A DNA stretch of 64,000 nt from Halorubrum sodomense (GTDB lineage: Archaea; Halobacteriota; Halobacteria; Halobacteriales; Haloferacaceae), in NCBI RefSeq assembly GCF_900111935.1, contig NZ_FOYN01000001.1, positions 666,069 through 730,068 of the forward strand, read 5' to 3'. Positions 1-64,000 of the stretch are shown one piece after another (position 1 is the first letter of the stretch; each line of letters starts with the position of its first letter). The notes under the pieces are model-generated. The model did not search any database. It was not told the DNA's origin and saw only the letters and a list, made by a program, of their open reading frames with translations. The position numbers and the translations under genes were made by a program.

Positions 1-3000
1 CTTGAATATCCTGAGCTATTTGCTGAGCACTCTGGTAGGAAGCGAGAGCGCTCTCGCTCGTGAGTATATTCTGGAGCTCTTGGGTCTTGTTTGCCATTCT
101 TTCCCACTTGTCGAGAATGTCTCGGATCGTCGCAGCGCGCTGTTCACGAGTGTCTGTCTCTGTGTCCGACGCAAGCAGATCGACATACCCTCTCAGTTTC
201 GTCAGATCATTTCGGATATTGTGCCGCATAATCCGGTGTAAGACCTGGACGTGTTGCCGACGCTGCTCCTGAGCTGTGATATCTCGTGCCTCGAATACCA
301 GGAAGCTAAGCTCCCCGCGCTGGCTTGAGATCGGCTTGACCGAGAAGTCGAAGCTGGCGAGTCCATCAACGCCTTCTGCTTCCACGTTGAACCGAACGAA
401 TGAACCCGAAGATGCTTGAGTAACTGCCTGCCTGATTTGAGTTTGCACTTCAGACGAATGCGCGAACAGAGAGCACTCCCAGAGCGGTGTGCCTCTGCTC
501 TCCTCCACACGTATGCCGCCGAACTCTGTGAGTGGGTCGTTTAGCTCGAGGATTTCACCACTCTGGGTCATCAGCCCTGTCAATTGGAACGTTTGATTGA
601 ATACGGATTCGAATTTTTTCGTTTGTTCTCTTATATTACTGATGTCACGTATATATAACAGAAACCCACCAATTGCTTCATCGTCAAAGAGATTCCGTCC
701 ACGTGCCTCTACAGTAATCCACTCCTCATCCGCATCCATTGCTTGGAACTCTAGCTGAACGCTTGAATCGGAATCCTCCACGGCGGCGAAAAACGCTTCC
801 ATTACACGTTCCCGATCCTCAGGATGGATAATATCAAAGACACTCTCTTGATTTAGCTGAGTTGGATCATATCCAAGAACCCGTTCAGTAGAGCCACTAA
901 GATAGGTGAAACACCCGTCGCGATCTAAGATAGACACGACGTCGACTGATTCCTCAACGAACCGCTCTGTTCTACGCCGCTGTTGACGCTGGTTAGTAAG
1001 ATCTCTGATGACCATCCCGTATCCCAGGAACACTCCATCTTCAGTTTGAAGCGGGACGTATGAGACTTCTGCAGGAAACGACGATCCATCCTGACGGACT
1101 CGCTGTCCTTCGTGAGTACTTTCTCCTGCGAGTGATGCCTGTTTTAGTAACCGATCAGCAATCCCACGTTTTTGATCCTGTTCAGGGTGTAACTCTGCTG
1201 CTGGCATACCAATTGCAGCTTCTTCGTCATGTCCAAAGATGTCGGCTGCTCCATCGTTCCAGCTGTCGATCTGTCCATCGTCATCGAGAAGGACAAAGGC
1301 GTATTCCTCGAGACTTTCCGAGAGGATCTCGAATCGCTTCCGCTCCTGTTGAATCTGCCGAATCCGTCGTTTTTGATCCGTTATGTCCGTGGCAATCGCG
1401 ACAAGTCTCTCTCCAGTTTCGTCATCGGGTATCAGAACAGCATCTGTGTGTATCCATCGCGTTTGTTCGTTGGCATCAATAACTCTGAAATCCGCAGACA
1501 AGTCGTTGGTCTCGCCGACTTGTTCTAGTGACTCACGAACACGGTCCCGATCTTCCGGCGCGACGATCTGTACGAACTCTTCATAATTGTCCGGATCATG
1601 GCCAAGTAAATCGACAAGCGTGTCGTCGAATGATATCTGATCCGTCTCAAGACTCCACTCTGCAATACCAGTGTCCGTTCCAGAAAGAACCAATTCGAGT
1701 TTCCGGTTCTGTTCTGCCAGGCTCCGAGTCCGTTGCCTCCGACCTGTTACGTCCTGCTGTATGCCAATAAACTTCGAAAGCGTCCCATCTACATCAGTGA
1801 CTGGCGTGACGGACAATCGATTCCAGTATTCACTCCCGTCTTTTCGGTAGTTTTTCAATTCTACTGTCACCGGTTCACCGGCCGCAATCGCCTCTCGGAG
1901 CTTCGATATTTCGTCTGGGTCTGTCTCGGGTCCCTGGAGGAAACGTGGATTACGACCCAACGCGTCGTCCTCTTCGTAGCCAGTAATGTCGGTAAATCCT
2001 TTATTTACGTACTCGATTGGGTTGCCTTCTCGCTGTGGGTCGGTGATCATAACCCCAACATTCGAGGAGTCAATCGCTTGCTCCTTGAGTTCGAGTTCAC
2101 GTTCCCGTTGCTGTCTTTCAGTTTCATCGCGCACAGTACACACGAGGGGACCATCATCGATGATAGTCAGAGAGATCTCTGCCGGGAACGTCGTTCCGTC
2201 TGGTTGGGATCCGGTTACTTTGCCCCGCCAGTGCCCCTCCGACTCAAGAACAGGGAAGGCTTCCGACTCAAGGCGCTCTACCTCATCTTCGTCATAGAGT
2301 ATCCGCCAAGAGTTCCCGATGAGTTGGTCAGTATCATCGAATCCATACATATCCACGTGTGTCTCGTCGATGTAGGTGTATTCTCCATCTTCGAGGATGG
2401 CGAAGCCGTCTTTCGCATCCTCGACAGCCTGTTGGAACGTCTCCAATTCGCGACGGCGCTGCTCGCGGGGCGTGATATCCCGACTGGAAATAACGAGTGA
2501 TTCGACGCCTGATTCCCCTGTAACCGGACGGATTGTGCCCGTAACGAACCGCATATTACCGTCCCGATCCGGATGTTCCGCCTGGAAACTGACGTACTTG
2601 CCAGCAGCCGCTCGTTCGATCCAGCCTTTAAGATCTTCTTGTAGGTCCGAGGAATGCGACCACCAGTCTCCTTCCCAGAACGGTTCCCCCAAGATATCGG
2701 ATTTGTCGTTCGAAACGTAGTCTAGCGCTGTTTCATTGACCTCAATCGTCTCACCATCAGTTTCTAATAACGCCACCAGCATTTCGGGGTCTTCGAACAC
2801 CGACTCGAAACGCCGCTCATTCTCCCGAAGTTCCGCTTGACGCCGATATTTTTCAGACACGTCACGGACAACACAGACAATTCGATCGTCTTCCAAGCGT
2901 GTCAGCGATAGTTCAGTCGGAAATTCTTCCTTGCCTTCTGGAGAGGCAGTTACAGTGCCTCTCCACTCACCATCAGATCGGAGCGCTGAAAGCGCCTCAT

Positions 3001-4045
3001 CCTCCATTCGCTCGATTTCAACGGGATCAGTATACAAATCACGCCAAGTCTGCCCGAGTAACTCATCTTGGTCCTCGAACCCGTACATTTCGGCATGCGT
3101 TTGATCAACGTACGTGTACTCCTCGTTCTCCAAAATAGCAATCCCATCACTCGCGTTCTCGATGGCCGATTTAAATGACTCTAGGCGACGCCGGCGTTCC
3201 CGCTGTTCCGTCACATCTCTCGCAACGGTATGCATATAGGCCGCCCCATCGCGCTCGATCCGACGGTTCGAGAACTCGACATCGATTTTACTGTCGTCGC
3301 TCCGAAGTAGTTTCGCTTCAGTGGTTGCTGGTTCGCCGGCTAAAATTTGGTCGTGGTAATCCTGATAGGCATGTAAGTCGACCTCTTCGTGAAGATCGGG
3401 AATACGCATCGAGAGGAGTTCCGCTCGCGCATAGCCAGTTAACTGGCAAGCAGCCTGATTCACTTGGACGAAGTTCGCATCTGAATCACTAATGAAAATG
3501 GCATCGTTGGAGCCTTCAAACAACGTGTGTGTCCAATCACGCTCGGCCTGTAGCTCCTCGACGTATCGGATTCGTGAAATTGCGTCTTCGAGATTCGAGG
3601 CGACGAGTTTCGCCAGTTCTGCGTCTTTCTGGGTAAAGGCATCCACTTCAGTAGCTCCGACACTCAAGACGCCGAAGTCCGAGATTGGCACGAGAATTTC
3701 GCTCCGAATCGGGGTGCCTGAATTATACGTGCCGTCGGCCTCGTGGACATCGTCGAACACTTCCGGACGATTCTGTCTGTACACACGCCCCGCGAGAGAA
3801 TCAACTGGAAGGATAGGTGCATCGCCAATCACCTCTTGTGCCTCAGTTGATTCGGCGATTGGGCGGAGTTCGTTTCCCTCTTCATTGTACTCCCAGATCG
3901 CCGAAAGAGGCGCATCAAAATTGAGATCCAACATTCGGACAGCAACGACAGAGACGTCCTCGATAGAACCAGCTTGATTCAGTTCCGAAGACAACTCGAG
4001 AAGTCCTGCGGGGGTATGGTCCGTGTACGCGTCTCCATCGCTCAT
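1..4045 (-). CDS. Multi-PAS sensor histidine kinase (partial, C-terminus beyond window)
   Basis: The frame is open for about 1,348 codons from the ATG at 4045 and runs off the left edge. An N-terminal GAF-like domain (about residues 10-150) is followed by nine PAS/PAC units, each ending in an RDxT/RDxS-like motif (RDVTEQ, RDVSEK, RDITPR, RDETER and so on). A HisKA dimerisation helix follows (RIMRHNIRND, His1275 the likely phospho-acceptor). The ATPase domain lies outside the window. PAS2 and PAS4 are close copies, and PAS3 resembles PAS9, which suggests internal duplication. PAS5 has a LOV-like GRNPRFLQ where photoactive LOV domains have GRNCRFLQ. No membrane segment is visible, so it is probably a cytosolic sensor autophosphorylating for an unseen response regulator. 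It is divergent from the HTH gene at 4176. Base composition is less GC-rich than most of the window. Confidence 0.93.
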   Translation of the reverse strand, partial: MSDGDAYTDHTPAGLLELSSELNQAGSIEDVSVVAVRMLDLNFDAPLSAIWEYNEEGNELRPIAESTEAQEVIGDAPILPVDSLAGRVYRQNRPEVFDDVHEADGTYNSGTPIRSEILVPISDFGVLSVGATEVDAFTQKDAELAKLVASNLEDAISRIRYVEELQAERDWTHTLFEGSNDAIFISDSDANFVQVNQAACQLTGYARAELLSMRIPDLHEEVDLHAYQDYHDQILAGEPATTEAKLLRSDDSKIDVEFSNRRIERDGAAYMHTVARDVTEQRERRRRLESFKSAIENASDGIAILENEEYTYVDQTHAEMYGFEDQDELLGQTWRDLYTDPVEIERMEDEALSALRSDGEWRGTVTASPEGKEEFPTELSLTRLEDDRIVCVVRDVSEKYRRQAELRENERRFESVFEDPEMLVALLETDGETIEVNETALDYVSNDKSDILGEPFWEGDWWSHSSDLQEDLKGWIERAAAGKYVSFQAEHPDRDGNMRFVTGTIRPVTGESGVESLVISSRDITPREQRRRELETFQQAVEDAKDGFAILEDGEYTYIDETHVDMYGFDDTDQLIGNSWRILYDEDEVERLESEAFPVLESEGHWRGKVTGSQPDGTTFPAEISLTIIDDGPLVCTVRDETERQQRERELELKEQAIDSSNVGVMITDPQREGNPIEYVNKGFTDITGYEEDDALGRNPRFLQGPETDPDEISKLREAIAAGEPVTVELKNYRKDGSEYWNRLSVTPVTDVDGTLSKFIGIQQDVTGRRQRTRSLAEQNRKLELVLSGTDTGIAEWSLETDQISFDDTLVDLLGHDPDNYEEFVQIVAPEDRDRVRESLEQVGETNDLSADFRVIDANEQTRWIHTDAVLIPDDETGERLVAIATDITDQKRRIRQIQQERKRFEILSESLEEYAFVLLDDDGQIDSWNDGAADIFGHDEEAAIGMPAAELHPEQDQKRGIADRLLKQASLAGESTHEGQRVRQDGSSFPAEVSYVPLQTEDGVFLGYGMVIRDLTNQRQQRRRTERFVEESVDVVSILDRDGCFTYLSGSTERVLGYDPTQLNQESVFDIIHPEDRERVMEAFFAAVEDSDSSVQLEFQAMDADEEWITVEARGRNLFDDEAIGGFLLYIRDISNIREQTKKFESVFNQTFQLTGLMTQSGEILELNDPLTEFGGIRVEESRGTPLWECSLFAHSSEVQTQIRQAVTQASSGSFVRFNVEAEGVDGLASFDFSVKPISSQRGELSFLVFEARDITAQEQRRQHVQVLHRIMRHNIRNDLTKLRGYVDLLASDTETDTREQRAATIRDILDKWERMANKTQELQNILTSESALASYQSAQQIAQDIQ

Positions 4046-4068
4046 ACATCCGATTTTGTTGTTCCGCT

Positions 4069-4076
4069 GTATTATG
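4069..4076 (-). promoter_or_regulatory. Probable TATA box of the PAS kinase gene
   Basis: The minus strand reads CATAATAC here, centred about 27 bp upstream of the kinase ATG at 4045. This is the spacing expected of a leaderless haloarchaeal transcript and supports that start. Confidence 0.45.
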
Positions 4077-4175
4077 TTTTCGCTTAGAGAACCATTTCAT
4101 ATCGGCCCTAATAGAATTAGATCGATAAATATAGGGTACAGCTATTCAGCCTTGAGAATCAATCGTGGTAACAAG

Positions 4176-4877
4176 ATGTCGACGGAAGCAGTTGAGGTAC
4201 TCGGGCGGAAATACAGCGTAGATATACTGCGGGCGGCGAAGGAACCGCGATCAGTTAGCTGGCTGAGTCAAGAGCTAGATATCCCGATTGCCACCTGTTA
4301 TAGACGTGTGAAGGAACTTTCTGAGAATATGTATTTAGAAGAGGTCACTGCGGACGAGAGCAGGGATAGAACACAGTACTGTCGAACGGCGGATAGTATT
4401 GAACTCAACCTTGCATCTGACGTATTACTTAGCGGCTCTTATTCTTGGGAAACTCGAGAAGTACCAAGAGAAACAATACCGTTAGATTCCGTTACGCTCG
4501 ATGAGTTCTCCCAAACGATTGATATTGTCGAAGCCTACTTCGGGAGTTTGATCGACGATGTTGCTGTTCATGTATCCATTTCACGCCGGCAGCTTGTGGC
4601 GGTGCTGGCACGCGCCCAGCTCTCGGGTCGTCAACTTGACACCGAGGGACTGACCGATAACGGCGATATCATCTATCAGTCGGACGACGAGACACTCTTT
4701 TGGCTTGACGGTGATTTCTGGAAGAGTCTGGGCGGGTTCCACTACCTAAGCCCAGACGAGGGACGAGCAGCTAGAGAAGTTCATCGCCGACTCATCGAGG
4801 CGGTCGCCGGAGACGTCGCCGACTACAACCGCGAGCGCGATCCGTTTATTCTCATCACGCAAACTCCTGGGTGTTGA
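4176..4877 (+). CDS. Winged-helix (ArsR-like) transcriptional regulator
   Basis: A 233-residue protein starting at MSTEAVEVLG. The frame is open upstream to 4023, but that extension overlaps the divergent promoter and does not look like haloarchaeal protein. Residues about 5-60 form a winged helix-turn-helix: GRKYSVDILRAAKEPRS, then SWLSQELDIPIATCYRRVKEL, with the recognition helix around TCYRRVKEL. The C-terminal two thirds is a mixed alpha/beta region I do not recognise, possibly a ligand-sensing or dimerisation domain. It is divergent from the giant histidine kinase, so it may regulate that gene or act downstream of it; this is inference from position only. Confidence 0.85.
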   Translation: MSTEAVEVLGRKYSVDILRAAKEPRSVSWLSQELDIPIATCYRRVKELSENMYLEEVTADESRDRTQYCRTADSIELNLASDVLLSGSYSWETREVPRETIPLDSVTLDEFSQTIDIVEAYFGSLIDDVAVHVSISRRQLVAVLARAQLSGRQLDTEGLTDNGDIIYQSDDETLFWLDGDFWKSLGGFHYLSPDEGRAAREVHRRLIEAVAGDVADYNRERDPFILITQTPGC

Positions 4878-4944
4878 TATCGTTTTATATGCTCCGTTCA
4901 CTATTCAGTGTATATTGTAAGCTTCGGCCGCTACCGACCGTAGT

Positions 4945-5180
4945 ATGTCGGACAGAAGAAATCCTCGGTCGGGTATCATCGTTCTCACTTCTTGACGGAT
5001 CGATTGGCGTTACTTGTGGAAGCATCGGACTCACTGTTTGAGAAAGACCCCTTCGTGCGGCTTGACCAAATTCGAGTCGTGTCTGTCGAGAACCGAATCC
5101 ATTCGGTTGCTGGCAGTCTCGACGACGCGACAATGTGCGAAATCGACGACGCGCTCAAATTAAATCACGGGCTCGACTGA
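4945..5180 (+). pseudogene. Remnant of a MazF/PemK-family toxin gene
   Basis: The frame ending at 5180 encodes DRLALLVEAS, then VRLDQIRVVS and a SLDDATMCEIDDALKLNHGLD tail. This matches the C-terminal half of MazF/PemK endoribonucleases, where a VRLDQIR-like strand is followed by a short helix ending in ALxxxLGL. The only start in that frame is a TTG at 4992, which would give 62 residues instead of the usual about 110. A second frame from ATG 4945 reads RSGIIVLTS and stops at 4993-4995, as expected if a frameshift near 4990 separated the two parts. No antitoxin gene is visible upstream. I read this as a decayed toxin; a short expressed fragment is possible. Confidence 0.5.
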
Positions 5181-5419
5181 TCGAGAGACCCTGTACAAAG
5201 AAATCAGTGTCAGATCCGTATGCATTGAGACGGCCAGTCTCAACTTTTGAGTGAGAAGGAGAGATGAAGTCTCTAATCGGTAACAGAAGGCAGGTAAGTA
5301 CAACCACCATAATAGAGTTGAAATACACACCCACCTCCGGGTAGTAATCTGGCTCTCCTTCTCAGGAGTACATCCTCCAAATAAATCAGAACGGCAAAAC
5401 GGAGGTGTCCATCGGCGTT
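5181..5419. other. Low-GC intergenic stretch without recognisable gene
   Basis: Nothing convincing is seen. The minus-strand frame spanning about 5160-5582 is rich in W, C and R and lacks acidic bias, unlike haloarchaeal proteins. The composition matches the accessory left end of the window. Confidence 0.4.
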
Positions 5420-5515
5420 TCAGAAACCGACGGACAAAATTCGGATTGCCAACATAAACAATGCTACCAAACACAGTGCTGCCGCGAACAGTATTGGAAT
5501 CTGTTTTGCGTCCAT
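5420..5515 (-). CDS. Possible 31-residue single-pass membrane peptide
   Basis: ATG at 5515 gives MDAKQIPILF followed by a continuous hydrophobic segment (AAALCLVALFMLAIRILSVGF) and a stop. That is one predicted transmembrane helix with a short charged N-terminus. Such tiny membrane proteins are common in haloarchaea, but no homology is recognised and no clear TATA box is seen at the correct distance. It lies alone in an accessory, low-GC region. Confidence 0.25.
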   Translation of the reverse strand: MDAKQIPILFAAALCLVALFMLAIRILSVGF

Positions 5516-5641
5516 TGTCACCTGTCACTGGCTTTTCTTGGCCAGTGACGTTTCGGAGCTCAAGAGCGTATAAAATAGACACCCGCGCGCCGGGGTGACG
5601 CTCAGAAATCTACGTTCAAAAATGGTCATACAGCATACCCC

Positions 5642-6136
5642 CTACACCGGAACCGCCTCACCGGCGACGAGCGCGACCGCGACGACGACGCCGCCCACCC
5701 CGAGGAGTCCGTAGTTCGCGAGCGGGTTCGCCGCCGTGAACAGGTCGAGCGTGTACTCGTGGCCTCGCACGGGTGCGTACGGCCGGATCCCCATCGGCGT
5801 CAGCGCGTCCGCGAGCAGGTGCGAGACGATCGTCACGGCGCCGAACAGGAACCCGGCGCCGCCGAACAACAGCGCCTCGACGGCCCCGGTCTGGAGGCCG
5901 ACAGCCAGCCCGACGACTCCGAAGGCGACGCCGACGAGCAGCGCGAACCAGACGGTGTGGGTGATCCCGCGGTGTTTGACGAAGGGGATCCGCATATCGA
6001 GGTCGGGGACCATCGCCATCGCGGCGACGCCCGCGGCGCCGACGACGCCGACCTCGATCGAGGCGAGGGCCGTGACGAGGAACCCGAACGGAGCGTAGAC
6101 GACGAGCGACGCCCCGACGTGACCCTTGCGGTGCAT
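5642..6136 (-). CDS. Membrane-bound metal-dependent hydrolase (YdjM/DUF457 family)
   Basis: 164 residues with about four hydrophobic segments. Conserved polar residues sit at the membrane edges: H6, D45/D47 in PDLDMRIPF, H55 and H60 in KHRGITHT, and HLLAD (H106, D110). The HRGITHT and HxxxD motifs are the signature of the LexA-regulated YdjM/DUF457 family of putative membrane hydrolases; their substrate is not established. I chose the ATG at 6136 because the longer frame extends backward into the opposite-strand CBS gene. It is divergent from the CBS protein gene, with about 108 bp between them. Confidence 0.85.
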   Translation of the reverse strand: MHRKGHVGASLVVYAPFGFLVTALASIEVGVVGAAGVAAMAMVPDLDMRIPFVKHRGITHTVWFALLVGVAFGVVGLAVGLQTGAVEALLFGGAGFLFGAVTIVSHLLADALTPMGIRPYAPVRGHEYTLDLFTAANPLANYGLLGVGGVVVAVALVAGEAVPV

Positions 6137-6244
6137 GTGAGCGACTGCGTTCCCGGTCCCTAAGTCCGTTGCGTCGGCACGCAAATCGTTGCGTCGGCGC
6201 GCCCGGGGCGAAACGCCTACGGCCTCCCGCCGTGACGCTTCGGT

Positions 6245-6745
6245 ATGACACTGACCGCCCGCGACCTGATGGAACCGGACGTGAAGACGGTCTCGCCCGA
6301 CGACGACGTCGCCGAGGTGTTCAAGCGGTTCGCCCGCTACGAGTTCAGCGGCTTCCCGGTCGTCGACGACGACGAGCGGGTGGTCGGCGTGATCACCGAG
6401 TCCGACCTCGTCGACCTGTTCGAGCCCGAGGACGAGACGCTGTGGATCCCGATCGGGCTTCCTCCCTTTGTCGATACGCTCTCCTATCAGATCAAGCGAC
6501 CGTGGGCGGACATCGATCTCGGGGTCGACCTGATCCGCAACGCGGACCGCCCCGTCTCCGAGGTGATGAGCACCGACGTGGCGACGGTGACGCCGGACGC
6601 GAGTGTCGACGCCGTGCTGGACCTGCTCGTCGGCGACGACCCGGATATTAACCGCGTTCCTGTGGTCGACGAGGAGGGGCGGATCGTCGGGATTATCGCG
6701 CGCCAAGACGTGATTCAGGCGTTCCGCGATCGCCGACTGGCATAG
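6245..6745 (+). CDS. CBS-domain pair protein
   Basis: 166 residues forming one Bateman module. CBS1 covers about residues 7-60 (MEPDVKTVSPDD ... GFPVVDDDERVVGVITESDL) and CBS2 about 105-160 (VMSTDVATVTPDA ... NRVPVVDEEGRIVGIIARQDV). A linker of about 40 residues between them (LWIPIGLPPFVDTLSYQIKR) is longer than usual and partly hydrophobic. Stand-alone CBS proteins bind adenine nucleotides or S-adenosyl ligands and act as energy sensors; no partner enzyme domain is fused here. Divergent from the DUF457 hydrolase gene. Confidence 0.93.
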   Translation: MTLTARDLMEPDVKTVSPDDDVAEVFKRFARYEFSGFPVVDDDERVVGVITESDLVDLFEPEDETLWIPIGLPPFVDTLSYQIKRPWADIDLGVDLIRNADRPVSEVMSTDVATVTPDASVDAVLDLLVGDDPDINRVPVVDEEGRIVGIIARQDVIQAFRDRRLA

Positions 6746-6827
6746 ATCTAATCGGACTGAGTTGGTGGCTATTTATAAATTGTTGACTCTGGGATGCCGA
6801 TATCCCCTACCGCTCAGTTATAAATAG

Positions 6828-7208
6828 TTGTTCGAGGACCGACGGCGAACACCTCCAAAGCCCCAGCCGCGAGGCGGGCGCACGCTCGCTGCGCGCTTCA
6901 GTCGCTCGCGTTGCTCGCTCCCTCCAGTGCTTGCGTCGCCTGCGCCCGCCTCGCGGCTGCCCCTTTGAGTCCCGCCCCGCACCGCAACCGCCGGAAGACG
7001 GTCCTGCTCGCTCGCTTCGCTCGCTGCGCGGGCTGCGACTTCCGTGCTCCCGCTCGCTCCCTCCGGTCGCTCGCGGGACCGCACCTCACGCCTCCCCAGC
7101 CTCGCGGCTCCCTCCGCTTCGCTCCGGTCGCCGCGTCCCTCGCGCGTGCTGTCTCGCGGCCGCCGTGGGCGGCCGCTCGCAGGCACGCGCCACCGCACCT
7201 ATTTATAA
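6828..7208. repeat. Dispersed GC-rich intergenic element with 10-bp inverted ends (copy 1)
   Basis: About 380 bp bounded by TTATAAATAG (6828-6837) and its exact inverse CTATTTATAA (7199-7208). A further CTATTTATAA lies at 6769-6778. The interior is extremely GC-rich, with many CGCTCGC/GCGAGCG motifs able to form stems, and no frame looks like haloarchaeal protein. Read on the minus strand, it shares long blocks in the same order with 18441-18827 on the plus strand: GGTGGCGCGTGCC, GAGGCTGGGGAGGCGTGAGG, GGGCGGGACTC(G/A)AAGGGGCAG and GGCTGGGGCTT. This fits a MITE-like or structured-RNA repeat. It fills most of the gap between the CBS gene and the amidohydrolase gene. Confidence 0.75.
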
Positions 7209-7367
7209 GCGGTCGCGCGGCCGCTCACTCATATTTAAATATCGCGTCACTGGTACTGGGCTGATCCCCCGTCTCGACACCTGATCGCTCGGCAGCCCCG
7301 AACGGACGGGATCGGGGGGTCGCGAACGGACAGCCTCTTACCGGTCGACCGTCAGGAACGGACGGAC

Positions 7368-8693
7368 ATGCTGATCGCCGGAACCGTCGTCGCCGACTCC
7401 GAGACCGTCATCCCCGACGGCGCCGTCGTCGTCGAGGGGAACACGATCGCCGCGGTCGGCGAGGAGGCCGCACTCCGCGACCGCTACCCCGACCACGAGC
7501 GGCGCGCGTTCGACATCGTCACCCCCGGCCTCGTCGGCGGCCACGTCCACTCGGTCCAGTCGCTCGGACGCGGGATCGCCGACGACGACGCCCTCCTCGA
7601 CTGGCTGTTCGACGCCGTGCTCCCGATGGAGGCGGCGATGGACGCCGAGGCGACTCGGGCGGCCGCCGAGCTGGGCTACCTGGAGTGTCTCGAATCGGGG
7701 ACGACGACGGTCGTCGACCACCTCTCGGTGAACCACGCCGACGAGGCGTTCGAGGCCGCGATCGAAACCGGGATCCGCGCGCGGCTCGGCAAGGTGCTGA
7801 TGGACAAGGACTCGCCCGACGGGCTCATCGAGGAGACCGACGCCGCGCTCGCGGAGAGCGAGGAACTCATCCGGAAGTACCACGGCGCCGCCGGCGGTCG
7901 CGTCCGCTACGCGGTCACGCCGCGGTTCGCCGTCACCTGTACGGAGGCCTGCCTCCGCGGCTGCCGCGAGCTGGCCGACCGGTACGAGGGCGTGACGATC
8001 CACACTCACGCCAGCGAGAACGAAGACGAGGTAGAGACCGTCGAGGCCGACACCGGGAAGCGCAACGTCCGCTGGCTCGACGAGGTCGGCCTGACCGGCC
8101 CGGACGTGACGCTCGCGCACTGCGTCCACACGGACGAGCGCGAGCGCGAGGTGCTCGCGGAGACCGACACGGTCGTCACGCACTGCCCCTCCTCGAACAT
8201 GAAACTCGCATCGGGGATCGCCCCGGTTCAAGACTACCTCGACCGCGGGATCACGGTCGCGCTCGGCAACGACGGCCCGCCGTGTAACAACACGCTCGAC
8301 GCCTTCACCGAGATGCGGCAGGCGAGCCTGCTCGGAAAGGTCGACGCCCGGGACCCGACCCGCCTCCCGGCCGCGACCGTGCTGGAGATGGCGACCGAGG
8401 GCGGCGCCCGCGCCGCCGGCTTCGACCGCCTCGGCGCCCTCCGCGAGGGGCACCGCGCCGACGTGATCGGACTCTCGACCGACCTGACCAGGGCGACGCC
8501 GCTCCACGACCCGCTCTCGCACCTGGTGTACGCGGCCCACGGCGACGACGTGACCTTCGCGATGGTCGACGGCGAGGTCCGCTACGCCGACGGCGAGCAC
8601 GTCGGGACCGACGCCGCCGCGGTCCGCGAGCGCGCGACGCGCCACGCGGAGCGCGTGGTCGAGGCGGCCGGCATCGAGACGGCCGGCCCGTAG
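7368..8693 (+). CDS. Amidohydrolase, MTA/SAH (5'-deoxyadenosine) deaminase type
   Basis: 441 residues, the full length for the TRZ/ATZ-SAH deaminase branch of the amidohydrolase superfamily. Metal and catalytic motifs are visible: H59-V-H61 after VTPGLVGG, HTHASE (H212/H214, E217), LAHCVH (H251) and GNDGPP (D302). The N-terminal beta-sandwich part and the C-terminal return of that domain (GHRADVIGL ... HLVYAAHGDDV) are both present. These enzymes deaminate 5'-methylthioadenosine, S-adenosylhomocysteine or 5'-deoxyadenosine in SAM-by-product salvage; which substrate applies cannot be read from the sequence. It is alone between the repeat element and the DUF4382 lipoprotein gene. Confidence 0.9.
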   Translation: MLIAGTVVADSETVIPDGAVVVEGNTIAAVGEEAALRDRYPDHERRAFDIVTPGLVGGHVHSVQSLGRGIADDDALLDWLFDAVLPMEAAMDAEATRAAAELGYLECLESGTTTVVDHLSVNHADEAFEAAIETGIRARLGKVLMDKDSPDGLIEETDAALAESEELIRKYHGAAGGRVRYAVTPRFAVTCTEACLRGCRELADRYEGVTIHTHASENEDEVETVEADTGKRNVRWLDEVGLTGPDVTLAHCVHTDEREREVLAETDTVVTHCPSSNMKLASGIAPVQDYLDRGITVALGNDGPPCNNTLDAFTEMRQASLLGKVDARDPTRLPAATVLEMATEGGARAAGFDRLGALREGHRADVIGLSTDLTRATPLHDPLSHLVYAAHGDDVTFAMVDGEVRYADGEHVGTDAAAVRERATRHAERVVEAAGIETAGP

Positions 8694-8822
8694 CCCGGCT
8701 CAGCGATCCCGCCCTCTTCGGTCCCGAACCGCGGCGATCGGCGGAAACCCGGCTTTATCCGCACAAATTCGGACGGAGTATCTACCGCTTATACCCGTTC
8801 GGGGCCCGTTCGTCCGCTCACG

Positions 8823-9920
8823 ATGACTGACCGATCGCGGACGACAGGCGGCGACGAATCGCGGACGACGGGCGACGGCGGATCGGGGCCCGCGGACGGC
8901 GGACGCTCGGCGGACGCGTCCGCGGACGGCGTCCGCCGACGGGAGTTCGTGGCCCTCGGCGCCGGCGCGAGCGCGACGCTGCTCGCCGGCTGCGCCGGCG
9001 ACGGGTCTCTCCCGTCGTCGGGGGGCTCAGACGGCTCCGACGGTTCCGACGGCTCCGGCGGGTCGGAGACGCTCACCGGGAACTTCCGGCTCCTCATCAG
9101 CGACGCCCCGGCCGACATCGGCGACTTCGACCGGCTGGACGTCACCCTCGATCGGGCCCGCGTCTTCGAGGCGGGGGACGGGGAAGACGAAGACGATGAC
9201 GAGAGTGACGACGAGGAAGAGCCCGATGAAGACGACGAAGCGGACGACGGCGCCGACCGGAACGCCACCGAGACGGACGATGACGACGAGTCCCTGAACG
9301 AGACGGCGGACGAAGACGACGACGCGAACGAGACGGACGTCGATGACGGCGGGGACGACGAGGAGGAGGCCGACGGGGAAGACGACGACGAGGGCGACCG
9401 CGGCTTCACCGTCGTCGAGCTCGGCGGCGCGACGGTCGACCTCACGCAGGTGATCGACGAGGACGCGATCGCCGTGTTCGACGGCGAGATTCCGGCGGGG
9501 AGCTACGAGAAGATCGAACTCGAGGTATCCGCGGTGTCGGGGATCGTCGACGGCAGCGAGGTCGACGTGAAGCTCCCGAGCGAGAAGCTCCAGATCACGA
9601 ACGAGTTCGAGGTCGCGCCCGACGAGGCGGTGAGCTTCGTCTTCGACATCAACGTCGTCAAACGCGGAAAGAACAACGGCTACATCCTCAAGCCCGTGAT
9701 CTCGGGGAGCGGAGTCGCGGGCCGAGACGTCGAGGTCAACGAGATCGACGACGAGGACGATGACGACGACGAGGACGATGACGACGCCGAAGGCGAGGGA
9801 TCAGACGACGAGGAGGGCTCCGACGACGGGGAGACGGCGGACGACGACTCCGACGGAGACGACGCTACCGGCGGGAACGAGACGGACGACGCGGCGAACG
9901 GAACCGCGGCCGGAAGTTAA
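8823..9920 (+). CDS. DUF4382 lipoprotein with acidic low-complexity inserts
   Basis: 365 residues. A twin-arginine-type signal (RRREFVALGAG, residues 38-48) ends in the lipobox LAGC (Cys57), so the protein is probably Tat-exported and lipid-anchored outside the cell. A DUF4382 beta-sandwich follows (GNFRLLISDAPADIGDFDRLDVTLDRARVF, then FTVVELGGATVDLTQVID and IPAGSYEKIELEV). It is interrupted by about 75 residues of almost pure D/E with three N-x-T sequons (NAT, NET, NET). A second acidic tail at the C-terminus carries two more (NET, NGT). The function of DUF4382 is unknown. The stop codon abuts the stop of the convergent gene (9920/9921). Confidence 0.88.
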   Translation: MTDRSRTTGGDESRTTGDGGSGPADGGRSADASADGVRRREFVALGAGASATLLAGCAGDGSLPSSGGSDGSDGSDGSGGSETLTGNFRLLISDAPADIGDFDRLDVTLDRARVFEAGDGEDEDDDESDDEEEPDEDDEADDGADRNATETDDDDESLNETADEDDDANETDVDDGGDDEEEADGEDDDEGDRGFTVVELGGATVDLTQVIDEDAIAVFDGEIPAGSYEKIELEVSAVSGIVDGSEVDVKLPSEKLQITNEFEVAPDEAVSFVFDINVVKRGKNNGYILKPVISGSGVAGRDVEVNEIDDEDDDDDEDDDDAEGEGSDDEEGSDDGETADDDSDGDDATGGNETDDAANGTAAGS

Positions 9921-10322
9921 CTACGAGGAGGTCTCGACCGACGAGGCGCCCGTAGACGGGCACCTCGCCCACCGCATCGCGGCGTCGTCGTCGTTGAACG
10001 CCTCGGTGTCGACGCCCTCGACGTCGATGGTCCGCTTGAGGTAGCGCCGCTTCGAGCGCTGCCCGACGACGGCGAAGCGGTCGACGCCGCGGGCGACCGC
10101 GATCTGTGCGGACTCGCGGAGCGCCCGACGGCCGGCGTCCGAACACGGCCGGCTGGTCCGCACGACGATCACGACGGCCTCGACGGCGTCGGGGTCCGCC
10201 GCGTTCCGCCACCGACCGAGCAGCGCCTCGCCGTCCGCGGGGCTCAGTCCAGTCCCGTGTGGGAACTCGACGACGAGGACGTCGTCCTCGACCCGCAGCA
10301 GCCAGCGCTCGCTCGGTTCCAT
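9921..10322 (-). CDS. Small STAS/SEC14-like conserved haloarchaeal protein
   Basis: 133 residues starting at MEPSERWLLRVEDD; the frame is open upstream, but the extension is not haloarchaeal in composition. The pattern of strands and helices (LRVEDDVLVVEFPHGTGLS, AVEAVVIVVRTSRPCSDAGRRAL, VDRFAVVGQRSKRRYLKRTID) resembles the STAS/SEC14-like fold of SpoIIAA-type proteins. There is no obvious catalytic residue. It may be a small regulatory or lipid/partner-binding protein; that is inference. It is convergent with the DUF4382 gene, without any gap. Confidence 0.7.
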   Translation of the reverse strand: MEPSERWLLRVEDDVLVVEFPHGTGLSPADGEALLGRWRNAADPDAVEAVVIVVRTSRPCSDAGRRALRESAQIAVARGVDRFAVVGQRSKRRYLKRTIDVEGVDTEAFNDDDAAMRWARCPSTGASSVETSS

Positions 10323-10570
10323 ACCGTCCGATATCACGTTCCTGATTATAAACCTCCGCGTCAAAATATCAGATACAATACTACCGGCCGACGCGCTGAT
10401 CGCACAGATCCGGCCAGCAGCCACAACGGAGGCGTTTCAGAGCGACCGTCGAAGACGCCCCCTCGGTGTTCTCGGTCGAGAGACTCGGATACGTTCATCA
10501 ACTCGCGAACCTATCGACTCCGCGGCACGTCTGATTCCCGCGGCGGCCACGAGGCGAGGCCTGACTCAGG

Positions 10571-11353
10571 CTACCGTGGGTCGGCGTCGGACGCGTCGAC
10601 AGTCCCCGCGTCGACGGCGTCGACGGCGTCGACGACCGCAGTCGCGAGGGACTCGAACGACGCCTCGTCGGGGACGACGTCGACGTCGACGCCGCGGGCC
10701 GCGGCCGTCTCCGCGGTCGGCGGCCCGATGGCGCCGACGACCGCGTCCGCCAGTCCGGCACGCGCCCCCTCGTCGACGCCGCGGTCTGCCGCCGCCGCGA
10801 GGAAGTTGTCGACGGTCAGCGAGGAGGTGAACGCGGCCGCGTCGAGGTCGCCCGACGCGGCCGCCTCTGCGGAGTCGCCGGCCTCAGGCGGCCGGGTGAG
10901 CCGGTACAGCACCGTCTCGGTCACCTCGGCGCCGGCCTCGCGGAGACCGTCGAGGAGCACGTCGCTGCCGTGATCGGAGCGGGCGACGACGACGCGCTCG
11001 CCCGCGATGTGCGGTTCGAGCGCCGCGACGAGCCCCGCGGAGGTGTACTCGTCGGGGACCGCGTCGACCGTCCACCCCGCCTCGCGGGCGGCCGCGGCGG
11101 TCGCCGGCCCGATGGCCGCGAGGTCGGCGTCTCCGGGCTCCCAGCCCGCCTCGGCGGCCAGTTCGACGCCGGTCTTGCTCGTGAAGGCGACCAGCGGCGC
11201 GTCGGCCGGCACCGCGCCCGTCGGCTCGACTTCGAGCATCGGGTCGGGGACCGGGTCCGCGCCGAGCGACCGGAGCAGTTCGACCGCCGATTCGATCCGC
11301 TCGTCGTCGGGGCGGAAGACGGCCACGCGCGGGCGGTCGGTCTCGTCGCTCAC
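10571..11353 (-). CDS. hemD: Uroporphyrinogen-III synthase
   Basis: 260 residues from a GTG start at 11353 that overlaps the end of the upstream SUMT gene by 4 bp (GTGA). The sequence has the two alternating Rossmann-like domains of HemD: VAVFRPDDERIESAVELL ... PLVAFTSKTGVELAAEAGW ... IGPATAAAAREAGW, then ERVVVARSDHGSDVLLDGLREAGAEV and DAAAFTSSLTVDNF ... IGPPTAETAAARGV. It cyclises hydroxymethylbilane with inversion of ring D. It is the third gene of the hemC-SUMT-hemD operon. The N-terminal extension in a longer frame overlaps SUMT and is out of place. Confidence 0.92.
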   Translation of the reverse strand: MSDETDRPRVAVFRPDDERIESAVELLRSLGADPVPDPMLEVEPTGAVPADAPLVAFTSKTGVELAAEAGWEPGDADLAAIGPATAAAAREAGWTVDAVPDEYTSAGLVAALEPHIAGERVVVARSDHGSDVLLDGLREAGAEVTETVLYRLTRPPEAGDSAEAAASGDLDAAAFTSSLTVDNFLAAAADRGVDEGARAGLADAVVGAIGPPTAETAAARGVDVDVVPDEASFESLATAVVDAVDAVDAGTVDASDADPR

Positions 11354-12249
11354 GCTCCGTCGCCTCCGGTCGGATCGTCGTCGCCGGCCGCTCCCCCGTC
11401 CTCGCCCGCCGACCGAACCGGCGCCGAGCCGGCGTTCTCGAGGAAGCTCACGACGCGGTCGCGGGTCGCGGCCACGTCCCCGATCACGGTGATCGCGGGC
11501 GGTTCGATCCCGGCATCGTCGCGGGCGTCGACGATGGTGTCGAGCGTGCCGGTCGCGACGCGCATCCCCGGCCAGGTGGCGCGCTCGACGAGCGCGACGG
11601 GCGTGTCGCCGTCGAGGCCCGCGTCGCGGAGTTCGGCGGTGTACGCCGGCAGCTTCCCGACGCCCATCAGCACGACGACGGTCCCGCCGGTCGCCGCGAG
11701 CGCGTCCCAGTCGACCGCCGACTCGTCCTTCGTCGGGTCCTCGTGGCCCGTGACGAAGGAGACGGACGAGGCGTGGTCGCGGTGGGTCACCGGGATGCCG
11801 GCGACCGCGGGGCCGGCGATGGCCGAGGTGACGCCAGGGACGACCTCGAACGGGATCCCCTCGTCGGCGAGGTGCTCCGCCTCCTCGCCGCCGCGGCCGA
11901 AGACGAACGGGTCGCCGCCCTTCAGCCGGACGACCCGGTTCCCCTCTCGGGCCAGTTCGATCATGCGGCGGTTGGTGTACTCCTGCGGCGTCCACTCCCC
12001 GCCGGCGCGCTTCCCCACGTCCTCGCGTTTCGCCTCCGGGATCTCGCCGAGGATCTCCGGACCCGGGAGCTTGTCGTGGAGGACCACGTCGGCCGACTCG
12101 ATCAGCCGCTTCGCCTTCACCGTGAGCAGGTCGGGGTCGCCCGGCCCGGAGCCGACGAGGAAGACGGTGCCGACCCGCTCGTCGCGGCCGCGAGTCGGGG
12201 GTTCGTCCGCGTTCGATCCCGGGCCCGCGCCGGTGCCGGAGTCAGTCAT
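11350..12249 (-). CDS. cobA: Uroporphyrinogen-III C-methyltransferase (SUMT)
   Basis: 299 residues of the tetrapyrrole methylase family. SAM and substrate motifs are visible: VGSGPGDPDLLTVKA (about 32-46), RLKGGDPFVFGRGGEE in the first third, VPGVTSAIAGPAVAGIPVTHRD and VVLMGVGKLPAY. It methylates C2 and C7 of uroporphyrinogen III to precorrin-2, feeding siroheme, alternative heme and cobalamin synthesis. Short acidic or glycine-rich tails at both ends are haloarchaeal additions. The start overlaps hemC by 8 bp and the end overlaps hemD by 4 bp, so translation is probably coupled. Confidence 0.94.
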   Translation of the reverse strand: MTDSGTGAGPGSNADEPPTRGRDERVGTVFLVGSGPGDPDLLTVKAKRLIESADVVLHDKLPGPEILGEIPEAKREDVGKRAGGEWTPQEYTNRRMIELAREGNRVVRLKGGDPFVFGRGGEEAEHLADEGIPFEVVPGVTSAIAGPAVAGIPVTHRDHASSVSFVTGHEDPTKDESAVDWDALAATGGTVVVLMGVGKLPAYTAELRDAGLDGDTPVALVERATWPGMRVATGTLDTIVDARDDAGIEPPAITVIGDVAATRDRVVSFLENAGSAPVRSAGEDGGAAGDDDPTGGDGA

Positions 12250-13372
12250 CGCCCCCTCCGGTCTCCGCCTCGTCGCGCGCCTCGGCGATCAGGTCGTCCG
12301 CGCCTCGGTCCGCGAGGTCGGCGGCGAACTCGGCGGCGGCGGTCGCGTGCGACCGGATCGGGAGGTCGCGGGTGTCGGCCACCTCCTCGGTGCCGTCCGT
12401 CGAGAGCACCCGCGCCCGGACGTGGACGTGTTCGCCCTTGACGAGCGCCGAGACGCCGATCGGTGCGACACAGCCCCCGTTGAGCTCACCCAGGACCGTC
12501 CGCTCGACGGTGACCGCGACGCGGGTCCGCGGGTGGTCGACCGCGTCGCGGACCGCCTCGATCACGTCGGGATCGCTCGCGGTGACCGCGATGGCGCCCT
12601 GCCCGGCGGCGGGGACGAACTCCTCGCGCGGGAGCCGCGTCGTCTCCACCTCGTGGAACAGGTTCGACCGCCGCAGGCCCGCCTCAGCGAGGACGAGCGC
12701 GTCGTACTCGGACTCGACCTTCCGCTCCATCGCCGCGCGTTCGAGGTCGGACAGCGAGTCGAACCACTCCTCGACGGTGCGGTCGAACTGCTCGTCGACC
12801 TCGGCTTCCGCGTCCCCGGCGTCGTCGGCCTCGGCGGTCAGCGCGGCCTCCTCCCCGGAGGCGATCAGGCGTCGCTCGTGTTCCGCCTGGAGGCCGGGTG
12901 CGAGCAGCTTCTCTATCCGGGTGTCGACGTTGCCGCGGATCGGCTCGACGGTGAGGTCGGGTCGGGCGGCCCGGATCTGCGCGCCCCGCCGGAGCGACCC
13001 GGTCCCGACGACGGCGCCGGCCGGGAGGTCCTCGATTCCGAGTCCGTCCGGATGGACGACCACGTCGCCGGCGGGCGCGCGCTCGGGGACGCCCGCGACG
13101 ACGAGGTCCGCCATCTCCTCGGTGGGGAGGTCCTTCAGCGAGTGGACCGCGAGGTCGGCGTCGCCGGCGAGCACCTCCTCGTCGAGGGCGCGCACGAACG
13201 CGCCCGTCTTCCCGAGGCGGTGGATCAGTTCGTCGGGGATCTGGTCGCCGCGCGTCTCCACCTGTCGGAGTTCGACGTCGCGGCGCCGGCTCGACAGCGC
13301 CTCGCGGACGGTCTCGGCCTGTCGGAGGGCCAGGTCCGACCCGCGAGTCGCGAGCCTGAGCGTTTCGGTCAT
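12242..13372 (-). CDS. hemC: Hydroxymethylbilane synthase (porphobilinogen deaminase)
   Basis: 376 residues; the start at MTETLRLATRGSDLAL matches the family N-terminus better than the ATG nine codons upstream. Motifs include GAFVRALDEEVL, HSLKDLPT (Asp81, catalytic), GTGSLRRGAQ, IRGNVDTR and LNGGCVAPIG, whose Cys301 carries the dipyrromethane cofactor. Bacterial enzymes are about 310 residues. The extra length lies at about 162-222, an acidic insert in domain 2. It makes hydroxymethylbilane from four porphobilinogens and is first in the operon. A TATA-like GCTTTTGAACG lies about 24-34 bp upstream on the minus strand. Confidence 0.95.
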   Translation of the reverse strand: MTETLRLATRGSDLALRQAETVREALSSRRRDVELRQVETRGDQIPDELIHRLGKTGAFVRALDEEVLAGDADLAVHSLKDLPTEEMADLVVAGVPERAPAGDVVVHPDGLGIEDLPAGAVVGTGSLRRGAQIRAARPDLTVEPIRGNVDTRIEKLLAPGLQAEHERRLIASGEEAALTAEADDAGDAEAEVDEQFDRTVEEWFDSLSDLERAAMERKVESEYDALVLAEAGLRRSNLFHEVETTRLPREEFVPAAGQGAIAVTASDPDVIEAVRDAVDHPRTRVAVTVERTVLGELNGGCVAPIGVSALVKGEHVHVRARVLSTDGTEEVADTRDLPIRSHATAAAEFAADLADRGADDLIAEARDEAETGGGDD

Positions 13373-13450
13373 ACGCGAACGGAGGTCCCCCGCGTTCAAA
13401 AGCGCACCAGTTCGGTCGCCTCACCGACCGAATCGGCGCGGCGGGGTTCA

Positions 13451-13516
13451 CGGGTCTCGCGCGCCGGTTCGCGGGTCGCTCCCGCCAGTTCGCGGGTCTC
13501 GCGCGCCGGTTCGCGG
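13451..13516. repeat. Short intergenic direct repeat, 42-bp period
   Basis: A 24-bp string starting CGGGTCTCGCGCGCCGG occurs at 13451-13474 and again at 13493-13516, separated by an imperfect third version (TTCGCGGGTCGCTCCC). It is GC-rich and probably arose by slippage or local duplication; no protein is implied. Confidence 0.7.
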
Positions 13517-13581
13517 CTTCCGAGGCAACTCCCGCCACGGTCACGGGCCCTTTAGTACTCCGTCCCGAACCCGGAACCAAG

Positions 13582-14664
13582 ATGGCACGCGCGAGCGCCG
13601 GGGCGCGGCTCCACTTCGGTTTCTGTAACCTCTGCCTCTCCCACGAGCGGCTGTACGGCGCCCTCGGCGTCGGCCTCGCGGCGCCACGGGTCGTGATCGA
13701 CGCGGAGCCGGCCACGGACGTACGCGTGACGGTCGAGGACGCGGCGGTCGAGGACCCCGCGGCGTCGACCGGTTCCGCTCCGGGCGTGCGCGACGACGTC
13801 CGCGAGTACGCGACCGTCGCGGTCGACCAGCTCGGCGTCGACGGCGCCCGGATCGCGGTCCGCGAGTCGCTCCCGCGACACGCAGGCCTCGGCAGCGGGA
13901 CGCAGCTGGCGGCGGCGACGCTCGCGGCGGTCGCGGCCGCGCACGGCGAACCGACTCGGGTTCGCGAGCGCGCGCCGGCGCTCGGGCGCGGCGGGCGCTC
14001 CGGCGTCGGCGTCGCGACGTTCGAGTCCGGCGGCTTCGTCCTCGACGCCGGCCACCCGACCGCGCGCTTCACCACGGACCGCCCGGCGGACGGCGAGTGG
14101 ACCGTGCCGCCCGTCGCCGCCCGTCACGCCGTCCCGGACGACTGGCGGTTCCTGCTCGTCGAGCCGGACGCGGACGCCGGGCGGAGCGGGGCGGCCGAGG
14201 ATGACGCGATGCGGACCGCGGTCGAGCGCGCCGATCCGGGGCTCGCAGACCGGATCGGCGGGATCGTCACCCGGCGCGTCCTCCCCGCGATCGCCACCGG
14301 GAACGCGGAGGCGTTCGGCGCGGCCGTCGCGGAGATCGGTCGGCTCAACGGCGCGTGGTACGCCGACGAACAGGGCGGGGTGTACCGGCCGCCGGTCGGC
14401 GGGATCGTCGCGTCGCTGTCGGCCGCCTCGGCGGTGTTCGGCGCGGGGCAGTCCTCGTGGGGGCCGACGGTCTACGGCGTCACCGACGCGGCCCGCGCGG
14501 ACGCGGCGCTCGTCGCCGGCGAACGCGCCCTCGACGCGGCCGGGGTCGACGGCGAGGTGTCGGTCGTCCGGGCGTCGAACGAGGGGGCGCGGATCGGGGC
14601 GACGGACCCGCAGTCCGCCGACCCGGAGAGGGGTAACACTAAACCCCGCGGCGACGGGGCGTAA
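13582..14664 (+). CDS. GHMP-family protein, beta-ribofuranosylaminobenzene 5'-phosphate synthase-like
   Basis: 360 residues. The N-terminus ARLHFGFCNL and the glycine-rich ATP-loop-like PRHAGLGSGTQLAAATL (98-114), followed by GRSGVGVATFESGGFVLDAG, match the RFAP synthase branch of GHMP proteins. That enzyme condenses an aminobenzoate with PRPP in the first committed step of tetrahydromethanopterin synthesis. Halophilic archaea use folate-type or modified C1 carriers, so the actual product here is uncertain. A TATA-like CTTTAGTAC sits about 29 bp before the ATG. It is followed after 3 bp by the RAD55-like gene, a probable two-gene operon. Confidence 0.85.
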   Translation: MARASAGARLHFGFCNLCLSHERLYGALGVGLAAPRVVIDAEPATDVRVTVEDAAVEDPAASTGSAPGVRDDVREYATVAVDQLGVDGARIAVRESLPRHAGLGSGTQLAAATLAAVAAAHGEPTRVRERAPALGRGGRSGVGVATFESGGFVLDAGHPTARFTTDRPADGEWTVPPVAARHAVPDDWRFLLVEPDADAGRSGAAEDDAMRTAVERADPGLADRIGGIVTRRVLPAIATGNAEAFGAAVAEIGRLNGAWYADEQGGVYRPPVGGIVASLSAASAVFGAGQSSWGPTVYGVTDAARADAALVAGERALDAAGVDGEVSVVRASNEGARIGATDPQSADPERGNTKPRGDGA

Positions 14665-14667
14665 GCC

Positions 14668-15504
14668 ATGTCCAGTCTTCCGTTCGGGGTCGCGCGCCTC
14701 GACTCGATCCTCGGCGGCGGCGCGCCGCCGGGGAGCGTCGTGCTGCTCGCGGGCGAGGCGGGCGCCGGCGCCCGGGAGTTCTGCTACACCAGCGCCGCGA
14801 TGAACGCCCTGGCGCGCGCCGACGAGGAGCTGTTCGACCTGTACTACGGCGAGGTCGACCCCGACGCGGCGCTGCCCGAGTCGGTCCACTACATCTCCTT
14901 TACCGCCGGCACCGACGCGATCACCCGGGAGATGGGGTACACGATGGCAGACGAGATCGTCGACGCGGCGGTCTCGGAGATCTCCTTCCGAGACCTCTCG
15001 CCGGAGTACTTCCAGCTGTCGCCGGTGCCCCGCGACTGGTACGAGACGGCGACGGCGTCGATCACCGAACTGGGGGACCGCGGCGAGTACGAGGACGTGC
15101 TTACCGCCTTCGGCGACTATCTCTCCGAACACGGCCGGGGGAGCCTCGTCTGTATCGACTCCGTCACCGACCTCGTCTCGATGGTCTCCGACGACACCGA
15201 CTGGAGCGACGTCGCCATGGTGATGAAGGGGCTGAAGAAGGCGGCCTACGAGTGGGACGCTCTGGTGCTCGTGTTGGTGAACACCGACTCGCTGCGCGAC
15301 CGCGAGTTCGGCACCCTGATGGACGCCGCCGGCGGGACCTTACAGTTCTCCTGGGAGAGCGGCGGGTCACAGCGCGCTCGGACCATGTTCGTCCGGGAGT
15401 TCCGCGGCGTGCTCTCGCAGCTGGAGGCCGAGAACATCGTCCGCTTCGAGACCGAGATCCACGAGGGCGGGTTCGACATCAGCGACGTGCGGAAGATCCG
15501 GTAG
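14668..15504 (+). CDS. RAD55/KaiC-family RecA-like protein lacking the Walker A lysine (HTR-like)
   Basis: 278 residues with the RecA-fold layout of archaeal RAD55/KaiC proteins: FGVARLDSILGGGAPPGSVVLLAGE at the start, a Walker B-like strand GSLVCIDSVTDLV in mid-protein, and a C-terminal REFRGVLSQLEAENIVRFE. The P-loop reads GEAGAGAR (29-36) where active ATPases have GxxGxGK(T/S), so the ATP-gripping Lys is missing. I recall haloarchaeal 'HTR-like' proteins with this same substitution, so it may be a family feature rather than decay. Probably a non-hydrolysing regulator; the partner is unknown. Confidence 0.85.
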   Translation: MSSLPFGVARLDSILGGGAPPGSVVLLAGEAGAGAREFCYTSAAMNALARADEELFDLYYGEVDPDAALPESVHYISFTAGTDAITREMGYTMADEIVDAAVSEISFRDLSPEYFQLSPVPRDWYETATASITELGDRGEYEDVLTAFGDYLSEHGRGSLVCIDSVTDLVSMVSDDTDWSDVAMVMKGLKKAAYEWDALVLVLVNTDSLRDREFGTLMDAAGGTLQFSWESGGSQRARTMFVREFRGVLSQLEAENIVRFETEIHEGGFDISDVRKIR

Positions 15505-15643
15505 CGAGCGCGGTCCGCCCGGTACGTCCGCCGTCCTCGCCTCTCTCGACTCGACCCCGCCGCCGAGTATCGATCGGGAGAACGGCGCGACAGGTTACTT
15601 AAGCCTCGCCACGCAACGACGGATAGATGACGGAGGACCCGCG

Positions 15644-16603
15644 ATGAGCGACCTCGATCCGGCGGCGGCCGCCCTCGACGCCGCGGCCGAAGACGCCGGC
15701 GTGAGCCGCGAGGAGCTCCTCAAGCGCGCGCTCGTCGCGCTCGCGGAGTCCGAGGGGGTCGACGTCCCCGACGCCGAGGAGGTGGCGACGCTCGAGGCGC
15801 GCCTCGACGACCTCGACGACGAGCTGGACGAGAAGGTCGCGGACCTCCGCGAGCGGTTCATCGACCTCTACCGCGAGGTGGAGTCGCTCGACGCCGGCGA
15901 CGGGGAGGCAGCCGCCGGGGGAGACGCGGCGCCCCTCGACGACCTCACCGACGAACTGGAGGGGATAGCCGCCCGGCTGGACCGCCTCGACGCGGCGGTC
16001 GCCGACGCCCCGTCCTCGGAGGCGGTCGACGACCTCGACGGCCGGGTCAACGACCTCGACGCCCGCCTCGACGAGTTAGACGCCGTCCGCGACCGACTGG
16101 ACGCCGTCGACGCCCGCCTCGCCGGGGTCGACGATCGCCTCGACGAGGTCGACGAGCGGGTCTCGGGCGTCGAGTCCGATCTCGCCGGGATCTCCGCGGA
16201 CGAGCTGACCGAGGTCGACGACAAGCTCTCCCGGGTCGCGAACGCGGTCGTCAAGGTCAAGCGCCGGCTCGACGCGGCCGAGCGCGACCGAGCGGACCGC
16301 GAGCGCGTGGACGCGCTGACGCGGACCGCGAACCGGCACGGAGTGCGGACCGCCGACTGCGACTACTGCGGCGGCGGCGTCGAGTTGGGGCTGCTGTCGG
16401 CGCCGGAGTGTCCCCACTGCGGGAGTCGGTTCGAGGACCTCGAGCCGAGCACCGGCTTCCTCGGCACGTCGAAGCTCCTCGTCGCGGAGCAGCCCGCCAT
16501 CGACGGCGACGTCGCGGACGACGAGCGCGACGAGACGAGTCGGACGACCGACCGGACGAGCACCGCCGCGAGCGACGGCGGACCGGACGGGGACGGTCGA
16601 TGA
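15644..16603 (+). CDS. Coiled-coil protein with C-terminal zinc ribbon
   Basis: 319 residues. A short helical N-terminus (VSREELLKRALVALAES) leads into a long heptad-rich coiled coil of about 180 residues built on LDDLD, RLDRLD and RLDAVDAR repeats. Next comes a zinc ribbon, CDYCGGG ... CPHCGSRFEDL (CxxC x15-20 CxxC). An acidic, Thr/Ser-rich tail closes the protein. It is probably a cytosolic scaffold or structural protein; I do not recognise a named family. Its stop overlaps the next start (ATGA at 16600-16603), so the two genes are translationally coupled. Confidence 0.82.
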   Translation: MSDLDPAAAALDAAAEDAGVSREELLKRALVALAESEGVDVPDAEEVATLEARLDDLDDELDEKVADLRERFIDLYREVESLDAGDGEAAAGGDAAPLDDLTDELEGIAARLDRLDAAVADAPSSEAVDDLDGRVNDLDARLDELDAVRDRLDAVDARLAGVDDRLDEVDERVSGVESDLAGISADELTEVDDKLSRVANAVVKVKRRLDAAERDRADRERVDALTRTANRHGVRTADCDYCGGGVELGLLSAPECPHCGSRFEDLEPSTGFLGTSKLLVAEQPAIDGDVADDERDETSRTTDRTSTAASDGGPDGDGR

Positions 16604-17241
16604 CCGACGGCGATCGGTCGGACGGCGACCACTTCGACGACGGACCCTTCGACGACGGAGCGAGCGACGAGGCCGGCGCCTTCGAAGCTCCCGACGCCGA
16701 CGGGGCCGACGACCCCTTCGCGGCGCTCGGCGAGGGAGTGGACGACGGCGCCGGATCGAACCGAGACGCGGGCGGCGGTTCGGACGACGCCGACCCAGAA
16801 CCCCGAACGGACCCGGAACCCGCCGTCCCTCCGGACGACCCGTTCGCCGAGTTGGACGCCGACGCGGGCGACGCGGCGGGCGGAGACGACCCCTTCGAGG
16901 CGATGGCGGTGGGCGACGTCGGGGAGGACGTGTGGGAGGCGCTCGACGAGGAGTCGTCGGTCGGCACCGACGCGGCCGGGTTCGACGGCGGAGCCGCTGG
17001 CGGCGGGGTCGACGGCGCGACGCGGTCCGCCGGACCGGCGGCGGGCGCCGCGGCGACCGGCGACGAGCGCGTGGTCGACAAGCGGAGCTACTGTCAGCAG
17101 TGCCCGCACTTCACGGCGCCTCCGGAGACGGCGTGTACTCACGAGGGGACCGACATCGTCGAGTCGGTCGATTTCTCCCGGTTTCGGGTCCGGAACTGCC
17201 CGATGGTCGACGCGAACGACCCGGCGTTCGACGACGAGTAA
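16600..17241 (+). CDS. Acidic protein with C-terminal Cys-rich metal-binding motif
   Basis: 213 residues, coupled by ATGA overlap to the coiled-coil gene. The first 150 residues are low-complexity and acidic, with repeated DDPFAAL, DDPFAEL and DDPFEAM motifs that look like short linear binding sites. The ordered C-terminus (CQQCPHFTAPPETACTHEGTDIVE ... FRVRNCPMV) contains CxxCPHF, ACTHEGT and NCPMV cysteines, likely a structural zinc or Fe-S site, and I recall haloarchaeal proteins ending in this way. The function is unknown; it may act with the upstream coiled-coil zinc protein. Confidence 0.8.
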   Translation: MTDGDRSDGDHFDDGPFDDGASDEAGAFEAPDADGADDPFAALGEGVDDGAGSNRDAGGGSDDADPEPRTDPEPAVPPDDPFAELDADAGDAAGGDDPFEAMAVGDVGEDVWEALDEESSVGTDAAGFDGGAAGGGVDGATRSAGPAAGAAATGDERVVDKRSYCQQCPHFTAPPETACTHEGTDIVESVDFSRFRVRNCPMVDANDPAFDDE

Positions 17242-17329
17242 TCGAACGTGGTTTCGCTTCGACGGCGGGGTGACCCGGAGCGATTGCTGAACAGCTTCAA
17301 GCGCGCTCGGACGAAAGGGCGCCCGTCTC

Positions 17330-18421
17330 GTGAAACGCTCCGATTCTACGGGGGTCCGGTCGGTCGAGTTCGGAGCCGGAGCGGTCACCGGCGCGATGGG
17401 GGATTCGATTACGGTCATCCCGCTGGTCGTCGCGCTGGCGCTGCTGACGGACGTCTCGCTGCCGCACGCGCTCGTCGCGTTCGGCGCGTTCCAGATCGTC
17501 TGGGGGGTTCGGTACGGGCTTCCGGTGTCGGTCGAACCGATGAAGGCGCTGGCCGCCCTCGCTATCGCCGGCGCGCTCACCTACGCCGAACTCGCGCTCG
17601 CGGGCGTGATACTCGGCGTCCTCCTCCTCGCGATCGGGCTCACGGGAACGCTCGCGCACGTCGAGCGGTGGATCGGCGAACCGGTCATCCGCGGCGTCCA
17701 GTTCGCGGTCGGGCTCGTCCTCTTCGAGACGGGGCTCGGACTCGCGGTCGAGGACCCGGCGGTGGCGCTCGCCGGGGTCGCAATCGCGGCTGTGTTCGCG
17801 CTCGCGGGCCACGGGAAGGCGAGCGCGCTGGCCGTCGCGGTCGTCGGAATCGCGACCGCGCTCGTCGTCGCGGGAGTGCCGACGCCGCGGCTGCCCGGCG
17901 CGCCCCCGACGCCGGCGTTCGGCGCGGCCCTCACGCGCGCCACCTTCGACGGCGTGGCCGCGCAGTTGGCGATGACCATCGGGAACGCCGCGCTGGCGAC
18001 CGCGCTGCTCTTCTCGGACCTGCTCGACGCCGAGGTGACGCCCGACGAGCTCTCGACGAGCATGGGGATCACGAACCTGATCGCGGTGCCGCTCGGGGGG
18101 ATCCCGATGTGTCACGGCTGCGACGGAGTGGCCGGCAAGCACGCGTTCGGCGCGCGCACCGGCGGCGCGAACGTCGTCCTCGGCGCCGGCTACCTCGTCG
18201 CCGCGCTCTTCGCCACCCCCGCGCTCATCGCGGCGTTCCCGCTGGCGATGCTCGGCGCCCTGCTCGCTATCGTCGCCGTCTCGCTCGCGCGCAACGTCAC
18301 CGACTCGGGGAACCGCGCGCTCTCGGTCGGGATCGGCCTCCTCGCGCTCGCGACGAACCTCGGTGTCGCGTTCCTCGCCGGGATCGCGGTCCACCTCGCG
18401 TGGGAACGGATCGGCGGATAA
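17330..18421 (+). CDS. Putative sulfate/molybdate transporter (MOT1 family)
   Basis: 363 residues from a GTG start at 17330, with about ten hydrophobic segments. The MOT1-type repeats are present: GAVTGAMGDSITVIPLVVAL near the N-terminus and the signature GIPMCHGCDGVAGKHAFGAR with TGGANVVLG in the second half. MOT1 proteins are SulP-related importers of molybdate or sulfate; specificity cannot be read here. No molybdate regulator or ABC component lies next to it. Confidence 0.9.
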   Translation: MKRSDSTGVRSVEFGAGAVTGAMGDSITVIPLVVALALLTDVSLPHALVAFGAFQIVWGVRYGLPVSVEPMKALAALAIAGALTYAELALAGVILGVLLLAIGLTGTLAHVERWIGEPVIRGVQFAVGLVLFETGLGLAVEDPAVALAGVAIAAVFALAGHGKASALAVAVVGIATALVVAGVPTPRLPGAPPTPAFGAALTRATFDGVAAQLAMTIGNAALATALLFSDLLDAEVTPDELSTSMGITNLIAVPLGGIPMCHGCDGVAGKHAFGARTGGANVVLGAGYLVAALFATPALIAAFPLAMLGALLAIVAVSLARNVTDSGNRALSVGIGLLALATNLGVAFLAGIAVHLAWERIGG

Positions 18422-18440
18422 CGGGTCAGTGAGAGGAGAC

Positions 18441-18827
18441 CATTTATAAACACGATGCGGTGGCGCGTGCCGACGAGCGGCCGACAGGCCGCGAGTCGCA
18501 CGCGCGAGGGAGTCAGTCGCCCGAAGCGAAGCGAGGGCGACTGACGAGGCTGGGGAGGCGTGAGGTGCTGTGCGGAGCGGGGCGGGACTCGAAGGGGCAG
18601 TCGCGAGGGCGGCGCACGCTCGCTGTGCTCCTCACTCGGTTGCTCACTGCGTTCGCTCCCTCGTTGCGGTGTCGCCGGCGGCGAAGCCGCCGGCTTTCCG
18701 TGGCGCTACGCGCCACGCTACTTGCGTCGCCTGCGCCGCCCTCGCGACTGGGGCTTCGGCGGTCGTCACCGCGGGATCGGTTACAGCGTATCCCCGAGCG
18801 GCTGGGGCTTCGGCGGTCGTCACCGCG
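18441..18827. repeat. Dispersed GC-rich intergenic element (copy 2, opposite orientation)
   Basis: It starts CATTTATAAACACGATGCGG and continues with the blocks GGTGGCGCGTGCC, GAGGCTGGGGAGGCGTGAGG and GGGCGGGACTCGAAGGGG, then CGCACGCTCGCTG and GACTGGGGCTTCGGCGG. These appear in the same order as on the minus strand of 6828-7208. The middle differs (it contains a hairpin GCCGGCGGCGAAGCCGCCGGC). The right end is altered: a 26-bp string beginning CTGGGGCTTCGGCGG is repeated at 18748-18773 and 18802-18827, and no TTATAAATAG-type end is seen. No credible coding frame. It occupies most of the gap between the MOT1 gene and tfs. Confidence 0.72.
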
Positions 18828-18956
18828 ACGACGGATCAGAGCGTCCCAGTTCCTCCGTCGGGGGCATCGCCAATTCACGGTTGCTCTACGACGCACGCCG
18901 CATATCCGGCCGCACCCACCGGACCTATACCGCTCGATACCCTGTCTCCCACGTAT

Positions 18957-19286
18957 ATGCAGTTCTGTGACGACTGCGGCTCGATGATGGTCTCTCGCGA
19001 CGGGGAGATGGTGTGTCAGAACGACGACTGCGGCGCCACGACCGAGCGCGACGAGGCGCTCGCCGCCGAGTTCGAGTCGACGACGGAACAGACCGGCGAC
19101 GAGGTGATAGAGACGGAGGAGGGCGCGAACTTCGAGGGGAAGCCGACCGCGAACGACGTCGTCTGCGACGAGTGCGGCCACGGCGAGGCGTGGTACACGA
19201 TCAAGCAGACGGGCGCCGCCGACGAGCCGCCGACGCGCTTTTTCAAGTGTAAGGAGTGCGGCCACCGCTGGCGCGGGTACAACTGA
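18957..19286 (+). CDS. tfs: Transcription factor S (TFIIS-like cleavage factor)
   Basis: 109 residues, full length. An N-terminal zinc ribbon (C4, C7, C20, C25) precedes an acidic linker and a C-terminal TFIIS-type ribbon (C70, C73, C98, C101). The hairpin tip carries the acidic pair D89-E90 (AADEPPTRFF) that stimulates transcript cleavage in backtracked archaeal RNA polymerase. The start MQFCDDCG is the family N-terminus, although the frame is open upstream through the repeat element. The next gene starts 5 bp downstream. Confidence 0.96.
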   Translation: MQFCDDCGSMMVSRDGEMVCQNDDCGATTERDEALAAEFESTTEQTGDEVIETEEGANFEGKPTANDVVCDECGHGEAWYTIKQTGAADEPPTRFFKCKECGHRWRGYN

Positions 19287-19291
19287 CCGCG

Positions 19292-19834
19292 ATGGACTCG
19301 GACCCCTCACGGCGACGGCCCCTCAGTGCGTCCGTCGCCCGCGCGCTCGCGGCGCTCGCGGTCGTCGTTCCCGCGGTCTTCCTCGCCGGCCGCGCCGTCG
19401 GGTTCTGGCGCGTCAGGCTCGCGGTCGGCAAACTGCTCGCGCTGCTGCCGGACGACGGCGCCCCGGACCACGTTCGGGTGCTGCCGCCGCCGGCGGACGA
19501 GTACGCCGGGACGGTCCGGACGAGCCCCGCGGAGACCCGCGCGATGCTCCCGGAGCACGGCTTCTCGGAGCTGATTCGCGCGTACTTCCACGCCTACGAG
19601 CGCGACGGGGAGACGGTCCACGAGGTCGGGAGCTTCGTCCACCGGCCCGAGGGGCTCACCGGCGACTGGCAGGTCCACGTCCGGCTGTTTCCCGCGCCCG
19701 GCGGCGGCACCGAGGTGTGGGCCCACTGGGAGCGGAACCCGTACGTGGCGCCGCTGGCGCACCTCCGGATGGAGGGGTACGACCCGGCCCGCGGCGAGCG
19801 GATGGCAGCGGAACTGATAGACGACCTCCGGTGA
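19292..19834 (+). CDS. Conserved haloarchaeal membrane-anchored protein of unknown function
   Basis: 180 residues. One N-terminal transmembrane segment (ALAALAVVVPAVFLAGRAVGF, about 18-38) is followed by a soluble domain with motifs HGFSELIRAYFHAYERDG and HVRLFPAPGGGTEVWAHWERNP. It starts 5 bp after tfs and is probably co-transcribed. The family is not recognised. The soluble part looks like a small alpha/beta domain facing one side of the membrane. Confidence 0.8.
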   Translation: MDSDPSRRRPLSASVARALAALAVVVPAVFLAGRAVGFWRVRLAVGKLLALLPDDGAPDHVRVLPPPADEYAGTVRTSPAETRAMLPEHGFSELIRAYFHAYERDGETVHEVGSFVHRPEGLTGDWQVHVRLFPAPGGGTEVWAHWERNPYVAPLAHLRMEGYDPARGERMAAELIDDLR

Positions 19835-20171
19835 GCGGCTCCGGCTCAGTTCGAGCCTCTCCGGACTCCTCTGATCCACCTCCGCACGCATCTGCGATCT
19901 CCGTTTGGACCGCGAGGAGAGCGCTGAAACGATAGTCGAACGCGGCGAACCGGTTCGGTGCGCGCGACGCGATCGCCCGGGCCGAACCCGGAATCGGCCC
20001 CTATCGAGTCACCCGGTGTCGTTTCACGCGCTACCGTTTACCACAGCAGCGCAGTCTACCGATTTGTTCGAGTACGCCGCGATTAAGCGCGTAAATCCGG
20101 CCGAAACACGACTGAATTCCGCTGTAGCGTTTGGCCGGTTCATATGATTCGACGAGAGAGGTCGGGGCACG
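19835..20171 (+). other. Intergenic region, promoter side of the GT2 gene
   Basis: No coding frame with haloarchaeal composition is seen. The stretch becomes AT-richer after about 20035 (ACCGTTTACCACAG, CGATTAAGCGCGTAAATCC), which probably contains the promoter of the gene at 20172. No repeat or RNA gene is recognised. Confidence 0.4.
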
Positions 20172-21416
20172 ATGAACACCGAACGCGTCGCACTGGTCGC
20201 GGTCACGCTTGCGCTCGTCGTCGGCGGGGTCGCGACGCTGCTCGCACCGACCGTCGTCTCCGGTCCCGGGGCCGCTCCCGGCCAGGCGTCGGCCACCACC
20301 GCCGTCACCGACGGCGGACTCGGATCGCTGTTCGGGGTCGCGCTCTGGGGCGTGACGCTCCTGTTCGGCGCGACCGCGCTCGTCTGGTTCGTGCTCACGA
20401 CCGTCGTGGGCGCGGGCTACGAGACGCCCCCGAACGAGTACGGCCTCGACGAGGTTCAGATCCGCATCATGACCGTCGACGCCGCCGAGGTCGTTCAGGA
20501 GACGGTCGACTCGCTCCCGGACGGGCTCGACGACGTCCACGTGATCGCGGAGTCGCCGATCGACGTGCGTGGGGCGACCGTCCACGCCGTCCCGGACGAG
20601 TTCTCGTGTCACGCGGTCCGGAAGGGCCGCGCGCAGGAGTGGGCTCGGCGGGCGCTCGACTGTCGGACGGAGTTCGTCCTCTACTTGGACGAGGACAGCG
20701 TCGTCGAGTCGTTCGACGGGCTGCCGGACGCCGACATCGTCCAGCTCCGCGAGAAGCCGCGTCGCACGGACTCGAGCCTCAGCTACCTGGCCGACGTGTA
20801 CCGGATGGGCGTCCAGATCGAGCAGCGCGCGTTCGCGCGGCTCTCGATCCCCCTGTTCGCGTGGGGCGGCGGCATCGCCGTTCGCACCGAGATCGAGGAG
20901 AAGACCACCTGGGACCGCGAGACGCTGGTCGAGGACACCGCCTTCGTCTGGGCGGCTTTCCGCGAGCTCGACGTGACGTTCGCGCTGTCGGACGCGGTCT
21001 GTCGCAACGAAGCGCCGCCGTCGCTGTACGAGATCCTCCAGCAGCGCCGTCGCTGGGCGGCCGGGAACGTTCAGGCGTCGACGATGCTCCCGCTGCGGTA
21101 CGAGCTGCTGACGCGGGTCCGTAACTACGCGTGGGCGCTCTCGCCGATCGTCACCCTGCTCGTCGTCCCGCTGTCGCTGTTGAGCGTCACCATCGCCTAC
21201 AGCGGGCTCTTCTTCGCCGCGTCGATGGGCCTGGCGCTGTGTACGCTCGGCTGGTTCCTCCTCGGCGTCGCTTACTACGGGGACGACCACCACCACTGGG
21301 CGCTCGCGGTCCCGCTCGCGCCGCTTATCACCGTCGTTCACTCGATGGGGACCGTCGCCGGGATCCTCAACCCTCCGGAGACGTTCCGGGTGACGACGAA
21401 GGTCGGCAGCGACTGA
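20172..21416 (+). CDS. Membrane glycosyltransferase, family 2 type
   Basis: 414 residues. Two N-terminal transmembrane helices (about 8-30 and 52-78) precede a GT-A-like domain. The domain carries the motifs FVLYLDEDS (DxD-like), FAWGGGIAVRTEIE, LVEDTAFVW (the ED motif) and ILQQRRRWAAGN (Q/RxxRW). Three or four further transmembrane helices follow. This layout fits processive or membrane GT2 enzymes that transfer sugars to lipids or polysaccharides. No other glycan genes are nearby, so the substrate is unknown. Confidence 0.87.
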   Translation: MNTERVALVAVTLALVVGGVATLLAPTVVSGPGAAPGQASATTAVTDGGLGSLFGVALWGVTLLFGATALVWFVLTTVVGAGYETPPNEYGLDEVQIRIMTVDAAEVVQETVDSLPDGLDDVHVIAESPIDVRGATVHAVPDEFSCHAVRKGRAQEWARRALDCRTEFVLYLDEDSVVESFDGLPDADIVQLREKPRRTDSSLSYLADVYRMGVQIEQRAFARLSIPLFAWGGGIAVRTEIEEKTTWDRETLVEDTAFVWAAFRELDVTFALSDAVCRNEAPPSLYEILQQRRRWAAGNVQASTMLPLRYELLTRVRNYAWALSPIVTLLVVPLSLLSVTIAYSGLFFAASMGLALCTLGWFLLGVAYYGDDHHHWALAVPLAPLITVVHSMGTVAGILNPPETFRVTTKVGSD

Positions 21417-21462
21417 TCCCGCCGCGAGGCCGCTCGATCTCCTTTTCGGCCCCGACTCGTGC

Positions 21463-22107
21463 TCACTCGCGCAGCCGCGGCGCGAGGAACTCGGCGACCG
21501 TCTCTCCGACGCGCGCCGCCCGACCGACGAAGAAGTGGTCCGACTCGAACGCGACCGTCTCGACGCCTAACGCCTCCGCCCGCTCGATCACGGGCTCCCA
21601 GTCAGCGGTCGAGTCCCGGGTCGCGTACACCACTCGGACCGGCACGCCGCGGTCGACGACCTCGCCGAGCGCGGCGACCGCGTCGACGTCGGGGTTCAGC
21701 CGCGCCGTCGGCGCGAGCGCGCAGACGGCCGCGAGCCCGGGCCGCGACGCGGCCGCGACGAGCGCGACCGTGCCGCCGAACGAGAAGCCGAACAGCCCGA
21801 CGCGTCCGTAGCGGTCGAGCGCCCAGCCGACCGCCGCGTCCGCGTCCGTGCTCTCGCCGTACCCCTCGTCCCAGTCGCCGTAGTCGAACCGGAGGCAGTC
21901 GATTCCGCGGTCGGTCAGGGCGTCGCTCACGGCCGTCAGGCGCTCGTCGCCGCGGTGACCGCGCTGTTGCGGGTGCGGCGGACAGGCGACGACGACCGCG
22001 TCGGCGTGGGGCGCGTCCTCGGCGTCGGCGTTGGGCGCGTCGCTCGCCGCCGTGTCGAGGGTGGCGCGCACGTCGCGGCCGCCGGGGATCAGGACGGTGT
22101 CGCTCAC
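21463..22107 (-). CDS. Alpha/beta hydrolase (dienelactone-hydrolase-like)
   Basis: 214 residues with a complete catalytic triad layout: nucleophile elbow GFSFGG (Ser109), Asp165 in YATRDST and His191 in ESDHFF. The oxyanion-side strand is VVACPPHPQQRGHRGD. The fold matches small dienelactone-hydrolase or CocE-like esterases; the substrate cannot be inferred. It is on the minus strand, 31 bp downstream of the DUF5778-type gene, with which it may be co-transcribed. Confidence 0.85.
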   Translation of the reverse strand: MSDTVLIPGGRDVRATLDTAASDAPNADAEDAPHADAVVVACPPHPQQRGHRGDERLTAVSDALTDRGIDCLRFDYGDWDEGYGESTDADAAVGWALDRYGRVGLFGFSFGGTVALVAAASRPGLAAVCALAPTARLNPDVDAVAALGEVVDRGVPVRVVYATRDSTADWEPVIERAEALGVETVAFESDHFFVGRAARVGETVAEFLAPRLRE

Positions 22108-22138
22108 GGGAGATGAGACCGGATCTCGTCGGGGTCGT

Positions 22139-22537
22139 TCAGGGGACCTGCGTCACGCGCTCGACGTTGTCCAGTTCCCCCAGGTCGGCCGCGAGCGCCT
22201 CCTGATCGACGGTCGCCTCGTAGTAGAAGACGAGGTCGAAGGCGCCGTCGCGGAGGAGCTGCTGGCACTCCCAGACGAACTCCTCGCCGTCGAGCGTCAG
22301 CCCCTGGAACTGGTTCGAGGAGAAGTCCGTGTCGTCGTTACCCGCCTCGATGTACGTCTCGCCTTTCCCCGCGTGGTCGGCGATGACCTCGTTTGCGGCG
22401 ACCGTCAGCTCGTGCATCTCCAGGTCCTGCTGACCGCCGAGGTCCGTGTGGACGATACAGCCCACCAGCTCGATGTCGCCGGGCTCAAGCAGGGCCTTCG
22501 TGCGGGTGTACAGGTCCGAGTCGACGGTCTCGCTCAT
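22139..22537 (-). CDS. Conserved haloarchaeal protein (DUF5778-like)
   Basis: 132 residues with the conserved string NQFQGLTLDGEEFVWECQQLLRDGAFDLVFYYEA, which I recall from the haloarchaeal DUF5778 family. It is soluble and acidic, with no catalytic motif recognised. It lies between mutY and the hydrolase in a minus-strand series. Confidence 0.8.
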   Translation of the reverse strand: MSETVDSDLYTRTKALLEPGDIELVGCIVHTDLGGQQDLEMHELTVAANEVIADHAGKGETYIEAGNDDTDFSSNQFQGLTLDGEEFVWECQQLLRDGAFDLVFYYEATVDQEALAADLGELDNVERVTQVP

Positions 22538-22612
22538 GCGTCTCCCTTCCGGCTCCCGTAATAAACGGGTGACGGTTCCCGGGGCGGCGCGCCCCGCCGG
22601 GGCAGCCGGCTC

Positions 22613-23536
22613 TCAACGACGGAGCGACACGACGACTTCGTCCCCGCTCGGGTCGGCCTCGACCAACCCGTCGTCCGCGAGGTCGTCGACCAGCCCGCGG
22701 AGCCACTCTCGGCCGCGTTCGCCGTCCGGCGCGTAATCCACTCGGATCCGGTGGCCGAGCGCGTCGAGCTCCATCTCGTCGTGTTCACCGAGAAGCCGAA
22801 CGATCCGGCCCCGGAACTGCCGCCGGCTCCCCTCGAAGCTGGGCTGTTCCGGCACGTCCGGGGCCGTGAAATCTCCGGTCTGGTAGGCGGCACACCACTC
22901 GCGCCACGGACAGCCCGCCTCGTCGCAGCGCGGGCGCTTCCCGCAGGCGACGCCGCCGAGCTCCATAATCGCGTTGTTCCACACCCGCGACTCGCCCGCC
23001 GGCATGAGCCGGGAGGCGACCCGCTCGAAGGCGTCGTCGTCGTCCGGTACGTCGAACGCGCGGTACAGCACCCGCTTCACGTTGGTGTCGACGACGGCGT
23101 CGCCGTTGTCGAACGCGAACGACGCCACCGCGTTGGCGGTGTAGGGGCCGACGCCCATCAGCTCGCTGAGGCCGTCCGGGTCCTTCGGGAACGACCCGCC
23201 GAACTCCGCCTCGACCTGTTCGGCCGCCTCGTGGAGGTACTTCGCGCGGTTGTTGTACCCCAGCGAGTGGTCCGACCAGAAGGCGACCACGTCGGCGCGG
23301 TCGGCCGCGGCGAGGTCGGCGGTCGTCGGCCACTCGTCGAGGAAGTCCTCCCACGCGGGCACCACGCGGTCGAGCTGGGTCTGCTGGCTCATCACCTCGC
23401 TGACGAGTATCTCGTAGGGGTCCTCGGTTCGGCGCCACGGGAACTCGCGGTGGTCGGCCTCGTACCAGTCGACGAGCGCGTCGCGGACCGCGTCGAGGTC
23501 GGTCGGGAGCTCGGGGACGCTCTCCGCGTCGGTCAT
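22613..23536 (-). CDS. mutY: A/G-specific adenine glycosylase
   Basis: 307 residues. HhH-GPD fold with WYEADHREFPWRRTEDPYEILVSEVMSQQTQ (catalytic Glu in EILVSEVM), the hairpin LMGVGPYTANAVASFAF and VVDTNVKRVLYR (catalytic Asp). The Fe-S loop is CGKRPRCDEAGCPWREWC, spaced C-x5-C-x4-C-x5-C rather than the bacterial C-x6-C-x2-C-x5-C. The C-terminal part (about 225-307) is a small winged-helix-like region rather than a full bacterial NUDIX-type domain. It removes adenine mispaired with 8-oxoguanine. Confidence 0.93.
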   Translation of the reverse strand: MTDAESVPELPTDLDAVRDALVDWYEADHREFPWRRTEDPYEILVSEVMSQQTQLDRVVPAWEDFLDEWPTTADLAAADRADVVAFWSDHSLGYNNRAKYLHEAAEQVEAEFGGSFPKDPDGLSELMGVGPYTANAVASFAFDNGDAVVDTNVKRVLYRAFDVPDDDDAFERVASRLMPAGESRVWNNAIMELGGVACGKRPRCDEAGCPWREWCAAYQTGDFTAPDVPEQPSFEGSRRQFRGRIVRLLGEHDEMELDALGHRIRVDYAPDGERGREWLRGLVDDLADDGLVEADPSGDEVVVSLRR

Positions 23537-23561
23537 GCGGATCGCTCCGGCCGGCGGCGGT

Positions 23562-24209
23562 TTATCGGTGCTGGTCCCCGTCGGCGCGGACCGGGTCCAT
23601 CGTCCGCGGGTCGCGGTCGGGACCCGGGTATGCCCCGCCGACGGCGTCCGGGTACAGCTTCGCCGGGTCGAACACCGTCGCGAACGCGCGCGGCTCCCGG
23701 ACGCTCACGGGCAGGCGGTCGCGCAGTCCGGCGGCGGCCCCCGGCCCGGTCAGCGAGGGGTCGAGGCTCACGATCTGCATCGCGCCGCCGCGGTAGGCGG
23801 ACGCCAGCGCGGGGTGATCGACCGGGGGCTGCGCGACAGGCTCGCGCCACCCCGTCGCCGCCGCGCGCCAGTCCGCCGCGAGGTCGGGGTCCGACAGCGA
23901 CGCGATCACCGACTCGGCGTCGTCGAGGAGCGGGTCGCTGGCGACGAGCGTCGTCCAGGCGTGCGACCGGAGGACGTCGAGGGCCTCGCGGGCGGCGCCG
24001 CCGACGAGGAGGTCCGCCGCGAGCGCGTCGGCGTCGACGACGACGCGGGCCGGACTGGGGTCGAGGGGGTCGCCGACCGCGTCGCCCGCGGAGTCACCCT
24101 CCCCTCGGTCGGAGGCCGAACGCACGTCGTCGACCGCGCGCCGCACGTCCGCTTCGTCGAGGTCGCCGCCGAGCGCGGTCGCGCGCTCGAACAGGTCGGC
24201 GAAGGTCAT
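23562..24209 (-). CDS. PIN-like conserved haloarchaeal protein
   Basis: 215 residues. The core RVVVDADALAADLLVGGAAREALDVLRSHAWTTLVASDPLLDDAESVIASL, with later acidic residues, resembles a PIN-type fold (strand ending in VDAD, then helix) and I recall a haloarchaeal DUF7384 family of this type. The C-terminus YPDAVGGAYPGPDRDPRTMDP is proline-rich. Nuclease activity is not assured. It ends 25 bp upstream of the mutY start, on the same strand. Confidence 0.7.
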   Translation of the reverse strand: MTFADLFERATALGGDLDEADVRRAVDDVRSASDRGEGDSAGDAVGDPLDPSPARVVVDADALAADLLVGGAAREALDVLRSHAWTTLVASDPLLDDAESVIASLSDPDLAADWRAAATGWREPVAQPPVDHPALASAYRGGAMQIVSLDPSLTGPGAAAGLRDRLPVSVREPRAFATVFDPAKLYPDAVGGAYPGPDRDPRTMDPVRADGDQHR

Positions 24210-24329
24210 ACCAGCCGGTCGGCGCCGCGGGCGTATCGTCCTTGCGGCCGCGGTCGAGCGCCGACCTCGGACCTCCGGACTCGTCGCGCGAGCCCGGAGT
24301 TATTGGTCGCTCGGTCCGAACGCGACGGC

Positions 24330-25190
24330 GTGAGCGACCGATCCGCCCCCGATCCGACCGTCGCCGTCCCGCAGGTCCCCGTCGACGACCTCCGCGTCGA
24401 CGCGAACGCCGAGCGGTTCCGGCGCCGAGCGGCCGGCCTGTCGAACGGAGTCGACCTCGCCGTCTTCCCCGAGTACGCGCTCACGGGGTTCGCGGCCGAC
24501 GAGCGGCTCCGGGAGACAGCGCTTCCTCGGGACGCCGCGCGCGAACGGCTCGAATCCGTCGCGGAGGCGGCCGACGCGGCCGTGATCGCGGGCTACGCCG
24601 AGCGCGACGGGGCGGGCGTGTACAACGCGACCGCGTACGTTCCGCCGCCGGACCGCGCCGCGCGCGACGGCCCGGGCGCGGAGACAGGCGACGGCCAGGG
24701 CTCGGCCGCGACCGCCGACCGCGGTGGATTCTCCGTCTATCGCAAGCGACACCTCTGGGACGAGGAAGGGGCGTGGGTCGAGCCCGGGACCGAGCGCGTC
24801 GTCGTCGAGACGCCCGCGGGACCGACCGGGCTGTTGACCTGCTACGACCTCAACTTCGTCGCGGAGAGCGCGTGGTTCGCGGAGCGCGCGGTCGACGCGC
24901 TCGTCGTCGTCGGCGCGTGGCCCGCCGACCACGTCGCGAACTGGCGGCTCCTGTGCCGCGCCCGCGCGCTCGACGGCGTCAGGTGGGTCGTCGGCGCCGG
25001 CCGCACCGGGAGTTCGGGCGGCGGGCGGGCGACCGACGAGGCGACGTACGCCGGCAACTCCCTCGTCGCGCGGCCGGACGGCGCGGTCGCGGTCGAGCTC
25101 GACCGGGCGCCGGCGACGCTGACCGCGACGCTCGACCGCGACACCCTGTCCGCCCAGCGGGACATCGTCGGCGCGCTCGACGAGCTATAG
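24330..25190 (+). CDS. Carbon-nitrogen hydrolase (nitrilase superfamily)
   Basis: 286 residues from a GTG start at 24330; the open frame upstream belongs to the shadow of the opposite gene. The E-K-C catalytic triad is visible: Glu48 in FPEYALTGF, Lys139 in YRKRHLW and Cys171 in LLTCYDLNF. Family members hydrolyse amides or nitriles, for example omega-amidase, carbamoylputrescine or N-carbamoyl substrates; none is singled out. Divergent from the PIN-like gene. Confidence 0.9.
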   Translation: MSDRSAPDPTVAVPQVPVDDLRVDANAERFRRRAAGLSNGVDLAVFPEYALTGFAADERLRETALPRDAARERLESVAEAADAAVIAGYAERDGAGVYNATAYVPPPDRAARDGPGAETGDGQGSAATADRGGFSVYRKRHLWDEEGAWVEPGTERVVVETPAGPTGLLTCYDLNFVAESAWFAERAVDALVVVGAWPADHVANWRLLCRARALDGVRWVVGAGRTGSSGGGRATDEATYAGNSLVARPDGAVAVELDRAPATLTATLDRDTLSAQRDIVGALDEL

Positions 25191-25221
25191 AAAATAATTT
25201 TGGTAATATTGAAAGAGTAGT

Positions 25222-25234
25222 TTCTATAATAGAA
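25222..25234. promoter_or_regulatory. Palindrome in the dpsA promoter
   Basis: TTCTAT-A-ATAGAA is a perfect 6-bp inverted repeat with a one-base spacer, 37-49 bp before the dpsA ATG, inside an AT-rich island (25188-25245). It may be the operator of a metal- or redox-responsive repressor overlapping the TATA region; the regulator is not known. Confidence 0.45.
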
Positions 25235-25270
25235 GCTATTAAGTGGGTCGCACGCGTATGAACAGTTGAA

Positions 25271-25819
25271 ATGAGTACCCAGAAGCAGGCCCGTCAACGG
25301 TACGGCGACGTTCACGAAAGCGAAGCGCTCCGCGTCCCCGAGGAGAAGGCCGAACAGCTCGTCGACGCGCTCAACAGCGACCTCGCGGCGACGTACGTCC
25401 TCTACCACCAGGTCAAGAAGCACCACTGGCTCGTCGAGGGCGCCGAGTTCCTCGACATCCACGAGTACCTCGGCGAGGTCGCGGCCGACCTCGAGGAGGG
25501 CGCCGACGTGCTCGCGGAGCGCGCGCAGGCGCTCGGCGGCGTGCCGCTCTCGGGCGGCGCGAACTACGAGGAGCACGCGCCGGTGACTCCCGAGGACGCC
25601 GACGCCTACGACATCCGGATGTCGCTGGAACACGACCTCGAGATGTTCGGCGACATCACCGAGCAGCTCCGCGAGCACATCCAGCTCGCCAACAACCTCG
25701 GCGACTACAACACCGAGGAGCAGCTCCGCGACATCCTCGAAGACGTCGAGGAACACGGCCACCACCTCGAACACTACCTCGAGGACGACACGCTCGTCAC
25801 GAGCGAGACGCTCGAATAG
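25271..25819 (+). CDS. dpsA: DNA-protection ferritin-like protein DpsA
   Basis: 182 residues. The Dps four-helix bundle is recognisable from LNSDLAATYVLYHQVKKHHWLVEG (ferroxidase His) and DIHEYLGEVAADLEEGADVLAERAQALGG (DxxxE-type ferroxidase ligands). Haloarchaeal DpsA stores iron as a dodecamer and protects DNA from peroxide. The acidic C-terminus HGHHLEHYLEDDT is typical. The AT-rich upstream region carries a palindrome at 25222. It is convergent with the DUF1684 gene. Confidence 0.96.
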   Translation: MSTQKQARQRYGDVHESEALRVPEEKAEQLVDALNSDLAATYVLYHQVKKHHWLVEGAEFLDIHEYLGEVAADLEEGADVLAERAQALGGVPLSGGANYEEHAPVTPEDADAYDIRMSLEHDLEMFGDITEQLREHIQLANNLGDYNTEEQLRDILEDVEEHGHHLEHYLEDDTLVTSETLE

Positions 25820-25914
25820 GCCGACAGCGGCGGGCCTTTTCAGGACGATCCGGAATTCAATTTTCGTGTTTTTCACGCCCCGACCAGCGGCGACACCGGC
25901 GACGAACCGGCCGT

Positions 25915-26460
25915 TCAGTTGAGGTCGGGCGCCCGCTCGCCCGCAGGGACGACGATCTCCAGCCAGTTCTCCTCGGGCGGGAGCGGACAGGAGAACGTCT
26001 CGCTGTACGCGCAGAAGGGGTTGTACGCGAGGTTGAAGTCGACCGTGACGGCGTCCCCGTCGTCGAGCTCCCGCTCGGGCGCCAGATCCATGTACCGCCC
26101 CTGGTGGTACGTCTGTTGGCCGGTCGTCTTGTCGCGGAATGGCACGAATATCTCCCCGTCGTCGCCCTCCTGCTGGTAGCCCGCCAGCGTGTGCTCTTCG
26201 CCGCCGATCTCGAACGCGAACGTGACGACGCGGAGGTACCGCACCGGGTTGCTCGCGGTCGTCTCCATCTCGACGGGGTCGGGCTCGTCGTGAACGGTGA
26301 CGGTCGCCTCGACGCGGTAGGTCGGGTCCGGCTCGAAGTAGTCGAGCCCGTCGAACTCGTCGCGCTGCTCCGGCGGGATCGGTGACTGCGGGTGGTCGGC
26401 GAAGAACTCGTCCTTCTCCCGGCGGTTCGCGCGGAGCCGCTCGGCGTAATCCTCGCTCAT
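25915..26460 (-). CDS. DUF1684 family protein
   Basis: 181 residues. The family signature is clear: VPFRDKTTGQQTYHQGRYMDL, then DFNLAYNPFCAYSETFSCPLPP near the C-terminus, and an N-terminal RREKDEFFADHPQSPIP. DUF1684 proteins are widespread in bacteria and haloarchaea and have no established biochemical role. A beta-rich cytosolic protein is expected. Confidence 0.9.
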   Translation of the reverse strand: MSEDYAERLRANRREKDEFFADHPQSPIPPEQRDEFDGLDYFEPDPTYRVEATVTVHDEPDPVEMETTASNPVRYLRVVTFAFEIGGEEHTLAGYQQEGDDGEIFVPFRDKTTGQQTYHQGRYMDLAPERELDDGDAVTVDFNLAYNPFCAYSETFSCPLPPEENWLEIVVPAGERAPDLN

Positions 26461-26505
26461 GCCCGGCCCGACGGGCGCCGGCGGTTTCAGGCCCGCGGTT
26501 CGGTC

Positions 26506-26571
26506 GGCGACGCGGCCGGACGGCGACGCGGAGCCGGCGACGCGGCCGGACGGCGACGCGAAGCCGGCGAC
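26506..26571. repeat. Tandem 30-bp direct repeat
   Basis: Two nearly identical 30-bp units beginning GGCGACGCGGCCGGACGG lie at 26506-26535 and 26536-26565 (one A/G difference), followed by a six-base start of a third. Intergenic, between the DUF1684 and HTH genes; no RNA or protein is recognised. Confidence 0.8.
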
Positions 26572-26593
26572 GGCACCAGGTCCGCCCGCGATC

Positions 26594-27295
26594 TCAGAGC
26601 TTCTGGAGGTCCGCCAGGCAGTCGTCGAGGTCGCGGTTCGACGTCGCCAGCGACACGCCGTCGACGCGGGCGAGGTCGGCGGCGTGGTCCCACAGGGCGC
26701 CGTCCTCGATCCCGTGGAGCACGACCGCGTTCGGGGTGGGGCTCACGACCCGCAGCGCGACGAGCGGCGACTCGCCGCGCGTCACCCGCGTGAACACGAG
26801 CGCCCGGTTCGTCGACTGGCCGTACAGCCGGTAGAACTCCTCGCTGGAGAGGCGCGTGATCGCCTGGATCGAGTCGATGACGGTGTGACCGTTCACGTGG
26901 TCGTGGTCGCCGCGCACGATCTCCGTCGCGCCCATCGCCTCGTAGAACTCCTCGAGGGGCACCGCCGTCGAGTACTCGCGGAGGTCGTGGACGATGTCGC
27001 TCTCGAACCCGGCCGAGAGCACGCGGGCGTGCTGGCGGAGCCGGCCGCCGCCGCGGCGCTCGTCGATGTCGAGCAGCCCCTCGACGGTACGGCGGACCAC
27101 GCCGATGCCGGGGCTCTCGCGGCGACCGCTCTCGTAGTCGGAGACGACGGAGGAAGAGACGCCGAGCTGGTCGGCCAGCTCCGTCTGCGAGACGTCGAAG
27201 TCCGTCCGCCACTTCCGGAGGGTCGCGCCCGGGTCGTCGCTCAACGTTATCTCGCCGGCGATCCGGCGAGAGAGCTCCTCGCGTGCGTCGCTCAT
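26594..27295 (-). CDS. XRE-type HTH transcriptional regulator
   Basis: 233 residues. The helix-turn-helix at about 24-62 reads TLRKWRTDFDVSQTELADQLGVSSSVVSDYESGRR, the classical Cro/XRE pattern. The C-terminal two thirds (IDSIQAITRLSSEEFYRLYGQSTNRALVFTRVTRGESPLVALRVV) is the conserved partner domain of archaeal COG1709-type regulators, probably ligand binding. No palindromic operator is evident, and the target is unknown. Confidence 0.9.
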   Translation of the reverse strand: MSDAREELSRRIAGEITLSDDPGATLRKWRTDFDVSQTELADQLGVSSSVVSDYESGRRESPGIGVVRRTVEGLLDIDERRGGGRLRQHARVLSAGFESDIVHDLREYSTAVPLEEFYEAMGATEIVRGDHDHVNGHTVIDSIQAITRLSSEEFYRLYGQSTNRALVFTRVTRGESPLVALRVVSPTPNAVVLHGIEDGALWDHAADLARVDGVSLATSNRDLDDCLADLQKL

Positions 27296-27360
27296 GCCGT
27301 GAACGGACGGCCGAACGCCGCAAAAGGGTACCGTTCGTCGCGCGTCGAAAGCCGCGCAGC

Positions 27361-27639
27361 CTACTCAAGGTACAGCGAGTAGACGATGACCGCGAACCCG
27401 ACCGCCGTGAGGAGGCCGTCGATGGCGATGCCGACCGCCAGGTCAGCGCCGATTATCTGATGGGAGACACCACCCAGCAGCGCCCCGACGGTGACGATGC
27501 CGAAGCCGACGCCGAGCTCGCGCAGCGACCGGTCGCCGGTCCGGTCGTACGCGCGGAGCGCGTAGTAGGTGATGCTGCCACCGAGCACCAGGATGGCGGT
27601 CTTTGCGACGATGATCGTCAGGTCGATGTAGGGGTTCAT
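27361..27639 (-). CDS. Small membrane protein (DUF7521-like)
   Basis: 92 residues with three hydrophobic segments (LTIIVAKTAILVLGGSITYYA; GVGFGIVTVGALLGGVSHQIIG; GIAIDGLLTAVGFAVIVYSLYL). I recall this family as DUF7521, habitually paired with a winged-helix gene as here. Its ATG overlaps the stop of that upstream gene (ATGA, 27636-27639), indicating translational coupling. It may be a membrane sensor or effector partner of the regulator. Confidence 0.85.
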   Translation of the reverse strand: MNPYIDLTIIVAKTAILVLGGSITYYALRAYDRTGDRSLRELGVGFGIVTVGALLGGVSHQIIGADLAVGIAIDGLLTAVGFAVIVYSLYLE

Positions 27640-28034
27640 GTTTCCTCTCGTAGCTCCGACCACAGGTCGGCCAGACGCTCGTCTCGGGTCCGCTCGGGCC
27701 GAGAGAACTCCACGTCGAACTCGCGACGGTCCGCGTCGCCGTCGGCGCCGTCGTCGACCGAGACGGTGACGGTGTCGAACGACACCGAGTACCGCGTCGT
27801 GTGCTGTCCGTCTCGCCGGATGTCGGTCGACTCCGACAGCAGGGAGGCGTCGGTGAGCTTCTCCAGTTTCCGGTAGGTCGTCGACAGGGGGATGTCGCAC
27901 TCCTCGGAGAGTTCGCTCGCGGTCTTCGGCTCGGTGAGCGCCGCGACGATCCGACGGGCCGCGTCGTCGGCCAGCGCGTCGAGCACCTCGTCGACCGACG
28001 GCGGCTCCGGCTCTCGCGACGGGTCCCGCACCAT
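27636..28034 (-). CDS. Winged-helix (ArsR-like) regulator paired with the membrane protein
   Basis: 132 residues. Winged HTH from about 14-75: VDEVLDALADDAARRIVAALTEPKTASELSEECDIPLSTTYRKLEKLTDASLLSES, then a wing (GQHTTRYSVSFDTVTVSV). The start is ATG 28034. First gene of a two-gene operon with the DUF7521-like protein. Divergent from the K+ channel gene across 98 bp. Confidence 0.9.
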   Translation of the reverse strand: MVRDPSREPEPPSVDEVLDALADDAARRIVAALTEPKTASELSEECDIPLSTTYRKLEKLTDASLLSESTDIRRDGQHTTRYSVSFDTVTVSVDDGADGDADRREFDVEFSRPERTRDERLADLWSELREET

Positions 28035-28132
28035 GCGTGACGCTTCGGCCCCCGGAACTTAAACCATCGAACTTCGGTCCGCCGCCGCGCGAGTCCGCCC
28101 GTTTTTGTACGGTCGCGGCGTATCGCGGTCCG

Positions 28133-29770
28133 ATGGACACGTGGAAGCGGCGAGTCGTGCTGTACGCGGTCTTTCTCGGCGCCATGCTCACGTTCACCGC
28201 CGTCGTCTATCGGTGGGGCATGCGCGTCTTCGAGGAGGACCCCCGAACGCTGATCGAGTCCTTCCAGTTCGCGATCGAGATGTTCACGACGACCGGGTTC
28301 GGCGGCGACGCGTCGTCGTGGCAGAGCCAGCAGATGCACGCGTTCGTCGCCGTGATGGACCTCGTCGGGATGGTACTGCTCATCGGCGCGCTCCCCGTCG
28401 TCGCGACTCCCCTCCTCGAGTCCGCGTTCGCGACGACCGTTCCCCGGTCGCTGGAACGGGAGATGGCGGGGCACGTCGTGGTCGCGTCCGACACCACGCG
28501 CTCCGACGCGCTCCTCGACGAGTTCGAGTCGGAGGACGTTCCGTACGTGGTCGTCGAGCCCGACCCCGATCGGGCGTCGGCGCTGTACGAGGCGGGACAC
28601 ACGGTGATCCGCGCCGACCCGGAAACGACCGAGGGGCTCTCGAACGCGCGCCTGCCGGCCGCCCGCGCCCTCCTGACCGACGTCTCGGACCGGGTGGACG
28701 CGAGCATCGTCCTCGCCTCGAAGGAGCTCTCGACGGACGTCCGCGCGATCAGCGTCGTCGAGGATCCGAGCCGCGAGCGCTACCACCGCCTCGCCGGCGC
28801 GGACGAGGTGTTCTCCCCGCGGTCGCTGCTCGGCGAGAGCCTCGCCTCGAAGGTGACCACCGCGGTGCGGACCGACCTCGACGAGGCGGTCGCGATCGGC
28901 GACTCGCTGCGGATCGCGGAGGTGTCGATCCACCACGGAAGCGGGCTCGCCGGGTCGACGCTCGCCGGGAGTCGAATCGGCGAGCGGACCGGGGTCGACG
29001 TGATCGGCGCGTGGTTCAACGGGTCGTTCGAGGCGGCGCCGCCGCCGGACGCGACGCTTTCGGCCGGCACCGTGCTCCTCGTCTCGGGGACCGAAAGCCA
29101 GGTGGAGCGACTCGTCGATCTGACGAACTCGGCGGCCCGTCGGTTCGGCGCGGGCGAAACGGTCGTCATCGGTCACGGCCAGGTCGGAGAGACCGTCGCG
29201 AACGCCCTCGAAGACGCCGGTCTCCCGGTGGTCGTCGTCGACCGAGACGGCGGCGACGCGATCGACGTGGTCGGGGACGCGACCGACCCGGAGACGCTGC
29301 GGGACGCCGGCGTCGCGGACGCGCGGACCGTCGTCCTCGCGCTCCCCGACGACACGACCGCGGAGTTCGCGACGCTCGTGGTCCGCGACCTGGCGCCGAA
29401 CGTGGAGGTCCTCGCGCGGGTCGAAGACCCCGAGAGCGTCCCGAAGATGCACCGCGCCGGCGCCGACTACGTGCTCTCGCTCGCGACGGTGACCGGTCGG
29501 ATGTCCGCGTCGGCCGTGCTCGCGGACAGAGACGTGCTCTCGCTCGACACGCACGTCGAGGTCGTCAGGAGCGAGGCGCCGTCGCTGGCCGGTCGGACCG
29601 TCGGCGAGGCGTCCGTCCGCGAGGTCACCGGCTGTACCGTCATCGCGATCGAGCGCGGCGACGACCTCGTTACGGACGTCGGCCCCGAGACGCGGATCGA
29701 GCGCGGCGACGAACTCGTCGTCGCCGGCACCGACGATGGGGTCCGCGCGTTCGAGCGCGCGTTCGCCTGA
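28133..29770 (+). CDS. Two-TM potassium channel fused to RCK/TrkA domains
   Basis: 545 residues. Two transmembrane helices (about 7-25 and 78-100) flank a pore loop, MFTTTGFGGD, in the position of the K+ filter. A first RCK N domain (HVVVASDTTRSDALLDEFESEDV), a TrkA-C-like part, a second Rossmann RCK domain (VVIGHGQVGETVANALEDAGLPVVVVDRD, with the GxGxxG-type motif) and a final TrkA-C domain follow. It is probably a ligand-gated K+ channel important in a cell with molar KCl. The start is at MDTWKRR; longer frames reach into the divergent promoter. Confidence 0.9.
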   Translation: MDTWKRRVVLYAVFLGAMLTFTAVVYRWGMRVFEEDPRTLIESFQFAIEMFTTTGFGGDASSWQSQQMHAFVAVMDLVGMVLLIGALPVVATPLLESAFATTVPRSLEREMAGHVVVASDTTRSDALLDEFESEDVPYVVVEPDPDRASALYEAGHTVIRADPETTEGLSNARLPAARALLTDVSDRVDASIVLASKELSTDVRAISVVEDPSRERYHRLAGADEVFSPRSLLGESLASKVTTAVRTDLDEAVAIGDSLRIAEVSIHHGSGLAGSTLAGSRIGERTGVDVIGAWFNGSFEAAPPPDATLSAGTVLLVSGTESQVERLVDLTNSAARRFGAGETVVIGHGQVGETVANALEDAGLPVVVVDRDGGDAIDVVGDATDPETLRDAGVADARTVVLALPDDTTAEFATLVVRDLAPNVEVLARVEDPESVPKMHRAGADYVLSLATVTGRMSASAVLADRDVLSLDTHVEVVRSEAPSLAGRTVGEASVREVTGCTVIAIERGDDLVTDVGPETRIERGDELVVAGTDDGVRAFERAFA

Positions 29771-29830
29771 GCCGGCCCCCGACGCCGGTCCCGCTCGCGC
29801 CGCCGTTCCCCGCCGGGACGAGTCGAACGC

Positions 29831-29839
29831 TTCAAGTAT
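29831..29839 (+). promoter_or_regulatory. Probable TATA region of the S8e gene
   Basis: TTCAAGTAT, preceded by CGAACGC (BRE-like), is centred about 26 bp before the S8e ATG at 29861, the spacing of leaderless haloarchaeal promoters. Confidence 0.5.
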
Positions 29840-29860
29840 TCGCTGGCTGTTCGTACCCGT

Positions 29861-30232
29861 ATGAAAGACCAGGGACGCTCCGCGCGCAAGCGGACCGGCG
29901 GCCGACTCAAGCACGCCTCGAACAAGAAGCGCCACCAGCTCGGCCGCGAGCCCGCCGAGACGACGGTCGGCGAAACGCGACTCCAGTACATCGACGCCCG
30001 CGGCACGGACAAGAAGGTCCGCGCGCTCTCGACGAACGTCGCGCAGGTCGCCGCCGACGGCGACGTCAGCGAGGCCGACATCGAGAACGTCGTCGACAAC
30101 CCCGCGAACGTCAACTACGCCCGCCGGAACATCGTCACGAAGGGCGCGATCATCGAGACGTCCGCCGGCCGCGCCCGCGTCACCTCCCGTCCCGGGCAGA
30201 CCGGCCAGGTCAACGCGGTCCTGATCGACTGA
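29861..30232 (+). CDS. rps8e: 30S ribosomal protein S8e
   Basis: 123 residues, the usual archaeal length. Motifs include the N-terminal RSARKRTGGRLKHASNKKRHQLGREP, the central DNPANVNYARRNIVTKGAIIET and the C-terminal GRARVTSRPGQTGQVNAVLI. It is a component of the archaeal/eukaryotic-type small subunit, less acidic than its neighbours as expected for an rRNA-binding protein. It is followed after 82 bp by rnhB. Confidence 0.97.
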   Translation: MKDQGRSARKRTGGRLKHASNKKRHQLGREPAETTVGETRLQYIDARGTDKKVRALSTNVAQVAADGDVSEADIENVVDNPANVNYARRNIVTKGAIIETSAGRARVTSRPGQTGQVNAVLID

Positions 30233-30314
30233 CGCCGACGCGCGCTCCGTCGCCCGGCGTCTCCGGTCGACGCCTTTCTGAAGGTATTTCCCCTCGCTCG
30301 TCCACCACCGACGC

Positions 30315-31028
30315 GTGTACCTCGGCGTCGACGAGGCCGGCAAGGGTCCCGTTCTCGGACCGATGGTCGCGGCGGCGGTGCTCGCCGACCCGGCGAGCCT
30401 CCCGGCCGACGTGGACGACTCGAAGCGGATAGCGCCGTCCAGGCGCGAGGGAATGGCCGCGGCCCTCCGGAACGACCCCGATATCGCCGTCGGCGTCGCT
30501 CGCGTCGAGCCCGCCGAGATCGACCGACCGGACACCGACATGAACACGCTCACCGTCCGTGGACAGGCGCGGGCGGCGCGAATAGCGCTCTCCGGGAGCG
30601 TCGCGGCCGGTCTCGGAGAACCGGTCCGCGTCGTCGCGGACGCCGGGGACACCAGCGAGGCGCGGTTCGCGCGCCGCCTCCGGGAGTTCGTCGAGGACAC
30701 CGACGAGAACGAGGTCCCAGAAGCCGGCGAACCCTTCCCGTCGGTCGACGTGACGGCCGCCCACGGCGCCGACGGGGACGACCCCGTCGTCGGCGCCGCG
30801 AGCGTCGTCGCCAAGGTGGCCCGCGACCGGCGAATGGCCGCGATCGACGCGGCGTACGCCGAGTACGACGACCTCGGGAGCGGCTACCCGAGCGACCCGG
30901 TCACCCGGGCGTTCCTCCGCGAGTACGTCGCCGAGACGGGCGGTCTCCCCGACTGCGCCCGTCGATCGTGGGCGACCTGCGACGACGTGCTCGCGGCCGC
31001 CGAGCAGTCCGCGCTCGACGAGTTCTGA
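30315..31028 (+). CDS. rnhB: Ribonuclease HII
   Basis: 237 residues from a GTG start (MYLGVDEAGKGPVLGP, the family N-terminus with Asp6-Glu7). Further motifs are VDDSKRIAP, VVADAGDTS (Asp) and HGADGDDPVVGAASVVAKVARDRRM. It cleaves RNA in RNA-DNA hybrids and at single ribonucleotides in DNA. Two acidic inserts (EDTDENEVPEAGEP, ADGDD) are halophilic additions. Confidence 0.96.
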   Translation: MYLGVDEAGKGPVLGPMVAAAVLADPASLPADVDDSKRIAPSRREGMAAALRNDPDIAVGVARVEPAEIDRPDTDMNTLTVRGQARAARIALSGSVAAGLGEPVRVVADAGDTSEARFARRLREFVEDTDENEVPEAGEPFPSVDVTAAHGADGDDPVVGAASVVAKVARDRRMAAIDAAYAEYDDLGSGYPSDPVTRAFLREYVAETGGLPDCARRSWATCDDVLAAAEQSALDEF

Positions 31029-31056
31029 CCGATCCGACGGCCCGGCGTGACACCGG

Positions 31057-31758
31057 CTAGAACAGCCCGGCCGCGAGGCCGCCGACCGCGCCGACGAACG
31101 CCTCCCACACCGAGAAGCCGGTGGCGATCGCTAACACGGTGTCCGCGCCGAAGAAGGCGAAAAGCAGCGCGGAGCCGAGGTGCGCGAGCCGCATGTCGAC
31201 CCGTCCGGCGAAGGTGTGGAAGAAGTACGCGTTCGCGATGCTCACCGGGATGATCGCGAGCATCTCGCCGGCCCAGATGGCGGAGGTGGCGCCGTACTGG
31301 ACCGCCAGACCGATGGTGACGAGCTGGGTCTTATCGCCGAACTCGCCCGTCGCGGTGAGCGCGAAGATGGGGAGGAAACCGCCGAGCGACCCCGAGTACC
31401 GGTCGAGTCGCCCCGGTAGCGAGAGGTCGTCGAACGCGGCCATCCCGCCGTCCGTGCGCTCCGCCTCGGCGCTCGTTCCGCGGGGCGGCGCAGAGCGGTA
31501 CAGGAGCACCGCGAAGGTGAAGAACAGGGCTGCGGTCACGGCGTCGAGCGCGAGCGGCGGCAGCGCCGACTGGAGCGCTTGGCCGAACGCTATCTCGACG
31601 GCGGTCCAGCCGGCGAACGCGGACCCGGCGGCGGCGACGACGATCTTCGGATCGTACCGCGTCGAGAGCCCGGCGATCATCAGCTGGACCTTCTCGCCCG
31701 GCAGCACGACGAGCTGAGCGGCGAACGCGACCGCGACGATCTCGACGTAGCCGATCAT
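31057..31758 (-). CDS. TMEM165/GDT1 (UPF0016) family cation transporter
   Basis: 233 residues with six to seven hydrophobic segments in two repeats. The second repeat has the intact ExGDKT signature (GEFGDKTQLVT, E139-T144). The first has only VVLPGEKVQLM (about 17-27), so the ExGD acidic pair is not intact. GDT1 proteins export Mn2+ or Ca2+. It is coupled by ATGA overlap (31755-31758) to the DtxR-type regulator upstream, which supports a Mn or Fe role. Confidence 0.9.
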   Translation of the reverse strand: MIGYVEIVAVAFAAQLVVLPGEKVQLMIAGLSTRYDPKIVVAAAGSAFAGWTAVEIAFGQALQSALPPLALDAVTAALFFTFAVLLYRSAPPRGTSAEAERTDGGMAAFDDLSLPGRLDRYSGSLGGFLPIFALTATGEFGDKTQLVTIGLAVQYGATSAIWAGEMLAIIPVSIANAYFFHTFAGRVDMRLAHLGSALLFAFFGADTVLAIATGFSVWEAFVGAVGGLAAGLF

Positions 31759-32459
31759 GCGTCTCCCGCCTCCTGGCCGTCGGTCGCGGCGGTCGACTCC
31801 GCGGCGCGGCGGACGGACACGCGGTCCGCGACCGCCTCCGGCAGCCCGTGTTCGCTCCCGTCGCTCGTCCGCACGGTGACGAGGCCGAAGGACGTGACGT
31901 CGACGACCTCGACGGTCCTGCCCGGAGTGATCCCGGCGTCGACGAGGAACTCCAACACGTCGGGGTCGCGGTCGCTGACGCGAACGACCGTTCCCCGCTC
32001 GCCGGGATCCAACGCCGCGACGAGCGCCGTTCCGGCGTCCTCCGGCGTCGACAGGTCCGCGGGCGGGATCGGATCGCCGTGCGGGTCGGCGGCGGGGTAG
32101 TCGAGCACGCGCTCGACGCGCCGCGTGAACTCCTCGCTGACGTGGTGTTCGAGCGCGTCGGCCTCGTCGTGGACCTCGGTCGGCTCGTAGTCCAACTGGT
32201 CGGCGAGGAACGCCTCGATGAGCCGGTGCCGGCGGACGACCTCCAGCGCGGCGACCTCGCCGGCGGGCGTGAGTTCGACGCCCGTGTACTTCTCGCGGGA
32301 GAGCAGTCCCCGCTCCGAGAGCGTTTCGACCATGCTCGTCACCGTTGCGGGGGTCTTCTCGAGCGCCTCCGCGATCTGCGAGGTCGAGACGGGCGGCCCC
32401 GCCCGCGACTCGATCCGATAGATCGCCTTGAGATAATCCTCGACGGCGTCGGTGGGCAT
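31755..32459 (-). CDS. DtxR/MntR-family metal-dependent transcriptional regulator
   Basis: 234 residues. N-terminal winged HTH (VEDYLKAIYRIE, TSQIAEALEKTPATVTSMVETLSERGLL), then a metal-binding dimerisation domain (VRRHRLIEAFLADQLDYEPTEVHDEADALEHHVSEEF) with His/Glu/Asp ligands. A C-terminal SH3/FeoA-like domain (PGRTVEVVDVTSFGLVTVRT) follows. It is first in an operon with the GDT1 transporter, so it probably senses Mn2+ or Fe2+ and controls its own operon through the palindrome at 32466. Confidence 0.94.
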   Translation of the reverse strand: MPTDAVEDYLKAIYRIESRAGPPVSTSQIAEALEKTPATVTSMVETLSERGLLSREKYTGVELTPAGEVAALEVVRRHRLIEAFLADQLDYEPTEVHDEADALEHHVSEEFTRRVERVLDYPAADPHGDPIPPADLSTPEDAGTALVAALDPGERGTVVRVSDRDPDVLEFLVDAGITPGRTVEVVDVTSFGLVTVRTSDGSEHGLPEAVADRVSVRRAAESTAATDGQEAGDA

Positions 32460-32465
32460 ACTTGT

Positions 32466-32488
32466 TTTTGACCGGTCTAAATTAATAG
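32466..32488 (-). promoter_or_regulatory. Promoter and putative operator of the DtxR-GDT1 operon
   Basis: The palindrome GACCGGTC (32470-32477) is flanked by near-symmetric AT bases (TTTT...TAAA, 32466-32481) and sits 7-22 bp before the start at 32459. The TATA-like TTAATTTA on the minus strand (about 32481-32488) is 22-29 bp before the start. A site between TATA and a leaderless start would block transcription, fitting autoregulation. Confidence 0.5.
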
Positions 32489-32640
32489 TTTGTCGGGTTG
32501 ATCCCTCGTTTCCGAGTAACGCTCAACGCCGATTCGATCGGGTCGACGAACGCACGAAATGACACTCAGAATCCGAGGGAACTGACCGTTCGTGGTATCG
32601 ACTCGACCCGGGTGTCGGCGGCGGGCGGTCCGGGGCCGGC

Positions 32641-34230
32641 TTACTTCACGGTCAACAGCCGGCGAAGGATGTCACCGTACGCGGGACGGGTGATCAGCAC
32701 GCCGATCAGCACGCCGAGGACGGTGAAGATGGCGAACCCGGAGAGGTCGCCGAGCGAGAGCACCATCAGCGGCGACATCGCGATGATCGTCGTGGCCGCG
32801 GCCGCGCCGATGACCCAGAAGGCGCGGCGGAACCGCGAGTCGAACACCGTCCGAGAGTTCACCTCGCCTTCGCTCATCACCTCGTCGGCGATGATGACGA
32901 GGTCGTCGACGCCGGTCCCGACGACCGCGATGAAGCCGGCGATCACCGCGAGTTCGAGCGGGTAGCCGAGCAGCGCCGCGAATCCGAGCAGGGCGTACAC
33001 CTCCACCAGCGCCGTGACGATCATCGGCAGCGCGACTCTGGGCTCGCGGTAGCGCAGGAACACCATCCCGGCGACGGCGAACACCGAGAGGACGCCGATG
33101 ACCAGCGAGTACGTCCGGAAGTTCTCTCCCTGCGCGGCCGAGATGGACGACGACGTCCCCCTGCCGCTGATGTCGAGTTCGGCGGGCAGCGCGCCGGCGC
33201 GGAGGTTCAGCGAGATGGACCGGGCCTCGGAGAAGTTTCCGGTGGTGAGCCGGAAGTTGCCGGTTTCGGCCCACGAACCGCGCGCCATGCTGTCCGCGAG
33301 GTCGGGGGCCATCCCGAAGGAGTTGACGACATCGCCGTCGACGACGAGCAGGAGGCACGGGGTCGTCGTCTCGCCCGTCTCCGGGTTGTACCGGCACGTA
33401 TCGCCCCGCGATTCGTACGCCTGCGGGAAGCCGCGCTGAACCACGGCCGCTTGGAAGGCGTGCGCCGGCGACTGCTCGCCGTCCGGAGCGGTGTTCCGAA
33501 CGGTGACCGGAACGTACGCGCCCGTGCCCCGATCCCGCTGTGTCGCGGTGCCGATCTCCTCGAAGTCGTCTTGGATCAACACGCCCTCCTGAACGGCGGT
33601 GCCGTTGCCCTCGGGGTACGCGATGTCGATCCGGACGGTCCCGCGCTCCTCGAGGAGGTCGATCACCTCCTGTCGGCCCTGTCCGGGGACTTCGACGAGG
33701 ATGAAGTACTCGCCCGTGATCGACTGGACCTGCTGGACGGTCCCGCCGGAGAGCCCCGCCTCGTTGATCTTCCCTTGGATGACGTTTATCGTCTCCTGGC
33801 GCGTCTCGCTGGTGACGCCCGATCGGATCTGCTCGTACTCGTAGCCGGCGGCGTCCATGGCCGCTCGGAACTGGGCTTCCGTCACCGACGGCTCGGTGAC
33901 CTCCACCGCGCTCTCCTCGGGGACGACCCCGACGTTCCGCGTCGACGCGTTGTCGAGTTCGGCGGCGACCGCCTCCGCGACCGCTCCGGGGCTGTCGCCG
34001 CCGAACGCGACGCCGGTGGCGGTGTATCCCGACAGCGGCGCGCGGACGCGGGTCCCGCCCGCGAGATCGAGCCCGTACTGGAGGTTCGTGATTCCCTGTT
34101 TGGCCTCGCTCGCGTTCTCGCCGGGCGCCGGCTCCGGACCGAATCCGGGCGCGAAAAGCGCCACCGACGACCCGATCACGACGACGACGAGCAGCAGGAT
34201 CCGCCAGTTCTTTTTGATCGGTTCCAGCAT
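32641..34230 (-). CDS. secD: Protein-export membrane protein SecD
   Basis: 529 residues from MLEPIKKNWRILLLVVVV. One N-terminal transmembrane helix precedes the LQYGLDLAGGTRV motif (D1 domain). A large extracellular region follows, then SISLNLRAGALPAELDI, and a five-helix bundle with VIAGFIAVVGTGVDDLVIIADEV. With SecF it forms the RND-type complex that assists Sec export using ion gradients. The stop of secF overlaps this start by one base (TAATG). Archaeal order secF-secD, no YajC. Confidence 0.96.
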   Translation of the reverse strand: MLEPIKKNWRILLLVVVVIGSSVALFAPGFGPEPAPGENASEAKQGITNLQYGLDLAGGTRVRAPLSGYTATGVAFGGDSPGAVAEAVAAELDNASTRNVGVVPEESAVEVTEPSVTEAQFRAAMDAAGYEYEQIRSGVTSETRQETINVIQGKINEAGLSGGTVQQVQSITGEYFILVEVPGQGRQEVIDLLEERGTVRIDIAYPEGNGTAVQEGVLIQDDFEEIGTATQRDRGTGAYVPVTVRNTAPDGEQSPAHAFQAAVVQRGFPQAYESRGDTCRYNPETGETTTPCLLLVVDGDVVNSFGMAPDLADSMARGSWAETGNFRLTTGNFSEARSISLNLRAGALPAELDISGRGTSSSISAAQGENFRTYSLVIGVLSVFAVAGMVFLRYREPRVALPMIVTALVEVYALLGFAALLGYPLELAVIAGFIAVVGTGVDDLVIIADEVMSEGEVNSRTVFDSRFRRAFWVIGAAAATTIIAMSPLMVLSLGDLSGFAIFTVLGVLIGVLITRPAYGDILRRLLTVK

Positions 34231-35129
34231 TAGCGTCCTCCCTCCTCGAACTTGTACCAGCGAAGCAGCGAGACGTTCATCAGATACGTGTTCATCAGGT
34301 CGGCGCACAGCCCGACCGAGAGGATGATCCCGATGTCGCGGAGGAGCCCGATCCCGAACACCCAGGCGACGACCGCCATCACGACCATCGCCGCGATGGA
34401 GGTGAGCGTCATCGTCACCCCGGTCCGCATCGCGCGGCTGACCGATTCGTAGAACCCGCCGGTGCGGCGCAGCACCGAGTCGTTCAACAGGATGTCCGAG
34501 TCGACGCTGTACCCGATGATCATCAGGAGCGCGGCGATCGTCCCCAGCGTCATCTCGATGCCGAGCAGGTTCATCGCCGCGATCGGTATTACCAGATCGG
34601 AGAACGCGGACGCGATGACCGCTAGCGAGGGGATGAACGTCCGGAACAGCGCGAACACGAGCACGCTCATCCCGAAGAACGCGAGCGCCACGCCGAAGAG
34701 GGCGGTCCGCGCGGTGTCGCTCGCGAAGCTCGGCGACACCTGATCGACTGCGGTCGTGTTAAACCCCGCCGCCTCCGCCTGTCCTTGGAGATCGTTGGCC
34801 AGCCCCTCGGGATCGTTCTGGGACGCCTGGAACGTGACGACGACGACGTCGTCGTCGCCCGGGAGCGTCTGGGCCGGGATCGTCTGGATCGCGTCGGGCT
34901 CGCGGTCGAAGGCCGTCCGGATGCGCTGTTCGACGTTGTCCCCGTCGTCCGTGACTCGCAGTTCGACGCCGCCGGTGAACTCCAGTCCGAGATTCGCCGG
35001 CGCACCGGTGGCGACGAACCAGCCGCCGATGATCGCCAGCGCGAGGACCAGAAAGGCGAGCGGCACCGCCGCGAGCTGCCGGTTCGAGTAGTCGGTGTAG
35101 TTGATCGCCGGCACCTCGATCGCTACCAT
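34230..35129 (-). CDS. secF: Protein-export membrane protein SecF
   Basis: 299 residues, six transmembrane helices. Motifs: NLGLEFTGGVELRV, LMIIGYSVDSDILLNDSVLRR (the SecF signature) and RAMRTGVTMTLTSIAA. It is first in the secF-secD operon. A TATA-like GGCTTATTCG on the minus strand lies about 27 bp before the start at 35129. Confidence 0.96.
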   Translation of the reverse strand: MVAIEVPAINYTDYSNRQLAAVPLAFLVLALAIIGGWFVATGAPANLGLEFTGGVELRVTDDGDNVEQRIRTAFDREPDAIQTIPAQTLPGDDDVVVVTFQASQNDPEGLANDLQGQAEAAGFNTTAVDQVSPSFASDTARTALFGVALAFFGMSVLVFALFRTFIPSLAVIASAFSDLVIPIAAMNLLGIEMTLGTIAALLMIIGYSVDSDILLNDSVLRRTGGFYESVSRAMRTGVTMTLTSIAAMVVMAVVAWVFGIGLLRDIGIILSVGLCADLMNTYLMNVSLLRWYKFEEGGR

Positions 35130-35273
35130 AAATACCGCTTCCTCTGCGGGCGCGAATAAGCCTTCTTATCTGGTAGGATACCGCGTCTCGTCCGGGGCCC
35201 CCGCGTCGACTACGCGGTCGCTCTCTCCGGTCTGGCGGCAACAATTATGCCGAAGTGCGTGTTCCGCCAACGT

Positions 35274-35942
35274 ATGGTCGTCGAGTCGACAGTGAGGGAG
35301 ACCGCGATCGCGTACGCGGAGCGCGAACTGTACGACGGCGCCGTCGAAGTCACGTTCGTCGGGATGGCGGACGCGCCGAAGGGAACCCGCGTCGGCCTCG
35401 AAGTCCAGCTGAAGGACGGCAGCCTCTTCGGCGCCTTCCTCGGAGCGCTCGTGGGGGCGTTCGTCGGGGTCCTCCTGAGCCTCATCCTCGTCTTCGTTCT
35501 CCCCCAGCTCATCCCGGTCCTCGTCGTCGCCGGGGTCGCGGGAGGCGCGTACGTCCTGTATCGCGGGATGGCGCCAACGGAGTACGCGACGGTTACCGTC
35601 GACACGGACGGCGGCGTGGTGATGTCGAACCGCGACTACGAGGCGGGGGACTTCGACGACGTCCTGGACCGACGCGTCTCGGCCCGGGGCGCGGAGGCGC
35701 GTCACGAGGCCGACGCGAAGCGCCGCGCGGAGCCGGGTCCGTCTCCGTTCGAGGTGATGGACGCGTTCTTCGGCTCCGGAGACACGAGTTCCGGCTCCGA
35801 CGACGCGTTCACCGAGCCGGACCGCTGTCCGGAGTGCGGCGAGAGGGACACCCTGCTGTCGCCGCAGTTCTCCGAGCTCGGCCCGGGCCGCTACCAGTGT
35901 GCCGACTGCGGCCACATCGTCAACCTCGCGGGGAGCGATTGA
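35274..35942 (+). CDS. Membrane protein with C-terminal zinc ribbon
   Basis: 222 residues from MVVESTVRETA. An in-frame ATG at 35247 would add nine residues, but AATTATG there is at the right distance (about 27 bp) to be the TATA box of a leaderless transcript starting at 35274. Two transmembrane helices (FGAFLGALVGAFVGVLLSLILVFVLPQLIPVLVVAG) separate an N-terminal beta domain from a cytosolic tail with a zinc ribbon, CPECGERDTLLSPQFSELGPGRYQCADCG. The function is unknown. Confidence 0.8.
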   Translation: MVVESTVRETAIAYAERELYDGAVEVTFVGMADAPKGTRVGLEVQLKDGSLFGAFLGALVGAFVGVLLSLILVFVLPQLIPVLVVAGVAGGAYVLYRGMAPTEYATVTVDTDGGVVMSNRDYEAGDFDDVLDRRVSARGAEARHEADAKRRAEPGPSPFEVMDAFFGSGDTSSGSDDAFTEPDRCPECGERDTLLSPQFSELGPGRYQCADCGHIVNLAGSD

Positions 35943-35963
35943 GCGACGGCGAACTCCCCGCCG

Positions 35964-36434
35964 CTACGGGAGGTATCGAACCGCGACGACCCCCGGTTCC
36001 GACCGAATTTCGACGCGGTTCACGCCGAGGCGGGCCGCGCGCGAGAGCGTTCCCTCGCGGTCGTCGATGACGTCGGCGACCGCCTCGTCGGTCTCCGATT
36101 CCGGCGGCGTCAACACGTGGACCTCGCCGACGCCCGCACGCGGCTCCCGGGCCAGTTCCCCCGTCGGGGTCTCCGCGGCGAGTTCGCGCTCGTGGACGGT
36201 CGGCGGCTCCGGGCTCTCCTCGATCGACAGGGACCGCCGCTCCGCGACCTCGATCACCTGATAAGTGACCTCCAGCGGCGGATCGGGGGCGACGGTCGCC
36301 TCGACGGCGTCGTCGACGTCGAGGCCGGGGTTGGAACTCAGCGTGTGGACCTGTCCGTCGCGGACGTCTTTCAGCACGGCCGACTCGCTCTCGACGTGCG
36401 TGACGAGGAACGTGCTCTCCTTCTCGTCGGTCAT
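35964..36434 (-). CDS. Conserved haloarchaeal protein (DUF5812-like)
   Basis: 156 residues. The N-terminus TFLVTHVESESAVLKDVRDGQVHTLSSNPGLDVDDAVEATVAPDPPLEVTYQVIEV matches what I recall of DUF5812, a small beta-rich cytosolic family. The middle is acidic and the C-terminus (ARLGVNRVEIRSEPGVVAVRYLP) is ordered. No catalytic motif. Confidence 0.8.
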   Translation of the reverse strand: MTDEKESTFLVTHVESESAVLKDVRDGQVHTLSSNPGLDVDDAVEATVAPDPPLEVTYQVIEVAERRSLSIEESPEPPTVHERELAAETPTGELAREPRAGVGEVHVLTPPESETDEAVADVIDDREGTLSRAARLGVNRVEIRSEPGVVAVRYLP

Positions 36435-36495
36435 TGCGCCCGGATAGTCGGCCGAGCGACTTCGAGCTTTCGAGCCGCGGCCGACGGCGCTCCGT

Positions 36496-37077
36496 TCACG
36501 TCGACTCGTCGGCGTCGACCGAGGGGTCGGCGTCGGCCGACGGCTCGCCCGCCACCGCCGCGTCGCCGTCCGCCCCGCCGCGGAGTCGGAAGTGGGTCGC
36601 GAAGACCGCGAGCGCGGCCGCGACGGGGGGGACGAATCCCGCAGGCCGCGGGAGCGCGTACAGCGCGTTGACCACGACGGAGCCGCTCGGCTCGCGGAGG
36701 CCTTCGGGCGCTGAGACGATCATCCCGAGGTACAGCGAGAGCAGGAACAGGAAGCCGGCGACTCCCATCCATCGGTCGTACGTGGCCGCTACCGGATCCC
36801 CGCGGCGGTGGTGACGGGCGACGAACAGGATCGGCGCGAGCAGCGGCCCGACGGCACCGAGGCCGGCGACCACGAACAGCGACCGCGAAAAGAGGAACGT
36901 CCCCCCGCGGGCCGACGCGGTCTCTCCCATCCAGACGATCAGGGCGAGGGTGACGACGAGCGCGACGAATCCGGCCGCGAGCGCACCGATCGCGGCGTAC
37001 GCGCGCATCGTCCGCGACTCCGTCGCGCGGAACGCGTAGGGAATCGCCCCGAACACCCCGCGGTAGCTGTCTGTCAT
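36496..37077 (-). CDS. Haloarchaeal integral membrane protein of unknown function
   Basis: 193 residues with about four transmembrane helices (YAAIGALAAGFVALVVTLALIVWM; LFVVAGLGAVGPLLAPILFVA; GVAGFLFLLSLYLGMIVSA; FVPPVAAALAVFATHF) and an acidic C-terminal tail. No family recognised. Divergent from the UppS-like gene across 79 bp. Confidence 0.8.
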   Translation of the reverse strand: MTDSYRGVFGAIPYAFRATESRTMRAYAAIGALAAGFVALVVTLALIVWMGETASARGGTFLFSRSLFVVAGLGAVGPLLAPILFVARHHRRGDPVAATYDRWMGVAGFLFLLSLYLGMIVSAPEGLREPSGSVVVNALYALPRPAGFVPPVAAALAVFATHFRLRGGADGDAAVAGEPSADADPSVDADEST

Positions 37078-37156
37078 CGACCGTGGTAGGCGCGTCGGAG
37101 AATTAAACCCCTCGTCGGCGGGAAACCATTTATATGCGCGAGCGGATCCTCCTCAC

Positions 37157-37819
37157 GTGGGTCTCTACGACGCGTACCTCGCGACGCACCACCGCCTCCA
37201 CGACGCCGAGCCTCCGGCGCACGTCGCCCTAGTTCTCACCGAGCGCGACCTCCTCGCGGACGGCGCGTTCGACACGCTCTCGTCGGCGATCGGCTGGGCG
37301 TTCGAGTACGGCGCGGACCGCGTCACCGTCTCCGTCTCCGTCCTCGACCGCGCGGTCGCCCCGACGCTGATCCGGGAGCTACGTCGCCTCGACGTCCCCG
37401 CCGAGACCGTGGTTCGCGGCCCGGAGGCCGACGGGTCGACGGAGGCGCGTACCGACTCCGACGGCGCCCCCGCGTGGGACGCCGACGACGAGGCGGACGC
37501 GCCGGTCCGTATCCTGGTCGGTCTCGGCGGGAAGGCGGAGTTCGCCGGTGCCGTTCGCGAACTGGCGAGCGACGTCGCGGACGGCGACCTGGCGCCCGAA
37601 GCCATCGACGAGACCGACGTCGCAGAGCGGCTCTTATTCCCCGAAGAGCCCGATCTGGTCATCAAGACCGGCGCCGAGCGGCTCTCCGACTTCGCCATCT
37701 GGCAGTCGGTGTACGCCGAACTCTACTTCACCGACGTGAACTGGCGCGACTTCCGCAGGCGCGAGTACCTCCGCGCTGTCTTGGACTTTCAGGACCGTCA
37801 ACGCCGGTTCGGACGGTAG
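37157..37819 (+). CDS. Divergent cis-prenyltransferase (UppS)-family protein, catalytic Asp motif absent
   Basis: 220 residues from a GTG start. The C-terminal half is clearly UppS-like: DLVIKTGAERLSDFAIWQSVYAELYFTDVNWRDFRRREYL ... DRQRRFGR. The N-terminus HVALVLTERDLL replaces the HVAxIMDGNxRWA motif that carries the catalytic Asp and phosphate loop. RTGGExRxS is reduced to KTGAERLS. The C-terminal RFG could be the RxG motif seen in bacterial enzymes and in the NgBR/Nus1 accessory subunits. It is probably an accessory partner of an active cis-prenyltransferase that makes dolichol-type lipids. tRNA-Gly lies just downstream. Confidence 0.85.
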   Translation: MGLYDAYLATHHRLHDAEPPAHVALVLTERDLLADGAFDTLSSAIGWAFEYGADRVTVSVSVLDRAVAPTLIRELRRLDVPAETVVRGPEADGSTEARTDSDGAPAWDADDEADAPVRILVGLGGKAEFAGAVRELASDVADGDLAPEAIDETDVAERLLFPEEPDLVIKTGAERLSDFAIWQSVYAELYFTDVNWRDFRRREYLRAVLDFQDRQRRFGR

Positions 37820-37843
37820 CCGCCGGGGCACGACTGAAAGGAG

Positions 37844-37867
37844 TGTACCGGCCGAGATTCGAACTCA
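37844..37867 (-). repeat. Partial duplicate of the tRNA-Gly 3' end (putative att scar)
   Basis: 24 bp, TGTACCGGCCGAGATTCGAA plus CTCA, nearly identical to the 3' end (T arm and acceptor) of tRNA-Gly at 37909. It lies 41 bp past the tRNA in the direction of transcription. The rest of a tRNA is not present. This is the arrangement left by integration or excision at a tRNA 3' end. Confidence 0.65.
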
Positions 37868-37908
37868 GAATCAGACGTGCTCGCTCACGGCTCGCTCCGT
37901 TCGCAAAA

Positions 37909-37979
37909 TGCACCGGCCGAGATTTGAACTCGGGTTGCAACCATGGCAAGGTTGCGTGATACCACTACACTACCGGTGC
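37909..37979 (-). tRNA. tRNA-Gly(GCC)
   Basis: 71 nt. Acceptor GCACCGG/CCGGTGC with discriminator A; anticodon stem CAACC/GGTTG enclosing TTGCCAT, so anticodon GCC; T arm CGAG-TTCAAAT-CTCG. CCA is not encoded. No intron. Confidence 0.96.
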
Positions 37980-38070
37980 GTGCTTCGCGTTCCGCAGTTG
38001 GTCGGAGACTCACTTAAGTCTGTCACATCGGGGCGACGGGACGGTATGGTCTCCGCGGACGCTCCCGCGC

Positions 38071-38778
38071 TCACTCCCCTCGCCGTCGCGCGATCTCGTC
38101 GGCGTGCGCGTCGTGAAGCCGGGCGAACGCTTCCGCCTCCGCGCGCTCTTGCGCCTCGACGTCGCGGCGGTCGCGGATCCGGCGTTTGATCGCCGCGAGC
38201 GCGTCCGACGCTCCCCCGGCGATCTCGTCGGCCACCGTTCGGGGATCGTCGACGACGCGAGAGACGAGTCCGGTCCGAAGGGCCGCTTCCGCGTCGAGGA
38301 CGCGCCCCGACAGCGCGAAGTCGAGCGCGTCGCCCTCGCGCATGACGCGCGGGAGCCGGCCCGTCCCGCCCCACGCGCCGAACAGCCCGAGCGAGACGCC
38401 GGGCTCGGCGAACGTCGCTCGCGGGGTCGCGACACGGACGTCGGCCGCCAGCGCCAGCTCGACGCCGCCGCCGCGAGCCGCCCCGTCGACGCCGCAGACG
38501 ACGACCGTCGGGGACTCCTCGACGGCGGTCGCCACGCGCTGGCCCCGCCGCGCGAACGCCGCCGGGTCGTCGAGCGCGGCGACCGCGTCGAGGTCGGCGC
38601 CGGCACAGAAGGCGTCGCCCGCGCCGTGGAGGTACGTCACCGGTGGACTCCCGTCGGTTTCCGACCGTTCGAACACCTCGCTCAGGGCGGTCAGATCCTC
38701 CGGACGGATCGCGTTGCGCGCCTCGGAGCGGTCGAGCGTGACGACGCGCACGTCGCCGTCGGTTCGGGTGCGGATCAC
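38071..38778 (-). CDS. Enoyl-CoA hydratase/isomerase family protein
   Basis: 235 residues from a GTG start. Crotonase fold: VVTLDRSEARNAIRPEDL, AGDAFCAGADLDAVAAL (oxyanion-hole strand), then CGVDGAARGGGVELALAADVRVATPRATFAEPGVSLGLFGAWGGTGRLPR. The second oxyanion Gly (ARGGG) is present. The second catalytic Glu seems to be in FAEPGVSLG, while the hydratase Glu-Glu pair is not obvious. It could be a hydratase, isomerase or decarboxylase. No beta-oxidation operon around it. Confidence 0.88.
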   Translation of the reverse strand: MIRTRTDGDVRVVTLDRSEARNAIRPEDLTALSEVFERSETDGSPPVTYLHGAGDAFCAGADLDAVAALDDPAAFARRGQRVATAVEESPTVVVCGVDGAARGGGVELALAADVRVATPRATFAEPGVSLGLFGAWGGTGRLPRVMREGDALDFALSGRVLDAEAALRTGLVSRVVDDPRTVADEIAGGASDALAAIKRRIRDRRDVEAQERAEAEAFARLHDAHADEIARRRGE

Positions 38779-38837
38779 GGGACTGAATCCCGTTCGTTTC
38801 CAAAGGTCTTTGCCCTTCGCTCATCTACCTGTCGGCA

Positions 38838-39500
38838 ATGGACGATGCCGCGCGAGCGCGTGACGCCGCGCGCGAGGCGCTCGCGGACGTCGAACCCGAA
38901 CAGCTCCGCGAGGCCCTCGACTCTCGACTCGTCGACGCCGCGGTGACCCCCGGCGTGCTGGCGCTGGTCACCGCTCGCGCGCTGGAGCCGGAGGTCGACC
39001 TCGACGACGTGGCCGACCGCGCCGCGGGCGTGCAGCTCATCTACGAGGGGCTGCGACTCACCCGGACGGTGGCCCGCGAGGAGCCGTGGGTGACGGCGCC
39101 GACCGCCGCCGACATCGACGCGGACATGGAGATCCTCGCGGCCGACGTGCTCGTCTCCCGCGGGTTCTCGCTTCTGGCGTGTACCGACGCCGCCCGCCCC
39201 GCGGTCGACGTGGTGCGCGCGTTCGGCCGCGACCAGACGCTGCGCGACCGCGAGGAGACGGACGCAGAGACGGCGGTCGGGCTCGACCGGAACCTGGAGG
39301 TGGATGCGCTCGAACTCGCGGTCGTCGCCGGTACCACCGCGGTCGGCGGCGACACGCCCGAGGAGCTGCTCGCGTACGCCCGCGACCTCGCCGCCGACTG
39401 CGACGGCGAGTTCCCGCCCGCGGGCCGGGCGCTGCCGGACGCGACCGCCGACCGCATCGCCGACATCTCCGACCGCGCCGTCAGCGCGACCGACCGCTGA
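38838..39500 (+). CDS. Conserved haloarchaeal helical protein (DUF7114-like)
   Basis: 220 residues, almost all alpha-helical. The conserved segment AAGVQLIYEGLRLTRTVAREEPW and later VSRGFSLLACTDAARPAVDVVRAFGRDQTLR match what I recall of DUF7114; the layout is reminiscent of isoprenyl synthetases but no DDxxD is present. Function unknown. Divergent from the enoyl-CoA hydratase gene; tRNA-Thr follows. Confidence 0.8.
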   Translation: MDDAARARDAAREALADVEPEQLREALDSRLVDAAVTPGVLALVTARALEPEVDLDDVADRAAGVQLIYEGLRLTRTVAREEPWVTAPTAADIDADMEILAADVLVSRGFSLLACTDAARPAVDVVRAFGRDQTLRDREETDAETAVGLDRNLEVDALELAVVAGTTAVGGDTPEELLAYARDLAADCDGEFPPAGRALPDATADRIADISDRAVSATDR

Positions 39501-39598
39501 TCGGGGAGAGACCCCCCGGGGGAGGCTCCGTGATCCCCCGACGCTGCGCCCGGGAATCGAAACCCATAAAGTCGAATCCGGTCAACGACTGGTTGCGT

Positions 39599-39670
39599 GC
39601 CTGGGTAGCTTAGCGGTAAAGCGCGTCCTTGGTAAGGACGAGACCGGGGGTTCAAATCCCCCCTCAGGCT
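39599..39670 (+). tRNA. tRNA-Thr(GGT)
   Basis: 72 nt. Acceptor GCCTGGG paired with CTCAGGC (one G-U), discriminator T; anticodon stem CGTCC/GGACG enclosing TTGGTAA, so anticodon GGT; T arm GGGGG-TTCAAAT-CCCCC. A T-rich stretch (TTTTCTTATT) follows immediately and probably terminates transcription. Confidence 0.95.
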
Positions 39671-39804
39671 TTTCTTATTCTCCTCACTTTCACGTCCTCG
39701 AGAGTACGTTTCGCGAAGAGTTCTGATCAGCGAACTCGGTGAGGGCAGTGAAGTTCCCGTGACACGAGATAATCACTAAGTACCATACTGCGGTATCGAG
39801 AGAC

Positions 39805-41022
39805 GTGGCGGACGAGTACCTGAGACGTACCGCAATTACTCGCCTAACTCTCACCAGCGAGCAGAGAACGCTGCTCGACGCCACCATCTCTGAGTGGAAA
39901 CGCGCCTGTAACATCAGCAGTCGTATCGGATGGAGAGCAGATGAAGCGCGGAAAACACGTCTTCAAAAGCTCGCCTACGACGAGGTGCGAGAAGAGACAC
40001 GTCTCGGGAGACAACACACGATACTCGCAACTCATCAAGCCGCAGCGGCACTCAGCGGCATCGACGATATCGAAGCTCTCGAAGAGGATTACGCCACCTC
40101 TCGGCCGGAATTCACGGCAGACACGGTGAAGTACGACACGCGCACGATGACGTTGTTCGACGACGGAACCGTCTCTCTTTCTACAGTCGGAGACCGTATC
40201 CGATGTGAACTCGTGCTGCCGGACGACGAGAACGGATACCAATACCAGTACCTCGACAGCGAGGCGTTGGAGATCACCGAATCCACACTCTCACGGCGCG
40301 ATGGTGGGTACTACATTCACTTGGAGTTCCGGAAACCCAAGCCCAAGAAACGAGCCGAGGTACGGGATGACACCGAGGACAGGACAGTTCTCGGCGTCGA
40401 TCTCGGTATCGCAAACATCGCGACCACCTCGACAGCGTACTTCGCATCCGGTGACGAACTCCGGCACCGACACCGAGAGTTCGAGCGGATCCGCGGTCGG
40501 CTCCAACGGACGGGTACACAGTCCGCGCACCGAACGATTCAACAGATGAGTGGGCGGGAATCGCGACACGTCCGGAACACGCTTCACGAGGTCGCCAACG
40601 ACATCATCGACGAGGCCCTTGAATACGACTGCGAGTACATCGCCTTCGAGAACCTCCGGCACATCCGAGACCGTGCGCCTCGGGTGAAGGAGTTCCACCA
40701 GTGGGCGCATCGACAGCTCGTGGACATGGTAGAGTCCAAAGCGGACGCGGAGGGGCTCCGTGTCGTGTACGTGTCACCGGAGAACACGAGTCGGCGGTGC
40801 CCGGAGTGCGGTCACACGAGCGAAGGGAACCGAATCGCGCGCTCGGAGTTCGAGTGCCAATCGTGTGGTGAGACGGGGAACGCGGACTACGTCGGCGCGA
40901 AGAACGTCGGACGGAGGTACGTCCGTCGGGGCCTACAGCCGTCTCGGCGGACGGGCGACAGTCAACTCGCCCTGAAGTCAGGAACCGTGACGCCGAATCG
41001 GGGATTCGTCCCGAGCGACTGA
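39805..41022 (+). CDS. tnpB: TnpB RNA-guided endonuclease (IS1341-type, IS200/IS605 family)
   Basis: 405 residues from a GTG start. The RuvC active site is intact: Asp199 (GVDLGIANIAT), Glu282 (YIAFENLRHIRDR) and Asp361 (GNADYVGAKN). A zinc finger sits between the last two (C332, C335, C351, C354). The N-terminal helical/beta part (SEQRTLLDATISEWKRACNIS) is present. No tnpA transposase is next to it. It is less GC-rich than its neighbours. TnpB cuts DNA guided by an omega-RNA from the element's right end, which should begin near its stop. It lies 134 bp downstream of tRNA-Thr. Confidence 0.93.
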   Translation: MADEYLRRTAITRLTLTSEQRTLLDATISEWKRACNISSRIGWRADEARKTRLQKLAYDEVREETRLGRQHTILATHQAAAALSGIDDIEALEEDYATSRPEFTADTVKYDTRTMTLFDDGTVSLSTVGDRIRCELVLPDDENGYQYQYLDSEALEITESTLSRRDGGYYIHLEFRKPKPKKRAEVRDDTEDRTVLGVDLGIANIATTSTAYFASGDELRHRHREFERIRGRLQRTGTQSAHRTIQQMSGRESRHVRNTLHEVANDIIDEALEYDCEYIAFENLRHIRDRAPRVKEFHQWAHRQLVDMVESKADAEGLRVVYVSPENTSRRCPECGHTSEGNRIARSEFECQSCGETGNADYVGAKNVGRRYVRRGLQPSRRTGDSQLALKSGTVTPNRGFVPSD

Positions 41023-41105
41023 CCGTCGATGGAGGCAGAGTTCACTGACAAGTTTCGCGTCATCATTCGCGGGACGGTTGACATCTCGGCCTAGGCTCTT
41101 TCTAC
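41023..41105 (+). ncRNA. Possible omega-RNA / right end of the tnpB element
   Basis: By analogy with known TnpB elements, the guide RNA overlaps the end of tnpB and continues into this 80-bp stretch (TCGATGGAGGCAGAGTTCAC ... GCGGGACGGTTGACATCTCG). The exact element end is not visible, and the usual strong terminal hairpin is not obvious. This is positional inference only. Confidence 0.3.
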
Positions 41106-41116
41106 GACGCCGCCGC

Positions 41117-41533
41117 TCACTCCCGATCCCGAGCGACGAACGTCACCGCTCGCCGGACCAGCGCGTCGTGCGGATCGACCTCCGGCCGCCGCGCCAGCAC
41201 CTGCTCGAACGCCTCGTCGAGTCCCCGGTCGGTCAGACGCGTCATCGCGGCCGCGGCGACCGCCGGGCTGCGCGAGGCGCCGGCCGAACAGTGGACGAGG
41301 ACGCGCTGCCCGGCTTCGCGACGCGCCACGACCGTCTCCACGGCGTCGACGAACGCCGAATACTCGTTCTGCGGTCCGTCCGTCATCGGGGTATCGACGC
41401 GGGCGACGGATCCGGTGTCCGGATCGTCGTGCGTGAGGGAGACGACGGCGTCGACGCCGCGGTCCCGAAGCAGCGACTCGTCCTCGGCGTCCGACCGCGT
41501 CCCGACGAAGATTCCGGCCCCGACCTCATCCAT
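41117..41533 (-). CDS. Dual-specificity-type protein phosphatase
   Basis: 138 residues from MDEVGAGIFVGT, the usual start of this family; a frame 17 codons longer (from 41584) has an odd, less conserved N-terminus. The P-loop VHCSAGASRSPAVAA gives Cys82 and Arg88 (Cx5R), and TPMTDGP supplies the general-acid Asp. It probably dephosphorylates proteins in the cytosol. Divergent from the PD-(D/E)XK gene. Confidence 0.88.
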   Translation of the reverse strand: MDEVGAGIFVGTRSDAEDESLLRDRGVDAVVSLTHDDPDTGSVARVDTPMTDGPQNEYSAFVDAVETVVARREAGQRVLVHCSAGASRSPAVAAAAMTRLTDRGLDEAFEQVLARRPEVDPHDALVRRAVTFVARDRE

Positions 41534-41666
41534 TCCGAAACACGCTCTCGGACCGCCGTACGGTTCCCACCGGGTAAACGTCACCGGCCGTCGGATGGCT
41601 CCACGAGGGAGTGCGTCTCCCGGAGTGGGCGCTTTTTTACCTCACACACCCACACCGACACGACAC

Positions 41667-42668
41667 ATGGGCAAACACGAGCGCGGCTGGGTCGAGGCCA
41701 CGGAGAAGCTGACGGCGCGGCTCGCGAACGGCGCGGAGCCGGACGCCGACCTCGGAGATCGGGGCCGGCTCGACCTCGCGGAGTCGCTCGCGGAGCGCCT
41801 CCGGAGCGACTTCCCGAGGCTGACCGCGGTGCGCCACGCCGGCAACTCCTACGACTCGCTGGGCGACCTGATCGTCGAGACGCCGGGCGGCGAGACGTTC
41901 GTCGAGGCCAAGTTCGTCGCGAGCGGCGGGACGCGGGCGAACCTCGGGCAGGACACCCTGACCCAGTTCGAACTGTTCGAGGGCGCCACCGCGTGGAGCG
42001 ACTTCCGCGAGGAGATCGGCTTCCCCGAGGACCGCGAGGCGCTGCTGCGGGAGTTCGACGACTACCCGGACGACGTCCGCGACTGGTCGTACAAGTCGGC
42101 GGTGTACGACCGCGCGAAACACCTCAAGAACGTCCTCGACGTGTCGCGGGGGCAGCACACCGGATCGCGGGCCGACGAGGTGCTCGCGGACCCGGACGCG
42201 ACGGAGCCGCAGCGGGAGGCGGCCCGGATAATCAACGCGATCCTCGACCTCGACCGCGAGGAGAAGCTGGCGTACTTCGACCATCTCCGCGACGCCGAGC
42301 AGAATCCGCGGAACGTCGAGACGTTCGCGCACCTCATCGTCTGCGGCTACCACACCGCCGACGCGCTCGAAGCGCACTTCGACGACGACCTCGACGAGAT
42401 CAAGCGGCTGATCGAGACGAACTCCTACCGACTGTACGAGGTGAACAGAAACAGCGGGACGGTGACGGTCGAGAACCCCTCGGAGCTGCTCGCGGGCTTC
42501 GAGTGGGCGGACACGCGGGTCGAGATCCCCGAGGACGGGACCTCGGTGAGCGTGGTGACGGGGCCGCCGGACGACCGGCGACGCGTCCTGAACATCGCGT
42601 ACAACTGGAAGAACAAGTTCCAGGGGATCCAGACGCCGTCGATGAACGTCTTCGTCCCCGAGGCGTAA
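41667..42668 (+). CDS. Predicted PD-(D/E)XK nuclease-fold protein, stand-alone
   Basis: 333 residues from MGKHERGWVEATEKL; the longer open frame overlaps the phosphatase gene. Residues 55-85 (VRHAGNSYDSLGDLIVETPGGETFVEAKFV) have the restriction-enzyme pattern: Asp67 at the end of a helix or turn, a beta strand, then Glu80-x-Lys82. GQDTLTQFELF supplies a conserved Gln after it. The C-terminus RVLNIAYNWKNKFQGIQTPSMNVF looks like a conserved substrate-contact region. No methyltransferase, helicase or CRISPR gene is adjacent. It might be an orphan restriction, repair or recombination nuclease. The family name is not recognised. Confidence 0.75.
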   Translation: MGKHERGWVEATEKLTARLANGAEPDADLGDRGRLDLAESLAERLRSDFPRLTAVRHAGNSYDSLGDLIVETPGGETFVEAKFVASGGTRANLGQDTLTQFELFEGATAWSDFREEIGFPEDREALLREFDDYPDDVRDWSYKSAVYDRAKHLKNVLDVSRGQHTGSRADEVLADPDATEPQREAARIINAILDLDREEKLAYFDHLRDAEQNPRNVETFAHLIVCGYHTADALEAHFDDDLDEIKRLIETNSYRLYEVNRNSGTVTVENPSELLAGFEWADTRVEIPEDGTSVSVVTGPPDDRRRVLNIAYNWKNKFQGIQTPSMNVFVPEA

Positions 42669-42748
42669 GCCGGGGGGCCCGCCGCACCGCCCCGGCCCGA
42701 GCCGGGGGCGACCCGCACCCTTTTGCGCTCGGACGCCAAGGGTCGACC

Positions 42749-43726
42749 ATGCAACGCGGCCGCCGGAAGCCGGACTGGCTGAAGTCGCGCCCGCCGTCCG
42801 GGAGTCGGTTCACCGAGATCAAGTCTACCCTCCGCGACCACGACCTCCACACGGTCTGCGAGGAGGCGAACTGCCCGAACATGGGCGAGTGCTGGTCAGG
42901 GGGCGCGAGCGCGCCCCCGGACGGCGAGGCGGCGGACGCCGCCGAGGGCGGCGGCACGGCGACGTTCATGCTCATGGGCGACCGCTGCTCGCGCGGCTGT
43001 AACTTCTGCGACGTCGAGACGGGCGGGATGGAGGCGCTCGACACCGACGAGCCCGCGAACGTCGCGGACGCGGTCGCGGAGATCGGCTTAGACTACGTCG
43101 TCTTGACCTCCGTCGACCGCGACGACCTCGCGGACGGGGGGTCGGCGCACTTCGCCGAGACGATCCGCGAGATCAAGCGCCGCGACCCGGAGATTCTCGT
43201 CGAGACGCTCATCCCGGACTTCCAGGGGGACCCGGCGGCGATCGACCGGATTATCGACGCGGAACCCGACGTGATCGCGCACAACGTCGAGACGGTCGAA
43301 CGGCTCCAGTGGCCGGTCCGGGACCGCCGCGCGAACTACGAGCAGTCGCTCGCGGTGCTCGATCAGGTCGACCGCGAGTCCGACATCCACACGAAGACGA
43401 GCCTGATGCTCGGCGTCGGCGAGTACGACCACGAGGTGTACCGGACGCTCGGCGACCTCCGCGAGGTCGGCGTCGACGTGGTCACCTTCGGCCAGTACCT
43501 CCGGCCGTCGCGCTCGCACCTCGACGTGTTCGAGTACGTCCACCCCGACGTGTTCGAGACGTGGCGCCGGGTCGCCGAGGCGGAGTTCGACTTCCTCTAC
43601 TGCGCGTCGGGCGCCATGGTCCGCTCGTCGTACAAGGCGGGCGAGCTGTTCGTCGAGGCGCTGTTGCGCGAGGGCCGGACGCCCGAGGACGCCCGGCGAC
43701 ACGCCCGGGCCGCGGGCGGCGACTGA
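42749..43726 (+). CDS. lipA: Lipoyl synthase
   Basis: 325 residues. The auxiliary cluster motif is C37-x4-C42-x5-C48 (HTVCEEANCPNMGECW), the radical SAM motif is C80-x3-C84-x2-C87 (CSRGCNFC), and the C-terminal RSSYKAGE carries the conserved Ser ligand. A small acidic, Ala/Gly-rich insert (about 51-69) follows the CWS motif and is not in bacterial enzymes. It inserts sulfurs into octanoyl groups on 2-oxoacid dehydrogenases and the glycine cleavage system. Followed by a 24-bp triple repeat. Confidence 0.96.
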   Translation: MQRGRRKPDWLKSRPPSGSRFTEIKSTLRDHDLHTVCEEANCPNMGECWSGGASAPPDGEAADAAEGGGTATFMLMGDRCSRGCNFCDVETGGMEALDTDEPANVADAVAEIGLDYVVLTSVDRDDLADGGSAHFAETIREIKRRDPEILVETLIPDFQGDPAAIDRIIDAEPDVIAHNVETVERLQWPVRDRRANYEQSLAVLDQVDRESDIHTKTSLMLGVGEYDHEVYRTLGDLREVGVDVVTFGQYLRPSRSHLDVFEYVHPDVFETWRRVAEAEFDFLYCASGAMVRSSYKAGELFVEALLREGRTPEDARRHARAAGGD

Positions 43727-43729
43727 GAC

Positions 43730-43798
43730 GCGGATTTCGGAACGCGTCTGGGGGCGGATTTCGGAACGCGTCTGGGGGCGGATTTCGGAACGCGTCTC
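43730..43798. repeat. Three tandem copies of a 24-bp unit
   Basis: A unit beginning GCGGATTTCGGAACGCGTCT is repeated exactly at 43730, 43754 and 43778 (the last copy diverges after CGTCT), starting four bases after the lipA stop codon. Units are perfectly conserved, suggesting recent slippage. Intergenic; no function evident. Confidence 0.9.
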
Positions 43799-43896
43799 CC
43801 TCGACAGCTGTCAGGCGCTTTCGAGGTATCGACTTTTGTTCAAACAGCGAATTATTTACCTCTCGGTGACCCAGCCTGTGTTAGTGAGACGTACAC

Positions 43897-45018
43897 ATGG
43901 GAACGACTGACTCGTCGATCGTCGACTCGGCGCGGGCCAGGCCGGGGCTTCTCTTCGTCGCCCTTCTCGGCGGCCTGCTGCTCGTCGACCTCGCGGCGAA
44001 GCTCGCGGGGGTGGGCCTCGGCCCGGTCGGGGGGTCGCTCTCGGTCGATCGGCTCGGCTCGAACCTCTGGAGCGGAATCGTAATCGGACTGGTGATCGGA
44101 CTCGCGGGCATCGGGCTCTCGATGACGTACAGCATCCTCTCGTTCGCGAACTTCTCGCACGGGGACCTCGTCAGCGTCGGGGCGTTCTCCGGCTGGGGGA
44201 TCGCCTTCCTCATCGCCGGGTTCGGCGAGATACCGGTCCGGGCGCTGCTGACCGTCCGCGACGCCGGGAACGCCTCGCCGGGCGACATCGGCGCGCACGT
44301 CCTCACGACGCCCGTGGCGATCCTCGTGGGGCTGCTCGCGGCGTTCGTCGTCACCGCGCTGCTCGCGGTGGCGCTCGACCGGGCGTTCTACAAGCCGATG
44401 CGGGACCGCGACGGAATCTCGCTGCTGATCGCCTCCATCGGCGCGGCGCTCATCGTCCGCTACCTGCTCCAGTTCGTCTACGGCTCCGACCGGCGCGGCG
44501 TGACCGCCAGCGTCGAGGCGTCGAACCTGGCGTTCGACCCGATCGGGGTCTCGGTGGACGCCCACGAACTCACCATCCTCGTGGCCGCGGTGGGGCTGAT
44601 GCTCGCGATGCACGCCATGCTTCAGCACACGAAACTCGGCACGGCGATGCGAGCGATGGCCGACAACAAGGACCTCGCGCTCATCACGGGGATCCCGGCC
44701 GAGCGCGTCGTCACCGCCACGTGGATCATCGGCGGCGGGCTCGCGGGCGCGTCCGGCTACCTCTACGTGCTGCTCCGCGGGACGATCCAGTTCGACTTCG
44801 GCTGGCTCCTCCTGCTGCTCATCTTCGCGGCCGTGATCCTCGGCGGGATCGGTTCCGTCTACGGCGCCATCGCGGGCGGTCTCGTCATCGGCGTCGTGTT
44901 CACCACGTCGACGATCTGGATCCCCTCGGACTTCAACCAGGCCGCGGCGTTCGGCGTGATGATCCTCATGCTGCTGTTGCGTCCCGAAGGGCTGTTCGGC
45001 GGGGTGACGACCACATGA
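43897..45018 (+). CDS. livH: Branched-chain amino acid ABC transporter permease LivH
   Basis: 373 residues, about eight transmembrane helices. Typical LivH features: GLAGIGLSMTYSILSFANFSHGDLVSVGAF near the N-terminus, GTAMRAMADNKDLALITGI (the ATPase-coupling EAA-like loop) and RPEGLFGG at the C-terminus. An inserted loop (GEIPVRALLTVRDAGNASPGDIG) is extra. It forms the membrane channel with LivM. First of four overlapping genes; the stop overlaps livM by ATGA. Confidence 0.95.
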   Translation: MGTTDSSIVDSARARPGLLFVALLGGLLLVDLAAKLAGVGLGPVGGSLSVDRLGSNLWSGIVIGLVIGLAGIGLSMTYSILSFANFSHGDLVSVGAFSGWGIAFLIAGFGEIPVRALLTVRDAGNASPGDIGAHVLTTPVAILVGLLAAFVVTALLAVALDRAFYKPMRDRDGISLLIASIGAALIVRYLLQFVYGSDRRGVTASVEASNLAFDPIGVSVDAHELTILVAAVGLMLAMHAMLQHTKLGTAMRAMADNKDLALITGIPAERVVTATWIIGGGLAGASGYLYVLLRGTIQFDFGWLLLLLIFAAVILGGIGSVYGAIAGGLVIGVVFTTSTIWIPSDFNQAAAFGVMILMLLLRPEGLFGGVTTT

Positions 45019-46388
45019 GCGCCGCCGACTCCCCCGACGGCGACGCGTCCGGCGGCGACGCTGCCGACGCGCCGGGCGGTCCCGAGGGCGACGCCGACGC
45101 GCCGGAGAGCGCGACGGCGGCGGTGGTCGAGGCCGCCCGAGAGAGCGACCTCGGACTCGTGATCGGGACGCTGCTCGCGATCTACGCGGCCGCGACGCTG
45201 CTGACGTTCACCAACGGGCTCAACAGCGTCGTCGGGCTCATGGAGACGCTGACGTTCCTGGGAATCGTCTACGCACTCACCGCGCTCGCCTTGAACCTCC
45301 AGTGGGGGTACACCGGCCTCTTCAACATCGGCGTCGCCGGCTTCATGGCCGTCGGCGTGTACACGATGGGGATGGTCGTCCGGTCGCCCGACCCCGCGTT
45401 CGGCCCCCCCGGACTCGGGCTGCCGCTCCCGGTCGGGATCGTCGCCGGCACGGGGATGGCGGCGCTGCTCGGCGCCGTCGCCGCCCTGCCGGCCCTCCGG
45501 CTCAAGGCCGACTACCTCGCGATCGTGACCCTCGGTCTCTCGGAGATCGTCCGGCTGTCGCTCCAGTCGAGCGCCTTCGACAGCTTCCTGCGCGACACGA
45601 TCGGGGCCGGAACGGGCGGCGGTCGCGGGATGGGAATGCCGGACAACCCGGTCCGCGACCTGTTCTTAGTCGACGGACAGGCGGGGGATCCGACCGCGCT
45701 CGGCGACCTCGTCTTCGGCGTCTTCGGCCCCGACGGGCTCGGCATCTCGCAGCCGATCCTCATCGGGTGGGGGTACATCGCCGTCCTCGCCGTCTTCCTC
45801 GTCGGCTTCTACCTCGTCTTGGAGCGCCTCGGCCGCTCGCCGTTCGGCCGGACGATGAAGGCGATCCGGGAGGACGAACTCGTCGCCGACTCGCTCGGTA
45901 AGGACGTGAACCTCGTGAAGATCAAGGTGTTCGTCATCGGCTGCGCGCTGATGGGGCTCGCGGGCATCCTCTGGTTCGGCAGCCAGGGGAACGTCTCCCC
46001 GACCCCGCAGTTCCGCCCGCTCTTGACGTTCTACGTGTTCATCGCGGTGATCATCGGCGGATCCGGGTCGAACACCGGCTCGGTCCTCGGCGGCATCGTC
46101 TTCGCCGCGGTGCTGTTCGAGGGGCCGCGGCGCGTCGGCGGGACGGTCCGGGGGCTCATCGACGCGGAGACGCCGCCGTCGTTCGCAGACGCGGTCGCCA
46201 CGCTGGACCCGGTGACGTTCCTCGCGTACGCGACCGAGAACATCGCGCCGCTCCAGTTCGTCTTCCTCGGGCTCGTCCTCGTGTTCATCATTCACCGGCG
46301 GCCCGAGGGGATCCTCGGCGACCGGATCGAGACGGCCGCGGCCGTCGACCTCTCGGAGCGGCCCGCCGGAGGTGAGACCGATGAGTAG
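45015..46388 (+). CDS. livM: Branched-chain amino acid ABC transporter permease LivM
   Basis: 457 residues. An acidic N-terminal extension of about 45 residues precedes about nine transmembrane helices. LivM motifs: LALNLQWGYTGLFNIGVAGFMAVGVY, ALRLKADYLAIVTLGLSEI, PFGRTMKAIREDELVADSLGKDV (coupling loop) and VIIGGSGSNTGSVLGG; a C-terminal RRPEGILGD. It overlaps livH by 4 bp and livG by 8 bp, so the four genes are one transcript. Confidence 0.95.
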   Translation: MSAADSPDGDASGGDAADAPGGPEGDADAPESATAAVVEAARESDLGLVIGTLLAIYAAATLLTFTNGLNSVVGLMETLTFLGIVYALTALALNLQWGYTGLFNIGVAGFMAVGVYTMGMVVRSPDPAFGPPGLGLPLPVGIVAGTGMAALLGAVAALPALRLKADYLAIVTLGLSEIVRLSLQSSAFDSFLRDTIGAGTGGGRGMGMPDNPVRDLFLVDGQAGDPTALGDLVFGVFGPDGLGISQPILIGWGYIAVLAVFLVGFYLVLERLGRSPFGRTMKAIREDELVADSLGKDVNLVKIKVFVIGCALMGLAGILWFGSQGNVSPTPQFRPLLTFYVFIAVIIGGSGSNTGSVLGGIVFAAVLFEGPRRVGGTVRGLIDAETPPSFADAVATLDPVTFLAYATENIAPLQFVFLGLVLVFIIHRRPEGILGDRIETAAAVDLSERPAGGETDE

Positions 46389-47292
46389 CGACGTTCCGGA
46401 GGCTGGCGACGTGGCCGACGCGGAGGACGTCGCCGACACGGTCGACGCGACGGACGCGACGGTCGACGAACCCGAGGCGAACGACAGCGCGGTCGAGGAG
46501 GCGGCGAAACACGTCCCCTCCGGGGCGCCCCCGCTCCGCGTGGAGGGGCTGGTCAAGCGGTTCGGCGGCGTCACCGCCGTCGACGGCGCCTCCTTCGAGG
46601 TGGAGTCCGGGTCGCTGACGGGACTCATCGGCCCGAACGGCGCCGGGAAGTCGACGACGTTCAACTGTATCACCGGCGTCCACGAGCCGACCGCCGGGCG
46701 GGTGTACTTCGAGGGCGAGGACGTCACCGGGCTCAGGCCCCACGAGATCGCCCGGAAGGGGCTGGTGCGGACGTTCCAGATCGCCCGGGAGCTCTCCGAG
46801 ATGACCGTCTTGGAGAACCTCATGCTCGCGCCGCAGGGCCAGCTCGGCGAGTCCGCGATCCGGGCGGTGACGCCCGGGCTCCGCGGCGCGGTCGTCGCGG
46901 AGGAGACCGAGCTCCGCGAGCGGGCCTGGGAGACGCTGGAGTTCTTCGAGATCGACCACCTCGCGCACGAACCCGCGGGGAACCTCTCCGGCGGCCAGCG
47001 GAAGCTGCTGGAGATGGCCCGCGCGCTGATGACCGACCCCGAGATGGTGCTGCTCGACGAGCCGCTCGCCGGGGTCAACCCGACCCTTCAGGAGAAGCTC
47101 TTGGACCGGATCCACGACCTGCGGGCTGACGGTTACACCTTCCTGCTCGTCGAACACGACATGGACGTCATCATGAGCAACTGCGAACGCGTCATCGTCA
47201 TGTACCAGGGCAGCGTGCTCGCCGAGGGGACCGGCGACGAGATACGGAACGACGAGCGGGTCATCGAGGCGTACCTGGGTGAGGACCTATGA
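46381..47292 (+). CDS. livG: Branched-chain amino acid ABC transporter ATPase LivG
   Basis: 303 residues. An acidic N-terminal extension (about 1-50) precedes the ATPase: Walker A GPNGAGKS, GLVRTFQIARELSEMTVLENLMLAP (the LivG-type Q-loop), signature LSGGQRKLLEMARAL, Walker B MVLLDEPLAGVNP and switch His in LLVEHDMDVIMSNCER. It powers import with LivF. The longer frame start at 46372 adds only three codons; the ATG at 46381 is chosen. Confidence 0.96.
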   Translation: MSSDVPEAGDVADAEDVADTVDATDATVDEPEANDSAVEEAAKHVPSGAPPLRVEGLVKRFGGVTAVDGASFEVESGSLTGLIGPNGAGKSTTFNCITGVHEPTAGRVYFEGEDVTGLRPHEIARKGLVRTFQIARELSEMTVLENLMLAPQGQLGESAIRAVTPGLRGAVVAEETELRERAWETLEFFEIDHLAHEPAGNLSGGQRKLLEMARALMTDPEMVLLDEPLAGVNPTLQEKLLDRIHDLRADGYTFLLVEHDMDVIMSNCERVIVMYQGSVLAEGTGDEIRNDERVIEAYLGEDL

Positions 47293-48104
47293 GCGCCGAC
47301 GAGACGAACGACGCGGTCGACGCGAACGACGCGGTCGAAGTCGACCGGGAGGCGGTCGAGGCCGACGCGGACGCCGGAACCGCCCACGCGATCGACGGCG
47401 ACGCGATCCTGCGGATCCGCGACCTCGACGCCGGCTACGGCGACCTCCAGATCCTCTCGGACGTGGTCTTAGACGTCGCGGACGAGGAGTTCGTCACCAT
47501 CGTCGGGCCCAACGGGGCCGGGAAGTCGACGGTGATGAAGACCGTCTTCGGGCTCACGACGCACATGGCCGGCACCGTCGAGTTCGAGGGAGAGCCGATC
47601 CACGGGCTCGCGCCGGAGCAGATCATCCGCGAGGGGATCGGGTTCGTCCCCCAGAACGACAACGTGTTCCCCGGGCTCAGCGTCCGCGAGAACCTCGAGA
47701 TGGGCGCGTACATCCTCGACGAGGTGCCGGAAGACCAGATCGAGACGATATACGACCGGTTCCCGATCCTCCGGGAGCGCAGCGACCAGAAGGCCGGGAC
47801 GCTCTCCGGCGGGCAGCGGCAGATGGTCGCGATGGGGCGGGCGCTCATGCTCGATCCGGACCTCCTGCTGCTCGACGAGCCCTCGGCCGGGCTCGCCCCC
47901 GACCTCGTCTCCGACATGTTCGACCGCATCGACCGGATCAACGACTCGGGGACCGCGGTGCTGATGGTCGAGCAGAACGCGAAGGAGGCGCTGCGCCGCT
48001 GCGACCGCGGCTACGTGCTGGTGAACGGCGAGAACCGCTACACCGACCGCGGCGACGTGCTGCTCGCCGACGAGGACGTGCGGCGCGACTTCCTGGGCGG
48101 ATAA
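47289..48104 (+). CDS. livF: Branched-chain amino acid ABC transporter ATPase LivF
   Basis: 271 residues. Acidic N-terminal extension (about 1-38), then Walker A GPNGAGKS, GFVPQNDNVFPGLSVRENLEMGAYI (LivF-type), signature LSGGQRQMVAMGRAL, Walker B LLLLDEPSAGLAPD, and LMVEQNAKEALRRCDRGYVLVNG, where LivF has VEQN instead of the usual switch His context. Overlaps livG by ATGA. Last gene of the operon; the binding-protein gene is convergent downstream. Confidence 0.96.
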   Translation: MSADETNDAVDANDAVEVDREAVEADADAGTAHAIDGDAILRIRDLDAGYGDLQILSDVVLDVADEEFVTIVGPNGAGKSTVMKTVFGLTTHMAGTVEFEGEPIHGLAPEQIIREGIGFVPQNDNVFPGLSVRENLEMGAYILDEVPEDQIETIYDRFPILRERSDQKAGTLSGGQRQMVAMGRALMLDPDLLLLDEPSAGLAPDLVSDMFDRIDRINDSGTAVLMVEQNAKEALRRCDRGYVLVNGENRYTDRGDVLLADEDVRRDFLGG

Positions 48105-48201
48105 TCGGACTACGGTTTGGGGTCGGTCGTTTACGAGTCACGCCGCCGACCGGCGCCACGGCTCACGCGCGTCGAAAAAACGGAGAAGGACTCGAAACTC
48201 C

Positions 48202-49572
48202 CTACTGGTTCAGCACGCTCGACCACTGGCTGGTGTACGTCGGCTGGTTCGGCTCGAAGGAGACGCGCTGCGTGATCGTCCCGTCGCGCTCCCGGAAGGC
48301 GTTCACGTACGCCTCCTCTAACGACTGTCCGTAGGCGTCGTTGAGGTACAGCGTGCCGGAGCTCTCAGCGCCGACGTTGTCGCCGACGGCGAGGTCCGCC
48401 ATCGCGGGCCCCTGGAGCAGGTCGGAGGGCGCCGTCCGGAAGATGTAGCCGTTGTCCTCTAAGTCCGTCACGTTCGGGTCGGTCGACGACGGCGAGATGC
48501 CCACGACGCCGTTCGGGATGAACACCTGGTCTGCGACCTGGAGGTTGACGTTCGAGGACGCCGGACCGACGACGGCGCCGTAGCCGGCGTTGACGATGGC
48601 GTTCGCGCCCGAGATACCGGCCTGGGGGTTGGTCTGGGTGTCCTCCACGCGGGTCTCGACGTCGACGTTGATACCGGCGTCGTTGACCTGCGTCGCCGCG
48701 AGCAGCGCGCCGTCGCGGATCGGGACGCCGAGCGGACCGAGGTCACCCGTCTCCGGCATCAACACGCCGACCCGAGCGGTGAACGAGTCGACGCCGACGG
48801 GGGGTTCGGCCGTCGCGTTCAGGTCCTCCTCGGTGAGGTCGTTCCCGAACTCGACGGTGTCGATGGTCTCCAGTTCGCCGTCCTGGAAGTCGATGATGTC
48901 GTAGGCGGCCGTCGCGATGTCGCCGTTGATGTCGAAGTTGACCCTCGAGGACGCGCCGACGTACTGGACGGGGTCGCCGCCCGCAACGGTCTCGACCGCG
49001 TCCGGGAGGTCCGCGGGTCCGAACTCCTCGCCGCCGGGGTTGGCGACGGTCCGAACCCGGTCGCGGATCGCCTCGCCGTCGTTCTCGCCCGCGGCGGTGG
49101 CCGCGAGGATCTGGACCGCCATCGCGTCGTACGCCTGCGCGGTGAACACGCCCGGCGCCTCGCCGTACGCCTCCTCGTACGACGACGTGAAGAACTCCGC
49201 GCCCGGACCGCCCGCGGAGGGCGCGGTGCCGATCACGTTGTTCATGTCGTTGTCGACCTCGCTCGGGAGGTCCCTGTCGATCAGGCCGTCGGGGACGATG
49301 ATGTCCAGATCGGGCGCGCTGTCGGCGAACTCCGAGTAGAAGTCGCGGAACAGCTGAATGCCGGACTGCGGGAACCCGACGACCATCACGGCGTCGGGGA
49401 TGCTGCTGGCGTCGCCCCCGCCGCCGTCGGATCCGTTGCCGCCGCCGGATCCGTTGCCACCACCGGTTCCGTTGCCGCCGTCACCGCTCTCCGTCGAACA
49501 GCCGGCGAGCCCCGCGATACCGACCGCGCCGGCACCCCTGAGTACGTCGCGTCGCTGGATTCTTCGCTTCAT
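48202..49572 (-). CDS. Branched-chain amino acid ABC transporter substrate-binding lipoprotein, circularly permuted
   Basis: 456 residues from MKRRIQRRDVL, a Tat-type signal with lipobox LAGC (Cys25) and a Gly/Ser/Asn linker. The order of the two halves is reversed relative to LivJ/K. Residues about 55-245 (IPDAVMVVGFPQSG ... GVFTAQAYDAMAVQILAA ... YDIIDFQDGELETI) are what is normally the C-terminal half. Residues about 263-456 (ARVGVLMPETGDLGPLG ... VEDTQTNPQAGI ... ISPSSTDPNVTDL ... LYLNDAYGQSLEEAY ... TYTSQWSSVLNQ) are normally the N-terminal half, and the protein stops exactly where that half should continue into PDAVMVVGF. A 20-residue linker (NDLTEEDLNATAEPPVGVDS) joins the original ends. 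It probably delivers amino acids to LivHMGF. Confidence 0.9.
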   Translation of the reverse strand: MKRRIQRRDVLRGAGAVGIAGLAGCSTESGDGGNGTGGGNGSGGGNGSDGGGGDASSIPDAVMVVGFPQSGIQLFRDFYSEFADSAPDLDIIVPDGLIDRDLPSEVDNDMNNVIGTAPSAGGPGAEFFTSSYEEAYGEAPGVFTAQAYDAMAVQILAATAAGENDGEAIRDRVRTVANPGGEEFGPADLPDAVETVAGGDPVQYVGASSRVNFDINGDIATAAYDIIDFQDGELETIDTVEFGNDLTEEDLNATAEPPVGVDSFTARVGVLMPETGDLGPLGVPIRDGALLAATQVNDAGINVDVETRVEDTQTNPQAGISGANAIVNAGYGAVVGPASSNVNLQVADQVFIPNGVVGISPSSTDPNVTDLEDNGYIFRTAPSDLLQGPAMADLAVGDNVGAESSGTLYLNDAYGQSLEEAYVNAFRERDGTITQRVSFEPNQPTYTSQWSSVLNQ

Positions 49573-49598
49573 CCTGTGATCGTATACCATACGAGCCG

Positions 49599-49604
49599 TT
49601 ATAA
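49599..49604 (-). promoter_or_regulatory. TATA box of the binding-protein gene
   Basis: TTATAA on the minus strand (CGCTTATAACGG) is 27-32 bp before the ATG at 49572 and supports that start rather than the two in-frame ATGs further upstream. Confidence 0.55.
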
Positions 49605-49778
49605 GCGTATCCACGACCACAAATACGACACCGGTCGAATTCGACCGGATCGGACGGCTCCCGTCGCGTATCGATGCGCTCTACCGACGGTTCGTCGATC
49701 GGCTCCCGAGCCCGAACCGGCCTCATTTTCTCGCGCCGATAGCAACTCGGCCGGCGCCGCGAACGCGGGCGCCTCGCC

Positions 49779-51437
49779 TCAGTACCCCTGCGCGTTCCCG
49801 TCCTTCCGGGGTTCCGTGGCGGCCGACAGGACCCCGTCTTCGTTCCGGACGATCTGCGCGCCGCCGAACATGACGGGCGAGAGCGTCCGCACGTCGTGAT
49901 TCTTACGAACGAGCTTGGCCGCGGCGTCGTCGTCGAAGTGGGGTTCGAGCGCCAGCTCGCCGCTCTCGCGGTAGCGCCAGCGCGGTTCGTCGAGCGCGCG
50001 CTGGAGCGGCATGTCGTAGTCGACGAGGTTCGAGATCACCTGGACGTGACCCTGTGGCTGCATGTATCCGCCCATCACGCCGAACGCCGCCCAGTCGTCC
50101 TCGTCGAACCGGACGACGCCCGGGATGAGCGTGTGGAACGGGCGCTTGCCCGGTTCCAGCGCGTTCGGGTGGTCCGGGTCGAGCGAGAACGACGCGCCGC
50201 GGTTCTGGAGCGCGATGCCCGTGTCGCCGGCAACGAGCCCGGAGCCGAAGCCGGCGAACCGCGAGTTGATGTACGAGACGACGTTGCCGGCGTCGTCGGC
50301 GACGGTGAGGAGGACGGTGTCGGCGTCCTCGGCGTTCGCGTTCGGGACGCCGAAGGAGACGTCGTGGGAGGCGGTCGCTCCGACGCCCGCGGCGCGCTCG
50401 CTCGCCCACTCGCCCGACGCGAGCGGCGGGACCTCCTCGTAGTCGGGGTCGGTGATGTAGCGGTGGCCGTCGTGGAACGCCCGCTTCATGGCCTCCGCGA
50501 AGTAGTGGACGCGCTCCGGCGAGTCGTAGTCGTACTCGCCCGCCCCGAGCTCCGCGGCGACGTTGAGCGCCTCCAGGGCGATCAGCCCCTGGTTGTTCGG
50601 CGGGAGCTCGTACACCTCGGCACCGTTGTAGGTCGTCGACACCGGATCGGGCCATTCGACCTCGAAGCCGGCGAGGTCGTCGACGGTCATGAACCCGCCC
50701 CGCGACCGGACCTCGTCGGCGATGGCCTCGCCGATCTCGCCCTCGTAGACGACGTCCGCGCCCTCTTCGGCGATCTTCCGCATGGACTCGCCGAGCCGCG
50801 GCATCGTCACCGTCTGCCCGACGGCCGGCGGTTCGTCGTCGAACAGGAACGCCTCGCGGGCGTGGTCCTCGGTGAACAGCGCGTCGGCGCTCGCCCAGTA
50901 GGAGGCGATCACCTCGGACACCGGGTACCCCTCGGTCGCGTAGCGGATGGCCGGATCGAGCGCGTCGGCGAGACTGAGCCGGCCCAGCTCCTCGACGGTC
51001 GCCTCCCAGCCGCGGGCCGTCCCCGGGACCGTGACCGCGTGCGGGCCGTAAAAGGGCATCCCGGCCTCGCCGGCGTCGTCGACCGCGTAACCGCCGTCGT
51101 CCGGGTAGTAGGAGTCCGCGTCGTCGTCCTCCGCGAGCGCCGCCTTGACGTTCTCGATCGTTGCCTCCGCGGGCGCCCCGCCGCACGATCGCATCGCGCC
51201 GACCTCGCCGTCGGCGGTCCGGTACAGCGCGAACACGTCGCCGCCGAGGCCCGTCGAGGTCGGCTCGACGACGTTGAGCGCGGCCGCGGTCGCGACCGCG
51301 GCGTCGAACGCGTTACCGCCCTCGCGGAGGACCTCGATCCCCGCCTCGCTCGCGAGCGGCTGACTGGTCGCCACCACCCCGCGTTGACCGTACACGGTGG
51401 ACCGGCGCGACGTGAATCGGTCTAAGTCTGGCTCCAT
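49779..51437 (-). CDS. ggt: Gamma-glutamyltransferase
   Basis: 552 residues, normal full length. Motifs: ATSQPLASEAGIEVLREGGNAFDAAVATAAALNVVEP, STGLGGDVFALYR, and the autoprocessing nucleophile Thr374 in NAEDADTVLLTVAD (ordinary enzymes have TTH; here the His is Val). SGLVAGDTGIALQNRGASFSLDP and GGYMQPQGHVQVISNLVDYDMPLQRALDEPR close the small subunit. There is no signal peptide, so it is probably cytosolic, unlike bacterial Ggt. It hydrolyses or transfers gamma-glutamyl groups, for example from gamma-glutamylcysteine, the main haloarchaeal thiol. It lies upstream of the Liv binding-protein gene on the same strand. Confidence 0.94.
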   Translation of the reverse strand: MEPDLDRFTSRRSTVYGQRGVVATSQPLASEAGIEVLREGGNAFDAAVATAAALNVVEPTSTGLGGDVFALYRTADGEVGAMRSCGGAPAEATIENVKAALAEDDDADSYYPDDGGYAVDDAGEAGMPFYGPHAVTVPGTARGWEATVEELGRLSLADALDPAIRYATEGYPVSEVIASYWASADALFTEDHAREAFLFDDEPPAVGQTVTMPRLGESMRKIAEEGADVVYEGEIGEAIADEVRSRGGFMTVDDLAGFEVEWPDPVSTTYNGAEVYELPPNNQGLIALEALNVAAELGAGEYDYDSPERVHYFAEAMKRAFHDGHRYITDPDYEEVPPLASGEWASERAAGVGATASHDVSFGVPNANAEDADTVLLTVADDAGNVVSYINSRFAGFGSGLVAGDTGIALQNRGASFSLDPDHPNALEPGKRPFHTLIPGVVRFDEDDWAAFGVMGGYMQPQGHVQVISNLVDYDMPLQRALDEPRWRYRESGELALEPHFDDDAAAKLVRKNHDVRTLSPVMFGGAQIVRNEDGVLSAATEPRKDGNAQGY

Positions 51438-51512
51438 ACGAACCCGTCCGGCGCGCGGGAGAATAAACCACCGACCGGATCTATCCGGTGTCTACCGTCC
51501 GGATCGGGCGGC

Positions 51513-51818
51513 TCAGGAGTGTTTCGCGGCGAGGACCTCGATCTCGTCGACCTGCTGGTCCTCGACGAACAGCTCGTCGGCCCGCTCGAACAGCTCCGCG
51601 GCGATCTCGCCGTCGAGGTGCGCCTGTCGGCCTTCCTCGTCGGGGAACGTGTCGAAGATGCCGAACGTGGTCTCGTCGAGCCGCAGCGCGAACCACGTCG
51701 TCGTCTGCTCCTCGGCCTCGGCCGCGGGGAGCGCGGACTCGAGGAACTCGGCCACTTCGTCCGCCTTCTCGGGCTTGGCTTCGAGCCGTGCCTGAAGCGC
51801 GTACTCGGAGTCGGACAT
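51513..51818 (-). CDS. Antibiotic biosynthesis monooxygenase (ABM)-domain protein
   Basis: 101 residues, a single ferredoxin-like ABM domain: YALQARLEAKPEKADEVAEFLESALPAAEAE, TTWFALRLDETTFGIFDTFPDEEGRQAHLDGEIA. Small ABM proteins are cofactor-free quinol monooxygenases or heme-degrading enzymes; the heme-ligand His/Asn of IsdG types is not evident. Usually a dimer. Confidence 0.9.
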   Translation of the reverse strand: MSDSEYALQARLEAKPEKADEVAEFLESALPAAEAEEQTTTWFALRLDETTFGIFDTFPDEEGRQAHLDGEIAAELFERADELFVEDQQVDEIEVLAAKHS

Positions 51819-51909
51819 TCCGTTAGATCGGAGGGCTGCGAACGGTTTAACCCCCGTGACACCGGGGATCCGGTCAATCCGAATCGACCGCCACGAGCGG
51901 CGGCCCGCC

Positions 51910-52113
51910 TCAGTCCTCGAACTCGGCGTAGTGCCGCACTAACCCGCACTCGGGGCACATCACCGTCGTCAGCTCCTTACGCTCGTTCATTCCCAGCTTG
52001 CCGAGCAGCCCGGACCGCTTCTCGCCGGTCCTGACGTGGGCGTTCCACGCGTCACCCATGCTGAACTCCACTTCCTCCATCGTGACGCCGCAGTCGGGAC
52101 AGCGGTGGTCCAT
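51910..52113 (-). CDS. Small zinc-finger protein
   Basis: 67 residues from MDHRCPDCGVTMEEVEFS. Two CxxC pairs (CPDCG and CPECG) flank a basic/hydrophobic middle (VRTGEKRSGLLGKLGMNER), forming one zinc ribbon. Longer frames reach 52302 but the extension is not protein-like. Probably a nucleic-acid or protein adaptor. Confidence 0.8.
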   Translation of the reverse strand: MDHRCPDCGVTMEEVEFSMGDAWNAHVRTGEKRSGLLGKLGMNERKELTTVMCPECGLVRHYAEFED

Positions 52114-52191
52114 GTCTGTGGCGTCGCCCGGCGGCGTGAAAACGGTTGGTCCGTGGCGATCGCCGGGGCCCGCGGGGTCGGCGGGCTGAGC

Positions 52192-52254
52192 GTGACCGTC
52201 GCCAAGTGGCTCGTCGTCTTCGTGTTCCTCGCTATCGCCTCGTTCGTGCCGTGA
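52192..52254 (+). CDS. Possible 20-residue hydrophobic peptide
   Basis: GTG at 52192 gives MTVAKWLVVFVFLAIASFVP and a stop, one potential transmembrane helix. Nothing else supports expression; it may be chance. Confidence 0.2.
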   Translation: MTVAKWLVVFVFLAIASFVP

Positions 52255-52405
52255 CGGCCCGACCGCGGCGCTCGGCGGTGAAAAGCCGGCCTCGGTACTC
52301 ATAGGGCTCGTCGTCGCCGGGTGCCGAGTCCGGCTCGGAGCGGTGGTTCGTCATCGGCCGCTCGCCGGTAGTCGCGCCGCCGAATAAAAGGATCCGGCCG
52401 CGGCG

Positions 52406-52681
52406 TCAGTGCGACGAGCCGGCGTACTCGTTCCAGCGGTCGGTGCCGTTCGCGATCCGCCGGGTGTCGGACGGGTCGAACGTCCCCGCCGCCTGCGCGA
52501 CCGCCTCGGCGGCGGTCGGCAGGCCGTCGGTCCCGTCCTCGGCGTCGGTCGCACCGCCGTCAGCCGGGTTCGTCGATGGACCCGATCGGTCGGTCGTCGG
52601 TTCGGTCTCGGTCGCCTCGCGCGTGCTCGGACCGGCGGGACCGGTCGCCGTCCCCGCCGTCGAGCGTGCGTCAGTCGTGTA
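52406..52681 (-). pseudogene. Protein-like frame without a start codon (disrupted gene)
   Basis: The frame encodes about 91 residues with haloarchaeal composition, ending TAAEAVAQAAGTFDPSDTRR and IANGTDRWNEYAGSSH. It begins right after a TAG with no ATG, GTG or TTG near the front. A short frame from the ATG about 45 bp upstream (MKDTPLSRVVPP) stops just where this one starts, so a single frameshift would join them. I read it as a frameshifted or recently broken gene, or a sequencing error. The conserved-looking C-terminus is not one I can name. Confidence 0.5.
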
Positions 52682-52793
52682 CTACGGGCGGCACGACTCG
52701 GGAAAGGGGCGTATCCTTCATAATTGTTTATGTTAGTACGAGCCTCGCCGCCGCGGCGGATCGTGCGGCGGGGGCGGCGCGGGCCGGTCGGTC

Positions 52794-53450
52794 CTACCAG
52801 GCCGACCACGCGGTGAGCGTCTCGTCGCGGGCGTACACGCGTTTGAGGTCCTTCGCGTAGGCGAGGTCGCCGGGGTGATCGAGCTTCTCGTGGCGGTACT
52901 CCGGCGCGTCCTCGCGGATCTGAAGCCCCTCGACGGTGAACTCCTCCTCACCGAACTCCACCGTCTCGTCGACGGTGAACTCGTAGTCCCCGGGGACGTT
53001 CACCCGCAGCGAGCGCGTCTGGTCCGCGTCGCCGTCCTTCGGATGGAGCGTGACGGGGACCGCGACGTTGTCGACCGCGCGGGTCCACAGCGTCTCCACG
53101 TCGGTGATGTCCGCCTCCTCGACGCGCTCTTCGGGGCCGAGTTCGATCCCCGTGATCCGCACCTGCATCAGCGCCTCGTCGGTGTCGACGACGAACTCCT
53201 CGCCGGCGGCCACGTCGCCCTCGGCGGGCACGTCCATCGTCGTCGTGAACGAGTCGCCGTCCTGTGAGACGACGATCGACACGGAGACCGTCTCCTCCTC
53301 GGGGATCTCGGTCTTGTGGGTGTGGTCGCACTCGGTACAGCGCACGGTGGCCTGCCCGCCCGGACTGAGGACCTCGTGGACGGTCGGCTCGGCGGGCGAA
53401 CACGACGGACAGGGGAGCCCGACGCGCGCGCCGGCTTCGGTTTCGGTCAT
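52794..53450 (-). CDS. Zinc-finger protein of the HVO_0476 type
   Basis: 218 residues. An N-terminal zinc ribbon (CPSC ... CTECDHTHK) precedes a beta-rich domain: VSIVVSQDGDSFTTTMDVPAEGDVAAGEEFVVDTDEALMQVRITGIELGPEERVEEADITDVETLWTRAVDNVAVPVTLHP. The C-terminus (HEKLDHPGDLAYAKDLKRVYARD) is conserved. I recall this as the haloarchaeal HVO_0476 family; the function is unknown, possibly RNA- or protein-binding. Confidence 0.85.
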   Translation of the reverse strand: MTETEAGARVGLPCPSCSPAEPTVHEVLSPGGQATVRCTECDHTHKTEIPEEETVSVSIVVSQDGDSFTTTMDVPAEGDVAAGEEFVVDTDEALMQVRITGIELGPEERVEEADITDVETLWTRAVDNVAVPVTLHPKDGDADQTRSLRVNVPGDYEFTVDETVEFGEEEFTVEGLQIREDAPEYRHEKLDHPGDLAYAKDLKRVYARDETLTAWSAW

Positions 53451-53627
53451 TGGGGCTCGTACCCGCCCCGCCCGTAAATATCCGCCCCTGTGGGGCCGGT
53501 GTGGGTCGCGCTCGCGTGGCGCTCGGCGGCCGGAGCGTCCCGCCGGCGCGGTTCCGGCGGGGGGAGCGTCCCGTCGGAGCCGCGCGGTAAGGAAACTGGT
53601 TTACCGGAGTCCGCGGAACGGTCGCCC

Positions 53628-54488
53628 ATGATCGTACCCGGGTCCAGCTCGCAGCAGCTCGCGGCCGCGCTCGCCGCGGAGACGGGCCGGGCGCTCGCGA
53701 CCCCGACATACGACCGGTTCCCCGACGGGGAGGGGCTCGCCGCGGTGCCCGACTTCGACGCCGACGAGGCCGTGATCGTCGCCGCGACCGACTCCGACGA
53801 GGCGTGGGTGGAACTGCTCCAGCTCCAGGACGCCGTCCGCGAGGCCGGCGCGACGGACGTGACGACAGTGATCCCGTACATGGGCTACGCGCGCCAGGAC
53901 GCCTCGTTCGGCGACGGCGAACCGGTCTCGGCCCGCGCGATGGCGAGGGCGATCTCGACCGGGACCGACCGCGTCCGCCTCGTCAACCCTCACGAGGCGA
54001 CGGTCGCCGGCTTCTTCGACGTTCCGGTCGAGACGGTCGACGCCGCGGGCGTCCTCGCGGACCCGCTCCCGGCCGACCTCGACGACCCGCTCTTCCTCGC
54101 GCCCGACGAGGGGGCGATCGACGCGGCCGCGACCGTCCGCGACGCGTACGGCGCCGGCGAGACGGACTACTTCGAGAAGCACCGCGACCGCGAGACGGGC
54201 GCCGTCGCGGTGTCGCCCTCCGACGCCCCCGTTTCGGACCGGGACGTGGTCGTCGTCGACGACATCATCGCCACCGGGTCGACGATGAGCGAATCGGTCG
54301 GGGTCCTCACCGACCGCGGCGCCGCGCGGGTGCTGACGGCCTGCGTCCACCCGGTCCTCGCGGCCAACGCGGTGACGAAGCTCCGCGCCGCCGGCGTCGA
54401 CCGGATCGTCGGCAGCGACACCGTCGAACGGGGCTGTAGCGTCGTCAGCGTCGCGCCCGTCGTGGCCGACGCGCTCGACGAGCCGTAA
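53628..54488 (+). CDS. prs: Ribose-phosphate pyrophosphokinase (PRPP synthetase)
   Basis: 286 residues from MIVPGSSSQQLAAALA; the frame upstream is open but not conserved. Motifs: YDRFPDGE, VIPYMGYARQDASFGDGEPVSARAMARAI (ATP and metal loop), FLAPDEGAIDAAATV, the flexible loop with KHRDRETG (Lys/Arg) and the PRPP loop VVVVDDIIATGSTM. Archaeal short form. It makes PRPP from ribose 5-phosphate and ATP for nucleotides and the RFAP-synthase-type reaction. Confidence 0.95.
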   Translation: MIVPGSSSQQLAAALAAETGRALATPTYDRFPDGEGLAAVPDFDADEAVIVAATDSDEAWVELLQLQDAVREAGATDVTTVIPYMGYARQDASFGDGEPVSARAMARAISTGTDRVRLVNPHEATVAGFFDVPVETVDAAGVLADPLPADLDDPLFLAPDEGAIDAAATVRDAYGAGETDYFEKHRDRETGAVAVSPSDAPVSDRDVVVVDDIIATGSTMSESVGVLTDRGAARVLTACVHPVLAANAVTKLRAAGVDRIVGSDTVERGCSVVSVAPVVADALDEP

Positions 54489-54494
54489 CCGAGA

Positions 54495-55058
54495 TCACTC
54501 GCCGTCGATCTCTCGGATCGCCTCGGCCGGGTTGCCGCCGACCACCGTGCGCGCCGGCACGTCGTCGACCACGACGGCCCCGGCCGCGACGACCGCCCCG
54601 TCCCCGATCTCGACGCCCGGCGTGATCACCGCCCGCCCGCCGATCCAGACGTCGTCGCCGACCGTCACCGGCTCGCCGAACTCTCGGCCGGCCGCGCGCT
54701 CGTCGGGATCGATCGGGTGCGTCGCGGTGTAGACGTGGACGCCGGGGCCGAGCAGGCAGTTCCCGCCGAACGCGATCGGCGCGGCGTCCAAGAAAACGCA
54801 GCCGTAGTTCGCGAAGAAGCCGTCGCCGACGCCGACGTTGTACCCGTAGTCGCACCGGACGGGCGGCATGACCGTCGCGTCGCCGCGGACCTCGCCGAAC
54901 AGCTCTCCGAGGAGTCGCTCTCGGCGGTCTGTCTCCGTCGGCGCGGTGTCGTTGTACCGCCGGCAGCGGTCGCGGGCTCGCCGTCGGTCGGCGGTGATCT
55001 CCGGGTCCGCCGGGTCGTACGCTTCGCCGGCGAGCATCCGCTCCTTCTCGCGTTCCAT
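54495..55058 (-). CDS. Maltose/galactoside O-acetyltransferase-like protein
   Basis: 187 residues. N-terminal Mac domain (MEREKERMLAGEAYDPADPEITADRRRARDRCRRYN) and left-handed beta-helix hexapeptide repeats (YGYNVGVGDGFFANYGCVFLD, GVHVYTATHPIDPDER, VTVGDDVWIGGRAVITPGVEIGDGAVVAAGAVVVDDVP). His in THPID is the catalytic base. It acetylates sugars with acetyl-CoA. Convergent with prs (gap 6 bp). Confidence 0.93.
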   Translation of the reverse strand: MEREKERMLAGEAYDPADPEITADRRRARDRCRRYNDTAPTETDRRERLLGELFGEVRGDATVMPPVRCDYGYNVGVGDGFFANYGCVFLDAAPIAFGGNCLLGPGVHVYTATHPIDPDERAAGREFGEPVTVGDDVWIGGRAVITPGVEIGDGAVVAAGAVVVDDVPARTVVGGNPAEAIREIDGE

Positions 55059-55130
55059 ACATCATCGGCCGCGGCGAGCGACAAAGGGCTGTCCGTCGGC
55101 GCTGCCGAAGGTTGTTACAAAAACTCGAGA

Positions 55131-55165
55131 CGAAAAGCCTCGCGCTTCAGCGCGGGGAGGCTGTC
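55131..55165 (+). mobile_element. Orphan IS200/IS605-like right-end hairpin
   Basis: GAAAAGCCTCGCGCTTCAGC continuing GCGGGGAGGCTGTC: an 8-bp stem CCTCGCGC/GCGCGGGG (one G-U) with TTCA loop, followed by GAGGCTGTC. This pattern is typical of the right ends (omega-RNA 3' part) of haloarchaeal IS200/IS605 elements. No tnpA or tnpB lies within the adjacent kilobases, so it is a solo end left by a decayed or excised element. The composition changes to lower GC just after it. Confidence 0.6.
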
Positions 55166-55391
55166 GAGTCGACAGATGTCGTGATGGCCGTGCGGTACTC
55201 GGATTCAACGCACCGGACCGCTTCCGGGAGAGCGTAGCGGGATCACATTCTTTTTATTCAGCTTTGGGAAAATATATCGTAGTTGAGAGTATCCGTGGAG
55301 TACAATGCTTTTGATCCATAGTAACGTATATTCAGATAACGTTAGATTCTCCAATAAAAATAAAAAAACCGAGAAATTGTTTTCTTCAACT
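55166..55391. other. Low-GC junction upstream of lysE
   Basis: No gene seen. The DNA becomes strongly AT-rich from about 55250 (AATATATCGTAG, AATAAAAATAAAAAAACC), which holds the promoter of the LysE gene. It marks the start of a block (55.2-58.0 kb) with composition unlike the flanks. Confidence 0.45.
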
Positions 55392-56036
55392 ATGCCCATT
55401 TTTGATCCTCCGACCCTCGTTGCGTTCGTTTCGGCGGCGGTCGTGGTCATTATTTCTCCCGGCCCCGATACGATATACGCCTTGACAGAGAGTCTCCGTC
55501 GCGGGCGCTATGCTGGGGCGGCTGCCGCGTGTGGAACGGCGACGGGAGTTCTCGTTCACACGACAGCAGCGGTACTCGGATTAGCTGCGATTATCCGAAC
55601 GTCAGCGCTCGCCTACACCGTCGTGAAATACGTTGGCGCCGCCTATCTCGTCTATCTCGGTGTTCAGACGTTCCGACACGACGAAGCGTTTGAGATCCGG
55701 AATCACCTCTCAGCGGAAAACACCTCACTTAAACGGTCATACCGGCAAGCGGTGACGATCAATGTCTCTAATCCAAAGGTTGCCGTCTTCGTCCTCGCGT
55801 TCTTCCCACAGTTCGTCTCTCAGCCGGCAAACGTCTCGCTCCAAATCTCCATTCTAGGGGTGACCTACGCTACTCTCAGCGTCCTGTACCTCTTGATCGT
55901 GGTAATGTTCGCCAGCCGCGTACGACACATCATCGTTAACTCCAAGACGATTTCTCGGTTTGTACAGTATGCGAGCGGTAGCGTACTGATCGGCTTCGGT
56001 TTAAAACTTGTAACCGAGAAGCAGCTCGGCGCGTGA
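55392..56036 (+). CDS. LysE-family amino acid exporter
   Basis: 214 residues from MPIFDPPTLVAFVSAAVVVIISPGPDTIYALTESLRRGRYAGAAAACGTATG, the canonical LysE/RhtB N-terminus (SPGPD, then GxxxGxxxxxG). Six transmembrane helices; the LGVQTFR and NVSNPKVAVFVLAFFPQF motifs are present. It exports amino acids such as lysine, threonine or homoserine. The frame is open 29 codons further upstream but that part is not conserved. Less GC-rich than the chromosome average. Confidence 0.92.
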   Translation: MPIFDPPTLVAFVSAAVVVIISPGPDTIYALTESLRRGRYAGAAAACGTATGVLVHTTAAVLGLAAIIRTSALAYTVVKYVGAAYLVYLGVQTFRHDEAFEIRNHLSAENTSLKRSYRQAVTINVSNPKVAVFVLAFFPQFVSQPANVSLQISILGVTYATLSVLYLLIVVMFASRVRHIIVNSKTISRFVQYASGSVLIGFGLKLVTEKQLGA

Positions 56037-56062
56037 TCCCTGAGAAATTTCAAAAACCGTAC

Positions 56063-56168
56063 TCGTACGACCACTATCCGTGATTTCGGCGCAGTCGTGT
56101 GTACTGTACTTCCGTCTGTGAATATGATAATCGTACGATAGACTGAGAATATTATTGATATCGTACGT
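56063..56168. promoter_or_regulatory. Three TCGTACG sites upstream of nhaC
   Basis: The 201-bp gap between lysE and nhaC contains TCGTACGA (56063-56070), the perfect palindrome ATCGTACGAT (56130-56139) and TATCGTACG (about 56159-56167). The last two are exactly 30 bp apart, about three helical turns. They look like operator half-sites for a dimeric regulator; the TATA region of nhaC (ATACGAATATTTATC) follows. Confidence 0.5.
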
Positions 56169-56237
56169 CGACCGGGAAGGGTTCGAGACGTTTCGGCACG
56201 CCACGGAGGCCGTTGTAGATATATACGAATATTTATC

Positions 56238-58016
56238 ATGGGTCGATATTCAATCGTGGGTGTGACCACCACAACCTACGGTCTGTTGGCGTTGGCGCCG
56301 CCGCTTCTTGCGATCGTACTGGCGATGACGACACGGCAGGTGCTCGTGTCCTTGTTCGCCGGCGTCTGGATCGGTGCGATGATCGTGGCGGGCTGGAACC
56401 CCATCGCCGCGACAGCGCTCACCATGGACTGGCTCGTAGAGGTGTTCCGGTCGCCATTCGACACGAAGTTCATAATCCTGATCATGTTCATGGGGGCGGG
56501 CGCGGCGTTCATCCATCGCTCCGGAGGCATACTAGCACTAGAGCAGTGGATCGGCGACCGAGTCGACAGCGCCCGCGAGTCGCAGATTCTCACCTGGCTC
56601 ATCGGCGTGTTCATCTTCTTTAGCTCGTACACCAGCACGATTGTCACGGGAAACTCCACGCGGGACCTCGCTCAGGAGAACCGCTCCTCCCGAGAGATGC
56701 ACGCGTATACGCTCGACTCAACGACCTCGCCCGTAGCGACCTTCGGGCCGGTGTCATCTTGGATCGGGTACCAAGTGTCGATGATTATCGTCGGCTTCGA
56801 GGCCGCCACGGTCACCGCCTCGGAACTCGGGATGACTCCCTTCGGACTGTTCCTCCAGAGCATTCCTTGGAACATCTACTGTTTCATGGCGTTCTTCATG
56901 GTCGGGTTCATCGCGATTACCCAGCGGTTCTTCGGTCCGATGCTCGACGCCGAGTGGCGAGCGCGGTCCACCGGTCAGACCATCCGTGAGGACGCGACAC
57001 CGCTGTCGGACGTTTCACAAGACGTCGGCGAACCCAGCGATAAGAACCCGACGCTGGTGAACTTCTTCGGGCCGATCATGGTGTTGCTCGTCGTCAGCTT
57101 GGTCTCGATGTGGTGGCTCGGAGGTGGCCATAACCCCGGCGTCGGCATCTCGGAGGCGTTCCAAGAGACCGACGTGGCCCTCGGTCTTCTGTACGGTTCC
57201 TTCGCGTTCATGGTGTCTGGATTTGTCGGCGCGCTCGGCTACCGAACAATGGACCTCGAAACGGCCAGCGACACCATCATTCAGGGCTTCAAGACGATGA
57301 ACATCGCCATCGCGATTATCGTGTTGGCGTGGTCGATCGGTTTAGCCGCAGAGAAGGTGGGCACCGCTCAGGTCATCGTCGACGTGATGGTCGGCAGCGG
57401 CGTCCCCGGGAGCTTCCTCCCAGTGATCATCTTCCTCGCGGCGATGTTCGTCGCCTTCACGACCGGTACCTCTTGGGGGACCATGGCTATTCTGACTCCG
57501 CTGGCAATCCCGCTGGGGTACGAGTTAGTCGGTCCCTCAATCCTCCCCGTGCTCGTCGGGGTGCTCTTCGGCGGCGCCATCTACGGGGACCACAGTTCGC
57601 CGATTAGCGACACGACAGTCATGTCGTCGATCTTCTCGGGCTCTGACCACATCGACCACGTTAACACCCAGATCCCGTTCGCCGGAACTGCCGCAGGGGT
57701 CACGGTGTTCGTGCTCGTGCTGTACGGTCTCGGTCTTCAGACGGCCTACGTCCTCTTGCCACTAGCGCTCGTGCTGACGGTGGTCGCGGTGCTCGCTCTC
57801 AACAAGTTTGACGCCAGACGCAAGGGACTCCCCGAGGTAATGCCCTCCGCCGACGCCATCGAGTCCGGCGAGGTCGACGTCGACGCCGTCGAGCGCGGTG
57901 AGGTCGACGGCAACAACGGGAGTCACGACCACCTCACGCTGGTTCCGGTGTTGGCGGTCACCGTTGTCGTCGTATACCTCGCCCTCGTGTTCGGGTTCGC
58001 GGTGATAGGTAGCTGA
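56238..58016 (+). CDS. nhaC: Na+/H+ antiporter, NhaC family
   Basis: 592 residues, twelve or so transmembrane helices. NhaC family motifs: ALAPPLLAIVLAMTTRQVLVSLFAGVWIGA, TGNSTRDLAQENRSSREMHAYTLDSTTSPVATFGPVSSWIGYQ (usual TDR/SREKLAYxxDSTxAPV segment) and FTTGTSWGTMAILTPLAIPL with GAIYGDHSSPISDTTVMSS. A hydrophilic acidic loop (ESGEVDVDAVERGEVDG) precedes the last helix. It exchanges Na+ for H+, or malate/lactate in some relatives. Preceded by three TCGTACG sites; composition less GC-rich than flanks. Confidence 0.92.
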   Translation: MGRYSIVGVTTTTYGLLALAPPLLAIVLAMTTRQVLVSLFAGVWIGAMIVAGWNPIAATALTMDWLVEVFRSPFDTKFIILIMFMGAGAAFIHRSGGILALEQWIGDRVDSARESQILTWLIGVFIFFSSYTSTIVTGNSTRDLAQENRSSREMHAYTLDSTTSPVATFGPVSSWIGYQVSMIIVGFEAATVTASELGMTPFGLFLQSIPWNIYCFMAFFMVGFIAITQRFFGPMLDAEWRARSTGQTIREDATPLSDVSQDVGEPSDKNPTLVNFFGPIMVLLVVSLVSMWWLGGGHNPGVGISEAFQETDVALGLLYGSFAFMVSGFVGALGYRTMDLETASDTIIQGFKTMNIAIAIIVLAWSIGLAAEKVGTAQVIVDVMVGSGVPGSFLPVIIFLAAMFVAFTTGTSWGTMAILTPLAIPLGYELVGPSILPVLVGVLFGGAIYGDHSSPISDTTVMSSIFSGSDHIDHVNTQIPFAGTAAGVTVFVLVLYGLGLQTAYVLLPLALVLTVVAVLALNKFDARRKGLPEVMPSADAIESGEVDVDAVERGEVDGNNGSHDHLTLVPVLAVTVVVVYLALVFGFAVIGS

Positions 58017-58164
58017 ACCGACATCGACCCTCGGTCGATCTTCGCGTTGCGTGAGCGCTCAGTGACCTCGGACGGACTAGACGCCCGCCGGACGAGGGGT
58101 ATTCCAGAGGTCCGGTCGCCCCGGCCGTCGTCGCAGGTGACGGCGAGGCGGGACGCGCCCCGCC

Positions 58165-59289
58165 TCAGACGATCTTCATCATCCGCGTCTCGAACTTCCC
58201 GACGCGGACGCGGACCCAGCCCGCGAGCTCCGCGTCGAGGTCGGGATCGTCGGTGTCGACGCGGAGGGCGCGCACGTCGTCGAGCTTCGCGCGCGAGGCG
58301 ACGATCCGGAGGTCGCAGCGCCGGATCACGGCCGGCGAGATCTGGGGGTTGCCGCGGCCGAAGACGAACCCCTGCCCGCCGATGGGCGAGACGACGACGA
58401 CGTTCTCCTCGCCGAGCGCGTCGAGGATCGCCGCCTCCGTCGCGTCCCGGACGATTACCTCGCCGTCGCGCCAGACGTCGACGCCGATCGGCGACGGCTC
58501 GAAGCCGAGCTCGTCCTTGATCGCTCCCACCGTCGACCCCGGGCCGAGAACGAAGGTGACGCCCTCGCCGTCGCGCTCGCGGACGTCGGCCGCGACGCCC
58601 TCCGCCAGCGACTCGACGGTCCCGCTCGCGGTCTGTTTCGACGACTGGAGGTCGTCCGCGACGGGGACGTGGGCGACGCCGCGCAGCGTGGGGTTGACCT
58701 CGCCCTCGCGGTAGGCGTCCTCGTCGATGTCCATCACCTCGCGGCGCTCGGTCCGCGAGAACGAGGCCGCGACCTCGGCGGCGTCCTCCGGCGACACCGC
58801 GAACACCGACGAGTACACCTTCACGCCGGCCGGGACGCCGAGCATCGGTACGTCGGTCCCCTCCAACGCCTCCGCGACGTCCGCGGCGGTCCCGTCGCCC
58901 CCGACGAATAAGACGAGGTCGACGGGGTCGCCGTCGCTCGCTTCGACCCCGTCCTCCCCGCCGACCCCCGCGAACGCCCGCACGACCGCGGCGGTGTGCG
59001 CCGCGGTCGTCCCCGTCGGCTCCGGCGTCTCGCCCCCGAACGGGTCGACGACGCGGACCGGGTCGAAGCCCGCCTCGCGGACGACCGACTCCCCCATCGG
59101 GTCCGCGGCCACCGAGACGGCCGCGTCGGGGGCGACCGCGGCCAGCCGGTCGAGCGTCCGCCGCGCCCGGTCCGGCGCCCGCGGCTCGGCGCCGCGCTCG
59201 ACCGCCTCGGCCACCTTCCCGTCGGTCCCCTTCAACCCGACGCGGCCGCCCATTCCGGCGACCGGGTTCACCGCGATCCCCACGTGCAT
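58165..59289 (-). CDS. ATP-NAD kinase-family (AcoX-like) protein
   Basis: 374 residues. N-terminal GIAVNPVAGMGGRVGLKGTDG and the diacylglycerol/NAD-kinase GGDGT motif in LVLFVGGDGTAADVAEAL. Later VTFVLGPGSTVGAIKDELGFEPSPIGVDVW and VVSPIGGQGFVFGRGNPQISPAVI are typical of the AcoX/ATP-NAD kinase-like branch of unknown substrate. It might phosphorylate a nucleotide or a small sugar/ketone. Single gene, minus strand. Confidence 0.87.
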   Translation of the reverse strand: MHVGIAVNPVAGMGGRVGLKGTDGKVAEAVERGAEPRAPDRARRTLDRLAAVAPDAAVSVAADPMGESVVREAGFDPVRVVDPFGGETPEPTGTTAAHTAAVVRAFAGVGGEDGVEASDGDPVDLVLFVGGDGTAADVAEALEGTDVPMLGVPAGVKVYSSVFAVSPEDAAEVAASFSRTERREVMDIDEDAYREGEVNPTLRGVAHVPVADDLQSSKQTASGTVESLAEGVAADVRERDGEGVTFVLGPGSTVGAIKDELGFEPSPIGVDVWRDGEVIVRDATEAAILDALGEENVVVVSPIGGQGFVFGRGNPQISPAVIRRCDLRIVASRAKLDDVRALRVDTDDPDLDAELAGWVRVRVGKFETRMMKIV

Positions 59290-59621
59290 GCCCGACGTTC
59301 ACCGCGCCGGCCTCTTAAGCGAGCCGCGTCCGGCCGACGCGGGCGGCCCCCGCCCGTCCGATCGGCTGATAAAATCCCCCGACAACGAGACACGGGACCC
59401 AACAGGCGTCGGCTCGTAGCTCCGAGCGCCGATGGAACGAGCCCGCCATCGGCGACGCGAGCCGCTCGTCTCACCGGGACTGGATCCCTCCCTCGGTAGC
59501 TGCCACGCGCCCGCGCCGTCCGGTCCCGTTTTCGCGTCCGCGCGGCGGCGTCCGTCCGTCCGGCGACGCTCGCCCCGTCCGAGAATCAACGCTTAAGACG
59601 CCCCCAAGATAACGCCGAGAC
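59290..59621. other. Intergenic region with promoter of the small membrane gene
   Basis: No coding frame is credible. The region is GC-rich, with a TATA-like ACGCTTAAGACG at about 59589-59600, 22-33 bp before the small ORF at 59622, and TGATAAAATCC at about 59366. No RNA gene recognised. Confidence 0.4.
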
Positions 59622-59735
59622 ATGATCCTCGAAGCCGCCGTGACGGAGCCGCTGCCGATCAGCGCGACCGCGGGCGCGGTCCTGCTCGCGAGCCTCGCGC
59701 TCGTCGCCGTGTGGGTCGCGTACCTGTACCGCTAG
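59622..59735 (+). CDS. 37-residue single-pass membrane protein
   Basis: MILEAAVTEPLPISATAGAV followed by a hydrophobic helix (LLASLALVAVWVAYLYR) and stop. The ATG is preceded at the leaderless distance by CTTAAG. Tiny one-helix proteins of this kind are common in haloarchaea but seldom annotated. No partner is evident; convergent with the CinA-like gene. Confidence 0.55.
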   Translation: MILEAAVTEPLPISATAGAVLLASLALVAVWVAYLYR

Positions 59736-59778
59736 AAGCCTCTCCTCCGACCGCCTCGCCGCCTCGCCCGCCGACCGC

Positions 59779-60477
59779 TCAGGCGGACTCGTCCTCGACC
59801 GCGTCCGCGCGTTCCCGGACCCACGCCGCCGCGCGCTCGGCCTCCGCCTCGCTTTCGGCGGTTATCTTCACGGTCACGACCTCGCCCGGGTACGAGCCGA
59901 CGCGCACGTCGAACCGCTCCCGCAGCGACGCGATCCGGTCGAGCAGTTCGCTCTCCGGCTCGTCGACGTCGACCGTGAGCACGTGGGTGAGCGTCCCCGC
60001 GAACTCGTCTTCGACCAGCTCGAACATCGCCTTCATCTCCGCCGGAACCCCCGGCAGGACGTAGACGGACTCGACGACCGCGCCGGGCGCGACCCCGGCC
60101 TCGTTCGGGAGCGGCCGGCAGTCGGCGGGGAGGTGCGTCGTCTCCGCCGCGAGGTCGTCCCCGCTGTACCCGCGCTCTGCGAGCCACGCTGCCGCCGCTT
60201 CGTTCTCGACGAGGCCGCGCCCGAACGCGGCCGCGACCCCCTCCATCGTCACGTCGTCGTGGGTCGGCCCGAGCCCGCCGGTGACGATCACGGCGTCGTA
60301 CTCGGCGCGGTACTCGTTGACGACGCGCGCGATCTCGCTCACCTCGTCCGGCACGACGGTCACCCGTCGCACCCTGACGCCCCGGACGTCGAGCCGGTCG
60401 CAGAGCCAGGTGGCGTTCGTGTTCTCGGTGTCCCCGACGAGGAGTTCGTCCCCGACGGTGACGACGGCGGCGTTCAT
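59779..60477 (-). CDS. CinA-type molybdopterin-binding-like domain protein
   Basis: 232 residues from MNAAVVTVGDELLVGDTENTNATWLCDRL (CinA N-terminus). VTGGLGPTHDDVTMEGVAAAFGR is the MoCF-binding signature and PNEAGVAPGAVVESVYVLPGVPAEMKAMFE follows. Only the first CinA domain is present; the C-terminal nicotinamide nucleotide amidase domain is absent. In archaea such stand-alone forms may have ADP-ribose pyrophosphatase or related activity; unproved here. Confidence 0.92.
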   Translation of the reverse strand: MNAAVVTVGDELLVGDTENTNATWLCDRLDVRGVRVRRVTVVPDEVSEIARVVNEYRAEYDAVIVTGGLGPTHDDVTMEGVAAAFGRGLVENEAAAAWLAERGYSGDDLAAETTHLPADCRPLPNEAGVAPGAVVESVYVLPGVPAEMKAMFELVEDEFAGTLTHVLTVDVDEPESELLDRIASLRERFDVRVGSYPGEVVTVKITAESEAEAERAAAWVRERADAVEDESA

Positions 60478-60572
60478 ACTCGTCTCAAGCGGCGCGCGGT
60501 AGAAAAGGACCGCGACGCGGACGGGCGCGGCGAGTCGGAGGGCGCCGGGCGGGTCACGGACGGACGCGCCCG

Positions 60573-61352
60573 CTAGAGCCAGCCGTCGTCGTCCCGGTCG
60601 TCGTCGACGCCGAGTCCGAGGTCGCGGCGGCGCTCGCGGAGCGCCTCCAGCTGGCGTCGGAAGTAGAGCGTCCCGACGACCGCGGCGATCGCGGCGACGA
60701 CGAGGATGACGCCGAACACCACCAGGTCGCCCTCGCGGTACGACTGGACGACGATCGATCCGCCCGTCACCTCGTCCCACACGATCCGGTCGCGGCCGTC
60801 GACCGTCACGACCGAGTGGTCGCGCGGCGAGACGTGGCCGACGATCGGCGCGTCGGTGCTGAACCCGGGCGGAAGCGTCACCGCGTACGACCCGTCGACG
60901 TACGCCCGCATGGTGAACCGGCGCGGCGATCCGGCGCCCGAGAACGCGATTTTCCCGCCGGCCATCTCGTCCGCGAACCGGATCCACGTCTCGTCGGTGG
61001 TCCGCTCGACCTCGCCGCCGCGGGCGCGGAACTCGCTTCCGTTGATCACCTCGCCGTCGGGGTACCGGTACCGGAGCGCCTCGAACTGTAGCGGCTGATC
61101 GCCCGCGTACGGCGTCTGCTGATACAGCCGGATCTCCTCCCGGTCACCGACCGCGTACACGACGGTGTACCGCCCGTCGGTGGAGAGGTCGAACGCGGCG
61201 TCGCGGTCCGTGTCGAAGTCGTACTCGCGAGGGGGCTCGGCGTCGAGCGTCTCGTTCGTCACCTCGCCGCCGCCGGTCGCGTAGCCGAGACAGCCGGCGC
61301 TGACCGCGAGGAGGGCGATCGCCGCCGCCGCGAGCGCGAAGCGTCGGTTCAC
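60573..61352 (-). CDS. Membrane-anchored lipoprotein (DUF5803-like)
   Basis: 259 residues. Signal peptide with lipobox AVSAGC (Cys21), an extracellular beta-rich domain (YTVVYAVGDREEIRLYQQTPYAGDQPLQFEALRYRYPDGEVINGSEF ... RFTMRAYVDGSYAVTLPPGF), and a C-terminal transmembrane helix (LVVFGVILVVAAIAAVVGTLYF) followed by a basic then acidic tail. I recall this layout as haloarchaeal DUF5803; function unknown. One N-x-S sequon (NGS) is visible in the extracellular part. Confidence 0.82.
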   Translation of the reverse strand: MNRRFALAAAAIALLAVSAGCLGYATGGGEVTNETLDAEPPREYDFDTDRDAAFDLSTDGRYTVVYAVGDREEIRLYQQTPYAGDQPLQFEALRYRYPDGEVINGSEFRARGGEVERTTDETWIRFADEMAGGKIAFSGAGSPRRFTMRAYVDGSYAVTLPPGFSTDAPIVGHVSPRDHSVVTVDGRDRIVWDEVTGGSIVVQSYREGDLVVFGVILVVAAIAAVVGTLYFRRQLEALRERRRDLGLGVDDDRDDDGWL

Positions 61353-61364
61353 GATTGATTTGGG

Positions 61365-62066
61365 TTAGACGACGCACCGCATCTCCGCCGGGAGGTACGA
61401 GCCGATGGCGGCGAGTAACCCCGGCGGGTCGGTGCCTTCCGCGCAGACGATGCTCTGTTCGAGGAGCCCCAGTCGCTCGACCGTGACGATGTCCTGCGCG
61501 TGGCCCGCGCGGTTCACCGTCGCCCGCGTCTCGCCGCGGGTCGCGGAGTTGACGTTCACGCGCCCGTCACCGCGCCGCCAGTCGTACAGGCGGTCGCGCT
61601 CGGCGTCCGCGAGCCGGGACGGTCCCGCCTCGTCGCCGTCGGCGTCCGGGCCGCCGCCGTAGACGAACCGCATCGGGAGGTGCTGGACGAGGCCGAACCG
61701 CTCGACGACCTGCTGTGGCGAACCGACGCCGAGGCCGAGTTCGTCCGCGGGGACGAACACGTCGACGCCGGCGTCGAGCGTGATTCCCACGTCGTCCCAC
61801 GACTCGAGGGTCCCGACGTACGCCTCGCCGGCCTCCAGTCCGCCGTCGTGGGCGGTGACCTCTCCCCACGTCTCCGCGAGGACGTTGCGCGCGACCGGGG
61901 CGTCCTCGCCCGTCACGTCGACCTGGACGAAGTCGTCGTCGCGGACGCCCACCCGCCAGTCGACGTCGAGCTCGCCCACGTCGTTGGCGACGAGCGAGTT
62001 CATCCCGTCGAGCGCGCGGTCGCGGGCGTCGCCCTCGACGTAGCACTTGGTTGCGAGGACGACCAT
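61365..62066 (-). CDS. DUF2110 family protein
   Basis: 233 residues. MVVLATKCYVEGDARDRALDGMNSLVANDVGELDVDW starts the protein; the middle (VGTLESWDDVGITLDAGVDVFVPADELGLGVGSPQQVVERFGLVQHLPMRF) looks like an S1/OB-type nucleic-acid-binding domain, and it ends TDPPGLLAAIGSYLPAEMRCVV. DUF2110 is archaeal and usually sits next to tfe, as here (TGATG overlap). A role in transcription or RNA handling is inferred from that linkage. Confidence 0.88.
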   Translation of the reverse strand: MVVLATKCYVEGDARDRALDGMNSLVANDVGELDVDWRVGVRDDDFVQVDVTGEDAPVARNVLAETWGEVTAHDGGLEAGEAYVGTLESWDDVGITLDAGVDVFVPADELGLGVGSPQQVVERFGLVQHLPMRFVYGGGPDADGDEAGPSRLADAERDRLYDWRRGDGRVNVNSATRGETRATVNRAGHAQDIVTVERLGLLEQSIVCAEGTDPPGLLAAIGSYLPAEMRCVV

Positions 62067-62590
62067 CAGCCGGTCACGTCCACGTTGAGCTCGTCGCGAA
62101 GCTCGTCGATCCGCCGGTCCATCGCGTCGCGGAGCCGGTCGTTGTCCATCGCGTCCAGCGGCGAGCCGCACTCGGGACACTCGAACCCGAAGTCCATCGC
62201 CTCGCCGAACTCGAACCGCATCGAACACACCTCACAGAGGTAGAACTCGTGGGTGCGCTCGTACTCCTCGCGCTCCTCCAAGGCGTCGAGCAGCCGGTAC
62301 ATCTCCTCCTGGAGGTTCTCCGGGATGTTGTCGTAGTGGAACGTCCACAGGTACGTGAGCCACCCGGAGTCCTCGTCGCGGACGCGGCGGTACGTCGCGA
62401 GGTCGTTCTCGTAGAGGATGAACAGCGCGCGACGCACGTCGTTGAGCTCCAGGCCGAGCTCCTCGGCCAGCTCCTCGTCGGTGACCTCGCCGTCCGGCGG
62501 CGCGGCCGCGACCGGCATCCCCGTCGGCCCCACCAGCTCGTGGAGGTACTTCTGGATGACGGGGTCGTTCAGTAGATCCTCAAAAGCCAT
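62066..62590 (-). CDS. tfe: Transcription factor E alpha subunit (TFE)
   Basis: 174 residues. N-terminal extended winged helix (FEDLLNDPVIQKYLHELVG ... VTDEELAEELGLELNDVRRALFILYENDLATYRRVRDEDSGWLTYLW) and a C-terminal zinc ribbon (CEVCSMRFEFGEAMDFGFECPECG). It stabilises the open complex of archaeal RNA polymerase. First gene of the operon with DUF2110, overlapping by one base. Confidence 0.96.
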   Translation of the reverse strand: MAFEDLLNDPVIQKYLHELVGPTGMPVAAAPPDGEVTDEELAEELGLELNDVRRALFILYENDLATYRRVRDEDSGWLTYLWTFHYDNIPENLQEEMYRLLDALEEREEYERTHEFYLCEVCSMRFEFGEAMDFGFECPECGSPLDAMDNDRLRDAMDRRIDELRDELNVDVTG

Positions 62591-62766
62591 TACGAGAATT
62601 TGGTGGAGGAACCGGGTTAAAAGCTCCGAAAGGCGCGGTCGCGACCGCCCCGTCGAGCCGGGGAAGTCGGCCTCTCGAACCGCCCCGCCGGACTGACCTC
62701 CCGAACCGCGGCGAGCGACCCGCGGGTCCGGCAGAGCTTTACGCGCCGTGGCTCACACTCGGCCGT

Positions 62767-63732
62767 ATGACGGACTCGGTCGACGGGCGAGGGCGACGCG
62801 CGCTCGGCGCCCTCGCGCTCCTCGCGGTTCCGGTCGTGCTGGCGGCGGTTCCGCTGGTCCCGGTCGCCGCGCTCCTCGGCCCCGCCGGACTCGGGGTGAT
62901 CCCCCTCGGAGCGCCGGGAGGACTCCTCGCGGCCGTCGTCGTCGGTCCCGCCGGCTCCGCGCTCCTCGGTCCGGTCCTCGTCGACAGACGGGTCTCGCGG
63001 CTCCCCGACGCCGGCCTCGACGACCGCCGCGCCGACTTCGTCGCCGACCGCGTCGAGGCGCTCGCGGCCGAGGTCGGCGTCGACGCGCCCGCGGTAACCG
63101 CGGTCCGCGCCGACGCGGCGAACGTCGCCGTCACGGACGGCTACCGCGGCTCGCGGCTCGTGGTCTCGACGCGCCTGCTCGCGCTCCCGGAGGCGGACCG
63201 CGACGCCGCGCTGCGGCACGCGCTCGTCAGGCTCCGGACGCGCGGGGCGACGCTGACGACCGCGACGCTCCCGGCGCTGGCGGCCGTCGAGACGGCGGCG
63301 CTGCTCGCGACGCTGCTCGTCGGGCGCCGGGGAGACCGCACCGCCGCGGACCGTCGCGTCAACCGGATACACGGATACGAGCCGGACCGCGAGCGCGTCC
63401 CGTCGTGGGCGTACGCGGTCGCGGGGACCCTGTGCTGGCTGGTACTCCTCCCGGCGTGGATCCCCGCCACCGTCGGCGACCGGCTCTCCGTCGCGGGCGG
63501 ACGCCGCGCCGCCGACGCGCTGGTCGCGCGGGCCGGGACCGCGGAGCGCGAGGGGCTCGGCAACGCGGTCGCGTTCGCCAGCGACGCCGCGGGCGCCGGC
63601 GACTGGCCGCCCCTCCTCGACCGCCTCTCGTTGGTCTCCATGGCCGACGCCGAGACGGGTCGCGTGCGCGGGACGAGCCGACAGGAGGCCCGGACGCGGC
63701 TCGCGCGGCTCCGATCGAAACGGGCGTTGTAG
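62767..63732 (+). CDS. M48-like membrane protein lacking the HExxH zinc motif
   Basis: 321 residues. Two N-terminal transmembrane helices (ALGALALLAVPVVLAAVPLVPVAALLG; GVIPLGAPGGLLAAVVVGPAGSALLG), then a domain like the start of M48 peptidases (ADFVADRVEALAAEVGVDAPAVTAVRADAANVAVTDGYRGSRLVVSTRLLALPEADRDAALRHALVRLRTRGATL). Where HELxHxxxxD is expected it reads RHALVRLRTRGA, so zinc ligands are missing. More transmembrane helices follow. Probably a non-catalytic homologue; alternatively a distinct family with convergent pattern. Confidence 0.7.
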   Translation: MTDSVDGRGRRALGALALLAVPVVLAAVPLVPVAALLGPAGLGVIPLGAPGGLLAAVVVGPAGSALLGPVLVDRRVSRLPDAGLDDRRADFVADRVEALAAEVGVDAPAVTAVRADAANVAVTDGYRGSRLVVSTRLLALPEADRDAALRHALVRLRTRGATLTTATLPALAAVETAALLATLLVGRRGDRTAADRRVNRIHGYEPDRERVPSWAYAVAGTLCWLVLLPAWIPATVGDRLSVAGGRRAADALVARAGTAEREGLGNAVAFASDAAGAGDWPPLLDRLSLVSMADAETGRVRGTSRQEARTRLARLRSKRAL

Positions 63733-63776
63733 GCGGGACGGACGTCGCCCGGGCGGCCGCCACCGGACAGGGATGC

Positions 63777-64000
63777 TCAGGGATGCCTCGGGACCTCCAG
63801 CCGGATCGTCGTCCCGTCCTCGCCGGTGTCGATGTCGAAGTCTCCGCCGGCCTTGGCCACGACCCAGTACATGAGCCAGATGCCGAGGCGGTCGGCGTGG
63901 GTCAGCGACGTCTCGCCCGCCTCCAACACCTGCGTCTCGTGGTCCGGGATCCCGGGACCGTCGTCTTCGATCTCGACCGCGATCCACTCCCGCGGACGGC
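63777..64000 (-). CDS. Histidine kinase C-terminal ATPase domain (partial, start beyond window)
   Basis: 74 codons of an open frame that enters from the right edge. VEIEDDGPGIPDHETQVLEAGETSLTHADRLGIWLMYWVVAKAGGDFDIDTGEDGTTIRLEVP shows the HATPase_c G1 box (DDGPGIP) and G2-like region (RLGIWL), the form common in haloarchaeal sensor kinases. Ends at a TGA (63777-63779). The sensing domains lie outside the window. Confidence 0.88.
   Translation of the reverse strand, partial: RPREWIAVEIEDDGPGIPDHETQVLEAGETSLTHADRLGIWLMYWVVAKAGGDFDIDTGEDGTTIRLEVPRHP

Follow-up and report, generated by a model that had tools for sequence, protein, structure and literature searches.

A naturally occurring, circularly permuted Liv-type substrate-binding protein in Halorubrum sodomense and related haloarchaea

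The analyzed window, i.e., the whole stretch of 64,000 nucleotides from Halorubrum sodomense, encodes a Liv-type substrate-binding protein with swapped halves. The gene is a natural circular permutation. Its ORF runs on the minus strand from 49572 to 48202, encodes 456 amino acids and contains no internal stops. The features of the gene are as follows (window coordinates).

49600..49606, minus strand: TATA-like sequence TTATAA approximately 30 nt upstream of the ATG, archaeal promoter candidate, read by eye
48202..49572, minus strand: complete gene of the permuted Liv-type substrate-binding protein P0001 (456 aa), a predicted lipoprotein
49498..49572, minus strand: signal peptide that has an RR motif and a lipobox, to Cys25, predicted from sequence and conservation
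49402..49497, minus strand: tether rich in Gly, Asn, Ser and Asp, residues 26-57, with a length that varies between relatives
48847..49401, minus strand: residues 58-242, first block of the present chain, equivalent to the second half of ordinary proteins (from profile 191-311 onward)
48784..48846, minus strand: linker that bridges the old C- and N-termini, approximately residues 243-263, conserved in clade A as EEDxNATAxDPVGVDxFEA
48205..48783, minus strand: residues 264-456, last block of the present chain, equivalent to the first half of ordinary proteins (profile 2-186)

The order of the halves was recognized by Pfam and PDB searches with native and re-ordered chains. In native order, the protein matched PF13458 in two stretches with 111 bits, the best of which aligned residues 266-453 to profile positions 2-186. 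The re-ordered chain, i.e., residues 263-456 followed by 58-248, matched in a single stretch over profile positions 2-311 with 129.5 bits. Both chains passed the curated cut-off of 31.7 bits. When the halves were searched alone, residues 263-456 aligned to profile 2-186 with 88 bits, and residues 58-248 aligned to profile 191-311 with 32 bits, barely above the cut-off. Because the halves join at profile 186/191, no sizeable part was lost or doubled. The structure 3td9 gave two swapped stretches with the native chain (266-452 to 17-199 and 119-182 to 265-328), and a single stretch, 17-328, with the re-ordered chain. The conventional Type I topology, i.e., the ordinary N-to-C order of the halves, is absent. 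The protein thus belongs to the PF13458 sequence family and stands outside its conventional topology, since the matching stretches are swapped and become continuous only once re-ordered. The best Pfam and PDB matches were Liv-type and not of the glucose/galactose-binding MglB family. The stop codon falls in the loop just ahead of the strand PDAVMVVGF, which is the first strand in this protein. The original prediction had proposed the permutation, the match of each part to the opposite half of LivJ/K proteins and this stop position, and all three were borne out. The lipoprotein-type signal, the Gly-rich tether and the linker of approximately 20 residues, which it had also described, were found as sequence features.

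In the signal peptide, the RR motif, A23, G24 and C25 showed no variation across 23 relatives, and the Pfam TAT_signal model gave 16.6 bits, under its cut-off. A terminator and promoter scan returned nothing useful, and the search for DNA repeats near the gene found nothing beyond ordinary GC-rich coding DNA.

An AlphaFold model was obtained with 36 alignment rows (pLDDT 73, pTM 0.74), in which residues 1-55 were disordered. The alignment of the 23 close relatives only gave a pLDDT of 31, and the model became usable after distant alphaproteobacterial halves were added as separate rows. Residues 264-456 of the model superposed on residues 1-192 of LIV-BP (2liv) and of LBP (2lbp), with Z of approximately 12 and rmsd of approximately 3.5. 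Nearly all rows of the fold search were limited to residues 263-456, because such searches align sequentially. The fold of the first half, i.e., the ordinary second half, rests on sequence and model confidence. Lobe 2 of LIV-BP is taken here to comprise residues 121-249 and 330-344. The cut, at LIV-BP 192/193, lies within these residues, and the new termini would therefore belong to lobe 2, where they separate a helix from a strand, as had been predicted. Since the old N-terminus belongs to lobe 1 and the old C-terminus to lobe 2, their linker has to pass between the lobes, and a fourth inter-lobe crossing is inferred.

The amino-acid pocket of LivJ includes Ser79, Thr102, Tyr150, Tyr202 and Glu226. 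Among the pocket positions of the window protein, S340, T364, Y414 and D95 were identical across all in-family proteins, whatever their topology, and F67 was Phe or Tyr in each topology.

The partner genes of the transporter were found on the opposite strand.

43897..45018, plus strand: LivH permease (PF02653), in the convergent partner operon
45015..46388, plus strand: LivM permease (PF02653)
46381..47292, plus strand: LivG ATPase (PF00005 and PF12399)
47289..48104, plus strand: LivF ATPase (PF00005; NCBIfam LivF was the best match, under its cut-off)

The binding-protein gene, in any order, was convergent with LivHMGF in nearly all loci examined. In a few loci it was separate from LivHMGF, or the operon lay outside the fetched stretch. 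The gene order LipA-LivHMGF-SBP-GGT was common to the window, with the permuted gene, and to another genome of the genus (G041), with an ordinary gene. Ordinary and permuted forms thus share one place.

Of 52 genomes surveyed within the genus, about thirty had a full-length gene in permuted order with 75-94% identity, and about seventeen further genomes had a second full-length group with 48-52% identity. The permuted order was seen on two dozen independent contigs of Halorubrum, Halohasta and Natronomonas; named carriers include Halorubrum distributum, H. coriense, H. ezzemoulense, H. trapanicum, Halohasta salina and a Natronomonas. Of the matches listed at the levels of family and class, the top ones were full-length and permuted, except for one gene split by an insertion, and the permuted order was present in at least seven haloarchaeal families (groups f1, f3, f4, f5, f6, f7 and f8). 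Among the matches listed from other Halobacteriota outside the class, all had ordinary order. No relative of the binding protein was found on viral contigs. Natural permuted binding proteins had been called rare beforehand. This holds for binding proteins at large but not for the haloarchaeal Liv family, in which permuted genes occur widely across Halobacteria. In a codon comparison of 17 relatives over residues 55-456, dN/dS was 0.14-0.34, i.e., purifying selection.

Binding-protein trees were built with the halves set in a common order. The permuted genes fell into three clades, i.e., A (with the window gene), B (most other genera) and C (f3 g34), with ordinary genes in between, and one permuted gene (L097) formed a lone long branch near C. 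In the tree of the binding protein only, clades A, B and C were each supported at 100/100. AU tests on the binding protein rejected A, B and C as one clade (p=0.015 in the first set, p=0.0033 in the wider set) and the pairs A+B (p=0.0065) and A+C (p=0.028), and did not reject B+C (p=0.10). The tree of the four LivHMGF proteins, which are independent data, gave the same picture of three separate permuted clades and rejected A+B+C (1.9e-7), A+C (1.8e-7), B+C (7e-5) and also A+B. Single halves of the binding protein were weak: the N-half gave p=0.055, and the C-half left one permuted clade unrejected. These tests depend on the model; the group of all permuted genes was set by order, and the pairwise groups were named after tree inspection. 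With ordinary order at the root, parsimony required three gains, versus one gain and seven reversions. The linkers were also unlike, that of clade A differing from FEGENPDGAGPSADESPGGxGRE in clade B and DIPQPEPSGSGSGADRT in clade C; the linker of L097 resembles that of a basal B gene. When the clade A linker was compared with the spacer before strand 1 of ordinary genes, the best match (L135) was reached in 1 of 500 shuffles, which is weak as the best of approximately 35 spacers, and no informative spacer source was matched for the B and C linkers. Position 67 was Phe in clade A and in the neighboring ordinary sister group, and Tyr in B and C. On these sequence comparisons, at least two independent permutations appear well supported, and three, i.e., one each for A, B and C, are likely.

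The cut site is common to all three clades, i.e., a loop of three residues that connects a helix to a strand in lobe 2 (e.g., SYASQLGTAL-NDN-PDVLMVVGF among ordinary genes). Genes of A and C and L097 terminate at one alignment column, and those of B mostly at most 1-2 residues off. Three chance cuts in one loop are unlikely, which suggests that a constraint, or fewer origins, was at work. The shared cut may reflect structural tolerance, selection for tethering at lobe 2, or both.

Three genes, i.e., L126 (G421), L131 (G415) and L134 (G370), start past the first strand and helix, which come last in these proteins. Their new cut is in lobe 1, between helix 1 and strand 2, and the lobe 2 junction is re-closed without a scar (ALSDDPDTLVVIGY). 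They carry B-type linkers, are nested in clade B in both trees and are placed at the same LivHMGF locus. When one re-permuted protein (P0002) was searched against 391 genomes of the class, no fourth full-length match was found, so the total is 3 of 391. A single clade of the three was rejected on LivHMGF (p=3.7e-4), and the second permutation, by which an already permuted gene would have been re-cut in lobe 1 and re-closed in lobe 2, therefore probably occurred twice. In both kinds, a few residues are doubled at the new ends (GEI/SEI and DLDI/GLEI), which is the expected outcome of trimming a duplicated gene. Because the lobe 2 junction was restored scarlessly, a return to ordinary order is possible. 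The stronger proposal, that the haloarchaeal Liv locus is a hot spot with at least three parallel same-loop permutations and two re-permutations at a second shared site, caused by selection for a change of the tethered lobe (or for a fourth hinge strand) and not by drift, is tentative, and we do not yet call it probable.

We hold it to be quite probable that the window gene encodes a functional permuted amino-acid-binding Liv protein, which arose through duplication, fusion and trimming, with at least two and probably three origins of the permuted form, and whose tether, once on lobe 1, is now on lobe 2. The protein would be exported and carry a lipid on Cys25, with its Gly-rich tether anchoring lobe 2 instead of lobe 1. 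Its lobes would close around an amino-acid-like ligand, which would be passed to LivHM; no binding data exist and expression is unproven. At this locus, ordinary genes would have been permuted where they stood, the likeliest route being tandem duplication, then fusion, then trimming, which is the permutation model reviewed in PMC3320104. Around the permuted genes, no second-copy remnants, fused tandem dimer or other intermediate were found. The authors of a Treponema study proposed that permutation is an adaptation to tethering (PMC4990184). In the haloarchaeal genes, ordinary and permuted orthologues alike resemble tethered lipoproteins, and thus tethering alone is not the cause. The choice of the tethered lobe might be.

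Three other explanations were considered. A single early permutation, followed by many reversions or by recombination through which the permuted gene passed from the LivHMGF locus of one lineage to that of another, agrees with the fact that A, B and C are cut in the same loop, with the C-half, which alone is compatible with one clade, and with the B+C grouping that the binding protein alone does not reject. The old junction was also restored in the re-permuted genes. Nevertheless, seven reversions would be needed on the rooted tree against three gains, one clade is rejected by both the full binding-protein tree and the LivHMGF tree at the values given above, the three linkers are dissimilar, and Phe67 is common to clade A and its ordinary neighbors. 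A single origin is thus considered unlikely, and separate origins of the permuted clades are preferred.

The protein may instead fold and have lost the ordinary binding role, serving as a sensor, scavenger or structural lipoprotein. The moved tether and a fourth inter-lobe crossing could hinder closing, and the missing binding data leave room for this, but the pocket positions are kept in every topology, the pairing with LivHMGF is constant, and Treponema MglB-2, although permuted, retains glucose binding and changes shape upon it (PMC4990184). We regard a lost binding role as very improbable. An assembly error, gene decay or a chimera has practically no standing, as no supporting evidence was found; colinear full-length permuted genes occur in many independent isolates and assemblies, the dN/dS values speak against decay, and a TATA-like sequence lies immediately upstream of the permuted start. 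The original prediction had excluded simple decay, with which the full-length relatives and purifying selection agree. It had named an alignment in ordinary order or an assembly error as grounds for refutation, and both fail: the halves align in swapped order, and dozens of independent genomes share the permuted order. The functional permuted binding protein remains the preferred explanation.

Ordinary LivJ and LivK (HAAT family, PF13458; 2liv, 1usg and 3td9) have the sequence family, lobes, pocket and LivHMGF partners in common with the window protein, and ordinary haloarchaeal Liv relatives also share the lipoprotein-type signal. The window protein differs from ordinary LivJ and LivK in its swapped halves, termini in lobe 2 (192/193), linker between the old termini and lobe 2 tether. 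A natural permuted Type I binding protein is known, i.e., TpMglB-2 (Tp0684) of Treponema pallidum, classified as Type Ic / Cluster Bc (PMC4990184). As is inferred for the window protein, it is a tethered lipoprotein with a fourth inter-lobe crossing, but it is a sugar binder of another family for which one topology was described (PMC4990184). TpMglB-2 is cut in the N-lobe after the third strand, and its first three strands are C-terminal, whereas the window protein is cut in lobe 2. The re-permuted haloarchaeal genes are cut in lobe 1 like TpMglB-2, but after the first strand and helix. The permuted part of TpMglB-2 has 13% identity to its ordinary relative, whereas the haloarchaeal halves have approximately 50-65% to orthologues at the same locus. 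DNA methyltransferases and saposin/swaposin were permuted by duplication (PMC3320104), and permuted GTPases are of two kinds (PMC2430557). These families were also permuted in nature, in some cases at two or more cuts, but they are not binding proteins, and unlike them, the haloarchaeal locus shows same-site repeats and re-permutation among orthologues at one conserved place. In the literature searched, nothing was found that links circular permutation to haloarchaeal binding proteins. A permuted Type I binding protein is thus known, and the cut site, the family and the repeated and serial permutation at one orthologous locus appear new, as no description of them was found.

Natural circular permutations are usually known as single events between distant relatives, which makes it difficult to examine what causes them and what they cost. 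At one conserved haloarchaeal operon, orthologues in ordinary, permuted and re-permuted order are found with approximately 50-65% identity, once within one genus, in culturable archaea. With three orders at one locus, stepwise permutation, loop reuse and the effects of tether and hinge on binding and permease delivery become testable. It is an unusually clean natural experiment in re-wiring a protein without functional loss, as far as function can be inferred. Many genes annotated as ABC transporter substrate-binding protein are mis-modeled by linear profiles.

Variation in copy number and integrity was also seen. Tandem permuted pairs lie near one LivHMGF operon (L090 and L091, in G246 and G380), and another genome has two permuted copies approximately 11 kb apart (G152:C1:1445377 and 1456934). 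One same-genus genome (G018, 99% complete) had no relative at E 1e-20, i.e., a loss of the binding protein and perhaps of the operon. In L125 (G017), at 7156-8551, a clade A permuted gene is split by an insertion that carries a transposase-like ORF of 396 codons and has terminal inverted repeats (CAGTACTTCACAAAGC / CAGTACCTCACAAAGC). In the window, a TnpB-like protein (OrfB_IS605, Cas12f1-like TNB domain) is encoded at 39805-41022 on the plus strand, and a 24-bp direct repeat occurs three times at 43730-43801, between a lipoyl synthase-like gene and LivH.
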